Origin: Alphaproteobacteria bacterium
GTDB lineage: Bacteria; Pseudomonadota; Alphaproteobacteria; UBA6615
Direction of reading: 5' to 3'
Assembly (NCBI GenBank): GCA_039980135.1
Contig: JBDXCV010000003.1
Coordinates: forward strand, 868,001 to 932,000
DNA length: 64,000 nt
Below are positions 1 to 64,000 of the stretch, piece after piece (positions within the stretch are counted from its first letter, which is position 1; every line of letters begins with the position of its first letter). The translations under genes and the position numbers were made by a program. The notes below the pieces were generated by a model. It saw only the letters and a program-made list of their open reading frames with translations, had not been told where the DNA came from and did no database searches.

Positions 1-1910
1 CCGGCGAGAACGTCGTCGGCGACGGGTGCGAAGTCGCGCGTGGGCTGGTCGATGGCCAGGGTCGAAAGCCGTAGATAGACAGAACCACCGTCGTCGGCCT
101 GCATATGTCCGAAGCCCCACTGCATGATGTGGGCAAGTTCGTCGGCATAGGCGGGTTCGAACGATGTGAGGCCCGGCTGGGAAAGGCCGATCAGGGGCGA
201 GTTGATCGACTGGTGGGCGCCGCCTTCCGGCGCGAGCGTGATCCCCGATGGGGTCGCGACGACCATGAAACGGGCGTCCTGGTAACAGGCGTAGTTCAGG
301 GAATCGAGGCCGCGCGCGATGAACGGGTCATACAGCGCGCCCACCGGCAGCAGCCGGGCGCCGAACAGCTTGTCCGAGAGGCCTGCCGCGGCGAGCAACA
401 GGAACAGGTTGTTCTCCGCGATGCCGAGCTCGATATGCTGGCCCTCGGGGCTCATCGACCATTTGAACGCCGAGGGCACCTTCTCGTCACGGAATACGTC
501 TGCGGTGTCTTCGTGGTGGAACAGCCCGCGCTGGTTGACCCACCCGGCCATATTGGTCGTGACCGTGACGTCGGGGGTGGTGGTGACGATCCGGCTCGCC
601 AGTTCGCTGTCGCCCCGGCCAAGATCGTTGAGGATCTGCCCGAACGCCTCTTGGGTCGACATGCGCTTGTCGCTGGGGGCGGGCAGCGCCGCGACGGGAA
701 TCTTCGGGCTGGGATCGGGATGGGGCCGCTGGGCGAACGGCACGTCGGACAGGAAAGCGCGGATGGCGTCCTCGGACAGGTCGAGCCCCTCGGCGAGGTC
801 CCATTCATGGCCGTCGCGGATGGCGTGGCTCGTCTTGAAGGCCGCCATCTGGTCCGGGTTCATCAGGCCGGAGTGATTGTCCTTGTGGCCGGCCAGCGGG
901 GTGTTGAAACCCTTGATCGTATACGCGACGAAGCATTGCGGCGTGTCGTCGTCGCCGACATCCGCGAAGGCCTCGAGGGTGGCGGCCATGTCGTGGCCGC
1001 CGAGATTGGTCATCAGGCGCTGCAGGGCGTCGTCGTCATGGTCGTCGAGCAGCGCCTTGACGCCTTTCACCCGTCCGATGTCTGTTTTCAGATGGGTCCG
1101 CCAGGCATCGGCACCCTGATACGTCAGCGCGGCGTAAAGCTGGTTCGGACATTCGTCGATCCAATTACGCAGCGCATCGCCGCCGGGCAATTGGAACGCG
1201 GCCTCCTGCAGCTTGCCGTATTTCAGTTCGACCACGTTCCAGCCGACGGTGCCGAAGAAGTCCTTGATGCGCTGGAACAGATAATCGTGCACGACCCCGT
1301 CGAGGCTCTGGCGGTTGTAGTCGATCACCCACCACAGATTGCGTACGTCGTGCTTCCAGCCTTCGAGCAGCGCTTCGAAGACGTTGCCTTCGTCCAGCTC
1401 CGCGTCGCCCATGAGCGCGACCAGCCGGCCGTTCGGGCGGCCCTCGGCCATGCCGTGATGATGCACATAGTCGCGCACCATCGCCCCGAAAAGCGTGGCG
1501 CCGACCCCGAGACCGACGGAGCCGGTGGAGAAGTCCACGTCGTCGGTGTCCTTGGTCCGCGACGGGTAGGACTGGGCGCCGCCGAGCGCGCGGAAATCCT
1601 GAAGCTTGGCCAGGTCCTGGCGGCCCAGCAGATACTGGATCGCGTGAAATACCGGCGAGGCGTGGGGCTTCACCGCGACCCGGTCTTCGGCGCGCAGACT
1701 ATGGAGATAGAGTGCCGTCAGGAGCGTCGCCGCGGAGGCGCAGGACGATTGATGGCCGCCGACCTTCAGCCCGTCATGGTTCTCACGCAGATGGTTGGCG
1801 TTGTGGATCATCCATGACGAGAGCCAGAGGATTTTGCGCTCGAGGGCCTCGAGGGTCGGGATGTCCACATTCGAGAGGATCGTCCTGGGGTCGGCTTTGC
1901 GGCGGGGCAT
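1..1910 (-). CDS. Homodimeric 2-oxoacid dehydrogenase E1 component (AceE/MdeB-like), 3' end outside window
   Basis: Reading leftward from an ATG at 1910 gives an uninterrupted frame of about 636 residues that runs off the window edge, so the gene is partial. The product has the thiamine-diphosphate E1 signature LVALMGDAELDEGN near residue 170, followed by LWWVIDYNRQSLDG, as in single-chain pyruvate dehydrogenase E1 and transketolase relatives. These enzymes decarboxylate a 2-oxoacid and pass the acyl group to an E2 lipoyl protein in the cytoplasm. The gene is divergent from an Lrp/AsnC regulator. In Pseudomonas putida the related 2-oxobutyrate dehydrogenase MdeB is also near an Lrp-type gene, so a 2-oxobutyrate or branched-chain oxoacid substrate is possible. 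Family is well supported; substrate is inferred. The long open frame on the opposite strand is a shadow. Confidence 0.85.
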   Translation of the reverse strand, partial: MPRRKADPRTILSNVDIPTLEALERKILWLSSWMIHNANHLRENHDGLKVGGHQSSCASAATLLTALYLHSLRAEDRVAVKPHASPVFHAIQYLLGRQDLAKLQDFRALGGAQSYPSRTKDTDDVDFSTGSVGLGVGATLFGAMVRDYVHHHGMAEGRPNGRLVALMGDAELDEGNVFEALLEGWKHDVRNLWWVIDYNRQSLDGVVHDYLFQRIKDFFGTVGWNVVELKYGKLQEAAFQLPGGDALRNWIDECPNQLYAALTYQGADAWRTHLKTDIGRVKGVKALLDDHDDDALQRLMTNLGGHDMAATLEAFADVGDDDTPQCFVAYTIKGFNTPLAGHKDNHSGLMNPDQMAAFKTSHAIRDGHEWDLAEGLDLSEDAIRAFLSDVPFAQRPHPDPSPKIPVAALPAPSDKRMSTQEAFGQILNDLGRGDSELASRIVTTTPDVTVTTNMAGWVNQRGLFHHEDTADVFRDEKVPSAFKWSMSPEGQHIELGIAENNLFLLLAAAGLSDKLFGARLLPVGALYDPFIARGLDSLNYACYQDARFMVVATPSGITLAPEGGAHQSINSPLIGLSQPGLTSFEPAYADELAHIMQWGFGHMQADDGGSVYLRLSTLAIDQPTRDFAPVADDVLA

Positions 1911-2041
1911 CGGCTTTTCCGGAGTCGGCTGAGAAGACCCTGATCGTAACAGTTCGGCCGACCTCGAGAGTTGCGAACATGGCTCGAATATCGTCAATTC
2001 AAGCAATAGAAATTGTCTAGAACCTGTTGATGGGGCGGAAT

Positions 2042-2542
2042 ATGCCAATAAATGATCTCGATACGATTGATCGAAACATTCTCGATACACTCCAGGCCGA
2101 CGCGCGCATGGCCAATGCGGACCTCGCCCGGAAGGTGCATCTGTCGCCGTCGCCCTGCCTGCGTCGGGTCCGCAACCTTGAGAAAGAGGGATATATCCGG
2201 CGCTACGCCGCGCTGCTCGACCCGGCCGCCATCGGCCTGCCGGTGAGCGTCTTTGTGCAGGTGTCTCTGGAGCGCCAGGTCGACAATGCGCTGGAGGAAT
2301 TCGAGCGGCGGATCGTCGAACGACCCGAAGTCATGGAGTGCTATTTGATGACCGGCGATAGCGACTATCTGCTGCGGGTGGTGGCGCCTGACCTGGACTC
2401 GTTCCAGCATTTCCTGCTGGAGCATCTGACCAGAATCCCCGGCGTGGCGAGCATCAAGTCGAGCTTCGCGCTGAAGCAGGTCAGCTATCGCACCGCGCTG
2501 CCGCTGGGGCACATCGCCGGAGACGGGCGCGCGACCGGGTAA
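2042..2542 (+). CDS. Lrp/AsnC family transcriptional regulator
   Basis: A 166-residue protein with the usual Lrp plan: an N-terminal winged helix-turn-helix (about residues 22-50, [20 protein letters not shown]) and a C-terminal RAM/AsnC ligand-binding domain (from about residue 60, with [20 protein letters not shown]). Lrp proteins are amino-acid-responsive DNA-binding regulators that form octamers. I chose the ATG at 2042 because a purine-rich GGGGCGGA lies just upstream; an ATG at 2030 and TTG at 2027 are in frame but have no such site. It is divergent from the E1 dehydrogenase, with about 130 bases between the starts, so the dehydrogenase is its most likely target. This is inferred from context. 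Confidence 0.93.
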
Positions 2543-2808
2543 GCACTGAAGCCCTGTGGCGACGCGGCGCATGATCATGATGACGACGACCTGCACCGTG
2601 CCCTGGATGGCCACCCCCCGCGCATTGCGGCGCATGGGAAATTCGATCCGGGTCTGCGCGAATTCGGCGCATGAAAAGGGCGCGGGGTAATCTGTCGTGA
2701 CGTCGACCTGGTCGCGGGCGGACGCGCCGGGCGAGTATGTGTTGGCGGTGGCTTGGCCGGCGGCGCACGCGGACATAGACTCCCCGGCAGGTGATGGGGG
2801 AGAGTGAT

Positions 2809-4005
2809 TTGAGTGATCTTTTCGGGACATTCGTGTCGGGCTTTTGCAGCCATATCGACAGGGTGGCCGTCGCCGGGGCATCCGACGGGCCGCTCGGGGG
2901 GCTGCGATTCGCGGTCAAGGACATCATCGATGTCGAGGGGATCGTCACGGGGGCGGGCAATCCGGACTGGTATGCCAGCCACGACCCGGCCCCACGCCAC
3001 GCCGCCGTCGTGCAGTTGCTCCTCGATGCCGGTGCCGAAATGGCGGGCAAGACCATCACCGAGGAGTTCGCCTACGGCCTGATCGGGGAAAACTACCATT
3101 ACGGTACGCCGGTCAATCCCCGCGCAGCGGGACGGATACCCGGTGGGTCGTCGTCGGGCTCGGCATCGGTCGTGGCGTCGGAGTTGGTGGATTTTGCGTT
3201 GGGCACGGACACGGGCGGATCGGTGCGTGTGCCGGCGTCGTTTTGCGGCCTGTATGGCATCCGGCCCAGCCACGGTCGGGTGCCGCTGGCGGGAATCATG
3301 CCGCTGGCCCCGAGCCTCGATACCTGCGGCTGGTTTGCCCGCGAAGCGCCCCTGTTCAGGTGGATCGCGCCGGTGCTTCTGGATTGGGCCGACAAGCCGC
3401 CGCCGACGCGGGTGCTGATCGCCGAGGATGCCTTCGCGCTGATGGATGACGATGTGCGTGCGGCGCTGGCCCCCGCGATCGCGCGTGTGGAAGAATTGTG
3501 TGGAGCGGCCAAGCCGATCCGCCCGAGCGAACGCGCCGGGCTGGCGGGCGGCTATCCGGATTGGCAGCAGGCGATGCAGGTGACGCGGGGCTCGGAGGCC
3601 GCCGCTTCACATCTGGCGTGGATGCGGGCGGCGGACCCGGAGATGGGCCCGTATTTCCGGGAGCGGTTCGAGGCCGGCGGCGCCTACGGGCCGGCCGATA
3701 TCGCCGATGCCATGTCAAAACGCGCGATGATCGACGGCTATATGGCCGGTACCCTGGGTGACGATGCGATCCTGCTGGTTCCGGCCGCACCCGCGGCAGC
3801 ACCCGTGGCCCGTGCCGGCGAGGATGTCTATGACGATTTGCGTACCCGGAACGAGCTCTATAATTGTGCCGCCCCGCTGGCACGCCTTCCGCAGGTCTCT
3901 CTGCCGCTGGGTGAAACCCCGGACGGCCCGGTGGGATTGGGCGTGATCGCCGGCCACGGGAATGACGAGATGCTGCTCGATCTGGCGGTCGCGCTCGCCG
4001 GATAG
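2809..4005 (+). CDS. Amidase signature family hydrolase
   Basis: About 398 residues, typical of short amidase signature enzymes. The Ser-cisSer-Lys triad is visible: Lys37 in FAVKD, the serines of GGSSSGSA (residues 112-119) and the nucleophile Ser138 in GTDTGGSVR. It hydrolyses a carboxamide or related C-N bond in the cytoplasm; the substrate is unknown. Start choice: a TTG at 2809 sits 6 bases after GGGGAG, while the in-frame ATG at 2794 and GTG at 2791 lack a well-placed site, so the true start could be slightly upstream. It resembles the leftward amidase at 55220-56425, so the window carries two paralogues. GatA is excluded by the short length and the absence of gatB or gatC nearby. Confidence 0.9.
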   Translation: MSDLFGTFVSGFCSHIDRVAVAGASDGPLGGLRFAVKDIIDVEGIVTGAGNPDWYASHDPAPRHAAVVQLLLDAGAEMAGKTITEEFAYGLIGENYHYGTPVNPRAAGRIPGGSSSGSASVVASELVDFALGTDTGGSVRVPASFCGLYGIRPSHGRVPLAGIMPLAPSLDTCGWFAREAPLFRWIAPVLLDWADKPPPTRVLIAEDAFALMDDDVRAALAPAIARVEELCGAAKPIRPSERAGLAGGYPDWQQAMQVTRGSEAAASHLAWMRAADPEMGPYFRERFEAGGAYGPADIADAMSKRAMIDGYMAGTLGDDAILLVPAAPAAAPVARAGEDVYDDLRTRNELYNCAAPLARLPQVSLPLGETPDGPVGLGVIAGHGNDEMLLDLAVALAG

Positions 4006-4059
4006 TCCGTTTTTCGCCTGCGCCGCGCGTTAACCACGCGACGAAATAGTGATTGGGGC

Positions 4060-4833
4060 TTGGTGGATTGCGGTGATAGCTTCTCGCTTAATGAAAGCTT
4101 AACGGGCTTTCCCACGGAGCGGCGTAAATTGGAACGACGGGCCTTTCTTTCGGCACTTGGTGCCGGTGCGGTCGCCTCACTGGCGGGAATGTCATCCTGG
4201 GCGACGGTGGCGGCCGCCGGAGTTGAAGATGTCTCCAAGCCCGGAAGCGGCTTTCCGGCGCTGTTCGGCACACGGGAATATTTCATCGGCAGCACGGTCA
4301 AGAAGCTGCCGCGCGCGCGTGCGGCGATAAAGCCGCTCGAGGCCGAGATCGCCTCGAATTTCGCGCAGAATGTGGTCAAGACCGTGCCGGTATCCGCCGT
4401 CGGCGGCGGCACGACGGACGCGATATTCCAGGCCGCCGGCGCGTTCAGCCCCCACGAACGCATGCGCATGGTCAACGATTTCGCCAACCGGATGCCGTAT
4501 ATCGAGGATATCGACAATTACGGGCTGCGCGATTTCTGGGCCGACACGGCGACCTTCTTCAAGAATGGCGGCGACTGCGAAGACTTCGCGATGGCCAAGT
4601 TCAAGCTGTTGGAGAAAGTGGGCTTCCACCCGGCGCGGATGCGGATCGTGCTGGTCCTCGATCAGAACCGCAATCGCCAGCATGCGGTGCTGGTGGTCAA
4701 CACCGGCGGCGAGGCCTGGATGCTCGATTCGCTGATCCGCGATGTGGTGCCCCATCACAAGGCCGACCATTATCGACCCACGGTGTCGCTCAGCGGCCCG
4801 CGGCTCTATCTCCATATCGCCCCGAAAGCCTGA
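4060..4833 (+). CDS. Transglutaminase-like cysteine peptidase (BTLCP/DUF920), exported
   Basis: A 257-residue protein with a transglutaminase-like catalytic triad at Cys173 (GGDCEDFA), His208 (QHAVLVV) and Asp223 (MLDSL). This is the bacterial transglutaminase-like cysteine peptidase family, whose best known member, LapG, cleaves surface adhesins. The N-terminus has a twin-arginine-like stretch ERRAFLSALGAGAVASLAG, so it is probably exported to the periplasm. The frame opens at TTG 4060 (or GTG 4063), but a TTG at 4129 would place ERRAFLS at the very N-terminus, a more normal signal peptide. The start is therefore uncertain. No lapD-like partner is adjacent. The MFS transporter starts 9 bases downstream and may be cotranscribed. 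Confidence 0.85.
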   Translation: MVDCGDSFSLNESLTGFPTERRKLERRAFLSALGAGAVASLAGMSSWATVAAAGVEDVSKPGSGFPALFGTREYFIGSTVKKLPRARAAIKPLEAEIASNFAQNVVKTVPVSAVGGGTTDAIFQAAGAFSPHERMRMVNDFANRMPYIEDIDNYGLRDFWADTATFFKNGGDCEDFAMAKFKLLEKVGFHPARMRIVLVLDQNRNRQHAVLVVNTGGEAWMLDSLIRDVVPHHKADHYRPTVSLSGPRLYLHIAPKA

Positions 4834-4842
4834 TCGCGCTTC

Positions 4843-6063
4843 ATGAGTTTGCACGACACCCCCACGGGTGCGCCGCGGCTGCGGACCAACTGGTTTGCCG
4901 TGACCGTCGTCGTCCTGGCATCGGTCACGGCGGCTTTCCAGATCGGCAAGGCGCCTGTCGCGTTGCCGGTAATGCAGGCCGAACTTGGCCTCACCCTGGA
5001 AGAGGGGGTCTGGATCATTTCCATTTTCAACCTGCTGGGGATCGCGTTCGGCATGTTCGCCGGCGCGCTGGGAGACCGGCTGGGGCACCGCAAGCTGCTG
5101 CTGTCCGGCTTCGTGGCGATGGCTGCGGCGAGTTTCGTTGGCGCGGGCGCCGAGGGGTTCGCGATGCTGCTGGCAAGCCGCGTCCTCGAAGGGTTCGGCT
5201 TCGTGGTGGTCGTTGCCGTCGCGCCGGCGCTTTTCCTGCAGTTTGCCGCACCGCGCCACCATCGGCTGATCTTCGGATTCTATGGTGGGTATTGGCCGGC
5301 CGGGGTGGCCGTGATGATCCTGGTAACGCCGGTCATCCTGGAAGCCGCAGGCTGGCGCGGCCTTTGGTCGGTGAACGGGGTGCTGGCGATTCTGGTGATG
5401 CTGCTCGTTGCCTATGGGACGCGCCACAAGGGCGTGATCGCGGCCCCGGCCGCTGCGCCACCCTTCGGCCAGGCGCTGCGGACCTTCACCCGGGCCGGGC
5501 CGCTGGTGTTGGCACTGACCTTCGCGACCTATTCGTCGATCCATGTGACCGTGGTGGCGCTGCTTCCAACCTTCTATGTGGAGGCGGAATCCCTCGGGCT
5601 CGGACGCGTGGCGCCGCTGACGGCGTTCGTGACCGCGGTCAACGTGGCCGGCAATGTCGTTGGCGGGATTGCAATCCATCGCGGGGTGGCGCGCTGGAAG
5701 CTGGTGATCACGACCTTCGCGTTGGTCGGGGCGAGTGCGCTGTTGATGTATGACGCGGGCCTGACCTTCGGGGTGCGTCTGGGCGCGGCCATCTTCCTGT
5801 CCTTCGTCGCGGGAATCATTCCGGCCTGTCTCTTCGCCACCGCGGCGGTCGTTGCGCCGACGGCTGCCCTGGTGGGTGCGACGACGGGCCTGATGATGCA
5901 GGGCTCGCAGCTCGGCCAGCTCGTGGGCCCGGTGGCGATGGCGAAGGTCGTCACGGTGACGCAGAGCTGGGATTCGGCACCGACGACACTGGTGGTGGCG
6001 GCATTGGCCGGCAGCGGTTTGATGCTTTTGCTGCGCCGGATCGAGATGCGGCGGGTCGGCTAG
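4843..6063 (+). CDS. MFS transporter
   Basis: A 406-residue, very hydrophobic protein with about 12 predicted membrane segments. The major facilitator loop 2-3 motif is visible as GALGDRLGHRKLLL (about residues 76-89). It should move a small solute across the inner membrane using the proton gradient; the substrate cannot be read from sequence. The nearest flavour is the general drug/metabolite MFS class. It begins 9 bases after the cysteine peptidase and is followed by a 148-base gap before pgk. Only family-level assignment is justified. Confidence 0.88.
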   Translation: MSLHDTPTGAPRLRTNWFAVTVVVLASVTAAFQIGKAPVALPVMQAELGLTLEEGVWIISIFNLLGIAFGMFAGALGDRLGHRKLLLSGFVAMAAASFVGAGAEGFAMLLASRVLEGFGFVVVVAVAPALFLQFAAPRHHRLIFGFYGGYWPAGVAVMILVTPVILEAAGWRGLWSVNGVLAILVMLLVAYGTRHKGVIAAPAAAPPFGQALRTFTRAGPLVLALTFATYSSIHVTVVALLPTFYVEAESLGLGRVAPLTAFVTAVNVAGNVVGGIAIHRGVARWKLVITTFALVGASALLMYDAGLTFGVRLGAAIFLSFVAGIIPACLFATAAVVAPTAALVGATTGLMMQGSQLGQLVGPVAMAKVVTVTQSWDSAPTTLVVAALAGSGLMLLLRRIEMRRVG

Positions 6064-6211
6064 GCGGGCGGACGAGGCGGGCCATCATGTCGCATCCTGC
6101 TGTACCGTGATCTTCGCGCTGGTATAACGGGGTCACCGGCGCGCAGGTGCTGCATCCCGTCTGTATCCCGTCGGTTCACATCTCATCGGTTCACACGGAA
6201 ATCCAATCAAC

Positions 6212-7408
6212 ATGAGCACGTTTCGCACCCTCGACGATCTTGATGCAGCCGGAAAACGGGTTTTGCTGCGCGCCGACCTGAACGTCCCCATGGCGAACGG
6301 AAAGGTCACGGACCGGACCCGGCTCGAGCGGCTGGCGCCGACCATTCTGGAGCTGGCCGACAAGGGCGCGAGAATCCTGGTGACGTCCCATTTCGGACGT
6401 CCCAAAGGTGAGCGGGTGCTGGAGATGTCGCTGGCACCGGTGGCCAAGGAACTGGGCGCGGTGTTGGGGCGACCGGTCGCGTTCGCGCCGGACTGTATCG
6501 GCGATGCGGCGCTCGATGCCTCGGGCGCGATGGTCGACGGTGACATTCTGGTCCTCGAAAATGCCCGCTATCATCTGGGTGAAGAATCGAACGACAAGGA
6601 CTTCGCGGGCGCACTGGCCAAACTGGCGGACGCGTATGTGAACGACGCCTTTTCGGCGGCCCATCGCGCGCATGCGTCCACGGAAGGCGTCGCGCATCTT
6701 CTGCCGGCCTATGCGGGTCGCTTGATGCAGGCGGAACTCGAGGCACTGGATGGCGCGCTCGGCAATCCGCAACGGCCGGTATTGGCCGTTGTCGGCGGCG
6801 CCAAGATCGCCTCCAAGCTCGATCTTCTCGGGAACATGATCACGCGTGTCGATCATCTCGCGATCGGCGGCGGCATGGCGAATACATTTCTGAACGCCAT
6901 GGGCATCGATGTGGGTGCATCGCTGTGTGAGCATGATATGGCGGACACGGCGCGCGGCATCCTTGCCCGGGCCGACGAGATCGGCTGCGAGGTGGTGCTG
7001 CCGTCCGATGTGGTCATCGCGGGAGAATTCAAGGCCGGCGCGGCGAGCCGCGTGGTGCCGGTGGATGCGGTGCCCGGCGATCAGATGATCCTCGATGTCG
7101 GGCCCGAAAGCGTGGCTGGGCTCGCGGCGCGCATTGCCGAGGTGCGCACGTTGCTCTGGAACGGCCCGCTCGGTGCGTTCGAGATCGAGCCGTTTGATAT
7201 GGCCACCATCGCGGTGGCCCGCGCGGCCGCAGAATTGACGAAATCCGGCAGTCTGCTGTCTGTTGCGGGCGGTGGAGATACGGTCGCCGCGTTGAACCAT
7301 GCCGGCGTATCCGATGATTTCAGCTATGTGTCCGCCGCGGGCGGCGCCTTCCTCGAATGGCTCGAAGGCAAGACCCTGCCGGGTGTCGCCGCCCTCGCAG
7401 GGTCGTAG
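6212..7408 (+). CDS. pgk: Phosphoglycerate kinase
   Basis: A 398-residue protein with the full set of PGK hallmarks: the N-terminal substrate segment [17 protein letters not shown], the basic loop [11 protein letters not shown], the hinge [14 protein letters not shown], and the C-terminal nucleotide loop [11 protein letters not shown]. Length matches the bacterial family. It catalyses the reversible transfer of phosphate from 1,3-bisphosphoglycerate to ADP in glycolysis and the reverse in gluconeogenesis, in the cytosol. Neither gap nor fba is adjacent here; a phosphotransferase-like gene follows after 8 bases and is probably in the same transcript. Confidence 0.98.
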
Positions 7409-7416
7409 GGGTCGTT

Positions 7417-8418
7417 GTGGCGACGCGCCGGGTTCGTGATCCGCAGGCCTTTGCCGATGAGGCCGCCGCCGCGTGCGAGCGGCTTCTCGATCGGAAGGCG
7501 ACCGATGTCGACTGGCCTGCCAGCCAGTCGCGCCGTTCCGTGCGGGTTTACCTTGACGATCTGACGGTTATCGCGACCCGCCGTAAACGACCGCAACGCT
7601 CGATGCTCGAAGCCAATGTGCTCAAGACCCTGCACGAGCATGGCGCCCCGGTGCCGGCGGTCCATGCCTATGACGGGGTCTGGCTGATCCAGGAGTATCT
7701 GGCCGGTGAGCGTCTGCCCCATGCCCTGATGGACTGTGAACCGGCGCGCGCGCGCGATCTGCTGTCGTCTGCTGCTGCGGGACTGGCAAAGATTCACCGG
7801 ATCGGTGCCGAGACGAAACTGCACGGCAAGGTGGTTCGTCTGGGGGTCGCCGACAGCTGGCTGCGGGACCTGATCGACACGCCGAACCGGATCGGCGAGG
7901 CTCTGCAAGCCGCGGCGCCCGATCTCGACGTGGACGGCCTGGTGAACCTCCTGCGGGCCGGCGAGCCCTGTTTCCTGAAGTGGGACGCGCGGCCGGGCAA
8001 CGCGGTGGTACAGGACGACGGCACGATTGGCTGGTTCGACTGGGAACATTGCGGCGCGCGCAACGCGCTCGATGATTTCGCCTGGCTGCTGGCCGACGAG
8101 TATGTGCCGAACGTGTCCGGCCTGGCGGACATCGCGGTGGCGAATGCACCTGCCGAGATGTCACCGGCCGTCGCGCGGGAGTATTTCCTCACCTACGCGA
8201 CGTTCCACACGGCGGTCCGGCTGGCGCTGGTGGTCCACTACAAGGATGACGGGGACTGGTGGGACGAGGCGATGTGCCTGGCCGAGGACAAGGTCAGGGT
8301 CACGGCGGCGGGCGCCTATGCGCTCTGCGCGCGGGGTGCGGAGTTCGCGATCGGCACCGACCGGACGGCACCGCTGGTGCGCTGGTTCGGTGTGATCGCC
8401 CAGCGGCTGGGCGTCTAG
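7417..8418 (+). CDS. Aminoglycoside phosphotransferase (APH)-fold kinase of unknown substrate
   Basis: A 333-residue protein of the APH/choline kinase superfamily. It has the N-lobe region AVHAYDGVWLIQEYLAG, a catalytic loop LKWDARPGN (Asp190, Asn195) and the metal-binding segment GWFDWEHCG (Asp208), followed by DDFAWLL. The histidine of the usual HGD catalytic motif is replaced by Trp189, while the catalytic Asp and Asn are kept. Start is GTG 7417, preceded by TAGGGGT and 8 bases after the pgk stop, so it is probably translated with pgk. Sugar, amino-alcohol or small-metabolite phosphorylation are all possible. Antibiotic resistance should not be assumed from the family name. Confidence 0.82.
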   Translation: MATRRVRDPQAFADEAAAACERLLDRKATDVDWPASQSRRSVRVYLDDLTVIATRRKRPQRSMLEANVLKTLHEHGAPVPAVHAYDGVWLIQEYLAGERLPHALMDCEPARARDLLSSAAAGLAKIHRIGAETKLHGKVVRLGVADSWLRDLIDTPNRIGEALQAAAPDLDVDGLVNLLRAGEPCFLKWDARPGNAVVQDDGTIGWFDWEHCGARNALDDFAWLLADEYVPNVSGLADIAVANAPAEMSPAVAREYFLTYATFHTAVRLALVVHYKDDGDWWDEAMCLAEDKVRVTAAGAYALCARGAEFAIGTDRTAPLVRWFGVIAQRLGV

Positions 8419-8432
8419 CGGTTCAATGTGAA

Positions 8433-8453
8433 GGCGATGGGCGGGGAATCGCC
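8433..8453. terminator. Possible weak convergent terminator hairpin
   Basis: GGCGAT (8433-8438) and ATCGCC (8448-8453) form a 6-bp stem with a 9-base loop between the convergent ends of the kinase and the smaller RTX gene. There is only a short T-poor tail, so function as a terminator is uncertain. Confidence 0.3.
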
Positions 8454-8460
8454 GTCTGTT

Positions 8461-11400
8461 CTACTGCAGATCGTAGGTGTCGTCGGCGAAGCTGGCCGTG
8501 CCGTGGTCGTTGAACTTGTACTCCTTGGTGACACCGCCTGTGCCGCCGTCGGCATTGTCCTGCAGGTTGATGTCGCTGATCTCGTGGCCGGCAAAAGTGG
8601 CGGATCCGCCGCTGGTGGTGAATGAAACCGTCCAGGTGCCGTCCTGATTGTTGACGAAGTTCACGTCCGCCGTGCCCACGCCCAGATCGTTGGACTGCTC
8701 GTCTTCATAGTCGATCGTGACATTGTCGCCATTCTCGAAGCCTTCGAAGAACACCAGGCCGTTCGAGAAGTTGCCGGTGTAGGTGTTGCCGTCGAAGATG
8801 AAATTGTCGCCGCCGTCGCGCGCGATGTAATAGGTATCGTAGCCGCTGCCGCCGACGAGGATGTCGTTGCCGCCGTTGGCATAGATTTTGTCGTCGAAGG
8901 TCGCGAGAGTCTGGTCGTCGGTGGTGTTGATGCCGCCGAAGATGATGTCCGAGCCTTCCGAGCCGAACAGCGTGTTCACGCCCGAGCCGCCGTCGATATA
9001 GTTGGCCGACAGGAAATTCGGCGCGCCCGGGAAGTTGCCGCCGAGGCCCACGCTCGGGTCCCAGTTGCCGACATCGCCGCCCGCCGACGCCACGATTTCA
9101 GCCTGGGTCAACGAGATGGACTGCGCGCCGCCGCCCGTATAACCGATCGTCCAGGTCCCCGTCGTGGAATTGAAGGACGGGTCGATATGGCTGAGGTCAA
9201 AATTCGTGGTCGTGACGGCGAAGAAGGAGACGAGATCGTCACCTTCGCCGCCGAAGACCAGGAACTGGTCGGCCAGCGAGGTGTCGAGGCGGCCGATGAT
9301 ATAATCGTCACCCGCGCCCGCGCGCACGATTTCGATATCGTTGACAAGACGCGTGTCGTTGAAGTCGATCAGGTCTGCACCCGTGCTTCCCTGGAGCGTA
9401 TCGGTGCCGCTGCCACCCGTGACGAGCGTGTCCTCGAGCTCATACACGGTTTCGCTACCCAGGAGCAGCGCGGCACCGGGGTCGAAAAGCAGAATGTCGT
9501 CATGGTTGCCGCCCTCGAGCCTGTCGGCCCCGGCCCCACCGTCGAGATAGTCGTTCTGATTACCGCCCTGGAGCCGATCGACGCCCGCGCCGCCATAGAG
9601 CTGATCATTCTCGTTGTCGCCGCGCAGCCGGTCATTACCGTCGCCGCCATACAGGATGTCTTCGTCGCGCCGGCCGCGGATATTGTCGTTGCCCGAGCCG
9701 CCATAGACCACGTCATCGCCGCGCAGGCCCGAGGCGCCCGCGAAGACATCGTTGCCGCCGCCAAGTGTAATAAGCGAGCTTTCATAGAGGCCGGCCAGGG
9801 TCACGTTGTCGTTGCCGTCTTCGGGCGTCTCGGAGGCGCCATCGGCATCGAGCGCGATGGCGAAGCCGAGGCTCGCCATGGTGACGGTGATGACGTCGCT
9901 GCCGGCGCCGCCGGATATCTTGTTGGTCGATGCGGGATCGGTCCCGGCGTTGGCGTCATCGTCCCAGGCCGCGTCGAAGGTGATGTTGATCACGTCATTG
10001 CCGTCGCCGCCATGGGCCTCGAGGACGCCATCGCTGTCGGTCAGCGTGTCGTTGCCCTCGCCGCCGGTCAGGGAGTCACGGAGCCCGGCGCCGCCGGTCA
10101 GGATGTCGTTGCCGGCACCGCCGTCGAGAATGTCGTCGCCGTCATTGCCGGAGATGGTGTCGTCACCGAGCCCGCCGGAGATCGTATCGATGCCGTCTTC
10201 CTCGGTCACATCCTGCGTGCCGATGACCTTGACGTCGGTGAACTTGATCTCGGAATACTCGTCGTAATGGGTCTTCTGGTTGAGATAGCCGCCGAGCTTG
10301 ATCTCGTGGTTGCCGACCGTGAGGTCGCTGACATCGATATTCACGGTGACCCAGCCGCTGTCGTAGAAGCTGTTGTTGTTCTGGCCGTCGCCATAGGCGC
10401 GGTCGATATAGTCATTGCCGCCGAGGCCGTAGAGCTGGCCGTCGATCTCGACCAGGACTTCCGTGTACTCGTTGGATTCGAAACCGTCATGGTGGATCAT
10501 GCGGTAGGTGAAACTTAATGTCGTGCCGGCCGTCGCGTCCGAGACGTTGAACGTCTTGGTGAAGGCGCCCGCCATGTCGTATTCGTTGCTCGTATTGTCG
10601 CTGCCCAGGGTGATGGCGAGTTCACCGGCATTCGAATTATACGCGCCGACCGAATCGTCGGTGGTTCCCGCACCGCGGAAGTGACCGTCCGAGTAGGCGA
10701 AGCCACCGTCATTACTGGTGAAATTCTCGTTCAGCACATCGACGACGGTCGCCACGGTTTCCTGTGCGCCGCCCGTCAGGATGTCGTTGCCGGCTCCGCC
10801 CTCGATCGTGTCCGCGCCCGAGCCGCCGTCGATCGTGTCGTTGCCCGCGCCGCCGAAGATCGAGTCTTCGCCGGACTCGCCGAACAGCGTGTCGTCGCTG
10901 GTGTCCGTATCGTCGGTCAGTTGCGTGCCCTTGATCTCGACATTCGTGAAGCTGACCTCGATGTCCTCATCGGAGAAGGTCTTCTTGTTGAGGAAGCCAC
11001 CCATGGTCAGGGTGTGGTTTCCGGCGGAAAGCGTACCCAGATCGACGGTGACCTCGATGAAGCCGCTGTCATAGTCGCTGCCGCCGTTGCCATTGCCCGC
11101 CTGGCGTACGATGTAATCGTTGCCGCTGAGGCCGTAGAGCTGGCCGTCGATGCTGATGAGCACCTCGCCATATTCATCGGACTCGAACTCGCTGGACATC
11201 TGCAGGCGGTACTGGAAGGTGATCTGTGTGCTCGTGGAGCTGTTGTCGACGGCGAAGGTCTTGTTGAATCCGCCGGACATGCCGAGGATGTCGTCGCCGT
11301 TCACGCCGCCGAGCGCGACCGAGATTTCGCCGTTGCCTCCATCATAGGAACCGGATTCATAGGCGCCGGCGGTGGTGCCGCGGAAGGCACCGTCGGCATA

Positions 11401-12045
11401 GGCGAAGCCGCCATCGTTGCTGTTGAAATCTTCCGACAACACGGTCACTTCGGTCGCGAAATTATCTTCCTGGCCGCCATAAATGGTGTCGTTGCCGACA
11501 CCCCCGCGGATGGTGTCCGCACCCTCGTTGCCGTGAAGCACGTCGTTGCCCAACTGGCCATAGACGATATCCGCGCCGTCGCCGCCGGAAATGAAGTCGT
11601 CGAAATTGAAGGTCGCACCGCCGGCACCCGCGCCGGACCCGGCGTTGAACGCGGGATCCAGCCAGCCGCCGCCCCAGCCATGGGTGCCCTGATCGTCCCC
11701 GAAGGTGTCGCCGAACAGAATATCGGCGCCATCGCCACCCTGGAGGTTGTCATTGCCCATGCCGCCGACCAGCAGATCGTTGCCCGCGCCGCCGTCGAGG
11801 GTGTCGTCGTAACTCGCGGCCGAACCGGACGCGACACTGCTATAGCCATCACCAAACAGGGCGTCTTCGCCCAGTCCGCCGGTCAGGATGTCGTCGCCGC
11901 CGGCGCCGACGAGAATGTCGTTACCGTCGCCGAACAGGAAAGTCTCGTCTTCCGTCGTGCCCGCGCCGACGCGACCCGCGCCGCCGTTGAGGCCGAGCGT
12001 GTGGTCGCCGAGGACGATGCTGAGATGGTCGAGGTAGGTAATCAT
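8461..12045 (-). CDS. RTX-type calcium-binding repeat protein, 1194 aa (smaller paralogue)
   Basis: An acidic, Gly/Asp/Asn-rich protein of 1194 residues with many GGxGxDxLxG nonapeptides, which in RTX proteins fold into Ca-binding beta-rolls after export. It opens with YLDHLSIVLGDHTLG, like the larger neighbour. Two copies of a ~175-residue non-RTX module follow (about residues 198-376 and 431-613), with conserved [21 protein letters not shown] and LGGxLNxKT. From about residue 707 the C-terminal region is closely shared with the neighbour, including [35 protein letters not shown] and the final residues DDTYDLQ. There is no N-terminal signal peptide, as expected for type I secretion with a C-terminal signal, but no ABC exporter, membrane-fusion protein or catalytic domain is seen. 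Adhesin, S-layer or matrix roles are possibilities only. Confidence 0.9.
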   Translation of the reverse strand: MITYLDHLSIVLGDHTLGLNGGAGRVGAGTTEDETFLFGDGNDILVGAGGDDILTGGLGEDALFGDGYSSVASGSAASYDDTLDGGAGNDLLVGGMGNDNLQGGDGADILFGDTFGDDQGTHGWGGGWLDPAFNAGSGAGAGGATFNFDDFISGGDGADIVYGQLGNDVLHGNEGADTIRGGVGNDTIYGGQEDNFATEVTVLSEDFNSNDGGFAYADGAFRGTTAGAYESGSYDGGNGEISVALGGVNGDDILGMSGGFNKTFAVDNSSTSTQITFQYRLQMSSEFESDEYGEVLISIDGQLYGLSGNDYIVRQAGNGNGGSDYDSGFIEVTVDLGTLSAGNHTLTMGGFLNKKTFSDEDIEVSFTNVEIKGTQLTDDTDTSDDTLFGESGEDSIFGGAGNDTIDGGSGADTIEGGAGNDILTGGAQETVATVVDVLNENFTSNDGGFAYSDGHFRGAGTTDDSVGAYNSNAGELAITLGSDNTSNEYDMAGAFTKTFNVSDATAGTTLSFTYRMIHHDGFESNEYTEVLVEIDGQLYGLGGNDYIDRAYGDGQNNNSFYDSGWVTVNIDVSDLTVGNHEIKLGGYLNQKTHYDEYSEIKFTDVKVIGTQDVTEEDGIDTISGGLGDDTISGNDGDDILDGGAGNDILTGGAGLRDSLTGGEGNDTLTDSDGVLEAHGGDGNDVINITFDAAWDDDANAGTDPASTNKISGGAGSDVITVTMASLGFAIALDADGASETPEDGNDNVTLAGLYESSLITLGGGNDVFAGASGLRGDDVVYGGSGNDNIRGRRDEDILYGGDGNDRLRGDNENDQLYGGAGVDRLQGGNQNDYLDGGAGADRLEGGNHDDILLFDPGAALLLGSETVYELEDTLVTGGSGTDTLQGSTGADLIDFNDTRLVNDIEIVRAGAGDDYIIGRLDTSLADQFLVFGGEGDDLVSFFAVTTTNFDLSHIDPSFNSTTGTWTIGYTGGGAQSISLTQAEIVASAGGDVGNWDPSVGLGGNFPGAPNFLSANYIDGGSGVNTLFGSEGSDIIFGGINTTDDQTLATFDDKIYANGGNDILVGGSGYDTYYIARDGGDNFIFDGNTYTGNFSNGLVFFEGFENGDNVTIDYEDEQSNDLGVGTADVNFVNNQDGTWTVSFTTSGGSATFAGHEISDINLQDNADGGTGGVTKEYKFNDHGTASFADDTYDLQ

Positions 12046-12367
12046 GGGCTCGAGGCTTTCCGATATTTGGTACTATCGTATTCCAATATGGGCGGGCTTG
12101 CGATGCACAAAACCATAACTGCCTATAGAAGAAGCAATTTTCAGGCCATGCGAACCGGCGGTTGGTGGTAATATAATTTCGGTATCATCTCATTCTGACT
12201 CATTTAATTACCGAAACCGCTCCACATTGCGACATACGGTGATACCGAATGCGACTCGCATCGTGAACGCAAGACGCCGCCGGGAGCGGCGGCGTAAGCT
12301 GTTTATCGATTGAAAAACCGGTTGATCCGGTCAGGAAAACGGCAGGGTATCCGGCTATTCCCGCGCC
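12046..12367. other. Intergenic region between the two RTX genes (322 bases)
   Basis: No coding frame is supported. The part nearest the smaller RTX gene (12050-12200) is visibly AT-richer than its surroundings and should hold that gene's promoter. The middle carries a 13-base palindrome around 12249-12261 (ATGCGA/TCGCAT) and a strong hairpin at 12274-12295. The layout suggests that transcription of the larger gene ends here and the smaller gene has its own promoter. Confidence 0.6.
12274..12295 (-). terminator. GC-rich hairpin downstream of the larger RTX gene
   Basis: A perfect 8-bp stem, ACGCCGCC (12274-12281) with GGCGGCGT (12288-12295), around a 6-base loop. It lies about 73 bases beyond the stop of the 2347-residue gene in its reading direction. 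The tail is not T-rich, so it may be a weak intrinsic terminator or an mRNA-stabilising hairpin. Confidence 0.5.
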
Positions 12368-15300
12368 CTACGGCGTCAGGTCATATGTGTCGTCACTGAA
12401 GTCGTTGGTCGTGCCGCCATCGTTGAAGCGGTACTTCACGGTGATACCACCGGTGCCGCCTTCCTTGTTGTCCTGCAGGTTGATGTCGCTGATTTCGTGG
12501 CCGGCGAAGGTCACGGAGCCTTCGCTGCTGGTGAACGAAATCGTCCAGGTGCCGTCCTGGTTGTTCACGAAGCTGACGTCGCCGGTACCGACGCCGTTGT
12601 CGGCGCCGTTGCTGTCTTCATAGTCGATGGTGACATTGTCGCCATTCTCGAAGCCTTCGAAGAAGACGAGGCCGTTGGAGTAGCCGCCGGTGTTGGTGTT
12701 GCCGTCGAAAATGAAGTTATCGCCGCCGTCGCGCGCGATGTAATAGGTGTCGTAGCCGTCGCCACCGATCAGAATATCGTTGCCGCCATTGGCGTAGATC
12801 TTGTCATCGAACGTGGCTAGCGTCTTGTCATCTGTGGTGTTGATGCCGCCGAAGATGATGTCAGAACCTTCCGAGCCGAACAGGGTGTTCACGCCCGACC
12901 CGCCGTCGATGTAGTTGGCCGACAGGAAATTCGGGCTCCCCGGGAACAGGTTGCCGAGCCCTGAGCTGGGGTCCCAGTTGCCGACTTCGCCGGTGGCTGA
13001 CGCAACGATGTCCGCCTGGCTCAGATTGACGGTTCTCGACCCGCTACCGGTGTAGTTGATGGTCCAGGTGTCGGTCGTTGCGTTGAAGGACGGGTCGATG
13101 TGGCTCAGATCGAAATTGGCCGTCGTGACCGAGAAGAAGGAGACGACATCGTCGCCGTCGCCGGCGAAGACCAGGAACTGGTCGTCGAGCGTTGTATCCA
13201 TCTTGCCGACAACATAGTCGTCGCCCGCGCCGGCGCGCACGATCTCGATGTCCGTGAACAGCGCATCATTATTGAAATCGATGAAGTCGCCGAGCGCGCT
13301 GCCCTGCAGGGTGTCTGTGCCGGATCCACCGGTGACCTTCGAATCTTCGAGGGCATAGAAGGTGCCGAAATCGGTCTCCGTTTCGAGGCCGGGGTCGAAG
13401 AACAGGATGTCGTCGCCACCGCCGCCCTCGAGCCTATCAACGCCTTCGCCGCCGTCGAGAATATCGTTGTTGCCCTGGCCCTGCAGCCGGTCATTGCCGG
13501 CGCCGCCGTAAAGCGTGTCGTTACCGGACTGGCCCCGCAGCCGGTCATTGCCGTCGTCGCCGAACAGGATGTCGTTGCCGCGGCCACCCTTGATGTTGTC
13601 GATCCCCGCGCCGCCTTCCACCGTGTCGTCGCCGTTGCCGCCGACAAAGATATCATTGCCGCCGCCGAGCGTGATGAGCGAGCTTTCATAGAGGCCGGTC
13701 AGGGTAACCGTGTCATTGCCGTCATCCTCGCTGGCGGACGCGCCGTCGGCATCGAGCGCAATGGCGAAACCGAGGCTTGCCATGGTGACGGTGATGATAT
13801 CCGCACCCGTACCGCCCGAGATGCGGTTGGTGGATGCCGGGTCGGTCGCGTTGTTGTTGTCGTCGTCCCAGTCGGAATCGAATGTCAGTGCGATGACGTC
13901 GTTGCCCGCACCGCCATGGGCCTCGAGCACACCGTCGAGGTCGGTGATGCTGTCATTGCCGTCGCCGCCCGACAGGTTGTCGCGCATGCCGTCGCCGCCG
14001 GTGATTGTATCGTTGCCCGCGCCGCCCACGAGCGTATCGTCGCCCGCGCCGCCGGTGAGCGTGTCGTTGCCCGCATCGCCGTAAAGCAGATCGTCGAGGC
14101 CGCGGCCGATCAACGTGTCGTTGCCGTCGCCGCCATGGAAGTCGAGGGTCGTGTCGAACCCGGCTTCTGCGGCCTGGGCAAGTGACGAGGCCATGGTGAC
14201 CACGTCGTCGAGCGCAAGCGCGTTGTACTGGGAGCCTGCTTCGTAGCTTCCGGCCGTGACGGTATCGAAATCGACGATATCGGGAGTCTCGGTGAACAAG
14301 GAAGGCAGCTCGATATCCACCTCGACACCGTCGACGAGGACCACCAGATCTTCCCAATCCTGCACCTGGATGCCGAGATGGGTGAAGGTTTCGGTCGCGC
14401 CGGAATCCGTGTTGGCGTCGCTGTTGGTCTCGATAAATGTCTTCAGCGCCAGCAGGTCGGCATAGATGTTGGGGTTGATGAACTCGGACTGGGTCAGCGA
14501 CAGGCGCAACGTATCCGTACCGGTGCCGCCGTCGAACTGGTCGATGCCGCCGCCATGCTGACCGCCGACCATCGTCGCGGTGTCGTCGCCGGCTTCGCCG
14601 TCGACCATGTCCGTGCCGTCGCCGCCATCCAGAATGTCATTGCCCGCACCGCCCATGAGCACGTCATTCGATTGACCGCCGTCAAGCGTATCGTCGCCGT
14701 CGCCGCCATCCAGCGTATCGCGATCGCCGCCGCCGCTCAGGGTGTCGTTACCGGCGCCCGCCGTCAGCGTATCGTTGCCTGTGCCGCCGTCGAGGGTGTC
14801 GTCGCCGTCACCGCCTGTCAGCGTATCGACGCCGTCGCCGCCGGTGAGCGTGTCGTTGCCCGCGCCGCCGTCGAGGCTGTCATTGCCCGTGCCGCCGGTG
14901 AGCGTGTCCACCCCGGCGCCGCCGGCGAGGGTGTCGTTGCCGTCACCCGCCGTCAGGACATCGTTGCCGTCGCCGCCATCGAGGGTATCGCTGCCGGTAC
15001 CGCCGGTCAGGGTGTCGTTGCCGGCACCGCCTTCGAGGCTGTCATTGCCGTCACCGCCCACCAGGGTGTCGTCGCCGGCTTCGCCCCGCAATGTGTCGTT
15101 TCCGGTGCCGCCGGTGAGCGTGTCATTGCCGTCACCGCCATCGATGATGTCGTTGCCGCCGCCGCCCGTGAGCGTGTCGTGGCCCGCATCGCCGTCGATC
15201 CGGTCGTTCAGGTCGCGGCCCGTGATCGTGTCGTGGCCGTCGCCGCCGTGGAAGGTTTCGTTGGTGTCGTACCCGGCCTGGGATGCCTCGCCGGCATTGC

Positions 15301-18300
15301 CCGCCAGGGTGACCGTATCGTCGCCGTCGAGTCCGTTATACTGGGTGCCGTCGAGATATTCGCCCGCGACCACATTGTTGAAGTCGACGGTATCGGCGTT
15401 CTCGGTGAAGAGGTCGGGCAGGTTGACCTCGGTCTCCACGCCATCGACCAGGACGACCAGCGTCTCCATATCCTGAATCCGGATGCCCAGATTGGAGAAG
15501 GTCTCGGTCGCGCCACTGTCGGTGTTGGCGTCGCTGTTATTTTCGATGAACTCCTTCAGCGCCAGCAGGTCGGAGAAGATGTTCGAATTGTCGAACTGGG
15601 CCTGGGTCAGGGACACGGTCAGCGTGTCGGAGCCGACACCGCCATCGTAGATGTCGATGCCGCCGCCATTCTCACCGCCGACGAAGGTCAGGTTGTCGGC
15701 GCCGTCGCCCGCATAGATATCGTCGGTGCCCGCGCCGCCGTCGATGGTGTCGTTACCGGCACCTGCGTCGATGGTGTCGTCGCCCGCCCCGCCGTCGATG
15801 ACATCGGCGCTCTCGTCCGCGGCCGTGCCCTGGGTGCCCGAGACCGACACATCGGAGAAGTTGATCTCGGAATATTCGTCGTAATAGGTCTTCTGGTTGA
15901 GATATCCGCCCAGCTTGATCTCGTGGGTGCCGGGCGCGAGATCGCTGATGTCGATATTCACTGTCACCCAGCCGCTGTCGTAGTAGCTGTTGTTGCCCTG
16001 TCCGTCGCCATAGGCGCGGTCGATATAGTCGTTGCCGTTCTGGCCATAGAGCTGGCCGTCGATCTCCACGAGCACTTCCGTGTACTCGTTGGATTCGAAG
16101 CCGTCATTGTGGACCATGCGGTAGGTGAAGCTCAGGGTCGAATCCGTTGTGGCGTCCGAGACGGTGAATGACTTCGTGAACGCACCCGCCATGTCGTATT
16201 CGTCGCTGGTGTCGTCGCTGCCAAGCGTCAGCGACAGCGTGCCGGCGTTGGAATCATACGTGCCCACGGAATCGTCCGTATTCCCCGCACCGCGGAAATG
16301 GCCGTCGGAATAGGCGAAGCCGCCGTCGTCGCTGCTGAAGTCCTCGTCGATGAGCGAGACCGTCTGTTCGCCGCCGCCGTCCTCGCCGCCGAATATCGTG
16401 TCGTTGCCGGCACCGCCGTCGATCGTGTCGGCACCCATGCCGCCTTCGATCGTGTCGTTTCCGGCGCCGCCGTCGATCGTATCGTTGCCCGCACCGCCGT
16501 CGAGCACGTCAACCCCGTCGCCGCCCGCCAGGGTATCGACACCGTCGCCACCGGCCAGATTGTCGTTGCCCGCGCCGCCGTCGAGTGAATCATTCCCGTC
16601 GCCACCGGTCAGTGTATCGTCGCCGGCCTCGCCGCGGAGTGTGTCGTTGCCCGCGCCGCCCGCCAGCGTATCGTTGCCGTCGCCGCCGTCGAGGGTGTCG
16701 TTGCCCGCGCCACCGGTCAGCGTGTCGTCGCCCGCGTCGCCGTCAATACGGTCATCCAGGCCGCGCCCGGTGATCGTGTCGTTGCCGTCGCCGCCGTGGA
16801 AGGTTTCGTTGGTGTCGAACCCGGCCTCGGTGGCCTCGGCGGCACTCCCCGCAAGCGTGACCGTGTCGTCATCGTCGAGCGCGTCATACTGGCTGCCGTC
16901 GAAATATTCGCCCGCGACCACATTGTTGAAGTCGACGGTATCGGCGTTCTCGGTGAACAGGTCCGGCAGCCGGATGTCGGTCTCCACGCCATCGACAAGC
17001 AGCACAATATTCTCCATGTCCTGGACGCGAATGCCCAGATTGGAGAAGGTCTCGGTTGCACCGCTGTCGGTGTTCGCGTCGCTGTTGTTCGTGATGAACT
17101 CCTGCAGCGCCAGAAGGTCGGCGTAGATGTCGGAATCGTCGAACTGGGCCTGGGTCAGCGACACGGTCAGCGTGTCGGAACCGACGCCGCCGTCGTAAAT
17201 GTCGATGCCGCCACCATTCTCGCCGCCGATGAAGGTCAGATTGTCGGCGCCGTCGCCGGCGTAGATGTTGTCGGTCCCCGCGCCGCCGTCGATGGTGTCG
17301 TTGCCGGCACCGCCGTCGATGGTGTCGTCGCCCGCACCGCCGTCGATGACGTCTTCGCCCTCGTCGGCCGCGATGGCCTGGGTGCCGGAGACGGAGACAT
17401 TCGTGAAGCTGATCTCGGAATCTTCGTCGGAATAGGTCTTCTTGTTCACATGGCCGCCGAGTGTGACCGTGTGTGAACCCGGTGCCAGGTCGCCGACGTC
17501 AATCGTGACCGTCACCCAGCCGCTGTCATAGTCGCTGCCGCCGCCGCCGTCGCCATTTACCTTGAGGACATAGTCGTGGCCACCCACGCCGTAGAGCTGC
17601 CCGTCGATGCTGACCAGGACTTCGCTATATTCGTCCGATTCGTATTCGCCGCTCATCTCCAGCCGGTAGCTGAACGTCAGCTCGCTGCCGGTGGACGTCT
17701 CGCTGACCGTGAAGTCCTTGCTGAAGCCGCCGGACATGCCGTCGGTGATGTCGTCGCCGTCGATGCCGCCGAGGGCGACCGAAATCTCGCCGTTCCCGCT
17801 GTTGTAGGTGCCGCTGGCGTACTCGCCGTTATCGGCGCCGCGGAACATGTTGTCGGCATAGGCGAAACCGCCATCGTCGCTGTTGAAGTCCTCGTCGACC
17901 AGGGTCACGACCTCGGAGCTGCCGCCGCCGTCCGATCCACCATAAATCGTATCGTTGCCGGCACCGCCGTCGATCGTGTCGGCGCCCTGGCCGCCCTCGA
18001 TCGTGTCGTTGCCATCGCCGCCGTCGAGGGTGTCGTTTCCGGCCCCGCCATCCAGCGAGTCATTGCCCGCGCCGCCCTCGAGGGTGTCGTTGCCGGTCCC
18101 GCCGTCGAGCGTGTCGTCGCCCGCGCCGCCCGCGAGGCTGTCGTCGCCCGCGCCGCCGTCGAGCACGTCGTCGCCCGAATCCTCGCCGACGGCGACATCG
18201 CCGGTGATCTCGACCTCCGAGAACTTGATGAACGCGTCTTCGTTGGAGCTGGTTTTCTTGTTCAGGAAGCCGCCAAGGGTGACCGTGTGGTCGCCTGCCG

Positions 18301-19411
18301 AGAGGTTGCCGAGGTCGATGGTGACCGTCTGCCAGCCGTCATTGTCGCCGCCGCCCCAGTCGCGCACGACGTAGTCGTTGCCGTTCAGGCCGACGAGCTG
18401 CCCGTCGATGCTGATTAGAACGTCTGCATATTCGTCGCGATCGAGCTTGCTCGACGCGTCGAGCTGGTAGGTGAATGTGATCTGGGCGTTGGTCGCGGCG
18501 CCGCCGACGTTGAAGCTGTTGGAGAAGCCGCCGGACATGCCGTCGGTGATGTCAGTGCCGTTGATGCCGCCGAGCTCTACTTCGACATGGCCGTCCGTGC
18601 CCGAGCCGGACCCGGACGAACCACTTGCGTAATACCCGTTGTCGGTGTTGCGGAAGGCGTCGTCGGCATATGTAAACCCGCTCGCGCCGTCGTCGAAGGT
18701 CTCGGACAGGAATGTCGTGTTCTCGGTCTCGCCGGCTTCGGTTCCGCCAACGAGCGTATCGTTGCCGACGCCGCCGAACAGGGTATCGGCACCAAGCCCG
18801 CCATAAATCGTATCCGAACCCAGTTGGCCGAGGAGCGTGTCGTCGCCTGCCCCGCCGTTGAGTAGGTCATCGAATGTGTAGGTGACGCCGCTGCCGGCCG
18901 CATCACCAGTCTCGGCATCGAAGCGGGGATCTTCCCAGCCGGCACCCCAGCTATATTCGCTGTCGCCGCCGCCATAGGTGTCGCCGTAGAGCACGTCGGC
19001 ATCGTCGCCGCCGCGCAATTCGTCATTGCCCATGCCGCCGACGAGCAAATCGCTGCCCGCGCCGCCGGAGAGATAGTCGTTGAACGTGACGGCGGTGCCG
19101 CTGCCGGAGCCGCCGGCCGCGGAGGCGCTGCCGCCCGTGCCGGACCCGTTGGAGCGGTCGTACCAGTCGTCGAAATAGTCGCCAAACAGCGCGTCTTCGC
19201 CCGCACCGCCCTCGACGGTGTCGGCGCCGCCCCGGGCCACGATGAAATCATTACCTGCGCCACCCTCGATGGTGTCGTTGCCTTCACCGGCCCCGAAGAT
19301 GATCTCGCCACCGCCCTGGTCGCCCAGCGTGTGGTCGCCCAGAATCACCGACAGGTCGTCATAGGCTCCGCTGCCGCTACCTGAACCGCTGCCGCTACCT
19401 GAACCCGACAT
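12368..19411 (-). CDS. Giant RTX-type calcium-binding repeat protein, 2347 aa
   Basis: One unbroken frame of 2347 residues, starting with [11 protein letters not shown] and then a VILGDHTLG segment as in the smaller paralogue. ATG 19411 has GGAGAC 8 bases upstream. Architecture by eye: RTX repeats; module A copies at about residues 233-402, 501-678 and 1017-1194; module B copies ([35 protein letters not shown]) at about 719-878, 1238-1398 and 1609-1771; a run of about 20 consecutive GGxGNDTLxG nonapeptides at about 1400-1610; then a C-terminal segment from about 1864 shared with the smaller protein, ending [11 protein letters not shown] repeats bind calcium outside the cell. No protease, lipase or toxin domain is recognisable. 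Export by a type I system encoded elsewhere, and a surface or matrix role, are inferred. Long frames on the + strand here are composition shadows. Confidence 0.92.
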
Positions 19412-19642
19412 CTTCGTCTCCGCTCGCGTCGCATATTGCGACGACCAGTTCTCAAATTAGCGCCAGAGTGACGCATCTCGAAACACTATCGGCTAAAAAC
19501 CTCGGTATGATGTTCCGACAATACAAGAACATGCAAGATTTATGCCTTCTGAATCGGCGTAAACACGTAACTTATTGAAACACAACGGGGCTAGTATTGA
19601 AATAATATTACAATCCGTTACATTCGTCGGATACACCACGGA

Positions 19643-20794
19643 TCAGGCTGGATCGATTGCGAGGGCCTCAATCTGGCGCAGGAGGTCGAGATAGTCGGGG
19701 TTGCGGCGCCAGCGGTCCAGCACCTGTTCCGCCGCACCGGACTTGATCTGCTCGTAAAACAACTCCGGTTGCGTGCGTGAAACGGGGTAGGCCTCTTTGC
19801 GTTGCGGGCGCGCCTCGCGACACAGGCCGCGCAATGTATGAAAATCGGCGGCGGAAAAACCGATGGCGCGACACAGGATGGCCAAGCCCTCGCCGCCGGA
19901 CTCGTAGATCAGGCGCTGGACGAGGGGCTGGCGTAACCCCGTCGCCTGCCCGACCATGTGTTCGAAGAGCGAGACTTCGCCGGCCCGCAGGACCTGAATA
20001 AGAAGCTCGGCGGACAGACCGTGTTGCTCGACCATTCGGCTGGCTAGTTTTGATGCCGCAACGTCGCCGGGCACCAATTCCGAATCGGCCCGGACCGCCG
20101 CCTCGATGGCCGATTCCATGACATCATCGAGCTGTGCCGCATCCAGGTCATGGCGGTCCAGAATCTCGGTGCGTAGTGCCGCGGAGACCCACCAGTACAT
20201 GCGTTCGGCGAGATCCGTGGGCAGGTCCTTGCGGCGGATCAGCGGGTTCTGAAAGGCATCGACGCGCTGGGACTGCTCGACGAGATAGGTCATGGCCTGG
20301 CGTCCGATTTCGGCGCCGGGATTCTCCAGGAGCCGCTCGATGACCGTGACTTCGCTGGTCTCGACCAGCGCGTCCGAGACCGACTCGGAAAGCGATGCGC
20401 GCATGGCGACGGACAGCTGGTGCTCGAGGTCTCTATTTCGAATTATTTCAATGAGCTGGGCGTCTTTCAGGACGTCGCTGCGCATCAGTATGGGGTGGGC
20501 GATCTCCGCATTGTCGTTGGCCAGGGCATAGATGAGTTCCGACGGCGCCTGGGGTTCGTCCGACAGGCGGATCGCCAAATGCTTGCGGACCGAAATTTCG
20601 ACGTCGTGGATCAGTTGCCGCAGAATGTCCGACATGGTGGCACGCTCGCGCTCGCTCAGGATGCGGTCCTGATCGAAGAACAGATCACTGATGATTTCGA
20701 CGAGATCGCGCCGCGCCGCGGCGGACCTGTCGCGGGCCAGACGCAGCAATGCATCGACGTCGAGAACGCTCTCGGCCTGGCTTTCTGCAAACAA
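19643..20794 (-). CDS. DUF2336 domain-containing protein
   Basis: A 383-residue, all-helical-looking protein matching the DUF2336 pattern of alphaproteobacteria: an N-terminal helical region (VDALLRLARDRSAAARRDLV), LSERERATMSDILRQLIHDV, and HEAT-like repeats such as LANDNAEIAHPIL. It has no signal peptide or membrane segment, so it is probably cytoplasmic. Molecular function is unknown; members often sit near signalling or motility genes. It is divergent from the small Ala/Pro-rich gene at 20959, with 164 bases between them. Confidence 0.85.
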   Translation of the reverse strand: MFAESQAESVLDVDALLRLARDRSAAARRDLVEIISDLFFDQDRILSERERATMSDILRQLIHDVEISVRKHLAIRLSDEPQAPSELIYALANDNAEIAHPILMRSDVLKDAQLIEIIRNRDLEHQLSVAMRASLSESVSDALVETSEVTVIERLLENPGAEIGRQAMTYLVEQSQRVDAFQNPLIRRKDLPTDLAERMYWWVSAALRTEILDRHDLDAAQLDDVMESAIEAAVRADSELVPGDVAASKLASRMVEQHGLSAELLIQVLRAGEVSLFEHMVGQATGLRQPLVQRLIYESGGEGLAILCRAIGFSAADFHTLRGLCREARPQRKEAYPVSRTQPELFYEQIKSGAAEQVLDRWRRNPDYLDLLRQIEALAIDPA

Positions 20795-20958
20795 CTTCGA
20801 CTCCCGGATTGCGACCTCACGATGTTCGGTCGTTACGTCGCGACACTATGCGCCGTCCCGGTTGCCAACTGGTAAATGGCGATACCGGCGGCCTTAGTCA
20901 TTCATTAAGTAACGGGGCCATATGTTGAACTTGTCTAAAGTTTTATCGGTAGCTGCCA

Positions 20959-21195
20959 ATGACCGTTTCGAATACGCCTTCGTCGCTCCAGGCCATTCTC
21001 CGCCAGCTCGATCCCGCGGTACCGTCGCGAGCCCCGGGTGCGGCGCCCAACAGCCGGGACGCTGCCGCGCCGCCCGCCGCGAAAGCCGAGGCACAGCGCA
21101 CGGCTGCCGCCGAACCGCGGGTCCAGGTCCCGAAGGACGCGGCGACCCTCAATCCCAACGCACCACGCGGAAGCTATCTGAACCTGGTTGTTTAG
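20959..21195 (+). CDS. Small Ala/Pro-rich protein, function unknown
   Basis: A 78-residue frame beginning MTVSNTPSSLQAILRQLDPA, with a low-complexity Ala/Pro/Arg middle and a hydrophobic end, NAPRGSYLNLVV. It contains no known domain, signal peptide or membrane helix. I call it coding because it starts with ATG in a divergent promoter region, has a defined non-repetitive tail and stops just before the convergent yciB gene. The C-terminus loosely resembles that of the hypothetical protein at 47933-48373 (APRVDIYV). It could be a small partner or a linear-motif protein; no function is assigned. Confidence 0.55.
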   Translation: MTVSNTPSSLQAILRQLDPAVPSRAPGAAPNSRDAAAPPAAKAEAQRTAAAEPRVQVPKDAATLNPNAPRGSYLNLVV

Positions 21196-21212
21196 GTCGG
21201 CAGACCGCTCGC

Positions 21213-21845
21213 CTAATCGGTGGGTGCGGGCGGCTCGGCTGTGGCGGGTTCTTCGATTTGCTCCCGCAGGAACAGCGGTGTCTGCGCGGCCGCGAAGACA
21301 AAGGTCAGCGGCATGATCCCGAACAATTTGAACGAGACCCAGAAGTCGGTCGCGAAGTTGCGCCAGACGATCTCGTTCAGGACGGCCAACAAGACGAAAA
21401 ATACCGCCCAGCGCAATGTGAGCTTGCGCCAGCCCCGATCTGTCAGCTGAACGGCAGCGCCAAACAGGGGTTTCAGGAGTGACCGGCCGGTCAGCAACCC
21501 ACCAAACAAGATCAACGCGAAAAGCGTGTTGACCAGGGTCGGCTTGAGTTTGATGAAGGTCTCGTCGGCGAGGATCAGTGTCAGGCCGCCGAAAAAAACA
21601 ACGAAAATGCCGCTGACGAGTGGCATGACAGGCAGGCGACGTTCCAGGCCCCAGCCGGTCACGAGGGCGATCAGGGTCGCGACCATGAACGCGCCCGTGG
21701 CCTCGAACAGACCCTGCTCGGCCATCGCGGACCCGCCCTCGGGGAGCCAGAGATTGCGAAATTCCGGCAACCCGTCGCGGCCATTCACGACGAAGAACAC
21801 CACGAGCGGGCCGGCCTCGATTGCCAATTTGATCCATGGACGCAT
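21213..21845 (-). CDS. yciB: YciB/IspZ-family inner membrane protein (septation protein A)
   Basis: A 210-residue membrane protein with 5-6 hydrophobic segments. It has the family's N-terminal signature KLAIEAGPLVVFFVVNGRDG, and later FFGGLTLILADETFIKLKPT and NEIVWRNFATDFWVSFKLFG. In enterobacteria YciB affects envelope and septum synthesis and interacts with cell-division proteins; the biochemical function is unsettled. It is the last gene of the leftward dapF-mtaB-ftsY-EamA run, 99 bases after the EamA transporter stop. The acidic Pro-rich C-terminal tail (EEPATAEPPAPTD) is a local extension. Confidence 0.92.
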   Translation of the reverse strand: MRPWIKLAIEAGPLVVFFVVNGRDGLPEFRNLWLPEGGSAMAEQGLFEATGAFMVATLIALVTGWGLERRLPVMPLVSGIFVVFFGGLTLILADETFIKLKPTLVNTLFALILFGGLLTGRSLLKPLFGAAVQLTDRGWRKLTLRWAVFFVLLAVLNEIVWRNFATDFWVSFKLFGIMPLTFVFAAAQTPLFLREQIEEPATAEPPAPTD

Positions 21846-21944
21846 AACAGCGTGAACCTACGATTGTTGGTGGGGGGTTGAAAGGCCTGGCTGGGTCACG
21901 CCAGGTTCATGAATCATGGATCAAAGGCCATGGTCATGGGGCAG

Positions 21945-22808
21945 TCAGGCCGCAAACCGGATCGCGCCGGCGCCAACGGCCACGAGGATGGCGGCTGGTA
22001 TTCGGCGTTTGCCGAGATGCTCGCCCAGGAGGAATGTCCCGATCAGGGCGGCGAAAACCACGCCCGTCTCGCGCAGGGCTGCAACACTGGCGACGGGGGC
22101 GTTCTCGAAGGCAAACAGGATGAGGGCGTAACTGACGACAGCGATCGTGCCACCGCCGATGCCCTTGATCGCGTTGTCGCGCATGTAGGAGATGATCCGA
22201 CCGCGCCGAATGGCGAATGCGACGATGAGAATCGGGATGGCGGCGAAGACCATGAGCCAGCTCACAAACACGATCGTTGCATATTCGATTTCGGGGCCGA
22301 CCGCGCGGATACCGATGGTGTCAAACAGCGAGTAGGCCGCGATCATGGCGCCGGTCAGGATGGCGAGCAAAACGGCCTTGCGATCTGCCGTCGCGAACTT
22401 CCCCGGTTCGAAGGTCAGCGCCACGACGCCGGCGACCAGGATCAGAATCGCGACAATTTCCTGCCAACTCGGAACATCGCCGACAAGCGGACCGGCCAGG
22501 GCGACGATGATCAGGGGTGCCGTGCCGCGGGCGATAACATACACCTTGCCCAGATCGCCATGGGCATAGGCGCTGATCAACAGAATGAAGTAGGCGCCAT
22601 GCAACGCACCGGACCCGATCAGCCAGGGCCAGTGCTGGGGTGCGGGCCAGGGGACAAAGGCGACCGCCGTGACCAGCCCACCCGCGGCGGCAAAGCCCGC
22701 GATCATCGCGCCCGTCAGCCAGCCATCGTCGCCGCCCTTGACCAGCGCGTTCCAGCTGGCGTGCATCAGCGCCGAAGCGATGACGGCGAGGGCGACGAGC
22801 GTCGTCAT
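21945..22808 (-). CDS. EamA/DMT superfamily transporter
   Basis: A 287-residue, 10-helix membrane protein with the two-fold EamA repeat, for example HASWNALVKGG in the first half and FAFENAPVASVAALRET in the second, a hallmark of drug/metabolite transporter exporters. The substrate is unknown; related proteins export amino acids or other metabolites. Its ATG overlaps the ftsY stop (TCAT at 22805-22808), so it is translationally coupled to ftsY. Confidence 0.9.
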   Translation of the reverse strand: MTTLVALAVIASALMHASWNALVKGGDDGWLTGAMIAGFAAAGGLVTAVAFVPWPAPQHWPWLIGSGALHGAYFILLISAYAHGDLGKVYVIARGTAPLIIVALAGPLVGDVPSWQEIVAILILVAGVVALTFEPGKFATADRKAVLLAILTGAMIAAYSLFDTIGIRAVGPEIEYATIVFVSWLMVFAAIPILIVAFAIRRGRIISYMRDNAIKGIGGGTIAVVSYALILFAFENAPVASVAALRETGVVFAALIGTFLLGEHLGKRRIPAAILVAVGAGAIRFAA

Positions 22809-23761
22809 TCGGGCTTGTCGGGTGGCGCGGTCGCGTCGAGGCCGAGGAGGTTCCGCGCGAACGCCGTGGCCTCGAAGGGGCGCAGATCGTCCACGCCTTC
22901 GCCGACGCCGATCGCATAGATCGGCAACTGGAACCTGTCCGCCAGCCCGACGATCACGCCGCCGCGCGCCGACCCGTCCAGTTTGGTCACGACGAGACCG
23001 CTCACATCGACCAATTGGCTGAACGTCTCGACCTGGGCGTGGGCGTTCTGGCCGGTGGTCGCGTCGAGCACCAGCAGCACGTCATGGGGTGCGTCAGGGT
23101 CCACCTTCTTGATGACACGGATAATCTTCTCGAGTTCGGCCATCAGGTCGGCCTTGTTGTGCAGGCGGCCGGCCGTGTCGATCAGGAGCAAATCCACACC
23201 GGCATTGTGTGCCTGTTCCATGGCATCGAAGGCGACAGCGGCCGGATCGCTGCCTTGATTCTGCGCAATCACGGGCACACCGACCCGCTCGCCCCATAGC
23301 TTCAGTTGGTCGATGGCGGCGGCCCGAAACGTATCGGCGGCCGCGAGCATGACCGTGCGTTCGTCTTCCGTGAACCGGGCGGCCAGCTTACCGATCGTGG
23401 TGGTTTTGCCCGTGCCGTTGACGCCGGCCACGAGGATCACACGCGGTCCGTGATGTGCCGCCGTCAGGTCGGAAAGCGGCTGTGCCACAGGCTCCAGGAG
23501 CAACGCAACGTCTTCGGCCAGCGCCTCGCGGATGGCGTTCTCGTCGGCGTCTCCGGGGAATTTCCGGGCGTCGATATCGGCGGCGAGCTTTGCCGCGGTG
23601 GTGACTCCGAGATCAGCCATGATCAGCGCGTCTTCGAGTTCGGCCAAGGTGCCGGCGTCGATCTTGCGTGCCGAGAATATGGCGCCGATCTCACCGGACA
23701 GGCGCGACGAAGATCGCGACAACCCGGCGCGGAGACGCGAAAGCCAGCTGCCTTCGTTCAT
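22805..23761 (-). CDS. ftsY: Signal recognition particle receptor FtsY
   Basis: A 318-residue protein with an N-domain followed by the SRP GTPase G-domain: G1 GVNGTGKT (113-120), AADTFRAAAIDQL, DTAGRL and TKLDGSARGG. FtsY docks the SRP-ribosome complex at the inner membrane for cotranslational insertion. The long acidic A-domain of E. coli is absent, as is usual in alphaproteobacteria. The start is ATG 23761, which overlaps the mtaB stop by 4 bases. The frame remains open further upstream, but that extension lies inside mtaB and is Arg-rich shadow sequence. Its partner Ffh is encoded 3 kb away at 26937. Confidence 0.96.
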   Translation of the reverse strand: MNEGSWLSRLRAGLSRSSSRLSGEIGAIFSARKIDAGTLAELEDALIMADLGVTTAAKLAADIDARKFPGDADENAIREALAEDVALLLEPVAQPLSDLTAAHHGPRVILVAGVNGTGKTTTIGKLAARFTEDERTVMLAAADTFRAAAIDQLKLWGERVGVPVIAQNQGSDPAAVAFDAMEQAHNAGVDLLLIDTAGRLHNKADLMAELEKIIRVIKKVDPDAPHDVLLVLDATTGQNAHAQVETFSQLVDVSGLVVTKLDGSARGGVIVGLADRFQLPIYAIGVGEGVDDLRPFEATAFARNLLGLDATAPPDKPE

Positions 23762-25026
23762 GCCGCGTCCTGCAACGCCATGGCCGTCAGTTGTGCGCCG
23801 TCGGTGCCCGTGATCCGGGCCTCGATGATTTGCCCGGGTACGCCGTCGCTGGCTTCGAGGGTAACTTCGGCGAATTGCTCGGTCCGGCCCATGCCGGGTC
23901 GCTCGAGAAGCACCGCGCGTGTCTGCCCGATCTCGTCGCGCAGGAACGCGGCCAGGTTTCGCGCGCCGGCGGCGCGCAGCGTGGCGGCCCGTTCCTTGAT
24001 CAGTGACCGGTCGAGCTGGGGCATCTGCGCCGCCGGGGTCTCCGGTCGGGGCGAGTAGGGAAACACGTGGAGATGGGTCAGCCCGCATTCGGTCACGAGG
24101 GCCTCGCTTTGTGCGAACATAGCTTCGGTCTCGGTCGGGAACCCGGCGATCAGGTCGGCCCCGAAGACGATATCGGGGCGCAGCCGGCGGGCCTGTTCGC
24201 AAAACGCGATGGCCTGGGCGCGGTTGTGGCGGCGTTTCATGCGCTTGAGGATCATGTCGTCACCCGCCTGAAGGCTGAGGTGCAGATGGGGCATCAGGCG
24301 GGGTTCGTCGGCGATCAGGTGCAACAGATCCTCGTCGATCTCGGCCACGTCGATCGAACTGAGCCGCAGGCGCGGCAGGTCGGGCACATTCGCCAGCAGG
24401 CGCCGGATCATCTGTCCGGCGCGCGGCCGGCCCGGAAGGTCTGCGCCGTAGGATGTCATGTCGACACCCGAAAGCACGACTTCCTGTACGCCGTGATCGA
24501 CCAGGGTGCGCACCTGCGTGACGATGGTGCCGATGGGGACGCTGCGGGAATTGCCGCGACCGAACGGGATGATGCAAAAGGTGCAGCGGTGGTCGCAGCC
24601 GTTCTGGACCTGGATGAAGGCTCGTGCACGGCCGTCGAATCCTTCGATCAGATGCGCTGCGGTTTCGCGCGCCGACATGATGTCGTTCACCTGTACCGGC
24701 GCATGATCGAGATTGGCGAATCGCGTCCGGTCGAGCTTCTCCGTGTTTCCCAGCACCACATCGACCTCGGCCATCGCGGCATAATTCGCCGGGTCTATCT
24801 GTGCGGCGCAGCCGGTCACGACGATCCGCGCGTCGGGGTTCTTGCGCCGGGCCCGGCGGATGGCCTGACGCGCCTGGCGCTCCGCCTCCGAGGTGACGGC
24901 ACAGGTGTTGATGATCACGGTGTCGGTGAGCCCGGCGTCATCGGCATGCTTGCGGATGACCTCGGATTCATAGGCGTTCAGCCGACAGCCGAATGTGATG
25001 ATTTCAGGCGCACGCGTATCAGTCAT
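23758..25026 (-). CDS. mtaB: tRNA ms2t6A37 methylthiotransferase MtaB
   Basis: A 422-residue radical-SAM methylthiotransferase. The N-terminal UPF0004 domain carries three cluster cysteines (Cys14, Cys42, Cys73), the radical-SAM motif is CDHRCTFC (Cys144, Cys148, Cys151), and the C-terminal TRAM region is present. The FGCRLNAYESE start matches MtaB rather than MiaB or RimO. It adds a methylthio group to threonylcarbamoyl-A37 of tRNAs reading ANN codons. ATG 25026 overlaps the end of dapF by 8 bases; an upstream in-frame start at 25047 lies inside dapF and is less likely. Confidence 0.94.
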   Translation of the reverse strand: MTDTRAPEIITFGCRLNAYESEVIRKHADDAGLTDTVIINTCAVTSEAERQARQAIRRARRKNPDARIVVTGCAAQIDPANYAAMAEVDVVLGNTEKLDRTRFANLDHAPVQVNDIMSARETAAHLIEGFDGRARAFIQVQNGCDHRCTFCIIPFGRGNSRSVPIGTIVTQVRTLVDHGVQEVVLSGVDMTSYGADLPGRPRAGQMIRRLLANVPDLPRLRLSSIDVAEIDEDLLHLIADEPRLMPHLHLSLQAGDDMILKRMKRRHNRAQAIAFCEQARRLRPDIVFGADLIAGFPTETEAMFAQSEALVTECGLTHLHVFPYSPRPETPAAQMPQLDRSLIKERAATLRAAGARNLAAFLRDEIGQTRAVLLERPGMGRTEQFAEVTLEASDGVPGQIIEARITGTDGAQLTAMALQDAA

Positions 25027-25870
25027 GGTTGCCCGCCGTGAAAGCATCGTCTTCGACCGACCCGCGGAAGCTTTCTTCCGCCGGCCCGGACATCACAACA
25101 TGATTGTCGTCACGCCAGTTGATGGTCAGCGTGCCGCCGTCGACGTCGACCCGCACCTGGCGGCCGGTAAGGCCGCGTCGATGGGCGGCGACCGCGGCGG
25201 CGCAGGCGCCGGAGCCGCAGGCCAGGGTCAACCCGGCGCCACGTTCCCACACGCGCAGGCGCAGGGTATCGGGGCCGACCAGCTGTGCGACGCCGATATT
25301 GGCGCGTTCGGGAAAGATCGCGTCGTGCTCGAGTTCGGGTCCGAGGCTCTCAATCGGGATCGAGGCGAGGTCATCGACGAAAAACACCGCATGGGGATTT
25401 CCCATGTTGACCGCGACCGGGTCGGAAAGTGGCCCCAGCGAAAGAGGCAGATGATCGGTGTCGCAGGCGTGTGCCAGCGGGATATCCTGCCAGGCATCGC
25501 GGGCCGGGCCCATGTCCACGGCGTAGTGGGCCGGGTCGTCTGTGCTGCGCCACGCATGGAGCAGGCCGGCGCCCGTGCGAATCGCCAGTTTCCGATTTTC
25601 GCCGGTCAGCAGCAGATGGGCGACGCAGCGCATGGCGTTACCGCATGCGGTAACCTCGCCGCCGTCGGAATTGAAGATGCGGACATCCACGTCGGCGTCA
25701 TTGTCTGCCGGCGCGTCGAGCGCGATCAGCTGGTCGAAACCGATGCCGGTGTGCCGGTCGGACAACAGGCGCGTGCCGGCATCGCTGACGCGAAACGGAT
25801 GTTCGCGCGCGTCGACAACGACAAAGTCATTGCCCAGTCCGTGCATCTTTATGAAGTCGCGCATGCCCAT
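25019..25870 (-). CDS. dapF: Diaminopimelate epimerase
   Basis: A 283-residue enzyme with both catalytic cysteines in their conserved settings: Cys76 (ACGNAMRC) and Cys218 (ACGSGACA). It interconverts LL- and meso-diaminopimelate in the cytosol, supplying lysine and peptidoglycan precursors. MGNPHAVFF and ERGAGLTLACGSG are also diagnostic. It is the first gene of a leftward operon with mtaB, ftsY, an EamA transporter and probably yciB. Confidence 0.97.
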   Translation of the reverse strand: MGMRDFIKMHGLGNDFVVVDAREHPFRVSDAGTRLLSDRHTGIGFDQLIALDAPADNDADVDVRIFNSDGGEVTACGNAMRCVAHLLLTGENRKLAIRTGAGLLHAWRSTDDPAHYAVDMGPARDAWQDIPLAHACDTDHLPLSLGPLSDPVAVNMGNPHAVFFVDDLASIPIESLGPELEHDAIFPERANIGVAQLVGPDTLRLRVWERGAGLTLACGSGACAAAVAAHRRGLTGRQVRVDVDGGTLTINWRDDNHVVMSGPAEESFRGSVEDDAFTAGNHD

Positions 25871-25932
25871 GGGCGGGATATAGGGCCGCCGGGGGGCGTG
25901 CGTCCACCCTCAATAGGCGGGGCGTTTGCGGG

Positions 25933-26313
25933 TCAGGCGCGGCCGAGCGACTTTACCAGTTGGACCAGCTGACGGCGGACCCGGGTGTCGGCGATTTTCT
26001 GAAAGGCCTGATTGAGGTCGAGGACCTGGCGTGCGGAACGTGAATCCGCTTCGGGTGCGGCCGTCTGGTCGGCGCTCCCGGCGCGATTGCGCTGCGGGTT
26101 GAGGCCCTCGAAAAAGAAACCGGGGGTCACGTCGAGGACGCCGCAAAGCTGCCAGAGCTTGGAGGCGCTGATCCGGTTGGCGCCACTCTCGTATTTCTGG
26201 ACCTGCTGGAAGCTGATGCCCAATTGCCGCGCGAGTTCTTTCTGCGGCATGCCGCAAATCTCGCGCCGCTGGCGCATGCGCCGTCCAACATGTGTATCAA
26301 CGGGATGTGGCAC
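25933..26313 (-). CDS. XRE-family helix-turn-helix regulator
   Basis: A 126-residue protein with a Cro/CI-type HTH near the N-terminus (KELARQLGISFQQVQKYESG, about residues 25-44) and the downstream segment NRISASKLWQLCGVLDVTPG. Such proteins are common single-domain alphaproteobacterial regulators that bind DNA as dimers. The C-terminal third (RQVLDLNQAFQKIADTRVRR) probably mediates oligomerisation. It lies upstream of dapF in the same orientation; the target genes are unknown. Confidence 0.9.
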   Translation of the reverse strand: MPHPVDTHVGRRMRQRREICGMPQKELARQLGISFQQVQKYESGANRISASKLWQLCGVLDVTPGFFFEGLNPQRNRAGSADQTAAPEADSRSARQVLDLNQAFQKIADTRVRRQLVQLVKSLGRA

Positions 26314-26936
26314 TTATGACGTTCCTCGTTTCCTGGATGCCGGTTTTCCCTCATCACGGGCCGCTCCGGGGAAGCATTGGCCCGGTCGAGACGAAAAACT
26401 CGCACCGTGAGGTCATCGGGCAGCTATCGCCCGGTCCCTCAGCTAGTCCTAGATTGGAAAATACTGTCCCCACCGATCCCCTGCAGGGTCTCGACGGTTT
26501 GCATATCGCACAACCCTCACATGCATACAAGGGTATAGTAACAAAAACGTCATCGAAGAAAAAATACAATAACTACAGCTATTTAGTTAATTCGTTTCAT
26601 TCATGCGCCGGTTTGCCCGTGTCCGGGACATCGCGTCAAAGGACCCGCGGAAAATAACACATGGATACCGTATGCCGCAGCTTGCGACGCGATGTGCGCC
26701 AATGACACCGGAGCCACAATGCCGGTGCGCGGCGAACATGTTGCGGCCGCCCGTTATGGGCGTCGGAAGCTTGACCCGGAACCCGGGTTGCCATAGGTTC
26801 CGCGCCATTCCGCATCAATAGAGATGCGGCTCCGGCAGAGCGCCGGAGCTCCGCCAGTCCGCGAGTTTCGCGCGCTGGCGCGTTTGTCGTTGTGAACTGG
26901 TGATGAGCCGGATGTCGAATAGGAAGGCGAAGTTCT
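26314..26936. other. Long non-coding region between the XRE gene and ffh (623 bases)
   Basis: No convincing gene on either strand. Positions 26440-26600 are strikingly AT-rich for this genome and may hold the divergent promoters. A GC hairpin lies at 26829-26849: GCTCCGGC (26829-26836) pairs with GCCGGAGC (26842-26849) around a 5-base loop, in the ffh leader. I looked for the 4.5S RNA core (GGUCAGGCCGGAAGGCAGCA type) and did not see it. Confidence 0.6.
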
Positions 26937-28328
26937 TTGTTTGAATCACTGACAGAACGCCTGGGTGACGTCTTTGATCGCCTGAAGCGCCGCGGTGCGC
27001 TGTCGGAAGACGACGTCGCGGCCGCGATGCGCGAGGTGCGTGTCGCCCTGCTTGAAGCGGATGTGGCGCTGCCGATCGTGCGCGACTTCATCGCCGCGGT
27101 GCAGGAACGTGCCGTTGGTCAGGAGGTCGTCAAAAGCGTCACGCCGGGACAGACCGTCGTCAAGATCGTCCACGATCAATTGATCGAGATGCTTGGCGGG
27201 GATGCCGTTGAGATCGATCTGAACGCCCCCGCCCCGGTCGCCATTCTGGTTGTCGGCCTGCAAGGCTCGGGCAAGACGACGACGACGGCCAAGATCGGTC
27301 ATCACCTGGTCGAGAAACAGAAGAAGCGCGTGCTGATGGCGTCGCTCGACGTGCGCCGGCCGGCCGCGCAGGAACAACTGCGGGTGCTGGGCGACCAGGC
27401 CCTGATCCCGACCGTGGATATACGGACCGGCGAGATGCCCGTGGCCATTGCCAAGCGGGCCATGGACCAGGCGCGGCGGGAAGGCTACGACGTGGTCCTG
27501 CTCGATACCGCCGGTCGTCTGGCGATCGACGATGGACTGATGGCCGAGGCGACGGCCATCCGCGATGCGGCCAAACCTCACGAAACCCTGCTGGTGGCCG
27601 ACGCGATGACCGGTCAGGACGCCGTGAATACCGCGCAGACTTTCAATGAGCGCGTCGGCATCTCGGGCATTGTACTGACCCGGATGGATGGCGATGCGCG
27701 TGGTGGCGCCGCACTGTCGATGCGCGCGGTGACGGGTCAGCCGATCAAGTTGATCGGTACCGGTGAGAAGATGGACGAACTCGAACCGTTCCATCCCGAG
27801 CGCGTCGCCGGTCGTATCCTCGACATGGGCGATGTGGTCGGCCTGGTCGAGCGGGCAACCGAACTCGTCGAGGAGGAGAAGGCCGAGAAGATCGCGCGCC
27901 GGATCCAGAAGGGTGAATTCGACCTCGAGGATCTGCTCGATCAGCTGCGCCAGCTCAAGAAGATGGGCGGGCTCGGCGGCGTGATGTCGATGCTGCCGGG
28001 TATCGGCAAGGTCAAGAAGCAGATGGCTGCCGCCGACATGGACGACAATCTGATCAAGCGCCAGGAGGCGATCATCCTGTCGATGACCCTGCAGGAGCGC
28101 CAGCGTCCGGCCATGGTCAAGGCGTCACGCAAGAAACGGATCGCCGCAGGGTCGGGCACCACCGTCCAGGAAATCAACAAGCTGCTGAAGCAGTATCAGC
28201 AGATGCACACGATGATGAAGAAGATGAAGAAGATGGGCGGGAAGTTGCCGCCCATGGGCGGTGGCGGAATGCCCGGCGCCGGCGGCGGGTTGCCGCCCGG
28301 CATGTTGCCGCCGGGTATGGGTCGCTAG
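26937..28328 (+). CDS. ffh: Signal recognition particle protein Ffh
   Basis: A 463-residue SRP54 homologue with an N-domain, the G-domain (G1 GLQGSGKTTTTAK from residue 107, DTAGRL, TRMDGDARGGAALS) and a Met-rich M-domain (MMKKMKKMGGKLPPMGGGGM) that binds signal sequences and 4.5S RNA. It delivers ribosome-nascent chains to FtsY. The start is TTG 26937, giving the standard MFESLTERL N-terminus, with AGGAAGG about 10 bases upstream. It opens the ffh to rplS gene string. Confidence 0.97.
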   Translation: MFESLTERLGDVFDRLKRRGALSEDDVAAAMREVRVALLEADVALPIVRDFIAAVQERAVGQEVVKSVTPGQTVVKIVHDQLIEMLGGDAVEIDLNAPAPVAILVVGLQGSGKTTTTAKIGHHLVEKQKKRVLMASLDVRRPAAQEQLRVLGDQALIPTVDIRTGEMPVAIAKRAMDQARREGYDVVLLDTAGRLAIDDGLMAEATAIRDAAKPHETLLVADAMTGQDAVNTAQTFNERVGISGIVLTRMDGDARGGAALSMRAVTGQPIKLIGTGEKMDELEPFHPERVAGRILDMGDVVGLVERATELVEEEKAEKIARRIQKGEFDLEDLLDQLRQLKKMGGLGGVMSMLPGIGKVKKQMAAADMDDNLIKRQEAIILSMTLQERQRPAMVKASRKKRIAAGSGTTVQEINKLLKQYQQMHTMMKKMKKMGGKLPPMGGGGMPGAGGGLPPGMLPPGMGR

Positions 28329-28339
28329 GAGCAGACGGT

Positions 28340-28726
28340 ATGACGATGTTTCATCATGTTTCGATCGGCGTGGCCGATCTCGAACGTTCCGCAGAATTCT
28401 ATGACGCCGTCATGGCGGCGCTTGGCCATGAACGCTTCATGGAAAAGCCCGGTACCCTGTCCTGGTGGCCGAAGGGCGGGGGGCAAGCGCTCTGGATCAA
28501 TCTGCGCGATGATCTGTCGGTGATCCCCGACGACGGCCGGCACATCGCGTTTCAGGCCGAGTCCCGGGCGCAGGTCGACGCGTTTCATGCGGCCGCCGTC
28601 GCTGCGGGTGCGGCCGATGACGGCGCGCCGGGCATCCGGCCGGAATATCGTGACACCTATTACGGCGCCTTCGTGCTGGATCCGGACGGGCACAAGCTCG
28701 AAGCCGTCCACGCGCCGCGCGATTGA
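28340..28726 (+). CDS. VOC/glyoxalase-fold family protein 1
   Basis: A 128-residue single-domain vicinal-oxygen-chelate protein beginning MTMFHHVSIGVADLERSAEFY and ending VLDPDGHKLEAVHAPRD, with the usual N-terminal His and C-terminal Glu metal-ligand settings. VOC enzymes include glyoxalases, dioxygenases and resistance proteins, so no reaction can be given. It starts 11 bases after ffh and is followed directly by a related VOC gene, so both probably belong to the ffh-rpsP transcript. Confidence 0.88.
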   Translation: MTMFHHVSIGVADLERSAEFYDAVMAALGHERFMEKPGTLSWWPKGGGQALWINLRDDLSVIPDDGRHIAFQAESRAQVDAFHAAAVAAGAADDGAPGIRPEYRDTYYGAFVLDPDGHKLEAVHAPRD

Positions 28727-28731
28727 TCCCC

Positions 28732-29121
28732 ATGGCAATGCTCGATCATATCTCTCTCGGGGTGCGGGACCTGACGGTCAGCGGTGCGTTCTACGACGCC
28801 GCACTCGAACCGCTGGGTTATCGGCGTATCCTGGAGAAGGGTATCGGATTGGCCTACGGGCCCGGACCCGACCGGGACGGCATGATGTTCTGGGTCGTCT
28901 GCCCGAACGCCGGTATATCGGCGTCACGCGGCACCCATGTGGCATTTGCCGCCGCCACCCGCGCGGCCGTCGACAGGTTTCATGCCGCGGCGTTGTCGGC
29001 GGGGGCGCGCGACAATGGCGCGCCGGGCCTGCGGCCCGAATACAGCGAAAATTACTACGGCGCGTTTGTCCTGGACCCGGATGGTCACAAGGTCGAAGCC
29101 GTTTGCCGAACCGAACACTGA
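28732..29121 (+). CDS. VOC/glyoxalase-fold family protein 2
   Basis: A 129-residue paralogue of the preceding gene, sharing the MLDHISLGVRDLTVSGAFYD opening, the PEYxxxYYGAFVLDPDGHK segment and the EAV ending. It starts at ATG 28732, 5 bases after its neighbour stops; ATG 28738 is an alternative. The pair looks like a tandem duplication, perhaps acting as a heterodimer. Substrate unknown. Confidence 0.87.
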   Translation: MAMLDHISLGVRDLTVSGAFYDAALEPLGYRRILEKGIGLAYGPGPDRDGMMFWVVCPNAGISASRGTHVAFAAATRAAVDRFHAAALSAGARDNGAPGLRPEYSENYYGAFVLDPDGHKVEAVCRTEH

Positions 29122-29180
29122 AAACCGATCAATCGAACCAACACACGCAAACACATACGTAAACAAAGGAACGACACATC

Positions 29181-29738
29181 ATGTCTCTTCGTATTCGACT
29201 CTCCCGTGGCGGCGCCAAAAAGCGGCCTTATTATCGCATTGTGGTGGCGGACTCGCGGCGTGCGCGCGATGGCCGCTTCATCGAGCGGATCGGGCACTAC
29301 AACCCGATGCTGCCCAAGGACGACCCCAACCGTGTCGGGATCGACATCGACCGTGCCAAACATTGGCTGAGTGTCGGTGCGTTGCCGTCGGAACGCGTCG
29401 CGAAATTCTTCGCCGGTGAGGATCTGGTGAAACTGCCGGCCCGCCGCGACCAGACCAAGCAGCACCTGCCCAAGGCGAAGGCCCAGGAACGTGCCGCGGC
29501 CGAGGCCGAGGCGGCAGAAGCCGCTGCGGCGGCTGCGGCGGAAGCCGCGGCGGCACCGGTCGAGGAAGAGGCGCCTGCCGAGGAGGCCCCCGCAGAGGAA
29601 GCAGCGGTTGAAGAGGCTGCTGTCGAAGAAGCAGCTGCCGAGGAGGCTCCCGCGGAGGAGGCTGCTGCGGAAGAAGCCCCGGCCGAGGAAGCCCCGGCCG
29701 AGGAAGCTGCAGCCGAGGACGAAGAGAGCAAGTCCTAG
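29181..29738 (+). CDS. rpsP: 30S ribosomal protein S16 with long Ala/Glu-rich tail
   Basis: The first ~85 residues are a complete S16 ([52 protein letters not shown]). S16 is an early 16S rRNA-binding assembly protein. It is followed by an unusual ~85-residue tail made almost only of Ala, Glu and Pro ([14 protein letters not shown] type), taking the protein to 185 residues against about 80-90 in E. coli. Extended S16 tails occur in alphaproteobacteria. The tail DNA is a GC-rich imperfect repeat and could vary in length between strains. Confidence 0.97.
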
Positions 29739-29804
29739 TCCGTTCGGACTGGCTTGCGTTGCCCGTGCCGTTGATGCGGCGCGGGCGGGCGGAAGGCGCC
29801 GGAG

Positions 29805-30410
29805 ATGGCCGTCGATATGGTTGAAGGTCCGGATGGGGAAGGTGATGCGCGGGTCTGCGTGGGCGTGATCAGCGGCGCACACGGGTTGCAGGGTCTGGTG
29901 CGTGTGCGCCCGTTCACAGATGTCGCGGAAGATGTGGCCGCCTATGGCCCCGTTCAAACCGAGGACGGCACCCGCAGCTTCACGCTTGACGTCCGCAATC
30001 GCACGGGCAAGGGCCAGATCCTCGTTCACATCGAGGGCGTCGGCGACCGGGATGCGGCGGAGGCGCTCAAGGGCGCGCGGCTGTATGTGGCGCGCGACCG
30101 CCTGCCGTCGCCCGACGAGGACGAATTTTACCATGCCGACCTTCTGGGGCTGGACGTGGTGACGGTCGACGGCAAGCCGCTCGGTACCGTCCTGGCGCTG
30201 CATGATTTCGGTGGCGGTGAAATGCTGGAGATCAAGGGTGCCGGCGGGCGTCTCGGGACCGTTTCATTTACCCGCGCGGCGGTTCCCGACATCGATCTGG
30301 TGGCCCGACGGGTGACGGTGGACGGCGCGGCGGTGCTGTGGCCGGGGCGGGCGCCCGAAGAATCGGCTGAATCCGGCGATTCCGGGCCGGACGGAGACGC
30401 CGATGGTTAA
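29805..30410 (+). CDS. rimM: Ribosome maturation factor RimM
   Basis: A 201-residue protein with the RimM N-terminal beta-barrel ([20 protein letters not shown]) and the PRC-barrel domain ([20 protein letters not shown]). RimM binds S19 and helps mature the 16S 3' domain. The C-terminal acidic tail ([16 protein letters not shown]) is extra. Its end overlaps the trmD start by 8 bases (30403-30410), in the standard rpsP-rimM-trmD-rplS order. Confidence 0.95.
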
Positions 30411-31149
30411 AGCACCCCCATGGACAGCCACCGTGTTGAGCCTGTTTCCGGAGATGTTTCCGGGGTCGCTGGGCCAGTCGCTGGCGGGCAAGGCGCTGGA
30501 GCGTGGAACCTGGCGGCTCGACGTCCGGGATATCCGGGCGCAGGCGTCGGATCGGCACGGAAGTGTCGACGATGTACCTTTTGGCGGCGGCGCCGGGATG
30601 GTGATGCGACCGGATATCGTCGATTCGGCATTTTCGGATGCCGTCAATCCGGTTGACGATCAGCGGCCGATCATCTATCTCACGCCCCGCGGGCGTCCCC
30701 TGGATCAGGCACGTGTTCAGGACTTGGCGGACGACCCCGGCGTGATACTGCTTTGCGGTCGTTATGAAGGCGTTGATCAGCGTGTGCTGGACGCCTGGCA
30801 GGCCGAGGAAATCAGCGTCGGCGACTATGTGCTTTCCGGTGGCGAACCGGCCGCACTGGTGCTGCTCGACGCGGTCGTTCGGTTGTTGCCGGGCGTGATG
30901 GGAACGGCAGAGTCACTGTCGGAAGAAAGTTTTGAAAGCGGACTGCTGGAGTATCCGCACTATACGAGGCCGGCCGACTGGGTCGACCGGCAGGGACAAA
31001 AACGTTCGGTCCCCGACATTCTGACTTCCGGCCATCACGGGCGGATCGCGGAGTGGCGGAATACGCAGGCAGAACAAGCAACCCGCACGCGCCGGCCGGA
31101 TCTCTGGCAGCGCTACGCGGCGAAAGATGATGAAGGACAGAAGCGATGA
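30403..31149 (+). CDS. trmD: tRNA (guanine37-N1)-methyltransferase TrmD
   Basis: A 248-residue SPOUT methyltransferase containing [35 protein letters not shown] and the knot segment [15 protein letters not shown]. It makes m1G37 in tRNAs with G36, preventing frameshifts. The start at ATG 30403 is inside the rimM end, and its stop overlaps the rplS start (ATGA at 31146-31149). Confidence 0.97.
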
Positions 31150-31610
31150 ATACGCTTGAGAAATTCGAAGCCGGCCAGCTCGCAAAGCTGCAAGCCGAAC
31201 GGGACGTTCCCGAATTCGGCCCGGGCGACACCGTCCGCGTGAATGTGCGCGTGGTCGAAGGTGAGCGCGAGCGTATCCAGGCCTATGAGGGTGTCTGCAT
31301 CGCGGTCAAGAATGACGGGATCAACTCGTCCTTCACGGTCCGCAAGATTTCCTTCGGTGAGGGTGTCGAGCGTGTGTTCCCGCTTTACGGCCCGCGCGTC
31401 GATTCGATCGACGTGATCCGCCGGGGCAAGGTTCGCCGCGCCAAGCTGTATTACCTGCGTGGCCGCACAGGCAAGCGCGCGCGTATCACGGAGCGCACCA
31501 CGGGTCGCGGCATGACCCGTCGCGGCGATGTTGCTGTTCCCGAAACCGGGACCGCCGAACGGTCGGCAGATGCGGCCGCCACGCCCGAGACGGACGCCAA
31601 GACGGAATAG
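31146..31610 (+). CDS. rplS: 50S ribosomal protein L19
   Basis: A 154-residue protein. The first ~115 residues are a standard L19 ([67 protein letters not shown]), located at the 30S-50S interface. A ~40-residue Thr/Ala/Glu-rich tail follows. It is the last gene of the operon, ending 38 bases before a strong terminator. Confidence 0.97.
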
Positions 31611-31648
31611 GCGGCACGCTCGGGCAGATGCACCGACGTAATCGAGGC

Positions 31649-31685
31649 AACGCCCCGGAGCTTTCGCGCACGGGGCGTTTTTCTT
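31649..31685 (+). terminator. Intrinsic terminator of the ffh-rplS operon
   Basis: AACGCCCCG (31649-31657) pairs perfectly with CGGGGCGTT (31671-31679), a 9-bp GC-rich stem with a 13-base loop, and is followed by a T-rich run to 31685. It directly follows rplS and precedes leuC, separating the translation and leucine transcripts. Confidence 0.9.
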
Positions 31686-31703
31686 AGCGGAAAGACGAAA
31701 ACA

Positions 31704-33116
31704 ATGGCTCAGCCGAGAACATTATTCGACAAAATCTGGGACTCGCACCTGGTCGAAACCCAGGACGACGGTACCTGCCTGATCTATATCGACCGGCATC
31801 TCGTGCATGAGGTGACCAGCCCGCAGGCATTCGAGGGGCTGCGCATGAACGGGCGTACGGTTCGCCGACCCGATGCGACGCTCGCCGTCGCCGATCACAA
31901 TGTACCGACCACGGACCGCAGTGGCGGGATCGAAGATGAGGAATCGCGCATTCAGGTCGAGACCCTGACCCGCAACTGCGAGGAATTCGGGATCGAACTG
32001 TTCGAGATGGACGATATCCGTCAGGGCATCGTGCACATCATCGGCCCGGAACAGGGTTTCACCCTGCCGGGGACAACGATTGTGTGCGGCGACAGCCACA
32101 CGGCCACCCATGGCGCGTTCGGTGCGCTGGCCTTCGGTATCGGGACATCGGAAGTCGAGCATGTGCTCGCCACCCAGACGTTGCTGCAGCGCCCGGCGAA
32201 GAATTTTCTCGTTTCCGTCGACGGCGACCTTTCCGTCGGTGTGACCGCGAAGGACATGATCCTCGCCATCATCGGCGCGATCGGCACGGCCGGCGGCACC
32301 GGCCACGTCATCGAGTATGCCGGTGACGCCGTTCAGGCGCTCTCGATGGAAGGGCGCATGACCATGTGCAACATGTCGATCGAGGGCGGCGCGCGCGCCG
32401 GCCTGGTCGCACCCGACGACACGGCCTACGAATATCTCAAGGGCCTCCCGATGGCGCCGAAGGGCGCGGCGTGGGAGGCGGCCGAGGCCTATTGGCGCAC
32501 ACTGCCCAGCGATGCGGGCGCGGTCTACGACAAGGAAGTGCGCCTGTCCGCGCCGGATATCCCGCCGCAGGTCACCTGGGGCACCAGCCCCGAGAATGTG
32601 GTGCCGATCACCGGCGAGGTCCCCGATCCCGAGAATGACGCCCAGGACGATAATCAGCGCCAGGCCTGGGAGCGGTCGCTGGAATATATGGACCTCGCGC
32701 CCGGCACGAAGATGGCCGATGTCACGGTCGACAAGGTGTTCATCGGCTCGTGTACCAATGGACGGATCGAGGATCTGCGCGCGGTCGCCGCGATCGCCGA
32801 AGGCCGCAAGGTCTCCGACAAGGTGCATGCGATGGTGGTGCCGGGCTCGGGCCTGGTGAAGGCGCAGGCCGAAGCCGAGGGGATCGACAAGATCCTGCTG
32901 GCCGCCGGCTTCGACTGGCGCGAGCCGGGTTGCTCCATGTGCCTGGCCATGAATGCCGACAAGCTGGCACCGGGCGAGCGCTGCGCGTCGACCTCGAATC
33001 GTAATTTCGAGGGCCGGCAGGGACGTGGCGGACGCACCCATCTGGTCAGCCCGGGCATGGCCGCCGCCGCCGCGATCGCGGGCAAGCTCACCGACGTGCG
33101 TGATCTGGACGCGTGA
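31704..33116 (+). CDS. leuC: 3-isopropylmalate dehydratase large subunit
   Basis: A 470-residue aconitase-superfamily enzyme. The [4Fe-4S] ligands are Cys350 (IGSCTNGR), Cys410 and Cys413 ([11 protein letters not shown]), and [16 protein letters not shown] is present. With LeuD it isomerises 2- to 3-isopropylmalate in leucine synthesis. Length and motifs match bacterial LeuC. leuD and leuB follow in the same direction. Confidence 0.97.
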
Positions 33117-33206
33117 GCGACACGATCGTCAGAGATAATTCCGCGGCGCCAGGGCTCGCATGACATGCTGGCCGGGTGCCTCGTGCTCAAACGTTAGGAG
33201 TTGGGA

Positions 33207-33827
33207 ATGGAAAAGTTCAACAAGGTGACCGGCGTGGCCGCACCGCTGCCGCTGGTCAATGTCGACACAGACAAGATCATCCCGAAGCAGTTCCTGAAGA
33301 CGATCGCCCGCACGGGCCTCGGCAAGGGCCTGTTCTACGAGATGCGGACCAACGAAGACGGGACGGCGCGTGACGATTTCATCCTCGACCGGGAACCCTA
33401 CACGAATGCGGAAATCCTGATCGCGGGTGACAATTTCGGCTGCGGCTCCTCACGCGAGCATGCCCCCTGGGCGCTCCAGGATTTCGGCATCAAGGTGGTG
33501 ATCGCGCCGACTTTCGCCGATATCTTCTACAACAACAGCTTCAAGAACGGCATGCTTCTGATCAAGCTGCCCCAGGAACAGATCGACGTTCTGATGTCGG
33601 TGGCGAGCGACCCGGAGAACCCGGAGATTTCGGTCGACCTGGAAAAGCAGGAAATCCATGCGCCCAACGGCGTCGTCTATCCGTTCGAACTCGATCCGTT
33701 CCTCAAGCAATGCCTGCTGGAAGGCCTCGATGATATCGGCCTGACCATGCAGCAGGGCAGCAAGATTGCGGACTTCGAGGGCGGCCAGAGCAGCGAGCAG
33801 CCCTGGCTTTACAAGAACGCATCGTAA
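33207..33827 (+). CDS. leuD: 3-isopropylmalate dehydratase small subunit
   Basis: A 206-residue swivel-domain subunit with [16 protein letters not shown] and [17 protein letters not shown], which complete the LeuC active site. Start ATG 33207 has TAGGAG 7 bases upstream, favouring it over a TTG at 33201. It is separated from leuC by 90 bases and from leuB by 165 bases that contain a palindromic element. Confidence 0.97.
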
Positions 33828-33835
33828 CGAACATT

Positions 33836-33931
33836 GATCGTCATTCCCGCGCAGGCGGGAATCCATAAACTCCGTGATTACCTGATCGGGTGCGGTGACT
33901 ATGGACCCCCGCCTGCGCGGGGGTGACGATC
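33836..33931. repeat. Intergenic palindromic element between leuD and leuB
   Basis: Two 32-base imperfect inverted arms (33836-33867 and 33900-33931) flank a 32-base centre. Each arm contains its own small palindrome: CCCGCGCAGGCGGG on the left and CCCGCCTGCGCGGG on the right. The arms differ mainly by TT to CC changes. This resembles a dispersed non-coding palindromic repeat (REP/MITE-like) common in bacterial genomes. It encodes no protein and lies inside the leu transcript. Confidence 0.85.
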
Positions 33932-33992
33932 CGGGAAATAGCACACTCCGAGCGAACGCCGCCGGAGACGAAAATAAGGGGAGATTTTATCG

Positions 33993-35105
33993 ATGGCCGC
34001 GAACAAGAGCGTGTTGGTCCTGCCGGGCGACGGCATCGGACCCGAGGTGATGGAACAGGTCCGCCGCGTGATGGGCTGGTTCGAGGCGAAGGAAGCCGTT
34101 CGTTTCGAGATCGACGAGGCGCCGGTCGGTGGCGCCTGCTACGACGCCCACGGGGTCTCGATCCAGGAAGAGACCATGGAGAAGGCGATGACCCTCGACG
34201 CGGTGCTGTTCGGCGCCGTCGGTGGCCCGAAATGGGATGATGTGCCGCGCGAGCACCGGCCCGAAGCGGGCCTGTTGCGCCTGCGCAAGGACCTCGATCT
34301 GTTCGCCAACCTCCGTCCGGCCGTGGTGATGGACGCCATGGTCGAGGCCTCGACATTGAAACCCGAAGTGGTCAAGGGGCTGGACATCATGATCCTGCGT
34401 GAGCTCACCTCGGGCGTCTATTTCGGCCAGCCGAAAGGTGAGCAGACCCTGGAGGACGGTACCGTCCGTGTCGTCGATACCCAGGCCTATACCAAGGACG
34501 AGATCGTCCGGATCTGTCGGGTCGCCTTCGAGCTGGCACGCAAGCGCGGCAACAAGGTGCATTGCGCGGAAAAATCCAACGTCATGGAGACCGGCGTGTT
34601 CTGGCGGCAGGTCTCGGCCGAAGTGGCGAAGGAATATCCCGACGTCGAGTTCCACCACATCCTGGCCGACAATTGCGCCATGCAGCTGATTCGCTACCCG
34701 CACCAGTTCGACGTGATCGTCACCGATAACCTGTTCGGCGATATCCTGTCGGACGAGGCGGCGATGATGACGGGCTCACTCGGCATGCTGCCGTCGGCCA
34801 GCCTCGGTGCACCGGACCCGGTCACGGGCGCGCGCAAGGCGATGTACGAGCCGGTCCATGGTTCGGCACCGGATATCGCCGGGCAGGGCAAGGCCAATCC
34901 GATCGCCATGCTGCTCTCCTTCGGCATGATGCTGCGGTATTCCTACGATCTGGGCCGCGAGGCCGATCTGGTCGAACAGGCGGCGCAGAATGTGCTGAAT
35001 GAGGGCTTCCGCACCGCCGACATCATGCAAGACGGCTGCACGCCGGTGTCGACCGAGGAGATGGGCAACCATTTGCTGGCCGAACTCGACCGGATTACGG
35101 CATAG
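33993..35105 (+). CDS. leuB: 3-isopropylmalate dehydrogenase
   Basis: A 370-residue NAD-dependent decarboxylating dehydrogenase with [31 protein letters not shown], the metal-binding [19 protein letters not shown] and [14 protein letters not shown]. It converts 3-isopropylmalate to 2-oxoisocaproate. The start ATG 33993 has AGGGGAGA about 10 bases upstream. It completes the leuCDB set; leuA is not in the window. Confidence 0.97.
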
Positions 35106-35182
35106 CTGGCTCAATGAGGCGTGATTTGACGCCGCGCGACGTATGGGGCTAGCCTCTGTGCGACCAATCCGGGGTTTGGCCC

Positions 35183-35479
35183 ATGCGTACGATCATTCTT
35201 GGCATTACCATCGTCGCGCCGTGCTTTCTGGCGGCGCCTGCGTCTGCGCAGCAGGTCGTCGAAACCACAACGGGCATCCAGCATGCCAGCGGGCAGTGCG
35301 GGGTCTCCCAGGCTATGCTCGCTGCGATCGAGCAGGGCGAGGCAGACCGTCAGGTCGATACCAAAACCCGTATCAACGCGTTTCTGGACAACGCGTTGGC
35401 CAGTTCTCGCAGCCGCGCGCCGGTCAAGACGGAAGGTCAGTCACCCGTCATGTTCCCGCCGTTTCGTTCCGGGGGCTGA
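35183..35479 (+). CDS. Small secreted protein, function unknown
   Basis: A 98-residue frame with a clear Sec signal peptide, MRTIILGITIVAPCFLAAPASA, probably cleaved after residue 22 (ASA). The mature part is about 76 residues, polar, with a single cysteine and no recognisable domain. Two other overlapping frames exist on this strand, but only this one has a sensible signal peptide. It is probably periplasmic. Confidence 0.65.
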   Translation: MRTIILGITIVAPCFLAAPASAQQVVETTTGIQHASGQCGVSQAMLAAIEQGEADRQVDTKTRINAFLDNALASSRSRAPVKTEGQSPVMFPPFRSGG

Positions 35480-35494
35480 AACCAAAAAAAACGT

Positions 35495-35908
35495 CTATGG
35501 CGTGATGCAGTCGTCGTTGCTGCTGTTGGCACCGACGCCGCCGATCGCGCGCAGGTAATCCGTCTCGACCCCGCGCGGCCAGATGATCTGAATGCGGTTG
35601 GGTGAAATGAAGATCACCCGCGCCGCGTCGTCTTCGCGCCTTGGCGTGGCAACGGCCGGCGGCCCGTACCAGACGAACGTACCGTCAATCCCCTCGCCGA
35701 AGACGATCGGGCGCGCGACCCTGACATTCACCCGGTTGCCGCGGACGATCAGGCAATTCTCGCGGAACCCGATGATGTTGCCATGCGCCCGCAGCGCGGT
35801 CGGCGAGGCGGCATGCCAGTCGCCGACCAGCGGGTTGTCGGGCGGGCCGCCGGCGCAGGCCGCCAGCGCCAACATCAACACGCCGGCACGCACAGACGAT
35901 GAAATCAC
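35495..35908 (-). CDS. Putative lipoprotein
   Basis: A 137-residue protein with a lipoprotein signal: VRAGVLMLALAAC, with lipobox LALAAC and acylated Cys18. The mature protein has NPLVGDWHAASPTALRAHGN and a beta-rich region ending SSNDDCITP; a lipocalin-like or small beta-barrel fold is possible but not shown. The start is GTG 35908, immediately after the stop of the upstream monooxygenase-like gene, so translation is probably coupled. Confidence 0.78.
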   Translation of the reverse strand: MISSSVRAGVLMLALAACAGGPPDNPLVGDWHAASPTALRAHGNIIGFRENCLIVRGNRVNVRVARPIVFGEGIDGTFVWYGPPAVATPRREDDAARVIFISPNRIQIIWPRGVETDYLRAIGGVGANSSNDDCITP

Positions 35909-36214
35909 CTAGCCGTCGTTCTCGCTGTAGCAGGCTTCGACATGCGTGGTTGTGTATTCACCCGTGAAGAATCTTTCGATCGCCGGGAGGACATTGTCCT
36001 TCATGGTGCCGCTCGCTTCGTATTCGGTCATGTGGGATTCGCTGTCCCACAGGCTGAGCGTAAATCCGGCGTCGGGATCGTTGGTATCCCGAAACAGGTA
36101 ACGGCCCTTGAGGCCCGGTTGCGGCCCCGCTTTGCCGACGACATCCTTGAAGGCGGCCTCGAAAGCGTCCCACTGTCCCGGCTGGATTTTCCCCCAGCTT
36201 ATACGTGCGTGCAT
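35909..36214 (-). CDS. Antibiotic-biosynthesis-monooxygenase (ABM)-like small protein
   Basis: A 101-residue single-domain protein resembling the dimeric alpha-beta barrel (ABM/Dabb) fold: ARISWGKIQPGQWDAFEAAF at the start, then PGLKGRYLFRDTNDPDAGFT and LSLWDSESHMTEYE. ABM-like proteins act as monooxygenases, heme-degrading enzymes or isomerases, so no reaction is assigned. It abuts the lipoprotein gene and follows the Mpo1-like gene in the same direction. Confidence 0.75.
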   Translation of the reverse strand: MHARISWGKIQPGQWDAFEAAFKDVVGKAGPQPGLKGRYLFRDTNDPDAGFTLSLWDSESHMTEYEASGTMKDNVLPAIERFFTGEYTTTHVEACYSENDG

Positions 36215-36224
36215 GATTTCCTCC

Positions 36225-36578
36225 TCAGGGTTGCGGTGAACCAGTTTTCTGACCGACGCCCGCGCCCGCGAGTTCGGAAGCCAGGCGCCCGGTCATCCAA
36301 AGGTACAACATCCGGAAGTCGCTGAGCAGTGACCAGACCGGATGGGTAAAAGTGGTGGGGCGGTTGCGTTCGACCAGCCCGTGGGCGATCCAGGCCGGAC
36401 CATAGCCGGCCACCAGAGCCACGAGCACGAGCCACCACGGGCCGACGACAACGGAAAACCCGACCAGCAGCAGGCCCGCGAGCGTGCCTGCATAGTGCAG
36501 CGCGCGGGTTTGTGGGCGGGCATGGTCGCGCAGATAATGCGGCCAGAAGTCGGCATAGGTGGAAAACCGTTCGGTCAT
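36225..36578 (-). CDS. Mpo1-like / DUF962 membrane protein
   Basis: A 117-residue protein with the DUF962 signature FWPHYLRDHARPQTRALHYA, two or three hydrophobic segments and conserved histidines (HYLRDH, HGLVERNRP). Yeast Mpo1 is an Fe-dependent dioxygenase of 2-hydroxy fatty acids; the bacterial role is not established. The start is ATG 36578; the frame is open further upstream but that Arg/Pro-rich stretch overlaps the divergent methyltransferase and looks non-coding. Confidence 0.85.
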   Translation of the reverse strand: MTERFSTYADFWPHYLRDHARPQTRALHYAGTLAGLLLVGFSVVVGPWWLVLVALVAGYGPAWIAHGLVERNRPTTFTHPVWSLLSDFRMLYLWMTGRLASELAGAGVGQKTGSPQP

Positions 36579-36625
36579 GGCGCGAATTCTGGCACATAGA
36601 AAGCCGGCAAGGCGAGGAGACAGGT

Positions 36626-37429
36626 GTGCCCGATATTTATGTGAACCCGGATGCGATCCCGGAAGAGATTCTGGAGGCGATGAAGGAAAGTCTGGAACGC
36701 CGTGCGGCGACCCCGCAGCAGACGGCAGCACTCCGCTCGTATCTCGCAGACGTTGACTTTCCCGCGGGCGCACGGGTGCTCGATATCGGCTGCGGCACGG
36801 GCCCCCAGTCCCGGATGATTGCCGCCATACCGGGCGTGGGCGAGGTGGTGGGTGTCGATCAGCTCGAACCTTTCCTCGAGCGTGGACGCGAGCTGGCCGC
36901 GGAACTTCCGAATGTATCCTTCGAACAGGCGGACGCGCGCGAACTGCCGTTCGGCGATGCCGACTTCGACGTCGTCGTGCTGCACACGCTGCTGACCCAT
37001 GTGCCCGGCCCGGAAGCTGTTCTGGCCGAAGTGCGACGAGTCCTGAAGCCCGGAGGCGTGGTTGCGATCTATGACGGCGACTTCACGACCATGTCCGTCG
37101 CTCTGACCGACGACGACCCGTTGCAGGTCTGCGTCGATGCCTTCGTCGACGACAATGTGAATGACCGCTGGCTCGTACGCCGGTTGCCCGGCATGTTGCG
37201 CGATATCGGGTTCGACGCGGCCCCGACGCGCAGTCACGGCCATCTGGACACAGACGAACCCGTGTTGACCCTGGGCTGGACCTTGCGCGGCGCCTACTAC
37301 CTGGTCGCGGCGGGCAAGATCGCGCAGGCCGAAGCCGATGCGTTGGAGGCGGAGGCCCGCCGGCGGATCGATGCCGGCACGTTCTACGGCTACATGAACT
37401 ATGTGAGCATCCTCGCGCACAAGACATAG
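36626..37429 (+). CDS. Class I SAM-dependent methyltransferase
   Basis: A 267-residue methyltransferase with motif I VLDIGCGTGPQSR, the acidic residue VVGVDQ, motif II-like DADFDVVVLHTLLTHVPGP and LAEVRRVLKPGGVVAIYDGD. This is the Methyltransf_11/ubiE-like pattern; the acceptor is unknown. The start is GTG 36626 behind AGGCGAGGAGA. It is divergent from the Mpo1-like gene. Confidence 0.9.
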   Translation: MPDIYVNPDAIPEEILEAMKESLERRAATPQQTAALRSYLADVDFPAGARVLDIGCGTGPQSRMIAAIPGVGEVVGVDQLEPFLERGRELAAELPNVSFEQADARELPFGDADFDVVVLHTLLTHVPGPEAVLAEVRRVLKPGGVVAIYDGDFTTMSVALTDDDPLQVCVDAFVDDNVNDRWLVRRLPGMLRDIGFDAAPTRSHGHLDTDEPVLTLGWTLRGAYYLVAAGKIAQAEADALEAEARRRIDAGTFYGYMNYVSILAHKT

Positions 37430-37540
37430 GCCGGGGTTTGCGCCGCGTTTCGGTGCACAAACCTTGCAAAACCGGCATTTCGGGCTTATGTCAACGCCCG
37501 CACCCCGGGCAATGTGGCCGGGGATCAAAGGATAGGACCC

Positions 37541-38575
37541 ATGGGCTATAAGGTTGCGGTGGTCGGCGCGACAGGCAATGTCGGCCGCGAACTCCTGCAA
37601 ACGCTGGCGGAGCGCGAGTTCCCGGCGGATGAGGTTGTCGCTTTGGCGAGCGAGCGTTCGGTCGGGCGCGAGGTCTCTTTTGGTGAGGACCAGACTCTGA
37701 TCGTTCAGAACCTGGCCGAATACGACTTCGCCGGCACCGATATCGGCCTGTTCTCGCCCGGCTCGGCTGTGTCGGCGAAATACGCGCCCAAGGCCGCGGC
37801 GGCGGGCTGCATCGTCATCGACAATACGTCCCAGTTCCGCATGGATCCCGACGTGCCGCTGATCGTGCCCGAGGTCAATCCCGAGGCGGCGGCCGGCTAT
37901 ACCAAGCGCAACATCATCGCCAACCCGAACTGCTCGACGATCCAGATGGTCGTCGCCCTCAAGCCCCTGCATGATGCCTTCGGCATCGAGCGGGTGGTCG
38001 TCTCGACCTACCAGTCGGTGTCGGGTGCGGGCAAGGACGCGATGGACGAGCTCTTCAACCAGACGCGCGCCGTTTATGTGAACGACCCGGTCGAGCCGAA
38101 ACAGTTCACCAAGCCGATCGCCTTCAACGTCATTCCCCATATCGACGTGTTCATGGATGACGGGTCGACCAAGGAAGAGTGGAAGATGACGGTCGAGACC
38201 AAGAAGATTCTCGACCCGAAGATCAAGCTGACGGCCACCTGTGTGCGGGTGCCCGTGTTCATCAGCCATGCCGAATCGATCAATATCCAGTTCGCCAAAG
38301 AGGTTTCCACCAAGGACGCCCGCGCGGCCCTGCGCGCATCACCCGGCGTGGTGCTGGTCGATCACCGTGCCGATGAGGGCTATGTCACACCCAAGGAAGC
38401 GGCCGGCGAAGACGGGGTTTATGTCAGCCGTATCCGTGAGGATTCGACGATCGACAACGGGCTGAATATCTGGGTCGTTTCGGACAATCTGCGTAAGGGC
38501 GCGGCCCTGAACACGGTCCAGATCGCCGAGTTGCTCGACCGCGACTATCTGAAGAAGGCCATCGCGGCGGAGTAG
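37541..38575 (+). CDS. asd: Aspartate-semialdehyde dehydrogenase
   Basis: A 344-residue enzyme with the NADP-binding VAVVGATGNVGREL, the catalytic Cys131 in NPNCSTIQM and the substrate segment TYQSVSGAGKDAMDEL. It reduces aspartyl phosphate to the semialdehyde, feeding lysine/diaminopimelate, threonine and methionine synthesis. ATG 37541 gives MGYKVAVVG. It is functionally linked to dapF in this window but not cotranscribed with it. Confidence 0.97.
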   Translation: MGYKVAVVGATGNVGRELLQTLAEREFPADEVVALASERSVGREVSFGEDQTLIVQNLAEYDFAGTDIGLFSPGSAVSAKYAPKAAAAGCIVIDNTSQFRMDPDVPLIVPEVNPEAAAGYTKRNIIANPNCSTIQMVVALKPLHDAFGIERVVVSTYQSVSGAGKDAMDELFNQTRAVYVNDPVEPKQFTKPIAFNVIPHIDVFMDDGSTKEEWKMTVETKKILDPKIKLTATCVRVPVFISHAESINIQFAKEVSTKDARAALRASPGVVLVDHRADEGYVTPKEAAGEDGVYVSRIREDSTIDNGLNIWVVSDNLRKGAALNTVQIAELLDRDYLKKAIAAE

Positions 38576-38593
38576 CTGAGCTAGTTTGCGACA

Positions 38594-38663
38594 CCTCATC
38601 CTGAGCCTGGCGAAGGACAGGGTGGCGCTCCGTTCCTCATACTTCGACGCGCTCAGCATGAGG
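38594..38663. repeat. Palindromic intergenic element between asd and the 4Fe-4S gene
   Basis: Arms of 22 bases at 38594-38615 and 38642-38663 are inverted copies with about 4 mismatches (CCTCATCCTGAGC against GCTCAGCATGAGG). The right arm ends in GAGGA (38660-38664), 7 bases before the next start codon at 38672, so the repeat supplies the ribosome-binding site. It looks like a dispersed non-coding palindrome family. Confidence 0.8.
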
Positions 38664-38671
38664 AATTCAGC

Positions 38672-39343
38672 ATGCGTATGGACCATATCAAGTCTGCGCT
38701 TGCCGAGCACGGGCTGATCCCGCGCGGCGGGTTCCATCCGGTACTCGAAGACAAGGTGCCGGGGGATCCAGCGACCCTCGTCTTGGTCGGCAATGCCGGG
38801 CCGGACATGTGGGCGGCGTTCGATGCCGTGCGCGGCGACTATCCAGGCGATGCCAATCCTCTCGATGCGTGGATTTTGGATGTCTTGACCGACATTGCGG
38901 CGTCGCTCGGCGCCACGCCCCTGTTTCCCTCCGGTGGGCCACCCCATTTGCCGTTCCAGCGCTGGGCGCAACAGACCGAGCCGGTTTATCCCTCGCCGGT
39001 CGGTGTGCTGATCCATCCGGTGTTCGGGTTGTGGCACGCCTACCGCGGAGCCTTGGCCTTTTCTGAAAAACTCGAACTCACGACACCGGATCCAACGCCG
39101 TCACCCTGTGATAGTTGCGCCGACAAGCCCTGCCTGTCCGCCTGCCCTGTGAGCGCTTTTGACGGGTCGGCCTATGACGTGCGCGCCTGCGCCGGGCATA
39201 TCACGGCGGCGGACAGCGGCGATTGCATGGGAAGGGGGTGCCTGGCGCGGCGGGCCTGTCCGGTCGGGCAGGATTACATGTATACGCCCGCCCAGGCCGC
39301 GTTCCACATGCGTGCCTTCGTGAACGCCCAGGCGGGCGGCTAG
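38672..39343 (+). CDS. 4Fe-4S ferredoxin-like protein
   Basis: A 223-residue protein with a soluble N-terminal domain (VLVGNAGPDMWAAFDAVRGD) and a C-terminal cysteine-rich region: CDSCADKPCLSACP and, after 30 residues, CMGRGCLARRACPVG. The first resembles one 4Fe-4S binding motif (CxxCxxxxCxxxCP); the second is a degenerate partner. The arrangement recalls the ferredoxin domain of epoxyqueuosine reductase QueG, but the protein is much shorter and lacks clear cobalamin motifs. Role unknown. An in-frame ATG at 38678 is an alternative start. Confidence 0.8.
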   Translation: MRMDHIKSALAEHGLIPRGGFHPVLEDKVPGDPATLVLVGNAGPDMWAAFDAVRGDYPGDANPLDAWILDVLTDIAASLGATPLFPSGGPPHLPFQRWAQQTEPVYPSPVGVLIHPVFGLWHAYRGALAFSEKLELTTPDPTPSPCDSCADKPCLSACPVSAFDGSAYDVRACAGHITAADSGDCMGRGCLARRACPVGQDYMYTPAQAAFHMRAFVNAQAGG

Positions 39344-40260
39344 CCTCTGGCTGTCAGCATCTCGCGGGCGGCGAGCAACCCGCCCCCGACGATAAGTAAA
39401 CAGGCCGCGACCAACGTCCATGTTCCCGCCGCCAGCCCGGTGGCGACCAGCAGCACGGTCGAGAGCAGGGGGGCGGCGTAGGCGGCGGCACCGAGTACCC
39501 GCAGGTCGCCATGCTTGACGCCATGATCCCAGACGAAGAAGGCTGCGCCCACCGGGCCGAGGCCGAGGCCGAGCACCGCCAGCCAGGCGATGATTCCGTC
39601 CGGCCAGACGGTCGTCTCGAGTGCGAAATGTGCGGCACATGCCAGCAACGCGGTACCGCCGCAGAAGGCGCCGACCGCGTCGGTCGAGATGTGGGCGAAG
39701 CGTCGCGACAACACCGAGTAGCCCGACCAGGCCAGCGCGGCCCCGGCAGCGGCCAGATAACCGTCGATGTAGTCCGGGCGGACCTGCAGGCTGGCGTCCC
39801 ACGGGCCGTTGCCCATGACGATCAAGGCGGTGCCGGCGAAGCCCAGGGCGGCGCCCGCGAGGTGATACCAGCGCAGGCGACCGACGCCGGTGTCGGACGG
39901 TAACAGGGCCGAAAAAAGAACGATCAGCATGGGCCAGAGATAGTTGATCAGGTTGGCGTCGGCCGGCGGCGCGTTCTGGATGCCGGCGAAATAGAGCAGG
40001 TGATAGCCGAACAGACCGGTGATCCCGAGCGCCCAAACAGGCGCCGGCTGGCGCAGATGGCTCAGAGGGTTCTCGCCGCGCAGCAGCCAGATGGTTGCGG
40101 CGAGAACAAAGACGATGGTGAAGGCCATCGCCACGAGCTGCAGGGGCGGGACCGGGCCGGCAAGCGCGCCGAACAGCGCGAGTGTGGACCAGATCAGCAC
40201 CGCCGACAGGCCGATCAGCGTGGCCCGGCGCCTGCTGCTTGTCCCCGGTGTGGTGTTCAC
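39340..40260 (-). CDS. EamA/DMT superfamily transporter
   Basis: A 306-residue, 10-helix exporter-type protein with IGLSAVLIWSTLALFGALAG at the start and two EamA halves (GYHLLYFAGIQNAPPADANL and YSVLSRRFAHISTD). The combination resembles the aromatic amino acid exporter YddG subgroup, so amino-acid or metabolite efflux is likely. The start is GTG 40260, overlapping the Nudix stop (GTGA at 40257-40260). A longer upstream extension would lie inside the Nudix gene. Confidence 0.9.
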   Translation of the reverse strand: MNTTPGTSSRRRATLIGLSAVLIWSTLALFGALAGPVPPLQLVAMAFTIVFVLAATIWLLRGENPLSHLRQPAPVWALGITGLFGYHLLYFAGIQNAPPADANLINYLWPMLIVLFSALLPSDTGVGRLRWYHLAGAALGFAGTALIVMGNGPWDASLQVRPDYIDGYLAAAGAALAWSGYSVLSRRFAHISTDAVGAFCGGTALLACAAHFALETTVWPDGIIAWLAVLGLGLGPVGAAFFVWDHGVKHGDLRVLGAAAYAAPLLSTVLLVATGLAAGTWTLVAACLLIVGGGLLAAREMLTARG

Positions 40261-40835
40261 CGAGGTTCGGGCCGCCGAGACGAGACCAGCGTGGCGGCTT
40301 GCATGATGATGCGGACCGTCTCGGACCAGAGCGACAATTCCCCGATCCGGTCGAGCGGCCACCATTCGGCGTGGGCGGCGTCGCCACCGGCCACGGGGTC
40401 GCCGCCGACCCAGACCGCTGCGCAATCGACGAGGGTGTAATGGTAGCGTATGCGCGCCATGTCCTGCCGTGGCGTGTCCTCTAGCGGCCTGCCATGCAGC
40501 GCGGTGACATTCGTGGCGTCGTCGTCGTTCGCCGCCGCCAGCCCAGTGTCTTCGGTGCCGATACCGGCCGTCCCGGGGCGCGGCGGGTCGCCGTCCCTGA
40601 CGATCGCATCGACCACATCGACGATGCCGATCACGTCGATCTCCACGGCGGTCTCCTCGCGCACTTCGCGCACGGCGGTGTCCTGCCAGGTCTCGCCGAG
40701 TTCCTGTTTGCCGCCGGGGATGCTCCACTGGCCGAGGCGCGGCTCACGCCCGCGGCGGATCATCAGGACTTCATCCGCCCGCAGCACGACAACCCCGACC
40801 CCCACGATGGGCCGGTCGGGATATTCGCGGCTCAT
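40257..40835 (-). CDS. Nudix hydrolase
   Basis: A 192-residue protein with a good Nudix box, GKQELGETWQDTAVREVREE (residues 42-61), which hydrolyses nucleoside diphosphates linked to another moiety using Mg. Between the box and the C-terminal strand there is an extra ~45-residue stretch (DAIVRDGDPPRPGTAGIGTE and DDDATNVTALHGR) not usual in compact Nudix enzymes. Its ATG overlaps the TerC stop (40832-40835), giving a TerC-Nudix-EamA transcript. Confidence 0.9.
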   Translation of the reverse strand: MSREYPDRPIVGVGVVVLRADEVLMIRRGREPRLGQWSIPGGKQELGETWQDTAVREVREETAVEIDVIGIVDVVDAIVRDGDPPRPGTAGIGTEDTGLAAANDDDATNVTALHGRPLEDTPRQDMARIRYHYTLVDCAAVWVGGDPVAGGDAAHAEWWPLDRIGELSLWSETVRIIMQAATLVSSRRPEPR

Positions 40836-41575
40836 TCGGCGGTTTCTCGTGTCGTGCCGTTACGCCGTTTGCGGGCAATCAGGTTGAGAATTTCGATCGC
40901 CGTGGCGAAGGCGACGCCGAAATAGAGATAGCCGCGCGGGATGTGGAATTCGAACCCGTCGGCGATCAGTGCCACGCCGATCAGCAGCAGGAATGACAGC
41001 GCCAGCATTTTCACCGTCGGATGCCGTTGCACGAAGGCGCTGAGGGGTTCCGCCGCGACGATCATGACGCCGATGGCAATGGTCACGGCGGCCACCATGA
41101 TGACGATCTCGTCGGCCATGCCGATGGCGGTCAGGACCGAATCCAGCGAGAAGACCAGATCGAGCAGGAAGATCTGCACCAGCACGGCGGCGAAGACCGC
41201 CGAGCCGGGTTTGCCGCCATGGCCATGCCCGTCTGTATCGCCTTCGAGCATGACGTGGATTTCGGTTGTGGCCTTGTAGATCAGGAACAACCCGCCGACC
41301 GCGAGGATCAGGTCCCGCCAGGACAATTCGATGCCCAGGAATGACGCAAACGGCGCGGTCAGTCCGATCAGCCAGCCGAGCGCGAGCAGCAGCACCACCC
41401 GGCCGCCGAGCGCCATGATCAGCCCGATCCGCCGGGCGCGCGGTTGCTGTGCGGCCGGCAGGCGCGATGTGACGATCGACAGGAAAATCACATTGTCGAC
41501 GCCAAGCACGACCTCGAGCAGGGTCAAGGTCAGCAGGCTGGCCCACGCGGCCGGGTCGGTCAGCAGTTCGAGCAT
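40832..41575 (-). CDS. TerC family integral membrane protein
   Basis: A 247-residue, roughly 7-helix protein with the TerC signatures LEVVLGVDNVIFLSI and LLDLVFSLDSVLTAIGM, each with paired acidic residues within membrane helices. TerC-family proteins are linked to metal-ion (notably manganese) export and tellurite resistance. A His/Gly-rich loop (GDTDGHGHGGKPG) could bind metal. It heads the leftward TerC-Nudix-EamA operon. Confidence 0.92.
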   Translation of the reverse strand: MLELLTDPAAWASLLTLTLLEVVLGVDNVIFLSIVTSRLPAAQQPRARRIGLIMALGGRVVLLLALGWLIGLTAPFASFLGIELSWRDLILAVGGLFLIYKATTEIHVMLEGDTDGHGHGGKPGSAVFAAVLVQIFLLDLVFSLDSVLTAIGMADEIVIMVAAVTIAIGVMIVAAEPLSAFVQRHPTVKMLALSFLLLIGVALIADGFEFHIPRGYLYFGVAFATAIEILNLIARKRRNGTTRETAE

Positions 41576-41602
41576 TTCCGGGTACTGTCGGTTCCCGGCG
41601 GC

Positions 41603-42325
41603 TTAGTACATATGCTGGCCACCGTTGATCGAAAGGGTCGACCCGGTGATGAAGTCGGCGTTGTCGGCCGTCAGGAAAATAACGCCGCGCGCAATGTCGT
41701 CGGCCTTGCCCAGCCGCCCGACGGGGATGCCCGCGATAATTTTCTCAAGCACGTCCGGCGGGACCGCGCGCACCATATCGGTGTCCACATAGCCCGGCGC
41801 GATGGCGTTGACCGTGATGTTCTTTGACGCGCCTTCCTGGGCGAGTGCCTTGGTGAAACCGTGAATACCCGACTTCGTGGCGGCGTAGTTGACCTGGCCA
41901 TACTGGCCGGCCTGGCCGTTGATCGAACCGATGTTCACGATCCGGCCGAAGCTGCGCTCGCGCATGCCCTCGATGACTGCGCGCGAACAGTTGAATACGC
42001 CCGACAGGTTGGTGTCGATCACGTCCTTCCACTGTTCGTAGGTCATCCGGTGCATGGTGCCGTCACGGGTGATACCGGCGTTGTTGACCAGAATCTCGAT
42101 GGGCCCGAGATCCTTCTCGATCTCGGCGGCGGCGGCCGCGACAGCCTCATGGTCGGAGACATCGAACTTCATGGCCTTGATGCCGGTGGCCTCTTCGAAT
42201 TCGCGTGCGGCGTGATCGTTGCCGGCATAGTTGACGACGACGTCGCGGCCCGCATTTTTCAATGCGATCGCAATTGCGGCACCGATCCCTCGTGTGCCGC
42301 CTGTAACCAATGCAACTCGACCCAT
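41603..42325 (-). CDS. phaB: Acetoacetyl-CoA reductase
   Basis: A 240-residue short-chain dehydrogenase with TGGTRGIGAAIA, NNAGITRD, and the catalytic Ser-Tyr-Lys in GSINGQAGQYGQVNYAATKSG split around residues 138-155. The RDGTMHRMTYEQWKDVIDTN segment is characteristic of PhaB. It reduces acetoacetyl-CoA to (R)-3-hydroxybutyryl-CoA with NADPH for PHA synthesis. It lies 111 bases after phaA in the same orientation. Confidence 0.95.
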   Translation of the reverse strand: MGRVALVTGGTRGIGAAIAIALKNAGRDVVVNYAGNDHAAREFEEATGIKAMKFDVSDHEAVAAAAAEIEKDLGPIEILVNNAGITRDGTMHRMTYEQWKDVIDTNLSGVFNCSRAVIEGMRERSFGRIVNIGSINGQAGQYGQVNYAATKSGIHGFTKALAQEGASKNITVNAIAPGYVDTDMVRAVPPDVLEKIIAGIPVGRLGKADDIARGVIFLTADNADFITGSTLSINGGQHMY

Positions 42326-42436
42326 TTCACTCTCCCAGTTAGGCGGAATGCCGACGCCTGTAACCGGCGTTCTCGTGCTGCCCGCGTTGAAATTTGCGTT
42401 CCCCGTTATTCCGGTGCGGCTTGCGCTGCGCGACGC

Positions 42437-43612
42437 CTAGTCGCGTTCGACGCAGAGCGCGATGCCCATGCCGCCGCCGATACACAGGGTGGTGAGACCC
42501 TTCTTGGCATCGCGTTTCTGCATCTCGTGCAGCAGGGTGACCAGCACCCGCGCGCCGGACGCACCGATCGGGTGGCCGATGGCGATGGCGCCGCCGTTGA
42601 CGTTGACGATCTCCGGGTCCCAGCCCATGTCGCGATTGACCGCGATGGCCTGGGCAGCGAAGGCCTCGTTGGCCTCAACCAGATCCACATCGTCGACGCT
42701 CCAGCCGGCCCGCTCCAGTGCCTTGCGGCTGGCCGGGATCGGGCCCGAGCCCATCACGGCGGGATCGACGCCGGCGGTCGCCCAGGAGGCGATCCGCGCC
42801 AGCGGGGTAATGCCGCGTTTGGCGGCCTCGTCCGAGCTCATCAGTACTGCCGCAGCACCGCCGTCATTGATCCCCGAGGCGTTGCCCGCGGTGACGGTGC
42901 CCTCCTTGGAGAAAGCGGGGCGGAGCTTGCCCAGCGTTTCGGCCGTGGTGCCGTGCCGGGGATACTCGTCGGCGTCGACCACGATGTCGCCCTTGCGTGT
43001 CTGGATCGTGACGGCCGCGATCTCGTCGGCGAACCGTCCGTCATTCTGGGCGGCTTCGGCCTTCTGCTGGGAGCCGGCCGCAAACGCATCCTGCTCATCA
43101 CGCGTGATCTGCCACTTCTCCGCGACATTCTCCGCCGTGGTGCCCATGTGGTAGCCCATCAGCGAGCACCACAAGCCGTCATTGATCATCGTGTCGACAA
43201 ATTTGACGTCACCCATCTTGGTGCCGTTGCGCATTTGCGACGCATGGGGCGACTGGCTCATGCTCTCCTGGCCGCCCGCGACGACGACATCCGCCTCGCC
43301 AAGTTTGATCGACTGGAAACCCTGGGCGACGGCGCGCAGGCCCGAGCCGCATACCTGGTTGATCAGATAGGCCGTCCGGTCTTCCGGGATACCCGCGGCC
43401 AGCAGCGCCTGGCGGGCCGGGTTCATGCCGGTCGCGGCGGTCAGGACCTGACCCATCACCACTTCGTCGACATCCGCCGCCGGGACGCCGGCCCGCTCGA
43501 GTGCGTTTGAAATGGCAACCGTACCAAGCTCCGCGCCGCTGAGGCTGGCAAGTGCGCCGTTGAAGGCTCCGACAGGTGTCCGGGCTGCCCCGGCAATCAC
43601 GACGTCCGACAT
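42437..43612 (-). CDS. phaA: Acetyl-CoA C-acetyltransferase
   Basis: A 391-residue thiolase with nucleophile Cys88 ([11 protein letters not shown]), His347 ([12 protein letters not shown]) and Cys377 (TLCIGGGMG). It condenses two acetyl-CoA to acetoacetyl-CoA, the first step of PHB synthesis; its position upstream of phaB and near phaC, phaR supports the biosynthetic role. PhaA and FadA-type thiolases are alike, but length and context favour PhaA. Confidence 0.95.
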
Positions 43613-43736
43613 TTAGCTCTCCTGATTAAGGCTGCGGATCGATCCGGGTTCGTTGCGCATCGCACAAACTCCCTGAAACCCGCCGATTTTCAGACTTCAT
43701 TGGATATAGACCGGGTTGGAGGCCGAGTCCAGCATA

Positions 43737-44879
43737 CTACCGGCACGAGACATCTGACAGCCAGTCACCGAGCGGTTCCCAAACAAGTTTCCGGGCGCGA
43801 GACCCCGCGACCATCCCGATATGTCCGAGCGGCGGGCTGCTGGCTTCGGCGTTCGGCAATGCGTCGGCCAGAGATTGTGCCGATGCCGGCGGGACGATGC
43901 GGTCCTGGCGGGGGATCAGCACCCGCGCCGGGACGGTAATCGCCTCGGGACGGACCGCGGCACCCGCGATTTCCCAACGGCCTTCATGGGGCGTGTTGCG
44001 GCCGTACCAGCCGCCCATGCATTCGCGTGCAACGGGTCCGGACAACGGCACCCCGTCATTCAGCCAGTCTTCCAGCGCCACGAAGTCAGTCGCCGCCTGG
44101 CTGTTCGGTTGCGCCGTAGCAAAACGGATGAATTTGCGGGGGACCATGAACGGATCGAGCGCCGAGAACATCGACTGGATGATATCCACCGGCAGTTCGC
44201 CATATGCCTCCAGAAGGGTAGCCGAGGCCTCGACCGCGCGGGCGAGCGCTTCGGCATGGGCCTTGCGCTCGGCGTGGAAATTCCATGGGGTGGCGAGCAA
44301 GCCAAGCGCGGAGACTTCGGTCGGCCGCTGCGCCGCGAGCGCCAGCGCCAGCAGGCCGCCCATGCAATAACCGACGACCGGCACCGGTCCTTTTGCCAGT
44401 GCGACAGCCTGGCCCAGTGCACCCGCGAGCGGCCCGGTGATGTAGTCGGTGAGCGTGAAGTTGCGTTCCGCCGGTCCGGGCAGGCCCCAGTCCACCAGAA
44501 GGGGGCGAAGGCCGGTCTCGGCCGCGAGCCAGCGCATCAGGCTGCGCCGTTCGGACAGATCGAGGATATAGGCCCGGTTGATCAGGGACGGCACGAACAG
44601 AACCGGCTGTCCGTCACCGTGCCCGTAGTCGAGCAGCCGGGCCGCGCCCGATTTCCATAAGGTTGGCGGGTCGGCCAGGTCGCGATGATAGGGATGGTGC
44701 CTGTAGGCGTTCACGCCGGCGGAGAACGCGGTCAGCCGTGCGGCAATCTCGGCCTCGACGGCGTCGGCGAGAGGGTCAGCCTCGTTTTCGGCCGCCGGTT
44801 CCGCCGGCAGGTTTTTTTGCAGCTGTGCGGCCCGCGCGGCCACTTCCGGCTTCCAGACGATGGAGGCGTTCCTCAACAT
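43737..44879 (-). CDS. phaC: Class III-like polyhydroxyalkanoate synthase catalytic subunit
   Basis: About 380 residues, matching the short class III/IV PhaC. Visible features: VLFVPSLINRAYILDL near residue 115, a lipase-like box GYCMGG with catalytic Cys172, Asp326 (PRQDRIVPP) and His353 (GHIGMVAG). It polymerises (R)-3-hydroxyacyl-CoA at the granule surface. The start is uncertain: ATG 44879 gives MLRNASIVWKPE but overlaps the upstream PhaE-like gene by about 104 bases, and in-frame ATGs at 44924, 44966 and 44984 would deepen the overlap. None has a strong ribosome site, so translational coupling is likely. A non-polymerase alpha/beta hydrolase is possible but less likely given context. Confidence 0.85.
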   Translation of the reverse strand: MLRNASIVWKPEVAARAAQLQKNLPAEPAAENEADPLADAVEAEIAARLTAFSAGVNAYRHHPYHRDLADPPTLWKSGAARLLDYGHGDGQPVLFVPSLINRAYILDLSERRSLMRWLAAETGLRPLLVDWGLPGPAERNFTLTDYITGPLAGALGQAVALAKGPVPVVGYCMGGLLALALAAQRPTEVSALGLLATPWNFHAERKAHAEALARAVEASATLLEAYGELPVDIIQSMFSALDPFMVPRKFIRFATAQPNSQAATDFVALEDWLNDGVPLSGPVARECMGGWYGRNTPHEGRWEIAGAAVRPEAITVPARVLIPRQDRIVPPASAQSLADALPNAEASSPPLGHIGMVAGSRARKLVWEPLGDWLSDVSCR

Positions 44880-45210
44880 CGGCAAGGCGCCGCGTGAGCT
44901 CGACCAGCTGTTGATCGCGGTCATCAGGTGCAGCGGCAGCGGGCGCGGCCCCAGCCTCGGATGCATGTTGATCTTTGGGTCCATCGGATCGGTCCGTCGT
45001 TGCGCGCATATTGTCGGACATCTGCGCCATGAGCGCAGCCAGCCCGGGGGCGCCCATGGGGTTCGTGAGTCCACCCAGTTGCGTCATCGTATCGAAGAAA
45101 CGTGCGGTTTGTTCGGCCAGATCGGGATCGGCCGCCATGGCCGAAAGCTGATCCTCCCATAGATCGAGATACTGCCGTGCGAGGGCTGCGAAATCCGGCT
45201 GATCGGTCAT
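44776..45210 (-). CDS. Short PhaE-like PHA synthase subunit
   Basis: A 144-residue, helical, partly coiled-coil protein: FAALARQYLDLWEDQLSAMA at the N-terminus, a Gly/Met-rich middle, and a heptad-like LTRRLADVEERLHRLEAG near the end, then a basic tail. Class III PHA synthases need a PhaE subunit; this resembles the PhaE N-terminal and C-terminal elements but is less than half the usual ~350 residues. It precedes and overlaps phaC and is divergent from phaR. A phasin-like or class IV PhaR-like subunit is the main alternative. Confidence 0.65.
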   Translation of the reverse strand: MTDQPDFAALARQYLDLWEDQLSAMAADPDLAEQTARFFDTMTQLGGLTNPMGAPGLAALMAQMSDNMRATTDRSDGPKDQHASEAGAAPAAAAPDDRDQQLVELTRRLADVEERLHRLEAGSGRAGRTAAKKPAGGTGGRKRG

Positions 45211-45283
45211 GATGTCCGACTATAGCCCCACGCTTCCGGGAATCGCCACCGGGACAATCGATGGAGACAAATATCCGCTGCGA

Positions 45284-45312
45284 TGCAACATAATTTCTTT
45301 TTCTGCTATACT
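45284..45312 (+). promoter_or_regulatory. Candidate phaR promoter
   Basis: TATACT at 45307-45312 resembles a sigma-70 -10 box, with a weaker TGCAAC-like -35 region at 45284-45289 spaced 17 bases. It lies 38 bases before the phaR start in the divergent phaE-like/phaR gap. PhaR commonly autoregulates; the nearby TGC-rich sequence could be its operator. Pattern match only. Confidence 0.35.
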
Positions 45313-45349
45313 GGGGGTCTTAACGACGAACATTGCGGTTCCGTGAATC

Positions 45350-45940
45350 ATGGCCAAATCAGACGAAACAGATCCGATCATCATCAAGAAGTACGCCAAT
45401 CGGCGACTCTACAACACGTCGACGAGCAAGTACGTGACCCTCGATGATTTGTCCCAGATGGTGAAAGACGGAACCGAGTTCCAGGTGGTCGATGCCAAAT
45501 CGGGCGACAATATCACCCGCTCTGTCCTGACCCAGATCATCTTTGAAGAAGAATCGAAGGGCCAGAACCTTCTGCCCGTCAGCTTCCTGCGCCAGCTTAT
45601 CCAGTTCTATGGCGACAGCCTTCAGACAATGGTGCCGAACTATCTCGAAGCGTCGATGGATGCGTTTTCGAACAATCAGGAACGCATGCGCGACTATATG
45701 CAGAACGCCGTCGGCCAGACGATGAACCCGTTTGCCCAATGGGAGGAGCTCGGCCGCCAGAACATGGCGATGTTCGAACGTGCCTTCCAGATGTTCACGC
45801 CCTACGGCGCGGCTGGTGCCGGTGAACCGGGAAATGAAGAAGGCGGGTCGGCGGCCCCGTCCGATGACGAATCGAAGCTTGATGATCTGAAGACTCAGGT
45901 CGAGAGCTTGCGTCGCCAGCTCGACGATTTGGCGCGCTGA
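45350..45940 (+). CDS. phaR: Polyhydroxyalkanoate synthesis repressor PhaR
   Basis: A 196-residue protein with the PhaR DNA-binding N-terminus (IIIKKYANRRLYNTSTSKYV and LDDLSQMVKDGTEFQVVDAK) and the PHB-accumulation domain (SFLRQLIQFYGDSLQTMVPN). PhaR binds nascent PHB granules and releases DNA, derepressing phasins and PHA genes. The acidic C-terminal helix (DESKLDDLKTQVESLRRQLD) is likely a coiled coil. It is divergent from the PhaE-like/PhaC pair. Confidence 0.96.
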   Translation: MAKSDETDPIIIKKYANRRLYNTSTSKYVTLDDLSQMVKDGTEFQVVDAKSGDNITRSVLTQIIFEEESKGQNLLPVSFLRQLIQFYGDSLQTMVPNYLEASMDAFSNNQERMRDYMQNAVGQTMNPFAQWEELGRQNMAMFERAFQMFTPYGAAGAGEPGNEEGGSAAPSDDESKLDDLKTQVESLRRQLDDLAR

Positions 45941-45948
45941 ACGCCATG

Positions 45949-45967
45949 AGGCCCGAATTCGGGGCCT
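45949..45967. terminator. Possible bidirectional hairpin at convergent gene ends
   Basis: AGGCCC (45949-45954) can pair with GGGCCT (45962-45967), with an internal CGAATTCG palindrome. It lies 9 bases after phaR and overlaps the stop of the converging PAS-GGDEF-EAL gene. No T-run is present, so terminator function is weakly supported. Confidence 0.35.
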
Positions 45968-47669
45968 AGGCCATCCAGTCGGGGTCGATCTCCGGCCGTC
46001 CGCAATGCCAGCCCTGAAGATAGTCGACCCCTTCGCGCCGGAGGAGTTCGGCTTCCTCTTCGGTTTCGACCCATTCCGCGACGGATTCAAGCCCGATTCC
46101 CTTGGCCAGATTGATCAGGGTGCGGACGAATAAAAGATTGTCTTCGTTGTGCACCAGATCGCGTACGAACGACCCGTCGATTTTGACCATCGCGACATTG
46201 AGCGCGCGCAGATGTCGGAAGGATGTGAAGCCGGCGCCGAAATCATCCAGCGCCACCCGGCAGCCGAACTTGTTGAGCGCGTCGACGAAGCGCGAAGATT
46301 CATCGATATCGTCGAGCGCGACTGTCTCCGTAATTTCGAGGATCAGACGTGTCGCGAGATCGCGGCGGTCCTGCAGGCGTTCCTCAAGCTGCCGTAGCCA
46401 CAGCGGATCGACTGCGGTCATACCCGAAACGTTGATCGACAGGTTCATCGCCGGGTTGCGCTCGAGCGCGTCGAGCCCCAGATCGAGCACTTTCCGGTCG
46501 ATCAGGCGCATCAGGCCCATTTGCTCGACGACGGGTACGAATCCGCCGGCCGCGACCGGATTGCCTTCCAGATCCAGCATGCGCGCGAGGCCTTCATAGA
46601 AGATGACCTCGCCGGTCGCAGTCGACATGATCGGTTGATAGGCGAGCTTGAAACGCCCCTCGTTGAGTGCCTGTTTGACTTGCTCCGCGACCACGAGATC
46701 GGGGCGTTCCGTACGGGTATGCTCCGGCATGTCGCTGTATTCGAGATAGCAGTCGCATCCCAGGCGCCGTGCGCCGCGCAGGGCGTTGTCAGCATTGGCC
46801 ACGATCTCATGTGCCGTCAACGCATCGGTCGGGAATATCGAGATGCCGATCGAGCCGGTGATCGTCATCTGACCCGCCGGCGTGGAAATGGGGGTTTCGC
46901 GGATCGTCGCCAGGAAACGGCTTGCGATTGTCGAGATCTCGGACGTGTTGCATTGGTTGACGATCACGGCGAAGCGGTCGGACCCGACCCGACCCACCAC
47001 GTCGCCGACGCGCATGCTTTCCTCGATACGCCGCGCGGTCGCCAGGACGATGGCGTCGGCCGTCTCTTCGCCATACACGTCGGACACGATATTCAGCTTG
47101 TCGAGCCCGACCAGAAGCAGCCCGCCTTGCCGATTACGGTGCAGGCCCTGCTTGATTGTGTGTTCCAGCGCTTCGCGCAGTCGCAGCCGGTTGTACTGAC
47201 CGGTCAGCGCGTCGTGATTCGAAAGGAAGTTTACTTCTTCCTCGGAACGTTTCCGGTCGTCGATGCAACGGACCATGCCGGTCAGTCGCATTGGTTTGCC
47301 GTTCGAAGACTTGGTGACGACGGCGCGTTCGCGAATCCAGATGAACTGGCCGGAATCGTCACGCAGCCTGAATTCGCGGTCAAAGGAATCACTGCGCACG
47401 AAGTGGTTCGACAATGCGATCATGCGGTGCGGCAGGTCTTCGGGATGGATCCGGCTGAGGAAGGTGTCTCCCGTCGCGACGCTGCCTGTATCCGAAATAT
47501 TGATGATCTCCGATACCTGGCCGGTCCAGCCAATTGTGTCGGTTTCCAGATCCCATTCGTAGAAGAGGTCGCCGGATGCCACAAGCAGCCCAACCAGATC
47601 CGACAGCGGCATGCTATCGACTGGTTCGGGTACACTTCCCGCTTCGGCCATGTGGGCCAGGTCCGACAT
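45966..47669 (-). CDS. PAS-GGDEF-EAL protein, degenerate cyclase with intact-looking phosphodiesterase
   Basis: A 567-residue cytoplasmic protein: PAS/PAC-like region (about residues 25-150, FYEWDLETDTIGWTG, FIWIRERAVV), GGDEF domain (about 160-320) and EAL domain (about 330-560). The GGDEF signature reads VGSDRF, so diguanylate cyclase activity is probably lost. The EAL domain has EGLAR, LSINVSG, ILEITET, LDDFGAGF and VKIDGSF, close to catalytically active c-di-GMP phosphodiesterases. No membrane helices are seen. The likely role is c-di-GMP breakdown modulated by a PAS input; this is inferred from motifs. Confidence 0.93.
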   Translation of the reverse strand: MSDLAHMAEAGSVPEPVDSMPLSDLVGLLVASGDLFYEWDLETDTIGWTGQVSEIINISDTGSVATGDTFLSRIHPEDLPHRMIALSNHFVRSDSFDREFRLRDDSGQFIWIRERAVVTKSSNGKPMRLTGMVRCIDDRKRSEEEVNFLSNHDALTGQYNRLRLREALEHTIKQGLHRNRQGGLLLVGLDKLNIVSDVYGEETADAIVLATARRIEESMRVGDVVGRVGSDRFAVIVNQCNTSEISTIASRFLATIRETPISTPAGQMTITGSIGISIFPTDALTAHEIVANADNALRGARRLGCDCYLEYSDMPEHTRTERPDLVVAEQVKQALNEGRFKLAYQPIMSTATGEVIFYEGLARMLDLEGNPVAAGGFVPVVEQMGLMRLIDRKVLDLGLDALERNPAMNLSINVSGMTAVDPLWLRQLEERLQDRRDLATRLILEITETVALDDIDESSRFVDALNKFGCRVALDDFGAGFTSFRHLRALNVAMVKIDGSFVRDLVHNEDNLLFVRTLINLAKGIGLESVAEWVETEEEAELLRREGVDYLQGWHCGRPEIDPDWMA

Positions 47670-47932
47670 TCTGTACCTCCTACCTGAAGGTTGATTTCTT
47701 CAACCCGCACTTTCTGCGCGGACAATTCACCGGCACTTTACGTGGCCAGTTCTTAACAAAGGGTAATAATTGCCGATAAAACATTTACATAGGAAAAAAA
47801 TTCCGACTAACCCCGGGTGCGTTATGGTATTTATGGTTAACGAAATATACAATTGTAAGTAATCATAGATTATTCTTTAAGAGTATTTCTGTAAATTTGT
47901 AAATATCTGAAGTTCGCAATACCGGGCGCGAA

Positions 47933-48373
47933 GTGACACCAAACCTACCAGGCCGTATCGGGATAGGCGCAGACGTGGCGGCAACAAATGCCGCCCGCCT
48001 GCGCGCTGCTGCCGAAGCCGCCGCTCAGCGTGTCGGATACATCTCCGCTACGCCGGGCCCCGATCAACACGAACGTCAGAATGTTCATCTGTCGTCGCGC
48101 ATGGCGCGCGCGCGGGTGATTGTCGAACTGGATCTCCAGCACGAATCCCGGGCTCGGACCACGACACGCCGCGCGCCGGTGCACAATGGTCCGAACCCGC
48201 TTTTCCTGGCGCAGTATTTGGCGCAGGAGACGGCGAACGCCGATGGCGATGCCGTCGTCCGGTCCCGGGCTGCGGCGCATTATCCGTCCCTGGGGTTTGA
48301 GCAGGATATCCTGCTTCCCGGTGATGCGGGGGTCTTCGTCGGCGACGCCCCACGGGTCGACATCTACGTTTGA
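47933..48373 (+). CDS. Conserved-looking hypothetical protein, 146 aa
   Basis: A 146-residue frame from GTG 47933 with an Ala-rich N-terminal helix (VAATNAARLRAAAEAAAQRV), a central NGPNPLFLAQYLAQETANAD segment and an end DAPRVDIYV. The AQYxAQE pattern is reminiscent of small uncharacterised alphaproteobacterial proteins. No signal peptide, membrane helix or enzyme motif. Two opposite-strand frames overlap it but look like composition shadows. Upstream (47760-47910) is unusually AT-rich and may contain its promoter. Confidence 0.6.
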   Translation: MTPNLPGRIGIGADVAATNAARLRAAAEAAAQRVGYISATPGPDQHERQNVHLSSRMARARVIVELDLQHESRARTTTRRAPVHNGPNPLFLAQYLAQETANADGDAVVRSRAAAHYPSLGFEQDILLPGDAGVFVGDAPRVDIYV

Positions 48374-48497
48374 TCGGTCGGAAATTTTGGCGCGGTCCGA
48401 ACCCGGCGCATTGCAGTGACCCTCCCCTTTCGCTTATTCAAGAACAGTCACGATGTCGCGGATGGTATCGTTGGCTTCAAATGCGAGGGGGTACAAG

Positions 48498-50015
48498 GTG
48501 AATACGGTTTTTGAACTGATCGGGGCGGGTGCCGACGACGATATCGCGATTGCGGCACCTGAACGCACGCCGTTGACATATGGGGCGCTTCGCACACTTG
48601 TCGCGACGACCGTCGCCGACATGAACCGCCTGGGAATCGGCCGTAACGATCGGGTTGCGATCGTGCTGCCGAACGGTCCCGAGATGGCGACGTCGTTTGT
48701 GGCGGTTGCTGCCGGTGCGACAACCGCGCCGCTCAACCCGGGCTACCGGGCGGAGGAGTTCCGCTTCTATCTCGAAGATCTCAACGCCAGGGCGCTGTTT
48801 GTCGAGGCGGGAAGCGAATCACCCGCGATCGAAGTCGCGGACTCCATGGGGGTGCCGGTTCTGGAGCTCATCACATCAAGCGATGACCCGGCGGGCATGT
48901 TTGAAATTTCCGGCGATGCCGCGTCGGCCGCCGATCCGACGAAAACGCCCGGCAATGCCGGTGCGGACGATATCGCGCTGGTGCTGCACACGTCCGGCAC
49001 GACCTCGCGCCCCAAGATCGTCCCGCTCAGCCAGACCAACATCTGCGCGTCCGCCGTGCACATCGGCGCGACCCTGGCGCTGACGCCGGATGACCGGTGC
49101 GTCAACATCATGCCGCTGTTCCATATTCACGGGCTGATCGCGGCCGTGCTTTCGAGCCTGGCCGCCGGGGGCAGCACCTATTGCACGCCCGGCTTCGATG
49201 CGCTGCGGGTCTTCCGCTGGTTCGAGGATGCGGTACCCAGCTGGTACACGGCGGTGCCCACCATGCATCAGGCGATTGTCGCGCGTGCCGCGCGCAACGC
49301 CGACACCCTGGCGGCGATGGATTTGCGGTTCATCCGGTCGTCGTCGTCGTCACTGCCGCCCCAGGTCATGGCGTCGCTGGAAGACACGTTCGGGTGCCCT
49401 GTGATCGAATCCTACGGCATGACCGAGGCGGCGCATCAGATGGCCTCGAACCCGCTGCCGCCGGCCGCCCGCAAGCCCGGGTCGGTGGGCATCGCGGCGG
49501 GGCCGGAAGTCGCAATCATGGACGAGGACGGCAAAATTCTGGCCCAGGGCGAGACGGGCGAGATCGTCATCCGTGGCCCGAACGTCACCGCGGGCTATGA
49601 GGCCAACGACAAGGCCAACGCCGAGGCCTTTACCGGCGGCTGGTTCCGGACCGGCGACCAGGGTCAGATCGACGACGAGGGCTATCTGAGCCTCACGGGG
49701 CGCCTGAAGGAGATCATCAATCGGGGCGGGGAGAAGATCAGCCCGCGTGAGGTGGATGAGGTCCTGCTGGATCATCCGGCGGTCGCGCAGGCGCTCACCT
49801 TCGCCTATCCTCATGACAAACTGGGTGAAGAGGTCGCCGTCGCGATCGTGCTCAAGGAAGATCAGTCCGCCGATGAGGCGAGCATTCGTGATTTCGCCGC
49901 CAAGCAGCTCGCGGACTTCAAGGTGCCGCGCAAGGTGATCTTCCTGGAGGAGATTCCCAAGGGCGCGACAGGCAAGCTGCAGCGCATCGGCCTGCATGAG
50001 AAGCTCGGGCTTTAG
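48498..50015 (+). CDS. Acyl-CoA ligase (AMP-binding family)
   Basis: A 505-residue ANL-superfamily enzyme with the P-loop HTSGTTSRPK (about residue 164), the adenylate motif ESYGMTE (about 302-308), the hinge TGRLKEIINRGGEKISP and the C-terminal catalytic lysine in PKGATGKLQR. It activates a carboxylic acid as acyl-AMP and then acyl-CoA; the overall look recalls the oxalate/short-acid CoA ligase group, but the substrate is unproven. GTG 48498 is preceded by GAGGGGG; an earlier start at 48453 lacks support. It is followed after 9 bases by a ketopantoate reductase-like gene. Confidence 0.9.
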   Translation: MNTVFELIGAGADDDIAIAAPERTPLTYGALRTLVATTVADMNRLGIGRNDRVAIVLPNGPEMATSFVAVAAGATTAPLNPGYRAEEFRFYLEDLNARALFVEAGSESPAIEVADSMGVPVLELITSSDDPAGMFEISGDAASAADPTKTPGNAGADDIALVLHTSGTTSRPKIVPLSQTNICASAVHIGATLALTPDDRCVNIMPLFHIHGLIAAVLSSLAAGGSTYCTPGFDALRVFRWFEDAVPSWYTAVPTMHQAIVARAARNADTLAAMDLRFIRSSSSSLPPQVMASLEDTFGCPVIESYGMTEAAHQMASNPLPPAARKPGSVGIAAGPEVAIMDEDGKILAQGETGEIVIRGPNVTAGYEANDKANAEAFTGGWFRTGDQGQIDDEGYLSLTGRLKEIINRGGEKISPREVDEVLLDHPAVAQALTFAYPHDKLGEEVAVAIVLKEDQSADEASIRDFAAKQLADFKVPRKVIFLEEIPKGATGKLQRIGLHEKLGL

Positions 50016-50024
50016 GGGGGCGCT

Positions 50025-51011
50025 GTGAAGGTTTGTATTTTCGGCGCGGGGGCGATCGGCGGCTACCTGGCGGTCGAACTGGCGGACGCGGGCAACGCCG
50101 AAGTCACCTGTATTGCGCGGGGGCCGCACCTTGCCGCCATGCGCGAAAACGGCCTGCGGCTCGTGCGCGACGATGCGGACGACAAGGTGGTACAGGTGCG
50201 TTGCACGGACAGCCCTGAAGAAGCCGGCCCCCAGGACATTGTGATTGTGACTCTCAAGGCCCATTCGGCCGCCGCCGTGGCGGACCGGATGATGCCGTTG
50301 TTCGGACCCGAGACGGCCGTGGTCACAGCCCAGAACGGCGTGCCCTGGTGGTACTTCTACAAGCTCGCCGGCGCTCATGAGGGCACCCGCGTGGCGTCGG
50401 TCGACCCGGGCAACCGGCAATGGGATGTGATCGGGCCCGAACGTGCGATCGGCTGCGTGGTGTATCCGGCCGCGGAAATCACCGCGCCCGGGGTGATCCG
50501 GCACGAATACGGCAATCGTTTCACTTTGGGCGAGCCGTCCGGCGAGAAGACCGAACGGGTACAGGCCCTGGCTGCGCTGCTCTCCGATGCCGGATTGCGT
50601 GCACCGGTCCGGCCGCGCATTCGCGACGAGATGTGGGTCAAGCTCTGGGGAAATGTATCTCTCAACCCGATTTCGGCACTGACCGGCGGTACGCTGGCGG
50701 AGTTGATCGACGATCCCGATGTCTGTTCGGTGATCCGCGCCGTGATGGTCGAGGCGCAGTCTGTGGGCGAGGCGCTCGGCGTCAAGTTCGCCATTGATGT
50801 GGACAAGCGTATTGCCGGCGCCCGCGACGTCGGCGACCACAAGACATCGATGCTGCAGGATCTGGAACTGGGTCGCCCCATGGAGATTGACGCACTTGTC
50901 GCATCCGTCCAGGAGCTTGGCCGAATCGTCGAAGTGCCCACACCGTCGATTGATATCGTGCTGGGATTGGTGCGCCAGCGCGCCCGGCTGGCCGGCTGCT
51001 ACGGCGCCTGA
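50025..51011 (+). CDS. 2-dehydropantoate 2-reductase family protein
   Basis: A 328-residue NADPH-dependent reductase with the N-terminal FGAGAIGGYLA nucleotide loop, LKAHSAAAVADRM, and the catalytic-lysine region RDEMWVKLWGNVSLNPIS followed by DHKTSMLQDLELGRPMEID. PanE reduces ketopantoate in pantothenate synthesis. Because it sits next to an acyl-CoA ligase rather than pan genes, it may act on another 2-oxoacid. The start is GTG 50025, 9 bases after the ligase. Confidence 0.9.
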   Translation: MKVCIFGAGAIGGYLAVELADAGNAEVTCIARGPHLAAMRENGLRLVRDDADDKVVQVRCTDSPEEAGPQDIVIVTLKAHSAAAVADRMMPLFGPETAVVTAQNGVPWWYFYKLAGAHEGTRVASVDPGNRQWDVIGPERAIGCVVYPAAEITAPGVIRHEYGNRFTLGEPSGEKTERVQALAALLSDAGLRAPVRPRIRDEMWVKLWGNVSLNPISALTGGTLAELIDDPDVCSVIRAVMVEAQSVGEALGVKFAIDVDKRIAGARDVGDHKTSMLQDLELGRPMEIDALVASVQELGRIVEVPTPSIDIVLGLVRQRARLAGCYGA

Positions 51012-51012
51012 A

Positions 51013-52224
51013 TTATCCGGTCTGTCCCGTCTTGCCCGGGCGACGGAAGCACCGGTTCAGCCAGCTCACGAGGGGTGCGGCGATGGCCATGAATAGCAGG
51101 GCCCCGCACAAGACGGCGAAGGATGTTCGGATTCCGGCTTCACGGATGATGGGTTGCGCGACGAAGGGCAACGCGAACTGCCCGGCATAGATCGCCGCCG
51201 TCAGGCCGCCGAGCACGCGCGCGCGAACGGCAGGGTCGGTGAGGCCGAGCAGCCATGTGCTCGTGTTTGCGAACATCTGGCTCATGCCGACGCCGAAGCA
51301 GAACAGGGCGATCATTACCACGAGCAAGCTGTCGGCGAATGTGAGCAGCAGGTAGCCGATGGCCATGCCTGCGGCGATCAGCGCGTAGATCCAGGCGTTC
51401 GACAGGTGCTTGCGCAGATATGGGAACAGCGGGCCGCCGATCGCCATCAACAGGAGCGGCCAGGCGATTGCATAGCCTGCGATGCTGGCCTGGGTGACCT
51501 CGATATCGACCAGCAGGAACGGCAGGTTGAGGGGCATCTGCAAAAAGGCGCCGCCCGTGACGACAACCATCGCATAGATCGCGATCAGGGTGAGCCAAGG
51601 GGTGGGTTTTGCGGATTGCGCGCGCGGCGCGAGTGTGCCGGTCTGCGCGTCGACAGGTCTCGTCCGTGCGGGCTCGTTCACCGTCGCTATGAGGCTGGGC
51701 AGGAAGAGCAGCGCGGACAGGTAGAGCAGGAACGGTGCGCGCCAGTGAATGTCCGCCGCGATGCCGCCTGCGAGCACGAAGACGACCCCGCCGCTGGCGG
51801 TTGCGCCCGCGAAGATGGCGATCGCGCGTCGGCGCCGCGGGATGTCCTCATAGTAATCCGCGAGCAGGGCGGGCGGCAGCGTGAACAGAATGCCCATGCC
51901 GAGACCGAGGGCGGCACGGGACACCAGGATGGCCGTGAGATCGTCGAGGATATACGGCAACGCACCGGACGCGGCGTAGAGCAGGATGCCGAATATCAGA
52001 ATCGGTCGGCGGCCGATGCGATCGGCGAGGCTGCCGACGATGGGGCCTGACAGGGCCAGCAAAAGCGTCGGGATCGATACTACAAGCCGGGCCAGGAGGT
52101 CGATGTTCGGCTGATCTCCGAAATGCGCGCTCAGCTCCGGTAGCGAGGGCGCCACCGCCGCCACCGACATGGCCGATAGCCCGCCGCAGGCAAACAGGGT
52201 GGCGTCACGGGTCCGCCGCCGCAT
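51013..52224 (-). CDS. MFS transporter
   Basis: A 403-residue membrane protein with about 12 helices and the MFS motif GSLADRIGRRPILIFG in loop 2-3. The sequence resembles the drug-resistance/CynX-type MFS class; the substrate is unknown. It converges on the ketopantoate reductase-like gene, with the stops one base apart, and lies downstream of the serine hydrolase gene. ATG 52224 begins MRRRTRDATLFACGG; a TTG at 52245 is an alternative start. Confidence 0.88.
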   Translation of the reverse strand: MRRRTRDATLFACGGLSAMSVAAVAPSLPELSAHFGDQPNIDLLARLVVSIPTLLLALSGPIVGSLADRIGRRPILIFGILLYAASGALPYILDDLTAILVSRAALGLGMGILFTLPPALLADYYEDIPRRRRAIAIFAGATASGGVVFVLAGGIAADIHWRAPFLLYLSALLFLPSLIATVNEPARTRPVDAQTGTLAPRAQSAKPTPWLTLIAIYAMVVVTGGAFLQMPLNLPFLLVDIEVTQASIAGYAIAWPLLLMAIGGPLFPYLRKHLSNAWIYALIAAGMAIGYLLLTFADSLLVVMIALFCFGVGMSQMFANTSTWLLGLTDPAVRARVLGGLTAAIYAGQFALPFVAQPIIREAGIRTSFAVLCGALLFMAIAAPLVSWLNRCFRRPGKTGQTG

Positions 52225-52279
52225 TGAACTGATGGATTGGGTCAAGACAGGTCCGGTGCTGGGGCGGGGGCGAAACTTC

Positions 52280-53428
52280 CTAGAAGGCGGAGAACGCGGC
52301 GTCGACGATGGCTTCGGTTCGCACGCCCACACTCATGCCTTCGCTCTGGTAGTTCGACACGAAACAAAGTGCAAGATTCCTGTCCGGGTCGGCGAGTGCG
52401 CGCGCGCCGCCGGATCCGAGATGCCCGAAGGCGTTCTCGTTGGGCCCCATGACCGTCGCGCCGGGCGGGTTCTTGGCATATCCCATGGCATAGCGCATGG
52501 GCCGGCCGGTCATGCCGTCGGCCGCCTCGGTCCATTGAGTGACCGTGGCGCGCGCGATGGCTTCGGGCGATAGAATACGAACGCCGTCGATCTCACCACC
52601 ATTGGCGAGCATCGCGTAGATACGTGCCATGGCGCGTGCCTCGCCGAACCCGCCGAATGACGGAATCCCGGCCGTGCGGAACGCATGACTGTTCTGCACA
52701 TCGGTGTTCATGGGTTTGGGGTTGGGCCGCCAGGCCCGCGACAGAGGTGTTTCGCCGGTCGCAGCCTGTGCAGCCATCACGTTGCCGCCGGGATTGGGGG
52801 TCAGGTCGGCGACACGTTCGAGATCGGCTTCGCGCACACCGATCTGATAGTCCACACTCAGCGGCGCGCAGATATTTTCCTGAACGAATTCCCGAATCGG
52901 CGTGCCCGTCACGCGGCGCACCACTTCGCCCGCCAGATAGCCGATGTTCACCGAATTGTAGGCACCTTTGGCGCCGGCCGGCCATGCCGGTTCCTGAACT
53001 TCCAGCGCTGCGATCATGCGGTCGTAGTGGAATATGTCCCCCGGCTCCGTCGCGTCGGCGAAACACACCCCGCAATTGTGCGAGATGATGTGCCGGACCT
53101 TGATGTCCGCCTTGCCGTTCTGGGCGAATTCCGGCCAGTAATCTGAGACCGGCGCCTCGAGATCGACCAGGCCCCGGTCTGCGAGGATGTGGACGGATGT
53201 GGTGCACATGCTCTTGGCGATCGAATACATGATGCACAGCGTGTCTTCGCGCCATGGCCTGGTACGTGCCGTATCCATATGGCCACCCCAGAGGTCGACG
53301 ACTTTCTTGCCCTCGTGATAGATCGCGACGGCGCTGCCGATCTCGTCATGCGCCGTGAAATTACGCGCCAGTGCCCCATGAACGGCTTTGAAATCGGGAT
53401 CGCAATGCCCGTGTATCTCTATGGTCAT
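52280..53428 (-). CDS. Beta-lactamase-fold serine hydrolase (class C/EstB-like)
   Basis: A 382-residue protein of the serine beta-lactamase/DD-peptidase superfamily. The SxxK catalytic pair is Ser69-Lys72 (MYSIAKS) and the tyrosine motif is GAYNSVN (Tyr157). There is no signal peptide, so it is probably a cytoplasmic esterase or amide hydrolase rather than an antibiotic-resistance enzyme. Its ATG overlaps the glpK stop (53425-53428), implying cotranscription with glpK. Confidence 0.88.
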
Positions 53429-54921
53429 ATCGGTTCCCGGGAAGATGTTGACAGTGTTCGCGCTACGGCATCCTGCCAGCCGGCCAGCAGTTCCGTGCGT
53501 GTATCAATGCTCATTTCGGGTTTGAAGTCACGGTCGAGCCGCCAGCGATTGTCGATATCGCCCGGGTTCGCATACAGCCCGATACCGAGACCGGCGAGCA
53601 TGGCGGCGCCCAGCGCCGTGGTCTCCGTCGTCACGGGGCGTTCGACGGGCATATCGAGAATATCGGCGAGGAACTGCATCAGCCAGTCGTTCGAGGCCAT
53701 GCCGCCATCCACGCGAATGGTCTCGGGCTTGGCGCCACGGTCGGCGGACATGGCGTCGAGCAGATCATTGGTCTGATAGGCCACGGCCTCCAACGTGGCG
53801 CGGGCGATCTCGGCGATTCCGGAATCGCGCGTCAGGCCGAGGATCGCGCCGCGGGCCGCCGGGTCCCAATGGGGTGCACCCAATCCCGCGAAGGCCGGTA
53901 CCATATAGACGCCCTGGTTCGATGACAGCGCGCGGGCCAGGGGTTCGGTTTCGGGCGCGGCCCCGATGAGATGCAGCGCATCGCGCAGCCACTGGACGGC
54001 GGCCCCGGCGACGAAGATCGAGCCTTCCAGCGCGTAGGTCGTCTCGCCCCCCAATCGGTAGTTGATCGTGGTCAGCAGGCGATTGGCGGATGGCGCGGCT
54101 TCACAGCCGGTGTTCATCAACACGAAACCGCCTGTCCCGAAGGTGCTCTTGACCATGCCCGGTGCGAAACAGGCCTGCCCGATCGCGGCGGCTTGCTGGT
54201 CCCCCGCGATCCCGCGGATGGGAATTTCGGCCCCGATGGTTGCCGAAATCGTGGTGCCGAAATCGGCGGCGCAGTCGCGCACGTCCGGCAGGATCGCGGC
54301 CGGTATCCGCCAGAGATCGAGCAGATCTTCGCGCCATTCCTGGCGATGAATGTCGAACAGCATTGTCCGGCTGGCGTTGGTCGCATCCGTCGCATGGGTG
54401 GCGCCGCCGGTCAGGCGCCAGAGCAGAAAGCTGTCGACAGTACCGAAGGCGAGATCTCCCGCTTCGGCGCGTTCGCGCGCGCCGTCGACGTGATCGAGAA
54501 GCCAGGCGATCTTCGATGCCGAGAAATAGGGATCGGGCAGAAGCCCTGTCCGCCCGGCGATCATCTCTGCATGGCCGGCCTCGGTGACAGCGCGACAAGA
54601 CGGGGCGGTGCGCCGGTCCTGCCAGACAAGGGCGTTGTAAATGGGGACGCCCGTTGCACGATCCCACAGAAGCGTGGTCTCGCGCTGGTTGGTGATACCC
54701 AGTGCGGCGACGCGGTGCGTCGAACCGAGGACGTCACGGCAAACCGCGATCGTGTCGTTCCAGATGTCTTCGGGGTCATGTTCGACCCATCCCGGTTTCG
54801 GGAATATCTGCCGAAGATCGCGCCGGGCGATGTCGACGGGTGTGCCCGACGCGTCGAACAGAATGGCCCGGGTGCTGGTTGTGCCCTGGTCGATCGCGAG
54901 GATATGGGGCGCGTCGCTCAT
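53425..54921 (-). CDS. glpK: Glycerol kinase
   Basis: A 498-residue FGGY-family kinase with [50 protein letters not shown] and [18 protein letters not shown], matching GlpK length and motifs. It phosphorylates glycerol to glycerol-3-phosphate. glpF and glpD are not adjacent, so it appears isolated from a glycerol regulon and is instead coupled to the serine hydrolase. A shift to another polyol is possible. Confidence 0.92.
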
Positions 54922-54931
54922 GGCGCGGGGT

Positions 54932-55201
54932 TCAGCCGCGCCCGCCGCGCAGCTTCATTGCAATCATCGCGGCAACCAGCATGAGAGTCACGACATTGGC
55001 GACGATGATCGGCCGGGATTCGATGATAAAACCGTAGACAAGCCAAAGCGAAAGGCCGGTCCCGAAGATCACGAACATGCCGAGCGAGATGTCGCGGGTG
55101 GACCGTGTCTGCCAGGATTTCACAACCTGGGGAACGAAGGCGATGGTCGTCAGGACCGCCGCGACGCCACCAATGAGGTCGGGATGGATGGCGTCGAGCA
55201 T
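54932..55201 (-). CDS. SemiSWEET family transporter
   Basis: An 89-residue, 3-helix membrane protein with the PQ-loop signature [20 protein letters not shown] and a central [16 protein letters not shown]. SemiSWEETs dimerise to move sugars passively across the inner membrane. It lies between glpK and the second amidase, in the same orientation. Confidence 0.9.
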
Positions 55202-55219
55202 GGTGGCGTCTTTCTTGCG

Positions 55220-56425
55220 CTAGCGGATGCAGAAAGGCTGCAGTGCCACGGCGAGGTCGAGGAGGGCCTCGTCACCGCCGGGCCAGCCGATGAAGGACAG
55301 CCCGATCGGGCACCCGTCCACTTCCGCGGCCGGAATGGCGATTTGCGGCAAACCGCTGTGCCCTGAAATGCAGGTGAGCGCCATCGTGTTGGACCGGAAG
55401 AACTCGAGCGCCGCGCCGCCGACATCGGTTGCCGGCGCGGTCACCGGCGCCGTCGGCAGGCACAGGATTGTCCCCGGTGTCGCCAGCTTGCGGACCCGCT
55501 CACGCGCCCTGTCGCGCACCATATTGGCGGCCTCGATTTCCTCGGATGTCATGGCCGCCGCCATGGCGAAACGCTCGCGAATGCCGGGTCCGAGATCGGC
55601 GTTGTGTTCGACAACCCAGGGGACGTTGGTCTGTTTGACCTCGCCGGCCTGGATCACGCGGAAGGCGTCCCACCAGATATCGAGGGTATCGTCGCCCGCC
55701 ACGGCCATCGGTTCGCCCACCGGGAGGAAATCGGCCGCGGCGTCCAGCACGGCCTCGAGGGCGGCGCGCACGTCTGGCGTGGCGCGGTCGAACGCGTCGG
55801 TCAGGACGAGCATTCGGCCGATGTCGCCGGAAACCGTCGCCGCGTCGAGCAGCACCGGGCCGATGGCGCGGAACAGTTCGGCGTCGTTGGTAAACCAGCC
55901 GGCCGTGTCGAAGGACGGCGCCATCGGGTGGGCGTTGGACAGGTCAACCCGGTCATGGGTCGGGCGGAGCCCGTACAGCCCGCAGAACGAAGCCGGGATG
56001 CGGACCGAACCGCCGGTGTCGGAGCCGAGCGCGAAATCGCAAAGTTCTGCCGCCACCGCCGCGGCCGAACCGGAGGACGAGCCGCCAGGCATGCAGCCGG
56101 GTGCGCGGACATTCTTCGGTGTGCCGTAATGGGCGTTGTCGCCGGACAGGCTGTAGAAGAACTCATCGCAGACGGTGATGCCGACCATGTCCGCCCCGGC
56201 GTCCAGCAGCTTCTGAACGGTCGGCGCGGTGTTGTCTTCTATCGGCGCCCACGCATAGTAGTCCGGGTTGCCGTTGGAAACCTTGCGTCCGGCGATATGG
56301 TAGAGGTCCTTCACCGCGAACGTCTTGCCGGCCAGCGGGCCATTGCCCGACCCGGCTATGGGCGCGGTGATGTTATGGGGCACGAATGCGCCGATGGGAT
56401 CGTTGGGGACGGTGGGCTGGCTCAT
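55220..56425 (-). CDS. Amidase signature family hydrolase (paralogue of the 2809-4005 gene)
   Basis: A 401-residue amidase with Lys39 (FAVKD), GGSSSGSA (residues 114-121) and the nucleophile Ser140 in GSDTGGSVR. It hydrolyses an unknown amide. Overall similarity to the first amidase, including the shared SFCGLYG(I/L)RP stretch, indicates a common origin. It is the first gene of the leftward set amidase-SemiSWEET-glpK-hydrolase and is divergent from the enoyl-CoA hydratase gene, with 87 bases between starts. Confidence 0.92.
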   Translation of the reverse strand: MSQPTVPNDPIGAFVPHNITAPIAGSGNGPLAGKTFAVKDLYHIAGRKVSNGNPDYYAWAPIEDNTAPTVQKLLDAGADMVGITVCDEFFYSLSGDNAHYGTPKNVRAPGCMPGGSSSGSAAAVAAELCDFALGSDTGGSVRIPASFCGLYGLRPTHDRVDLSNAHPMAPSFDTAGWFTNDAELFRAIGPVLLDAATVSGDIGRMLVLTDAFDRATPDVRAALEAVLDAAADFLPVGEPMAVAGDDTLDIWWDAFRVIQAGEVKQTNVPWVVEHNADLGPGIRERFAMAAAMTSEEIEAANMVRDRARERVRKLATPGTILCLPTAPVTAPATDVGGAALEFFRSNTMALTCISGHSGLPQIAIPAAEVDGCPIGLSFIGWPGGDEALLDLAVALQPFCIR

Positions 56426-56512
56426 GGCTCTGGACTATACTGCGACAACAGTTGAGACAACAGACAGGCGAGGCGAACCGGCAATGTCGGTGACGCGGGC
56501 GAGGACGAGACG

Positions 56513-57313
56513 ATGAACGAGACCGCAACCGATGCGGACGTGGTGCTGGTGGAGCGCGAGGGCGATATCGTCACCGTGGTGCTCAACCGCCCGGAGAAGC
56601 TGAACGCGCTGAACAAGGCCATGTGGACCCGGGTCGGCGAGGTCATGGGCGAACTCGGCCGCGATGACAGCATTCGCTGCGTGGTGCTGCGCGGCGCGGG
56701 CGACAGGGCCATGGGGCCGGGCGCGGATATCTCCGAGTTCCCGACCGAACGGTCCAATGCGGCGCAGGCCGAGGTCTATGGCGGGTTGATGCACAATGCG
56801 ATGCACGCCATCCGCGACTGCCCCCATCCGGTCATCGCGCTTATCAAGGGGCTGTGTGTCGGCGGGGCACTCGAGATCGCGCTCATGTGCGACATGCGGA
56901 TTTGCGGTGAAGGCTCGCGCTTCGGCGTGCCGATCAACCGGCTCGGCCTGGTGATGGCCTATCCCGAGGTGGAGGCGCTGGTGGGCCTGGTGGGGCGCTC
57001 GGTGGCGCTGGAAATTCTGTATGAAGCCCGCGTGTTCGATGCGGCCGAGGCGAAGGACAAGGGCCTGGTGAACCGCGTTGTGGCTGACAATGAAGTGGAA
57101 GATGAGGCCTATGCGGCCGCGCGGCGGATCGCCGATGGTGCGCCGCTGGTCAATCGCTGGCACAAGAAATTCGTGGATCGGGTGCTGGCCGGCGGGCCGC
57201 CATTGACCGACGCCGAAGCGGCCGAGGGGTTCGCCTGTTTCGACACGGATGATTTCAACACCGGCTACAAGGCCTTCCTGGCCAAGGAGAAGCCGGAATT
57301 CGACGGACGATAG
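56513..57313 (+). CDS. Enoyl-CoA hydratase/isomerase family protein
   Basis: A 266-residue crotonase-fold enzyme with VVLNRPEKLNALNKAMW, the oxyanion-hole region GAGDRAMGPGADISEF and LIKGLCVGGALEIALMCDMR. Crotonases hydrate, isomerise or cleave acyl-CoAs; without a placed catalytic Glu pair the reaction is not certain. It is followed after 19 bases by a CoA-transferase and probably forms an operon with it. Confidence 0.92.
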   Translation: MNETATDADVVLVEREGDIVTVVLNRPEKLNALNKAMWTRVGEVMGELGRDDSIRCVVLRGAGDRAMGPGADISEFPTERSNAAQAEVYGGLMHNAMHAIRDCPHPVIALIKGLCVGGALEIALMCDMRICGEGSRFGVPINRLGLVMAYPEVEALVGLVGRSVALEILYEARVFDAAEAKDKGLVNRVVADNEVEDEAYAAARRIADGAPLVNRWHKKFVDRVLAGGPPLTDAEAAEGFACFDTDDFNTGYKAFLAKEKPEFDGR

Positions 57314-57332
57314 ATTTCGGGGAACGTTAGAG

Positions 57333-58565
57333 ATGACGGACAAGACGACAGGAATGCTGCACGGCCTCAAGGTCATCGAGATGAGCCATATCATGGCCGC
57401 GCCCACCTGCGGCCAGATGCTCGCCGATATGGGTGCCGATGTGATCAAGGTCGAGCGCGTGCCCGGCGGCGACGATACGCGGCGCTTCGGTGAAGGACCG
57501 CAGGGCGATTCTGCCGCCTTCGCCATGATGAACCGCAACAAGCGCGGTTTCGCGGTCAACACCAAGAGCGACGAAGGCCGCGCGGCGCTGCGCCGGATCA
57601 TCGCCCAGGCGGATGTGTTCATCGAGAATTACCGCAAGGGCGCGATGGAACATTTCGGCATTGGCTGGGAGGAGATGCATGCGCTCAACCCGCGGCTGAT
57701 TTACTGTTCGGTCTCCGGTTTCGGGCGCACCGGCCCCTATGCCGAGCGCGGCGGGTTCGATCTGATCACCCAGGCCATGTCGGGCATCATGAGCACCACC
57801 GGGGAGGCCCCCGGGCGGCCGCCGGTCAAGGTGGGCGCGCCGATCACCGACATCACCGCGGGCATTCTTTCGGCCGTCGGCATTCTCGGCGCTGTCGCCC
57901 ATCGCTACGAGACCGGTGAGGGGCAGCATGTGGACTCGTCCCTCTACGAGGCCGGGATCATGCACACCTTCTGGCAGACGGCTATCTATCAGGCGAGCGG
58001 CGAGATTCCCCAGCCCATGGGATCGGCCCATCCCCTGTCGGCGCCCTATCAGGCCTTCCCGACCAAGGACACGTCGCTGGTCGTGGGTGCGGCGAACCAG
58101 AACACCTGGCTGAAATTCGTAGAGGCGATCGACGCGCCCGAGTTGGCCGAGGACCCGCGTTTCGAGACCAGCAACATGCGGATGACCAATCTCGAAGCAC
58201 TGGTCGAAACCCTGACGGAGATTCTCAGCCACCGGACGACCTCGGAATGGCTCGAGCGTCTCGAGGCGGCGGGCGTGCCGGCCGGGCCTGTCTATGACGT
58301 CAAGGAAATGAGCGAGGACCCGCACACGATCGCGCGGGGGATGATCGAGAAGGTGCCCGCCGCGACCGGCGGTGAGCACAGCGTGATCGCCCATCCGGTG
58401 AAATACTCCGAGACGCCGACGTCGATCCGCCGCGGCGCGCCGCTGATCGGCGAGCACAGTCGCGAGGTGCTGGCGGAATTCGGGTTCGCGGCCGCCGAGA
58501 TCGACAGCCTGATCGCCTCGGGGGCGATTCATGAACCGGCGGCGGATGCGAAGGCGGCGGAATAA
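57333..58565 (+). CDS. CaiB/BaiF family CoA-transferase (class III)
   Basis: A 410-residue family III CoA-transferase with LKVIEMSHIMAAPTCGQMLA, LADMGADVIKVERV, FIENYRKGAMEHFG and the acyl-transfer Asp in VDSSLYEAGI. It moves CoA between carboxylic acids, often activating a catabolic acid. It starts 19 bases after the crotonase, so the pair probably activates and processes the same acid. The substrate is unknown. Confidence 0.93.
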   Translation: MTDKTTGMLHGLKVIEMSHIMAAPTCGQMLADMGADVIKVERVPGGDDTRRFGEGPQGDSAAFAMMNRNKRGFAVNTKSDEGRAALRRIIAQADVFIENYRKGAMEHFGIGWEEMHALNPRLIYCSVSGFGRTGPYAERGGFDLITQAMSGIMSTTGEAPGRPPVKVGAPITDITAGILSAVGILGAVAHRYETGEGQHVDSSLYEAGIMHTFWQTAIYQASGEIPQPMGSAHPLSAPYQAFPTKDTSLVVGAANQNTWLKFVEAIDAPELAEDPRFETSNMRMTNLEALVETLTEILSHRTTSEWLERLEAAGVPAGPVYDVKEMSEDPHTIARGMIEKVPAATGGEHSVIAHPVKYSETPTSIRRGAPLIGEHSREVLAEFGFAAAEIDSLIASGAIHEPAADAKAAE

Positions 58566-58592
58566 ACGCGCCGTTCGTTCGCGCAGACCGCG

Positions 58593-59435
58593 CTAGAGAT
58601 ACCTGTTCAGGAACTCCCACACGGGCGATTGCGGGTCTTCGAGCCCGGCGAAAACCGCGAAATGGTTGGCACCCGGCACCACATGCAGACCTGTCTCGGT
58701 TTGCCTGGTGAGCGCGGTATGGAAATTTGCGGCCTGGCGCATGAACTCGTCGCTTTCCTCGCTGCCGTGCACGACCATGGTCGGCGGCAGCGTCCGGTCG
58801 AGCATGAGCAGCGGTGACAGCGCGGTTGTCTCTTCCTCGCTGAGCTGCAGATATTCGCGCCGGTAGCTGAGCATGAGCGGTCGCAGATCATAGTTGCCGC
58901 TGACGGTCAGGCCGCAGACGATGCCGTCGAGATCGTCTTCGTTGGCCAGCCTTACCAGGGCAGCGGCGGCCAAATGCGCGCCGGAGGAATGACCGGCGAT
59001 GCACAGGCGTGTCGGGTCGATGCCGTATTCACCGGCGTTGGCCCGGATGTGCCGGACCAGCGCCGTCACGTGATCCACCATCTCCGGCAGGCGCACCCGC
59101 GGGATCATCGGAAAGGTTCCGGCGACGATGGAGACGTTGTTTTCGATCGCGGCCTCCGCCCAGGCGATGGAGACCGCCGTCCCGCCGCGTTGCCACTGGC
59201 CGCCATGCGTAAAGATAACGGCCGGTTTGGGATCCGCGCCCGCCCGGTACAGGTCGAAGCGGTTGTCCGGATCGTCGCCATAGGCGAGGTCACGCGCGTC
59301 GGCGTGGTGATTGGCGTATTCGGCCGAGCGCGTCTGTAAATCCTGCTGGGTGTCCCGGTCGTGATCGGTCACCAGGTTCGTGTATTGCAGGTCGAGTTCT
59401 TCTTGCGTGTAGTCGAGAAAGATCTTGTCGGTCAT
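58593..59435 (-). CDS. Alpha/beta hydrolase, kynurenine formamidase-like
   Basis: A 280-residue alpha/beta hydrolase with HGGQW at residues 77-81, the nucleophile elbow GHSSG (Ser150), and downstream VVHGSEESDEF (Asp) and GANHFAVF (His) supplying the triad. The HGGxW motif is typical of the BNA7/kynurenine formamidase and carboxylesterase branch, so N-formylkynurenine or an ester is a plausible substrate. It is divergent from the flavoprotein gene. Confidence 0.88.
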   Translation of the reverse strand: MTDKIFLDYTQEELDLQYTNLVTDHDRDTQQDLQTRSAEYANHHADARDLAYGDDPDNRFDLYRAGADPKPAVIFTHGGQWQRGGTAVSIAWAEAAIENNVSIVAGTFPMIPRVRLPEMVDHVTALVRHIRANAGEYGIDPTRLCIAGHSSGAHLAAAALVRLANEDDLDGIVCGLTVSGNYDLRPLMLSYRREYLQLSEEETTALSPLLMLDRTLPPTMVVHGSEESDEFMRQAANFHTALTRQTETGLHVVPGANHFAVFAGLEDPQSPVWEFLNRYL

Positions 59436-59520
59436 GCGGTCGTCTCAGCCTGGATTGCCTGCGATGTTGACGGAACGGCCAATGGGATACAGGCTGTCGC
59501 CAACATCGGAGGATAACACC

Positions 59521-60138
59521 ATGCCGGATGGCGACATCAAGTCGGTTGAGGAGCTGGTCGAACATTATGGCGAGCCGCGCGGTCATCTCGCGCGCAAGGA
59601 AAAACCTGCGCTCAGCGATCACTGCAAGAATTTCATCGCGCTCTCGCCATTCTGCGTGTTGTCGACATCGGCGGCGGGCGACGGCCCCGGGGATTGCAGC
59701 CCGCGCGGCGATGCGCCGGGCTTCGTGCATGTGATCGACGACACGACCATCGCCATTCCCGACCGTCCCGGCAATCGCCGTACCGACACCTTCCACAACA
59801 TCATGGAAAACCCCGAGGTCGCGGTGATGTTCATGGTGCCCGGCCTCAACGAGGTGTTGCGGCTGAACGGTCGCGCGCGCCTCTCCACGGACACCGCGCT
59901 GCTGGAAAAACTTGTCGCCAACGGCAAGACGCCGCTCGCAGCACTCGTGATCGATATTCGCTATGTCTACTTTCATTGCGGCAAGGCGGTGATCCGCGCC
60001 GATCTGTGGAACGCGGACAATCACACGGACCGCAAGGATTTTCCAACGTTGGGCCGGATCAATGCAGACTGGTACGGCGTCGATGCCGACGAGGTCGATG
60101 CCCAGCTCGTCAAGGATTATGAGAACAATCTCTATTAG
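59521..60138 (+). CDS. PNPOx-type FMN-binding flavoprotein
   Basis: A 205-residue split-barrel protein resembling the pyridoxamine 5'-phosphate oxidase-like family (MSMEG_1061-type flavoproteins): FCVLSTSAAGDGPGDCSPRG, VHVIDDTTIAIPDRPGNRR and RLNGRARLSTD. Such proteins bind FMN or F420 and reduce or oxidise small molecules, but many are uncharacterised. ATG 59521 gives MPDGDIKSVEEL. It is followed by the SBP-like gene in the same direction. Confidence 0.85.
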   Translation: MPDGDIKSVEELVEHYGEPRGHLARKEKPALSDHCKNFIALSPFCVLSTSAAGDGPGDCSPRGDAPGFVHVIDDTTIAIPDRPGNRRTDTFHNIMENPEVAVMFMVPGLNEVLRLNGRARLSTDTALLEKLVANGKTPLAALVIDIRYVYFHCGKAVIRADLWNADNHTDRKDFPTLGRINADWYGVDADEVDAQLVKDYENNLY

Positions 60139-60186
60139 GCACGGGCCAGTGTGGGACCGGCCGTGCGGATACCCGGGAGCAAGCAT

Positions 60187-61071
60187 ATGACGAAGGAAAA
60201 ATTCGTGATCGCGCCGCATATGCGGCTGCAGGAATGGGTCGCCGAAGAAAAAGGCTATTTCGACGACGAAGGCCTCGATTATGTGTTCCAGGACCAGCTG
60301 ACGTCCGACGACGGCAAGCAGCATGATCTGGGCGACAAGGTCGGCGCCTATCAGACCTTCGAGAAGGGCCGGAGCTGCGACATCAGCTCGGCCTGCCACT
60401 GGACGGTCAATGCCGCCGCCGCCTCCGGTCATGGCAAGCTCTACCGCGACGCCTATTCGGTTTCGCCCTGCGGCGTTTTCGTCCCGGCGGACTCCGATAT
60501 CCACAAGCCCGAGGACCTGGCCGGGGTGCCGGTCTCGGTCGGCTACCAGTCGGGCAGCCACTACTCGACGATCCAGGCGCTGGAACAGTGGCTCGCGCCC
60601 GACGACATCAACCTGTCCTTCAACGACGGCCTGCTGTTCAAGCGGCTGGAGTTGCTCGTGGATGGCAAGGTGCCGGCGGCGTCCCTGTTCAGCGCGCCCT
60701 ACTACGTGGTGGAGCAGCTCGGCTTCCGGAAGATCTGCGATTCGACCTTCATGATGTCCGGGATGATCAGCGGCGACCCGGACATGGAGGACGTGCGCAA
60801 ATATTACAACGCGCTGCGCCGCGCCCAGCGGGACATCGACCTGCGGCCCGAGCTCTACACCCATTATTATCTCAAGGAACTGCCCGCGCGGTATCACGAC
60901 ATGATCGACGTGCGGCGCATGGGGCCGGGCGAGCGGATCGTGTTCGAATCCTATTCGCTCGACATCTTCGAAAATTCCCGTGCGTGGATCGCCGAACATG
61001 ACATCTTCCCGGACGGGGAAGGCCTGGGCGACGCGAGCTACGAAGAGGCGACGGTCTCGCTGGCGGGGTAG
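60187..61071 (+). CDS. Substrate-binding-protein-like (NMT1/THI5-like) protein without signal peptide
   Basis: A 294-residue protein with a periplasmic-binding-protein type II look: FVIAPHMRLQEWVAEEKGYF, PADSDIHKPEDLAGVPVSVG, and YKxxx-type C-terminal helices (ALRRAQRDIDLRPELYTHYY). It lacks an N-terminal signal peptide or lipobox and no ABC permease or ATPase is nearby, so it may be a cytosolic enzyme of the same fold (as MqnA, DszB or dihydroxyphthalate decarboxylases are) rather than a transporter component. ATG 60187 gives MTKEKFVIAPHM. Confidence 0.75.
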   Translation: MTKEKFVIAPHMRLQEWVAEEKGYFDDEGLDYVFQDQLTSDDGKQHDLGDKVGAYQTFEKGRSCDISSACHWTVNAAAASGHGKLYRDAYSVSPCGVFVPADSDIHKPEDLAGVPVSVGYQSGSHYSTIQALEQWLAPDDINLSFNDGLLFKRLELLVDGKVPAASLFSAPYYVVEQLGFRKICDSTFMMSGMISGDPDMEDVRKYYNALRRAQRDIDLRPELYTHYYLKELPARYHDMIDVRRMGPGERIVFESYSLDIFENSRAWIAEHDIFPDGEGLGDASYEEATVSLAG

Positions 61072-61085
61072 CGAAATCGAATCCC

Positions 61086-61235
61086 GGGCGGGTCGCAGAC
61101 CCGCCCCTGCAAGCACACACGTCATGCCCGGACTCGATCCGGGCATCTCTGCCTGAAGCGGAGACGAGATACGCGGGCCAAGCCCGCGTATGACGACCGT
61201 GAATGTTGACGTGGGGGCGGGTTTCAAACCCGCCC
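61086..61235. repeat. Composite cluster of four intergenic hairpins
   Basis: Four perfect palindromes in a row: GGGCGGGTC/GACCCGCCC (61086-61106, 9-bp stem, 3-base loop); ATGCCCGGA/TCCGGGCAT (61124-61146); ATACGCGGGC/GCCCGCGTAT (61169-61191); and GGGCGGGTTT/AAACCCGCCC (61215-61235). The outer two are related to each other. They fill the gap between converging genes (SBP-like and cupin) and could act as bidirectional terminators. The TGCCCGGA-type element resembles widespread alphaproteobacterial intergenic repeats. Confidence 0.85.
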
Positions 61236-61245
61236 GCAATGGTCC

Positions 61246-61809
61246 CTACGCGTCCAGCCCGGCGTTGAAGTTGTAGCCGAGCTTCTCGATCTCGGTCATG
61301 ACCTCGTCACCGAATTTTTCACGCAATTCTGCGCCCACGCTGGGCGCGTATTCCACGTCGCGGAGCGGGCCCTGCAGGGTGACGTGGAGCAGGCCCGTCT
61401 CGTCGCTGATATTCTCGAACCGGCGCATGATGCCCGGCGGGACCGCGATCGTGTCGAACTTGCCGAGCTCGGTCGCGTGTTCGCCTTCGTCACCCCATTC
61501 GATCCGGAAGCGGCCCTGCAGGCAGGTGAAGGTCTCGGTGGTGTGGGCGTGGGAGTGGAGCCCGGGGCCGTTGCCCGCCTCGCATTCCGCGATCACGACC
61601 GCGAAATTCTCCGGGCCGGGGATCGCCCCGTTGCCCCACGGCGTGTCCACGCTGGTCGACGCGATGACGGTGCGGGTCGCGCGCGCGGTCATCATCTCGC
61701 GGGCCTCGGTGGGGATATTGCCCGCCGTCCGGTCCTTGTTGGCCGGCAGTTCGTCGAAGCGCGCGATATAGCGCTCCATCTCTTCGGGGCTCAGGGTCTT
61801 GGTGCGCAT
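61246..61809 (-). CDS. Cupin-domain protein
   Basis: A 187-residue protein with a cupin beta-barrel: AGNGPGLHSHAHTTETFTCL supplies the metal-binding His cluster and Glu, and GKFDTIAVPPGIMRRFENIS the second cupin motif. Cupins include dioxygenases, isomerases and sensors; the reaction is unknown. The start is ATG 61809 (MRTKTLSPEEMERYIARF). It converges on the SBP-like gene across the hairpin cluster and is divergent from the next hydrolase. Confidence 0.87.
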   Translation of the reverse strand: MRTKTLSPEEMERYIARFDELPANKDRTAGNIPTEAREMMTARATRTVIASTSVDTPWGNGAIPGPENFAVVIAECEAGNGPGLHSHAHTTETFTCLQGRFRIEWGDEGEHATELGKFDTIAVPPGIMRRFENISDETGLLHVTLQGPLRDVEYAPSVGAELREKFGDEVMTEIEKLGYNFNAGLDA

Positions 61810-61899
61810 GATCGTCAGTCCTGTAAAATGGTCGGCCAATACCGCGACTGCCGATAATTGACGCACGACCGGCCCGAACGATCAACCGGAAGTGCGGCT

Positions 61900-62787
61900 A
61901 TGCAAAGTGAAGCGGCGGAATTCTATGCGGACGGGGTGCGCCTCGCCGGAACGTTCACCCATGCGAAGGCGGACAGTCCGGCCCCCGCGATTATCTGCGT
62001 ACATGGATATACCGGCCGCAAGGAAACCTACATGCCGCCCTTCGTGCGCGACCTGGCGGCGGCCGGATTCCACACGCTGGATTTCTACCATCGCGGCTTC
62101 GGTGACAGCGACGGCATCGCCAACCGGATCGACCCGGAAGAACAGGTGCGCGATATCCTCGCCGCGCGGATCTGGCTTGCCCAGCGGCCGGAGGTGGACG
62201 AGACCCGGATCGGCCTCATGGGGCTGAGTCACGGCGGCGGGGCGTCGATCAAGGCCGCCGCCGTCGATCCGGGGATCGCCGTCATCGCGACCGTGGGCGC
62301 GCCCGGTAACGGCGAACGCTGGCAACGCTCGAAACGGACAGCGGAGGAATGGGCCGAGCTGCAGGAGACGTTGGCCGAGGACCGGGTCGCCCGTGTGCTG
62401 ACGGGCGAATCCAGACGCCTGTCCTATCAGCAGGTCTCGCCGCCCGGACCGGCCGAGCGCGCCGCATTCAAAACCATGTACAGGACCGAGGACGCCTATC
62501 CCGACGGGTATCCGCTGGAGAATATCGACCTCGCCTGCGGCTTCCGGGCCGAGGACTGGGTCGGCCGGATTTCGCCGCGGCCGCTGCTGCTGGTGCAGGG
62601 CGAGAAGGACACAATGGTCCGGCTGGAGGAGGGCGAGGCGCTGTTCGCCAACGCCCGTGAACCGAAGGACATGATGCGGATACCCGACATCAACCATGCC
62701 GAGGTCTACGAGCCGCGCAATCCCGAGGTCTATGCCAGGGTGATCGCCCGGCTGCTGGACTTCTACCGGGCGCACCTGCAGGCCTAG
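61900..62787 (+). CDS. Alpha/beta hydrolase (dienelactone hydrolase/esterase type)
   Basis: A 295-residue alpha/beta hydrolase with HGYTGRKE, the elbow GLSHGGG (Ser110), Asp in QGEKDTMV and His in INHAEVY completing the triad. The whole-sequence pattern is that of the X-prolyl peptidase/dienelactone-like hydrolases; substrate unknown. ATG 61900 gives MQSEAAEFYADGVRLAG. A palindromic element follows its stop. Confidence 0.88.
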   Translation: MQSEAAEFYADGVRLAGTFTHAKADSPAPAIICVHGYTGRKETYMPPFVRDLAAAGFHTLDFYHRGFGDSDGIANRIDPEEQVRDILAARIWLAQRPEVDETRIGLMGLSHGGGASIKAAAVDPGIAVIATVGAPGNGERWQRSKRTAEEWAELQETLAEDRVARVLTGESRRLSYQQVSPPGPAERAAFKTMYRTEDAYPDGYPLENIDLACGFRAEDWVGRISPRPLLLVQGEKDTMVRLEEGEALFANAREPKDMMRIPDINHAEVYEPRNPEVYARVIARLLDFYRAHLQA

Positions 62788-63102
62788 CCTTTTCTCGTGC
62801 TGATCGACTCCGCCCTTCGAGACGCCCGCATTGCGGGCTTCTCAGGGTGAGGACCTTAAAAGCGGCCTCATGCTGAGGAGCCGTCGCAGAAGGCGTCTCG
62901 AAGCATAGCGTGCGGTGGCTGCATACCGGCGCTGGCGTTATCATGGCTCCGGAGTGCGCATGAGCCCTCCGTCAATGAGAGTTTCCCTTTGCGTCCGACG
63001 CCTTTCGGCCCGCCAGGAATATGTGATAGTGAAACGCGTCTGCCGTTCCGGCGGGAAATCAATTCAGAAAACGACCATAAAATTCATAGAAGAGGCCTCG
63101 CC
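62788..63102. other. Intergenic region with palindromic element (315 bases)
   Basis: Contains the repeat at 62815-62903, then about 200 bases without a supported gene before the amidohydrolase start. An open frame reaches upstream of that start but has shadow-like composition. AGAAGAGG at about 63089-63096 is the ribosome site of the amidohydrolase. Confidence 0.6.
62815..62903. repeat. Palindromic intergenic element
   Basis: Inverted arms: CTTCGAGACG starts at 62815 and its complement CGTCTCGAAG ends at 62903. Inner matches include CTCAGGGTGAGG against CCTCATGCTGAG, giving an imperfect ~40-base stem. The CTTCGAGACG and CTCATGCTGAG words are typical of dispersed alphaproteobacterial intergenic repeats. 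Confidence 0.82.
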
Positions 63103-63987
63103 GTGAACAGCAATATCAGAGATTGCATTGCGCCCGACCGTAACCCGCGCAAGCCGAACATCACCCTGCCCAAGGGCTCGATCGATACCCATGTGCATGT
63201 GTTCGAGGATCGCTATACGCTGTCGCCCGACCGCGGCTACAACCCGCCGGAATCCACGCTGGATGATCTCAAGCATCTGCACGCGACGCTGGGTATCGAC
63301 CGCGTCGTGTTCACCCAGCCGTCGGTCTATGGGACGGACAATTCCGCCATCCTCGACGGCATGAACGCGCTGAATGCGGAGACCCCGAACCGGGCCCGCG
63401 GCGTGTGTGCCATGACCATGGATTTCACCGACGCCCAGCTCCAGGAACTGAGCGACCAGGGCATCCGCGGTGTGCGCCTGAATATCGACAACAAGGGCGG
63501 CATGCCCCTCGAGCTCGACGCGATCCCCGAGCTGGAGGCGCGCATCAAGCCGTTCGACTGGCACATCGAGTGGCTGTTCCCGGGCAAGGATATCGTCGGC
63601 CTGATGCCGGTGTTCGAGAAGATGACGACCCCGATGTCGATTGGCCATTTCGCCTATCAGCCGGCCGCCGCCGGTATCGAGGCGCCGGGCTTCCAGGCCC
63701 TGCTGAAGCTGGTGCGCGACGGCAACACCTGGATCAAGATCTCCGGCGCCAACCGGGTCAGCGCCACCGACCTGCCGCCCTATGACGATTGTCAGCCGAT
63801 GGCCCGCGCGCTCATCGAGGCGAATTCGGACCGGGTGATCTGGGGCACGGACTGGCCCCATCCCAACAAGTATGAGGTCAACCCGAACGACGCCGACCCG
63901 GTCGAGGCCTTCGGCCAGTGGGTGCCGGACGAGGCCATGCGCAAGAAGATCATGGTGACCAACTCGGAAGCGTTCTACGGGTTCTAG
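63103..63987 (+). CDS. Amidohydrolase family metal-dependent hydrolase (LigI/PDC-lactonase-like)
   Basis: A 294-residue TIM-barrel amidohydrolase with the N-terminal metal site IDTHVHVFEDRY (His30, His32) and the C-terminal WGTDWPHPN Asp (about residue 247). The GSIDTHVHVF plus HxH, and the RGVRLNI segment, match the 2-pyrone-4,6-dicarboxylate lactonase (LigI) subgroup, which hydrolyses lactones in lignin-aromatic catabolism. The start is GTG 63103 with AGAAGAGG upstream. The exact lactone is unknown. Confidence 0.88.
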   Translation: MNSNIRDCIAPDRNPRKPNITLPKGSIDTHVHVFEDRYTLSPDRGYNPPESTLDDLKHLHATLGIDRVVFTQPSVYGTDNSAILDGMNALNAETPNRARGVCAMTMDFTDAQLQELSDQGIRGVRLNIDNKGGMPLELDAIPELEARIKPFDWHIEWLFPGKDIVGLMPVFEKMTTPMSIGHFAYQPAAAGIEAPGFQALLKLVRDGNTWIKISGANRVSATDLPPYDDCQPMARALIEANSDRVIWGTDWPHPNKYEVNPNDADPVEAFGQWVPDEAMRKKIMVTNSEAFYGF

Positions 63988-64000
63988 CCGGAACAGGCCG

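Follow-up and report, generated by a model that had tools for sequence, protein, structure and literature searches.

The window, a 64,000-nucleotide stretch of an alphaproteobacterial genome, carries two tandem genes for large RTX proteins, here termed S (positions 8461..12045; an open ORF of 1194 aa) and L (12368..19411; an open ORF of 2347 aa). Both genes, and all features of S and L given below, lie on the minus strand. S and L are RTX proteins by their nonapeptide calcium-binding repeats, with PF00353 matching 14 stretches of S (E 3.1e-63) and 28 stretches of L (E 6.8e-167), and both are acidic (pI 4.05) and devoid of cysteine. PF00353 was the sole Pfam family above cut-off in either protein. 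The same scan detected no known lectin domain or Ig-like array above cut-off, and the N termini matched no Pfam model in this general scan. Matches of whole L to SGBP_B_XBD (E 0.005), MBF2 (0.071) and Big_7 (0.57) all fell under cut-off. The NCBIfam models RTX_toxin, EhxA, serralysin, ZapA and PueAB matched the repeats of S and L, every one below its cut-off, with RTX_toxin scoring 138 and 327 bits against a required 1000. From residue 657 of S (8464..10077) and residue 1811 of L (12371..13981), the two proteins have a common C-terminal region with 75.9% amino acid identity over 535 columns. L additionally contains three non-RTX spacers, termed a (16733..17242; aa 724-893), b (15185..15694; aa 1240-1409) and c (14072..14581; aa 1611-1780), with amino acid identities of 84.1% (a/b), 65.9% (a/c) and 62.4% (b/c).

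S and L contain five copies of a module of 179-184 residues, each flanked on both sides by RTX repeats. Modules S1 (10915..11460; aa 196-377) and S2 (10207..10758; aa 430-613) reside in S, as delimited by our own cuts and by alignment. L contains modules L1 (18188..18724; aa 230-408), L2 (17372..17917; aa 499-680) and L3 (15824..16369; aa 1015-1196). Spacer a follows L2 and spacer b follows L3, and spacer c has no module directly before it. Pairwise identity among the copies is 38-78%, with 49 alignment columns invariant across all five. Single copies recovered one another by plain sequence search (58-75% identity, E 1e-61 or lower), and a five-copy profile found only these five in the host genome at E <= 1e-5 (9e-81 to 2e-93), matches that arise by construction. 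Because single copies match each other, and given the profile E values, chance likeness is excluded and the five-copy repeated module is real. These data agree with a preliminary description made from the sequence, whose boundaries for the five copies lie within a few residues of ours and which considered the last copies most alike, as they are (S2-L3 78%; next S1-L2 63%). The motifs it named are present, but not every copy has all of them: L1 has SGFTY, IDGQLVG and NDGW, and S1 has DSGFIEV.

At E <= 1e-5, the five-copy profile matched 6/289 genomes of the class and 6/60 near relatives, and a 42-row profile matched 3/398 genomes of the phylum; these genome sets overlap, and each count includes the host genome. 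One scan of a genome collection yielded 36 loci, labeled Alphaproteobacteria or a subgroup thereof (30), Micavibrio (2), Proteobacteria (1) and Anaerolineae (3). From these loci, 41 distinct near full-length stretches were taken at 60 bits or more. Thirty-seven of them were combined with the five window copies into the 42-row alignment (A3); a partial stretch from L033 was left out, as were three L040 stretches with parallels in L036. A Chloroflexota origin was rejected, as the Anaerolineae records L036 and L041 look mis-binned. L036 has the same ORF and module layout as the Alphaproteobacteria contig L040, and L041 and L042 are near neighbors in the module tree (end branches of 0.011 and 0.026); the third record, L067, was dropped as too weak at 16 bits. 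A mobile origin was also rejected. L2, the copy searched against plasmids and phages, had no match there, and none of the 50 viral-contig stretches that fit the pattern of a module profile (A2) was confirmed.

Host ORFs carry one to three module copies. At least two GGxGxDx(L/I/V/F/M) motifs occur in 33 of 37 host ORFs, a set that includes near-duplicate contigs, two pieces of L033 and two ORFs of L058, with L067 dropped. Eighteen host ORFs were scanned with Pfam (L054 in part), revealing PF00353 in 15, cadherin-like or Big domains in 12, and, in nine, a domain of lectin, CBM or ConA type that scored over cut-off. Binding-type companions included Laminin_G_3, C-type lectin, PA14, CBM60 and DUF1349/GH43_C2, DUF1349 being ConA-like. 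Based on these scans, the hosts of the module are long proteins with many domains, and half of those scanned bear another binding-type domain.

No named Pfam domain accounts for the module. Scanned copy by copy, S2 touched WD40_Prp19 (E 0.0094), S1 DUF1842 (0.017), L1 Big_7 (0.35), L2 FctA and Kelch_2 (both about 1) and L3 nothing, and none of these families fits. On the 42 rows, 14 families were touched at E <= 0.1; the commonest was Big_7 (6 rows, best 0.022) and the lowest E value belonged to CBM60 (0.0016, one row). The MAM model PF00629 touched one of the 42 rows at E 0.08, short of the Pfam gathering cut-off. Candidate Pfam names were therefore rejected on the per-copy, whole-L and 42-row scans. 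Searches of PDB by sequence returned nothing below E 0.84 for L2 alone and, by profile, only a weak match (E 0.22) to 4p99, an RTX-adhesin extender tandemer. Among literature listings, no title named this module, and searches for MAM with cleaved adhesin, and for RTX, MAM and adhesin in alphaproteobacteria, found no paper.

The nearest candidate kin by sequence came from NCBIfam, where choice_anch_J (NF038128) matched 13 of the 42 rows at E <= 0.1. Of ten rows tabulated singly against this model, three matched (L061, L042, L059) and seven did not. Only L061, from a record labeled Micavibrio, passed the curated cut-off (9e-8; 32.5 versus 30 bits; profile positions 66-162). The window proteins S and L had no match at E <= 1 and thus fell short of the 30-bit cut-off, and row 1 of the alignment (L2) had none at E <= 0.1. 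Compared by hhalign, the module profile aligned with a choice_anch_J profile over 109 columns at E 0.0023 and a probability of just 12.5%. That profile comprised 16 segments, 15 from the 22 places listed in 151 genomes (11 matching) and one from another search, with seven partial segments left out. A profile of four MAM/DUF642-like segments taken from host proteins, of which two scored above a Pfam cut-off, gave E 0.0013 and a probability of 17.9%, and a four-row LamG control gave E 0.14 over 23 columns. These profile matches are weak hints rather than proof of membership, and in sequence the module appears to be at most a remote relative of choice_anch_J. Other NCBIfam matches on the 42 rows were tail_200_repeat (10 rows, best 0.0017), DVUA0089/FDP_fam (three rows, 0.0017), FimG (one row, 0.0002) and ten further families with one row each. 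Five of these 13 families had cut-offs to compare, and the matches of row 1 and the ten single rows were below all five. Across genomes, choice_anch_J was found in 0/190 of the class at E <= 1e-5 (control 1/14) and MAM in 1/150 of the phylum (control 0/14).

To gain a structural view of the module, L2 was modeled with AlphaFold2 on the 42-row alignment. The model is an all-beta sandwich of 12 strands with a pLDDT of 96.1, a pTM of 0.92 and no residue below 70; a whole-protein model of S, built on an alignment of four rows, was too poor to use (pLDDT 51.5). Foldseek against PDB gave 44 matches at E <= 0.001, led by human meprin beta (7.8e-6) and including CBM61, CBM16, CBM27 and gingipains K1 and K3, with low TM-scores of 0.22-0.50 by query length. 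VIA-align 2 ranked the meprin MAM domain highest (4gwm_A; Z 13.2, rmsd 2.8 A, 140 residues), tied with the hyaluronan-binding module 4d0q, which we take to be CBM70 (Z 12.8, rmsd 3.0, 136 residues). CBM16 (2zex_A; Z 11.5, rmsd 3.0, 126 residues), gingipain K3 (3m1h_C; Z 11.3, rmsd 3.3, 143 residues), CBM61 (2xom_A; Z 11.1, rmsd 2.9, 130 residues), 4itc (Z 11.1) and ligand-binding domains of Eph receptors (Z up to 11.8) also scored highly. Z was 8 or more for 399 of the 989 chains compared. Because rank 50 still had a Z of 10.9, the fold group is clear and the nearest family within it is not distinguishable. The module is thus predicted to have the MAM/CBM jelly-roll fold, in keeping with the beta-rich, carbohydrate- or ligand-binding sandwich anticipated in the preliminary description. 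That description could name no family for the module. This holds for Pfam, where no match over the full length appeared, but not entirely beyond it, given the possible kinship with NF038128 and a well-known fold group. The module is an unnamed family within a known fold group and is absent from Pfam. A review of reelin describes the jelly-roll as CBM-like and remarks that CBM and cleaved-adhesin domains have a similar calcium site (PMC4882317).

The locus is conserved in relatives of the host. Neighboring genes, with names such as PGK assigned by inspection, are kept in four of them, to the left and right of the locus in L033 and L035 and on the contig-covered side in L032 and L034. L035 and L034 are filed under the genus of the host (G290, G294), and L033 and L032 under another genus of the same family (G298, G308). 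In the congener L035, the locus holds a single gene, whose 1031-aa product has one module. L is 91% identical to this protein in the N part and 87% in the C part, versus 52% and 76% to S; the corresponding values for S versus L035 are 51% and 74%. A recent tandem duplication was rejected and the S/L split looks older, because L is nearer to the congener than to S; the congener may have lost S. In L032, an initial module is followed by the beginning of another, which best matches L3 (26/35), then S2 (24) and L2 (21). Module copy number thus varies from 1 to 3 through gain or loss. In the module tree, S2 and L3 are joined (100/100), followed by L2 (98/90), and L1 clusters with the modules that come first in the relatives' syntenic genes.

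The likeness of the last copies had been taken to suggest exchange between the two genes. On identity alone this argument was rejected: S2 and L3 (78.0%, dS 0.80) need no exchange because the C-terminal regions of S and L are about as alike (75.9%, dS 0.78). Cassette exchange is nonetheless supported, because L3 combines L2-like flanks with an S2-like body. Between L2 and L3, 20-residue blocks are 85-95% identical in the flanks (70-75% in the outermost blocks) and 40-75% identical in the module bodies. S2 and L3 show the opposite pattern. Their identity is 75-90% from S residue 452 through the module end but only 50% in the opening block of the module; in the flank blocks next to the module it is 45-55%, then 22% farther out and, further upstream, 75%. 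A three-sequence test placed a shift of L3 from L2-like (11/13 informative sites) to S2-like (129/171) at alignment column 17, with the observed value reached by 1/2000 permutations in one of ten triplets, uncorrected for ten tests. Likewise uncorrected, L2 between S1 and L3 gave 1/2000 and L2 between S1 and S2 gave 4/2000. Values for the other seven triplets were 67 for S2 (L3/L2), 96 for L2 (L1/L3), 107 for S1 (L2/S2) and 305 to 519 for the rest, each of 2000. These results make cassette replacement in L likely. The mosaic might instead reflect rapid selected change of the module bodies, an account of their history and not of their function that we consider doubtful. A dN for L2/L3 of 0.36 in modules versus 0.11 in the flank would fit such change. 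However, synonymous divergence is raised too, with a dS of 0.94 in modules against 0.57 in the flank and 0.43 in the spacer, and the switch of L3 near column 17 also speaks against it; two caveats are that dS near 1 is noisy and that RTX flanks might stay alike through conversion among repeats.

Candidate export genes are present in the host genome. A PrtD-type ABC exporter at C13:6119-7741 scored over cut-off (matched in 14/14 controls, over cut-off in 0/14) and adjoins an HlyD partner at C13:7993-9249 that was also over cut-off (matched in 13/14 controls, over cut-off in one). Four further HlyD matches over cut-off lie on C7, C1, C9 and C3 (189545-190804). None of these genes sits at the S/L locus (C3:876461-887411).

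We somewhat favor the view that the module belongs to an uncatalogued family of MAM/CBM-type beta-sandwiches and acts as the binding head of calcium-dependent RTX proteins, whether at the surface or secreted, with a glycan as the most likely ligand. Pointing to this role are the fold matches of L2, the binding domains in nine of 18 hosts, the PrtD/HlyD pair, the precedent of RTX adhesins and the mosaic. Counting against it are the low Foldseek TM-scores, the lack of a known lectin domain or an Ig-like array over cut-off in S and L, the poor whole-protein model of S and the distance of the exporter genes from the locus; the list of similar folds also holds protein-binding domains, namely meprin MAM and Eph receptors. 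We infer export, surface display and binding, with a glycan as ligand, for the modules of S and L. In the proposed scheme, S and L would be exported unfolded via a type I secretion system of the genome, and calcium outside the cell would make their repeats fold as beta-rolls. With an RTX segment on either side, each module would project from the rod. The presence of two or three modules per molecule would provide avidity, and the array would evolve through duplication, loss and swapping of bodies.

Known systems resemble the module and its setting to different degrees. Two reports describe RTX adhesins whose ligand-binding heads project from split scaffold domains (PMC12077191, PMC10865825), in the case of Aeromonas AhLap one from the RTX beta-roll (PMC12077191); a survey of fibrillar adhesins suggests that repeated adhesive domains could raise avidity (PMC8286594). 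RTX adhesins differ, however, in having Ig-like extenders and an N-terminal retention domain, neither of which Pfam revealed in S or L. With PF00353 alone above cut-off, S and L also lack the Ig-like extender array of LapA-type fibrillar RTX adhesins. Choice_anch_J is similar in length (162 positions) and matches about a third of the module rows, but not S or L. MAM gives the highest Z, yet its Pfam model barely touches the alignment. MAM domains have conserved disulphides, whereas S and L are cysteine-free. CBM16, CBM61 and 4d0q share the fold (Z 11.0-12.8) at 8-12% identity, and CBM60 was the only CBM model matched. Cleaved-adhesin domains of gingipains K1 and K3 share the fold (Z 11.1 and 11.3), but identity is 13-15% and no cleaved-adhesin model was among the Pfam matches of the module. 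Gingipains belong to another phylum and use another secretion route. According to one report, the cleaved-adhesin family probably functions in adhesion and the binding of carbohydrates (PMC11982257).

Repetition within one protein, the weak match to the extender tandemer 4p99 and the stalk domains (cadherin-like or Big) of 12 of 18 hosts would suit a spacer role, in which the module makes the RTX rod longer or stiffer without binding anything, like the Ig-like extenders of other RTX adhesins. Such a role is unlikely, since copies are few and separated by RTX repeats in S and L, the module is predicted to fold like MAM/CBM heads, and module bodies of L differ while scaffold flanks are alike, the reverse of what a spacer would predict. 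The S-layer protein of Caulobacter is an RTX protein, and S and L, as acidic, cysteine-free RTX proteins at a locus kept in relatives, could conceivably form a surface layer or matrix in which the module contributes lattice contacts or ties the proteins to polysaccharide of the cell itself. We regard this as quite improbable; the congener has one gene with one module, and failure to keep copy number and paralogue S would be odd for a lattice. That S and L are enzymes or toxins with the module as an accessory part could draw on the NCBIfam matches to the repeats but is very improbable, as these matches are all below cut-off and only PF00353 passes a Pfam cut-off.

The 42-row alignment and confident model define a family for domains that are blank in Pfam and that NCBIfam recognized above cut-off in just one of the ten rows tabulated singly; they also connect the RTX proteins of alphaproteobacteria with the MAM/CBM/cleaved-adhesin fold group. 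Extending the binding-head interpretation, we tentatively raise the possibility of a new glycan-binding jelly-roll family whose members alphaproteobacteria move like cassettes among RTX beta-rolls and also other long scaffolds, including a giant flagellin, with the scaffold constant, the specificity changing and the beta-roll serving as display frame. If the cassette reading is true, bacteria may change the binding of a surface protein by swapping one domain within a repeat scaffold. Ten positions are invariant in 42/42 rows (Y20, D22, G36, G63, F82, E96, G106, G133, V137 and G154 in L2 numbering), and D131, W134 and E165 each vary in one row. D22, E96 and E165 are, as a guess, a candidate metal or ligand site.

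The large RTX protein, L, also carries a spacer of about 170 residues that lies outside the RTX repeats and occurs in three copies (window 14072-17242, reverse strand). The copies share 62-84% identity and the pattern GGGID.xDGG.GxDTL, followed later by a 12-letter stretch (protein letters not shown). Inspection by eye revealed no spacer of this type in the small RTX protein, S.

L and S may be transcribed separately. A GC-rich inverted repeat was noticed by eye in the gap between the two genes (window 12046-12367), and is absent from the list returned by the terminator scan. Across window 8300-12500, five terminator-like matches were found (shuffles mean 2.7, sd 1.8) along with a single promoter-like consensus match, about as many as shuffles yield (mean 1.1). 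These counts provide no basis for inference.

In the syntenic locus of another genus of the same family, the RTX gene is split into open pieces separated by stops (L033:9563-13691), suggestive of either gene decay or an assembly error.

Flagellinolysins and giant flagellins have been described previously. In a module-bearing ORF of 2920 residues, from a record labelled Rickettsiales (L057:4460-13219, forward strand), a flagellin N region (aa 18-141) and a flagellin C region (aa 2826-2908) enclose Ig- and cadherin-like domains, a PA14 domain, one copy of the module (aa 1834-2006) and an M10-type peptidase match with HEIGH. Its product is a putative giant proteolytic flagellin.

Two further contigs from the module scan (L036 and L041), filed under the Anaerolineae MAG IP29b_bin.19, run parallel to contigs of the Alphaproteobacteria MAG PL24a_bin.80. 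Their Anaerolineae filing is probably mis-binning.
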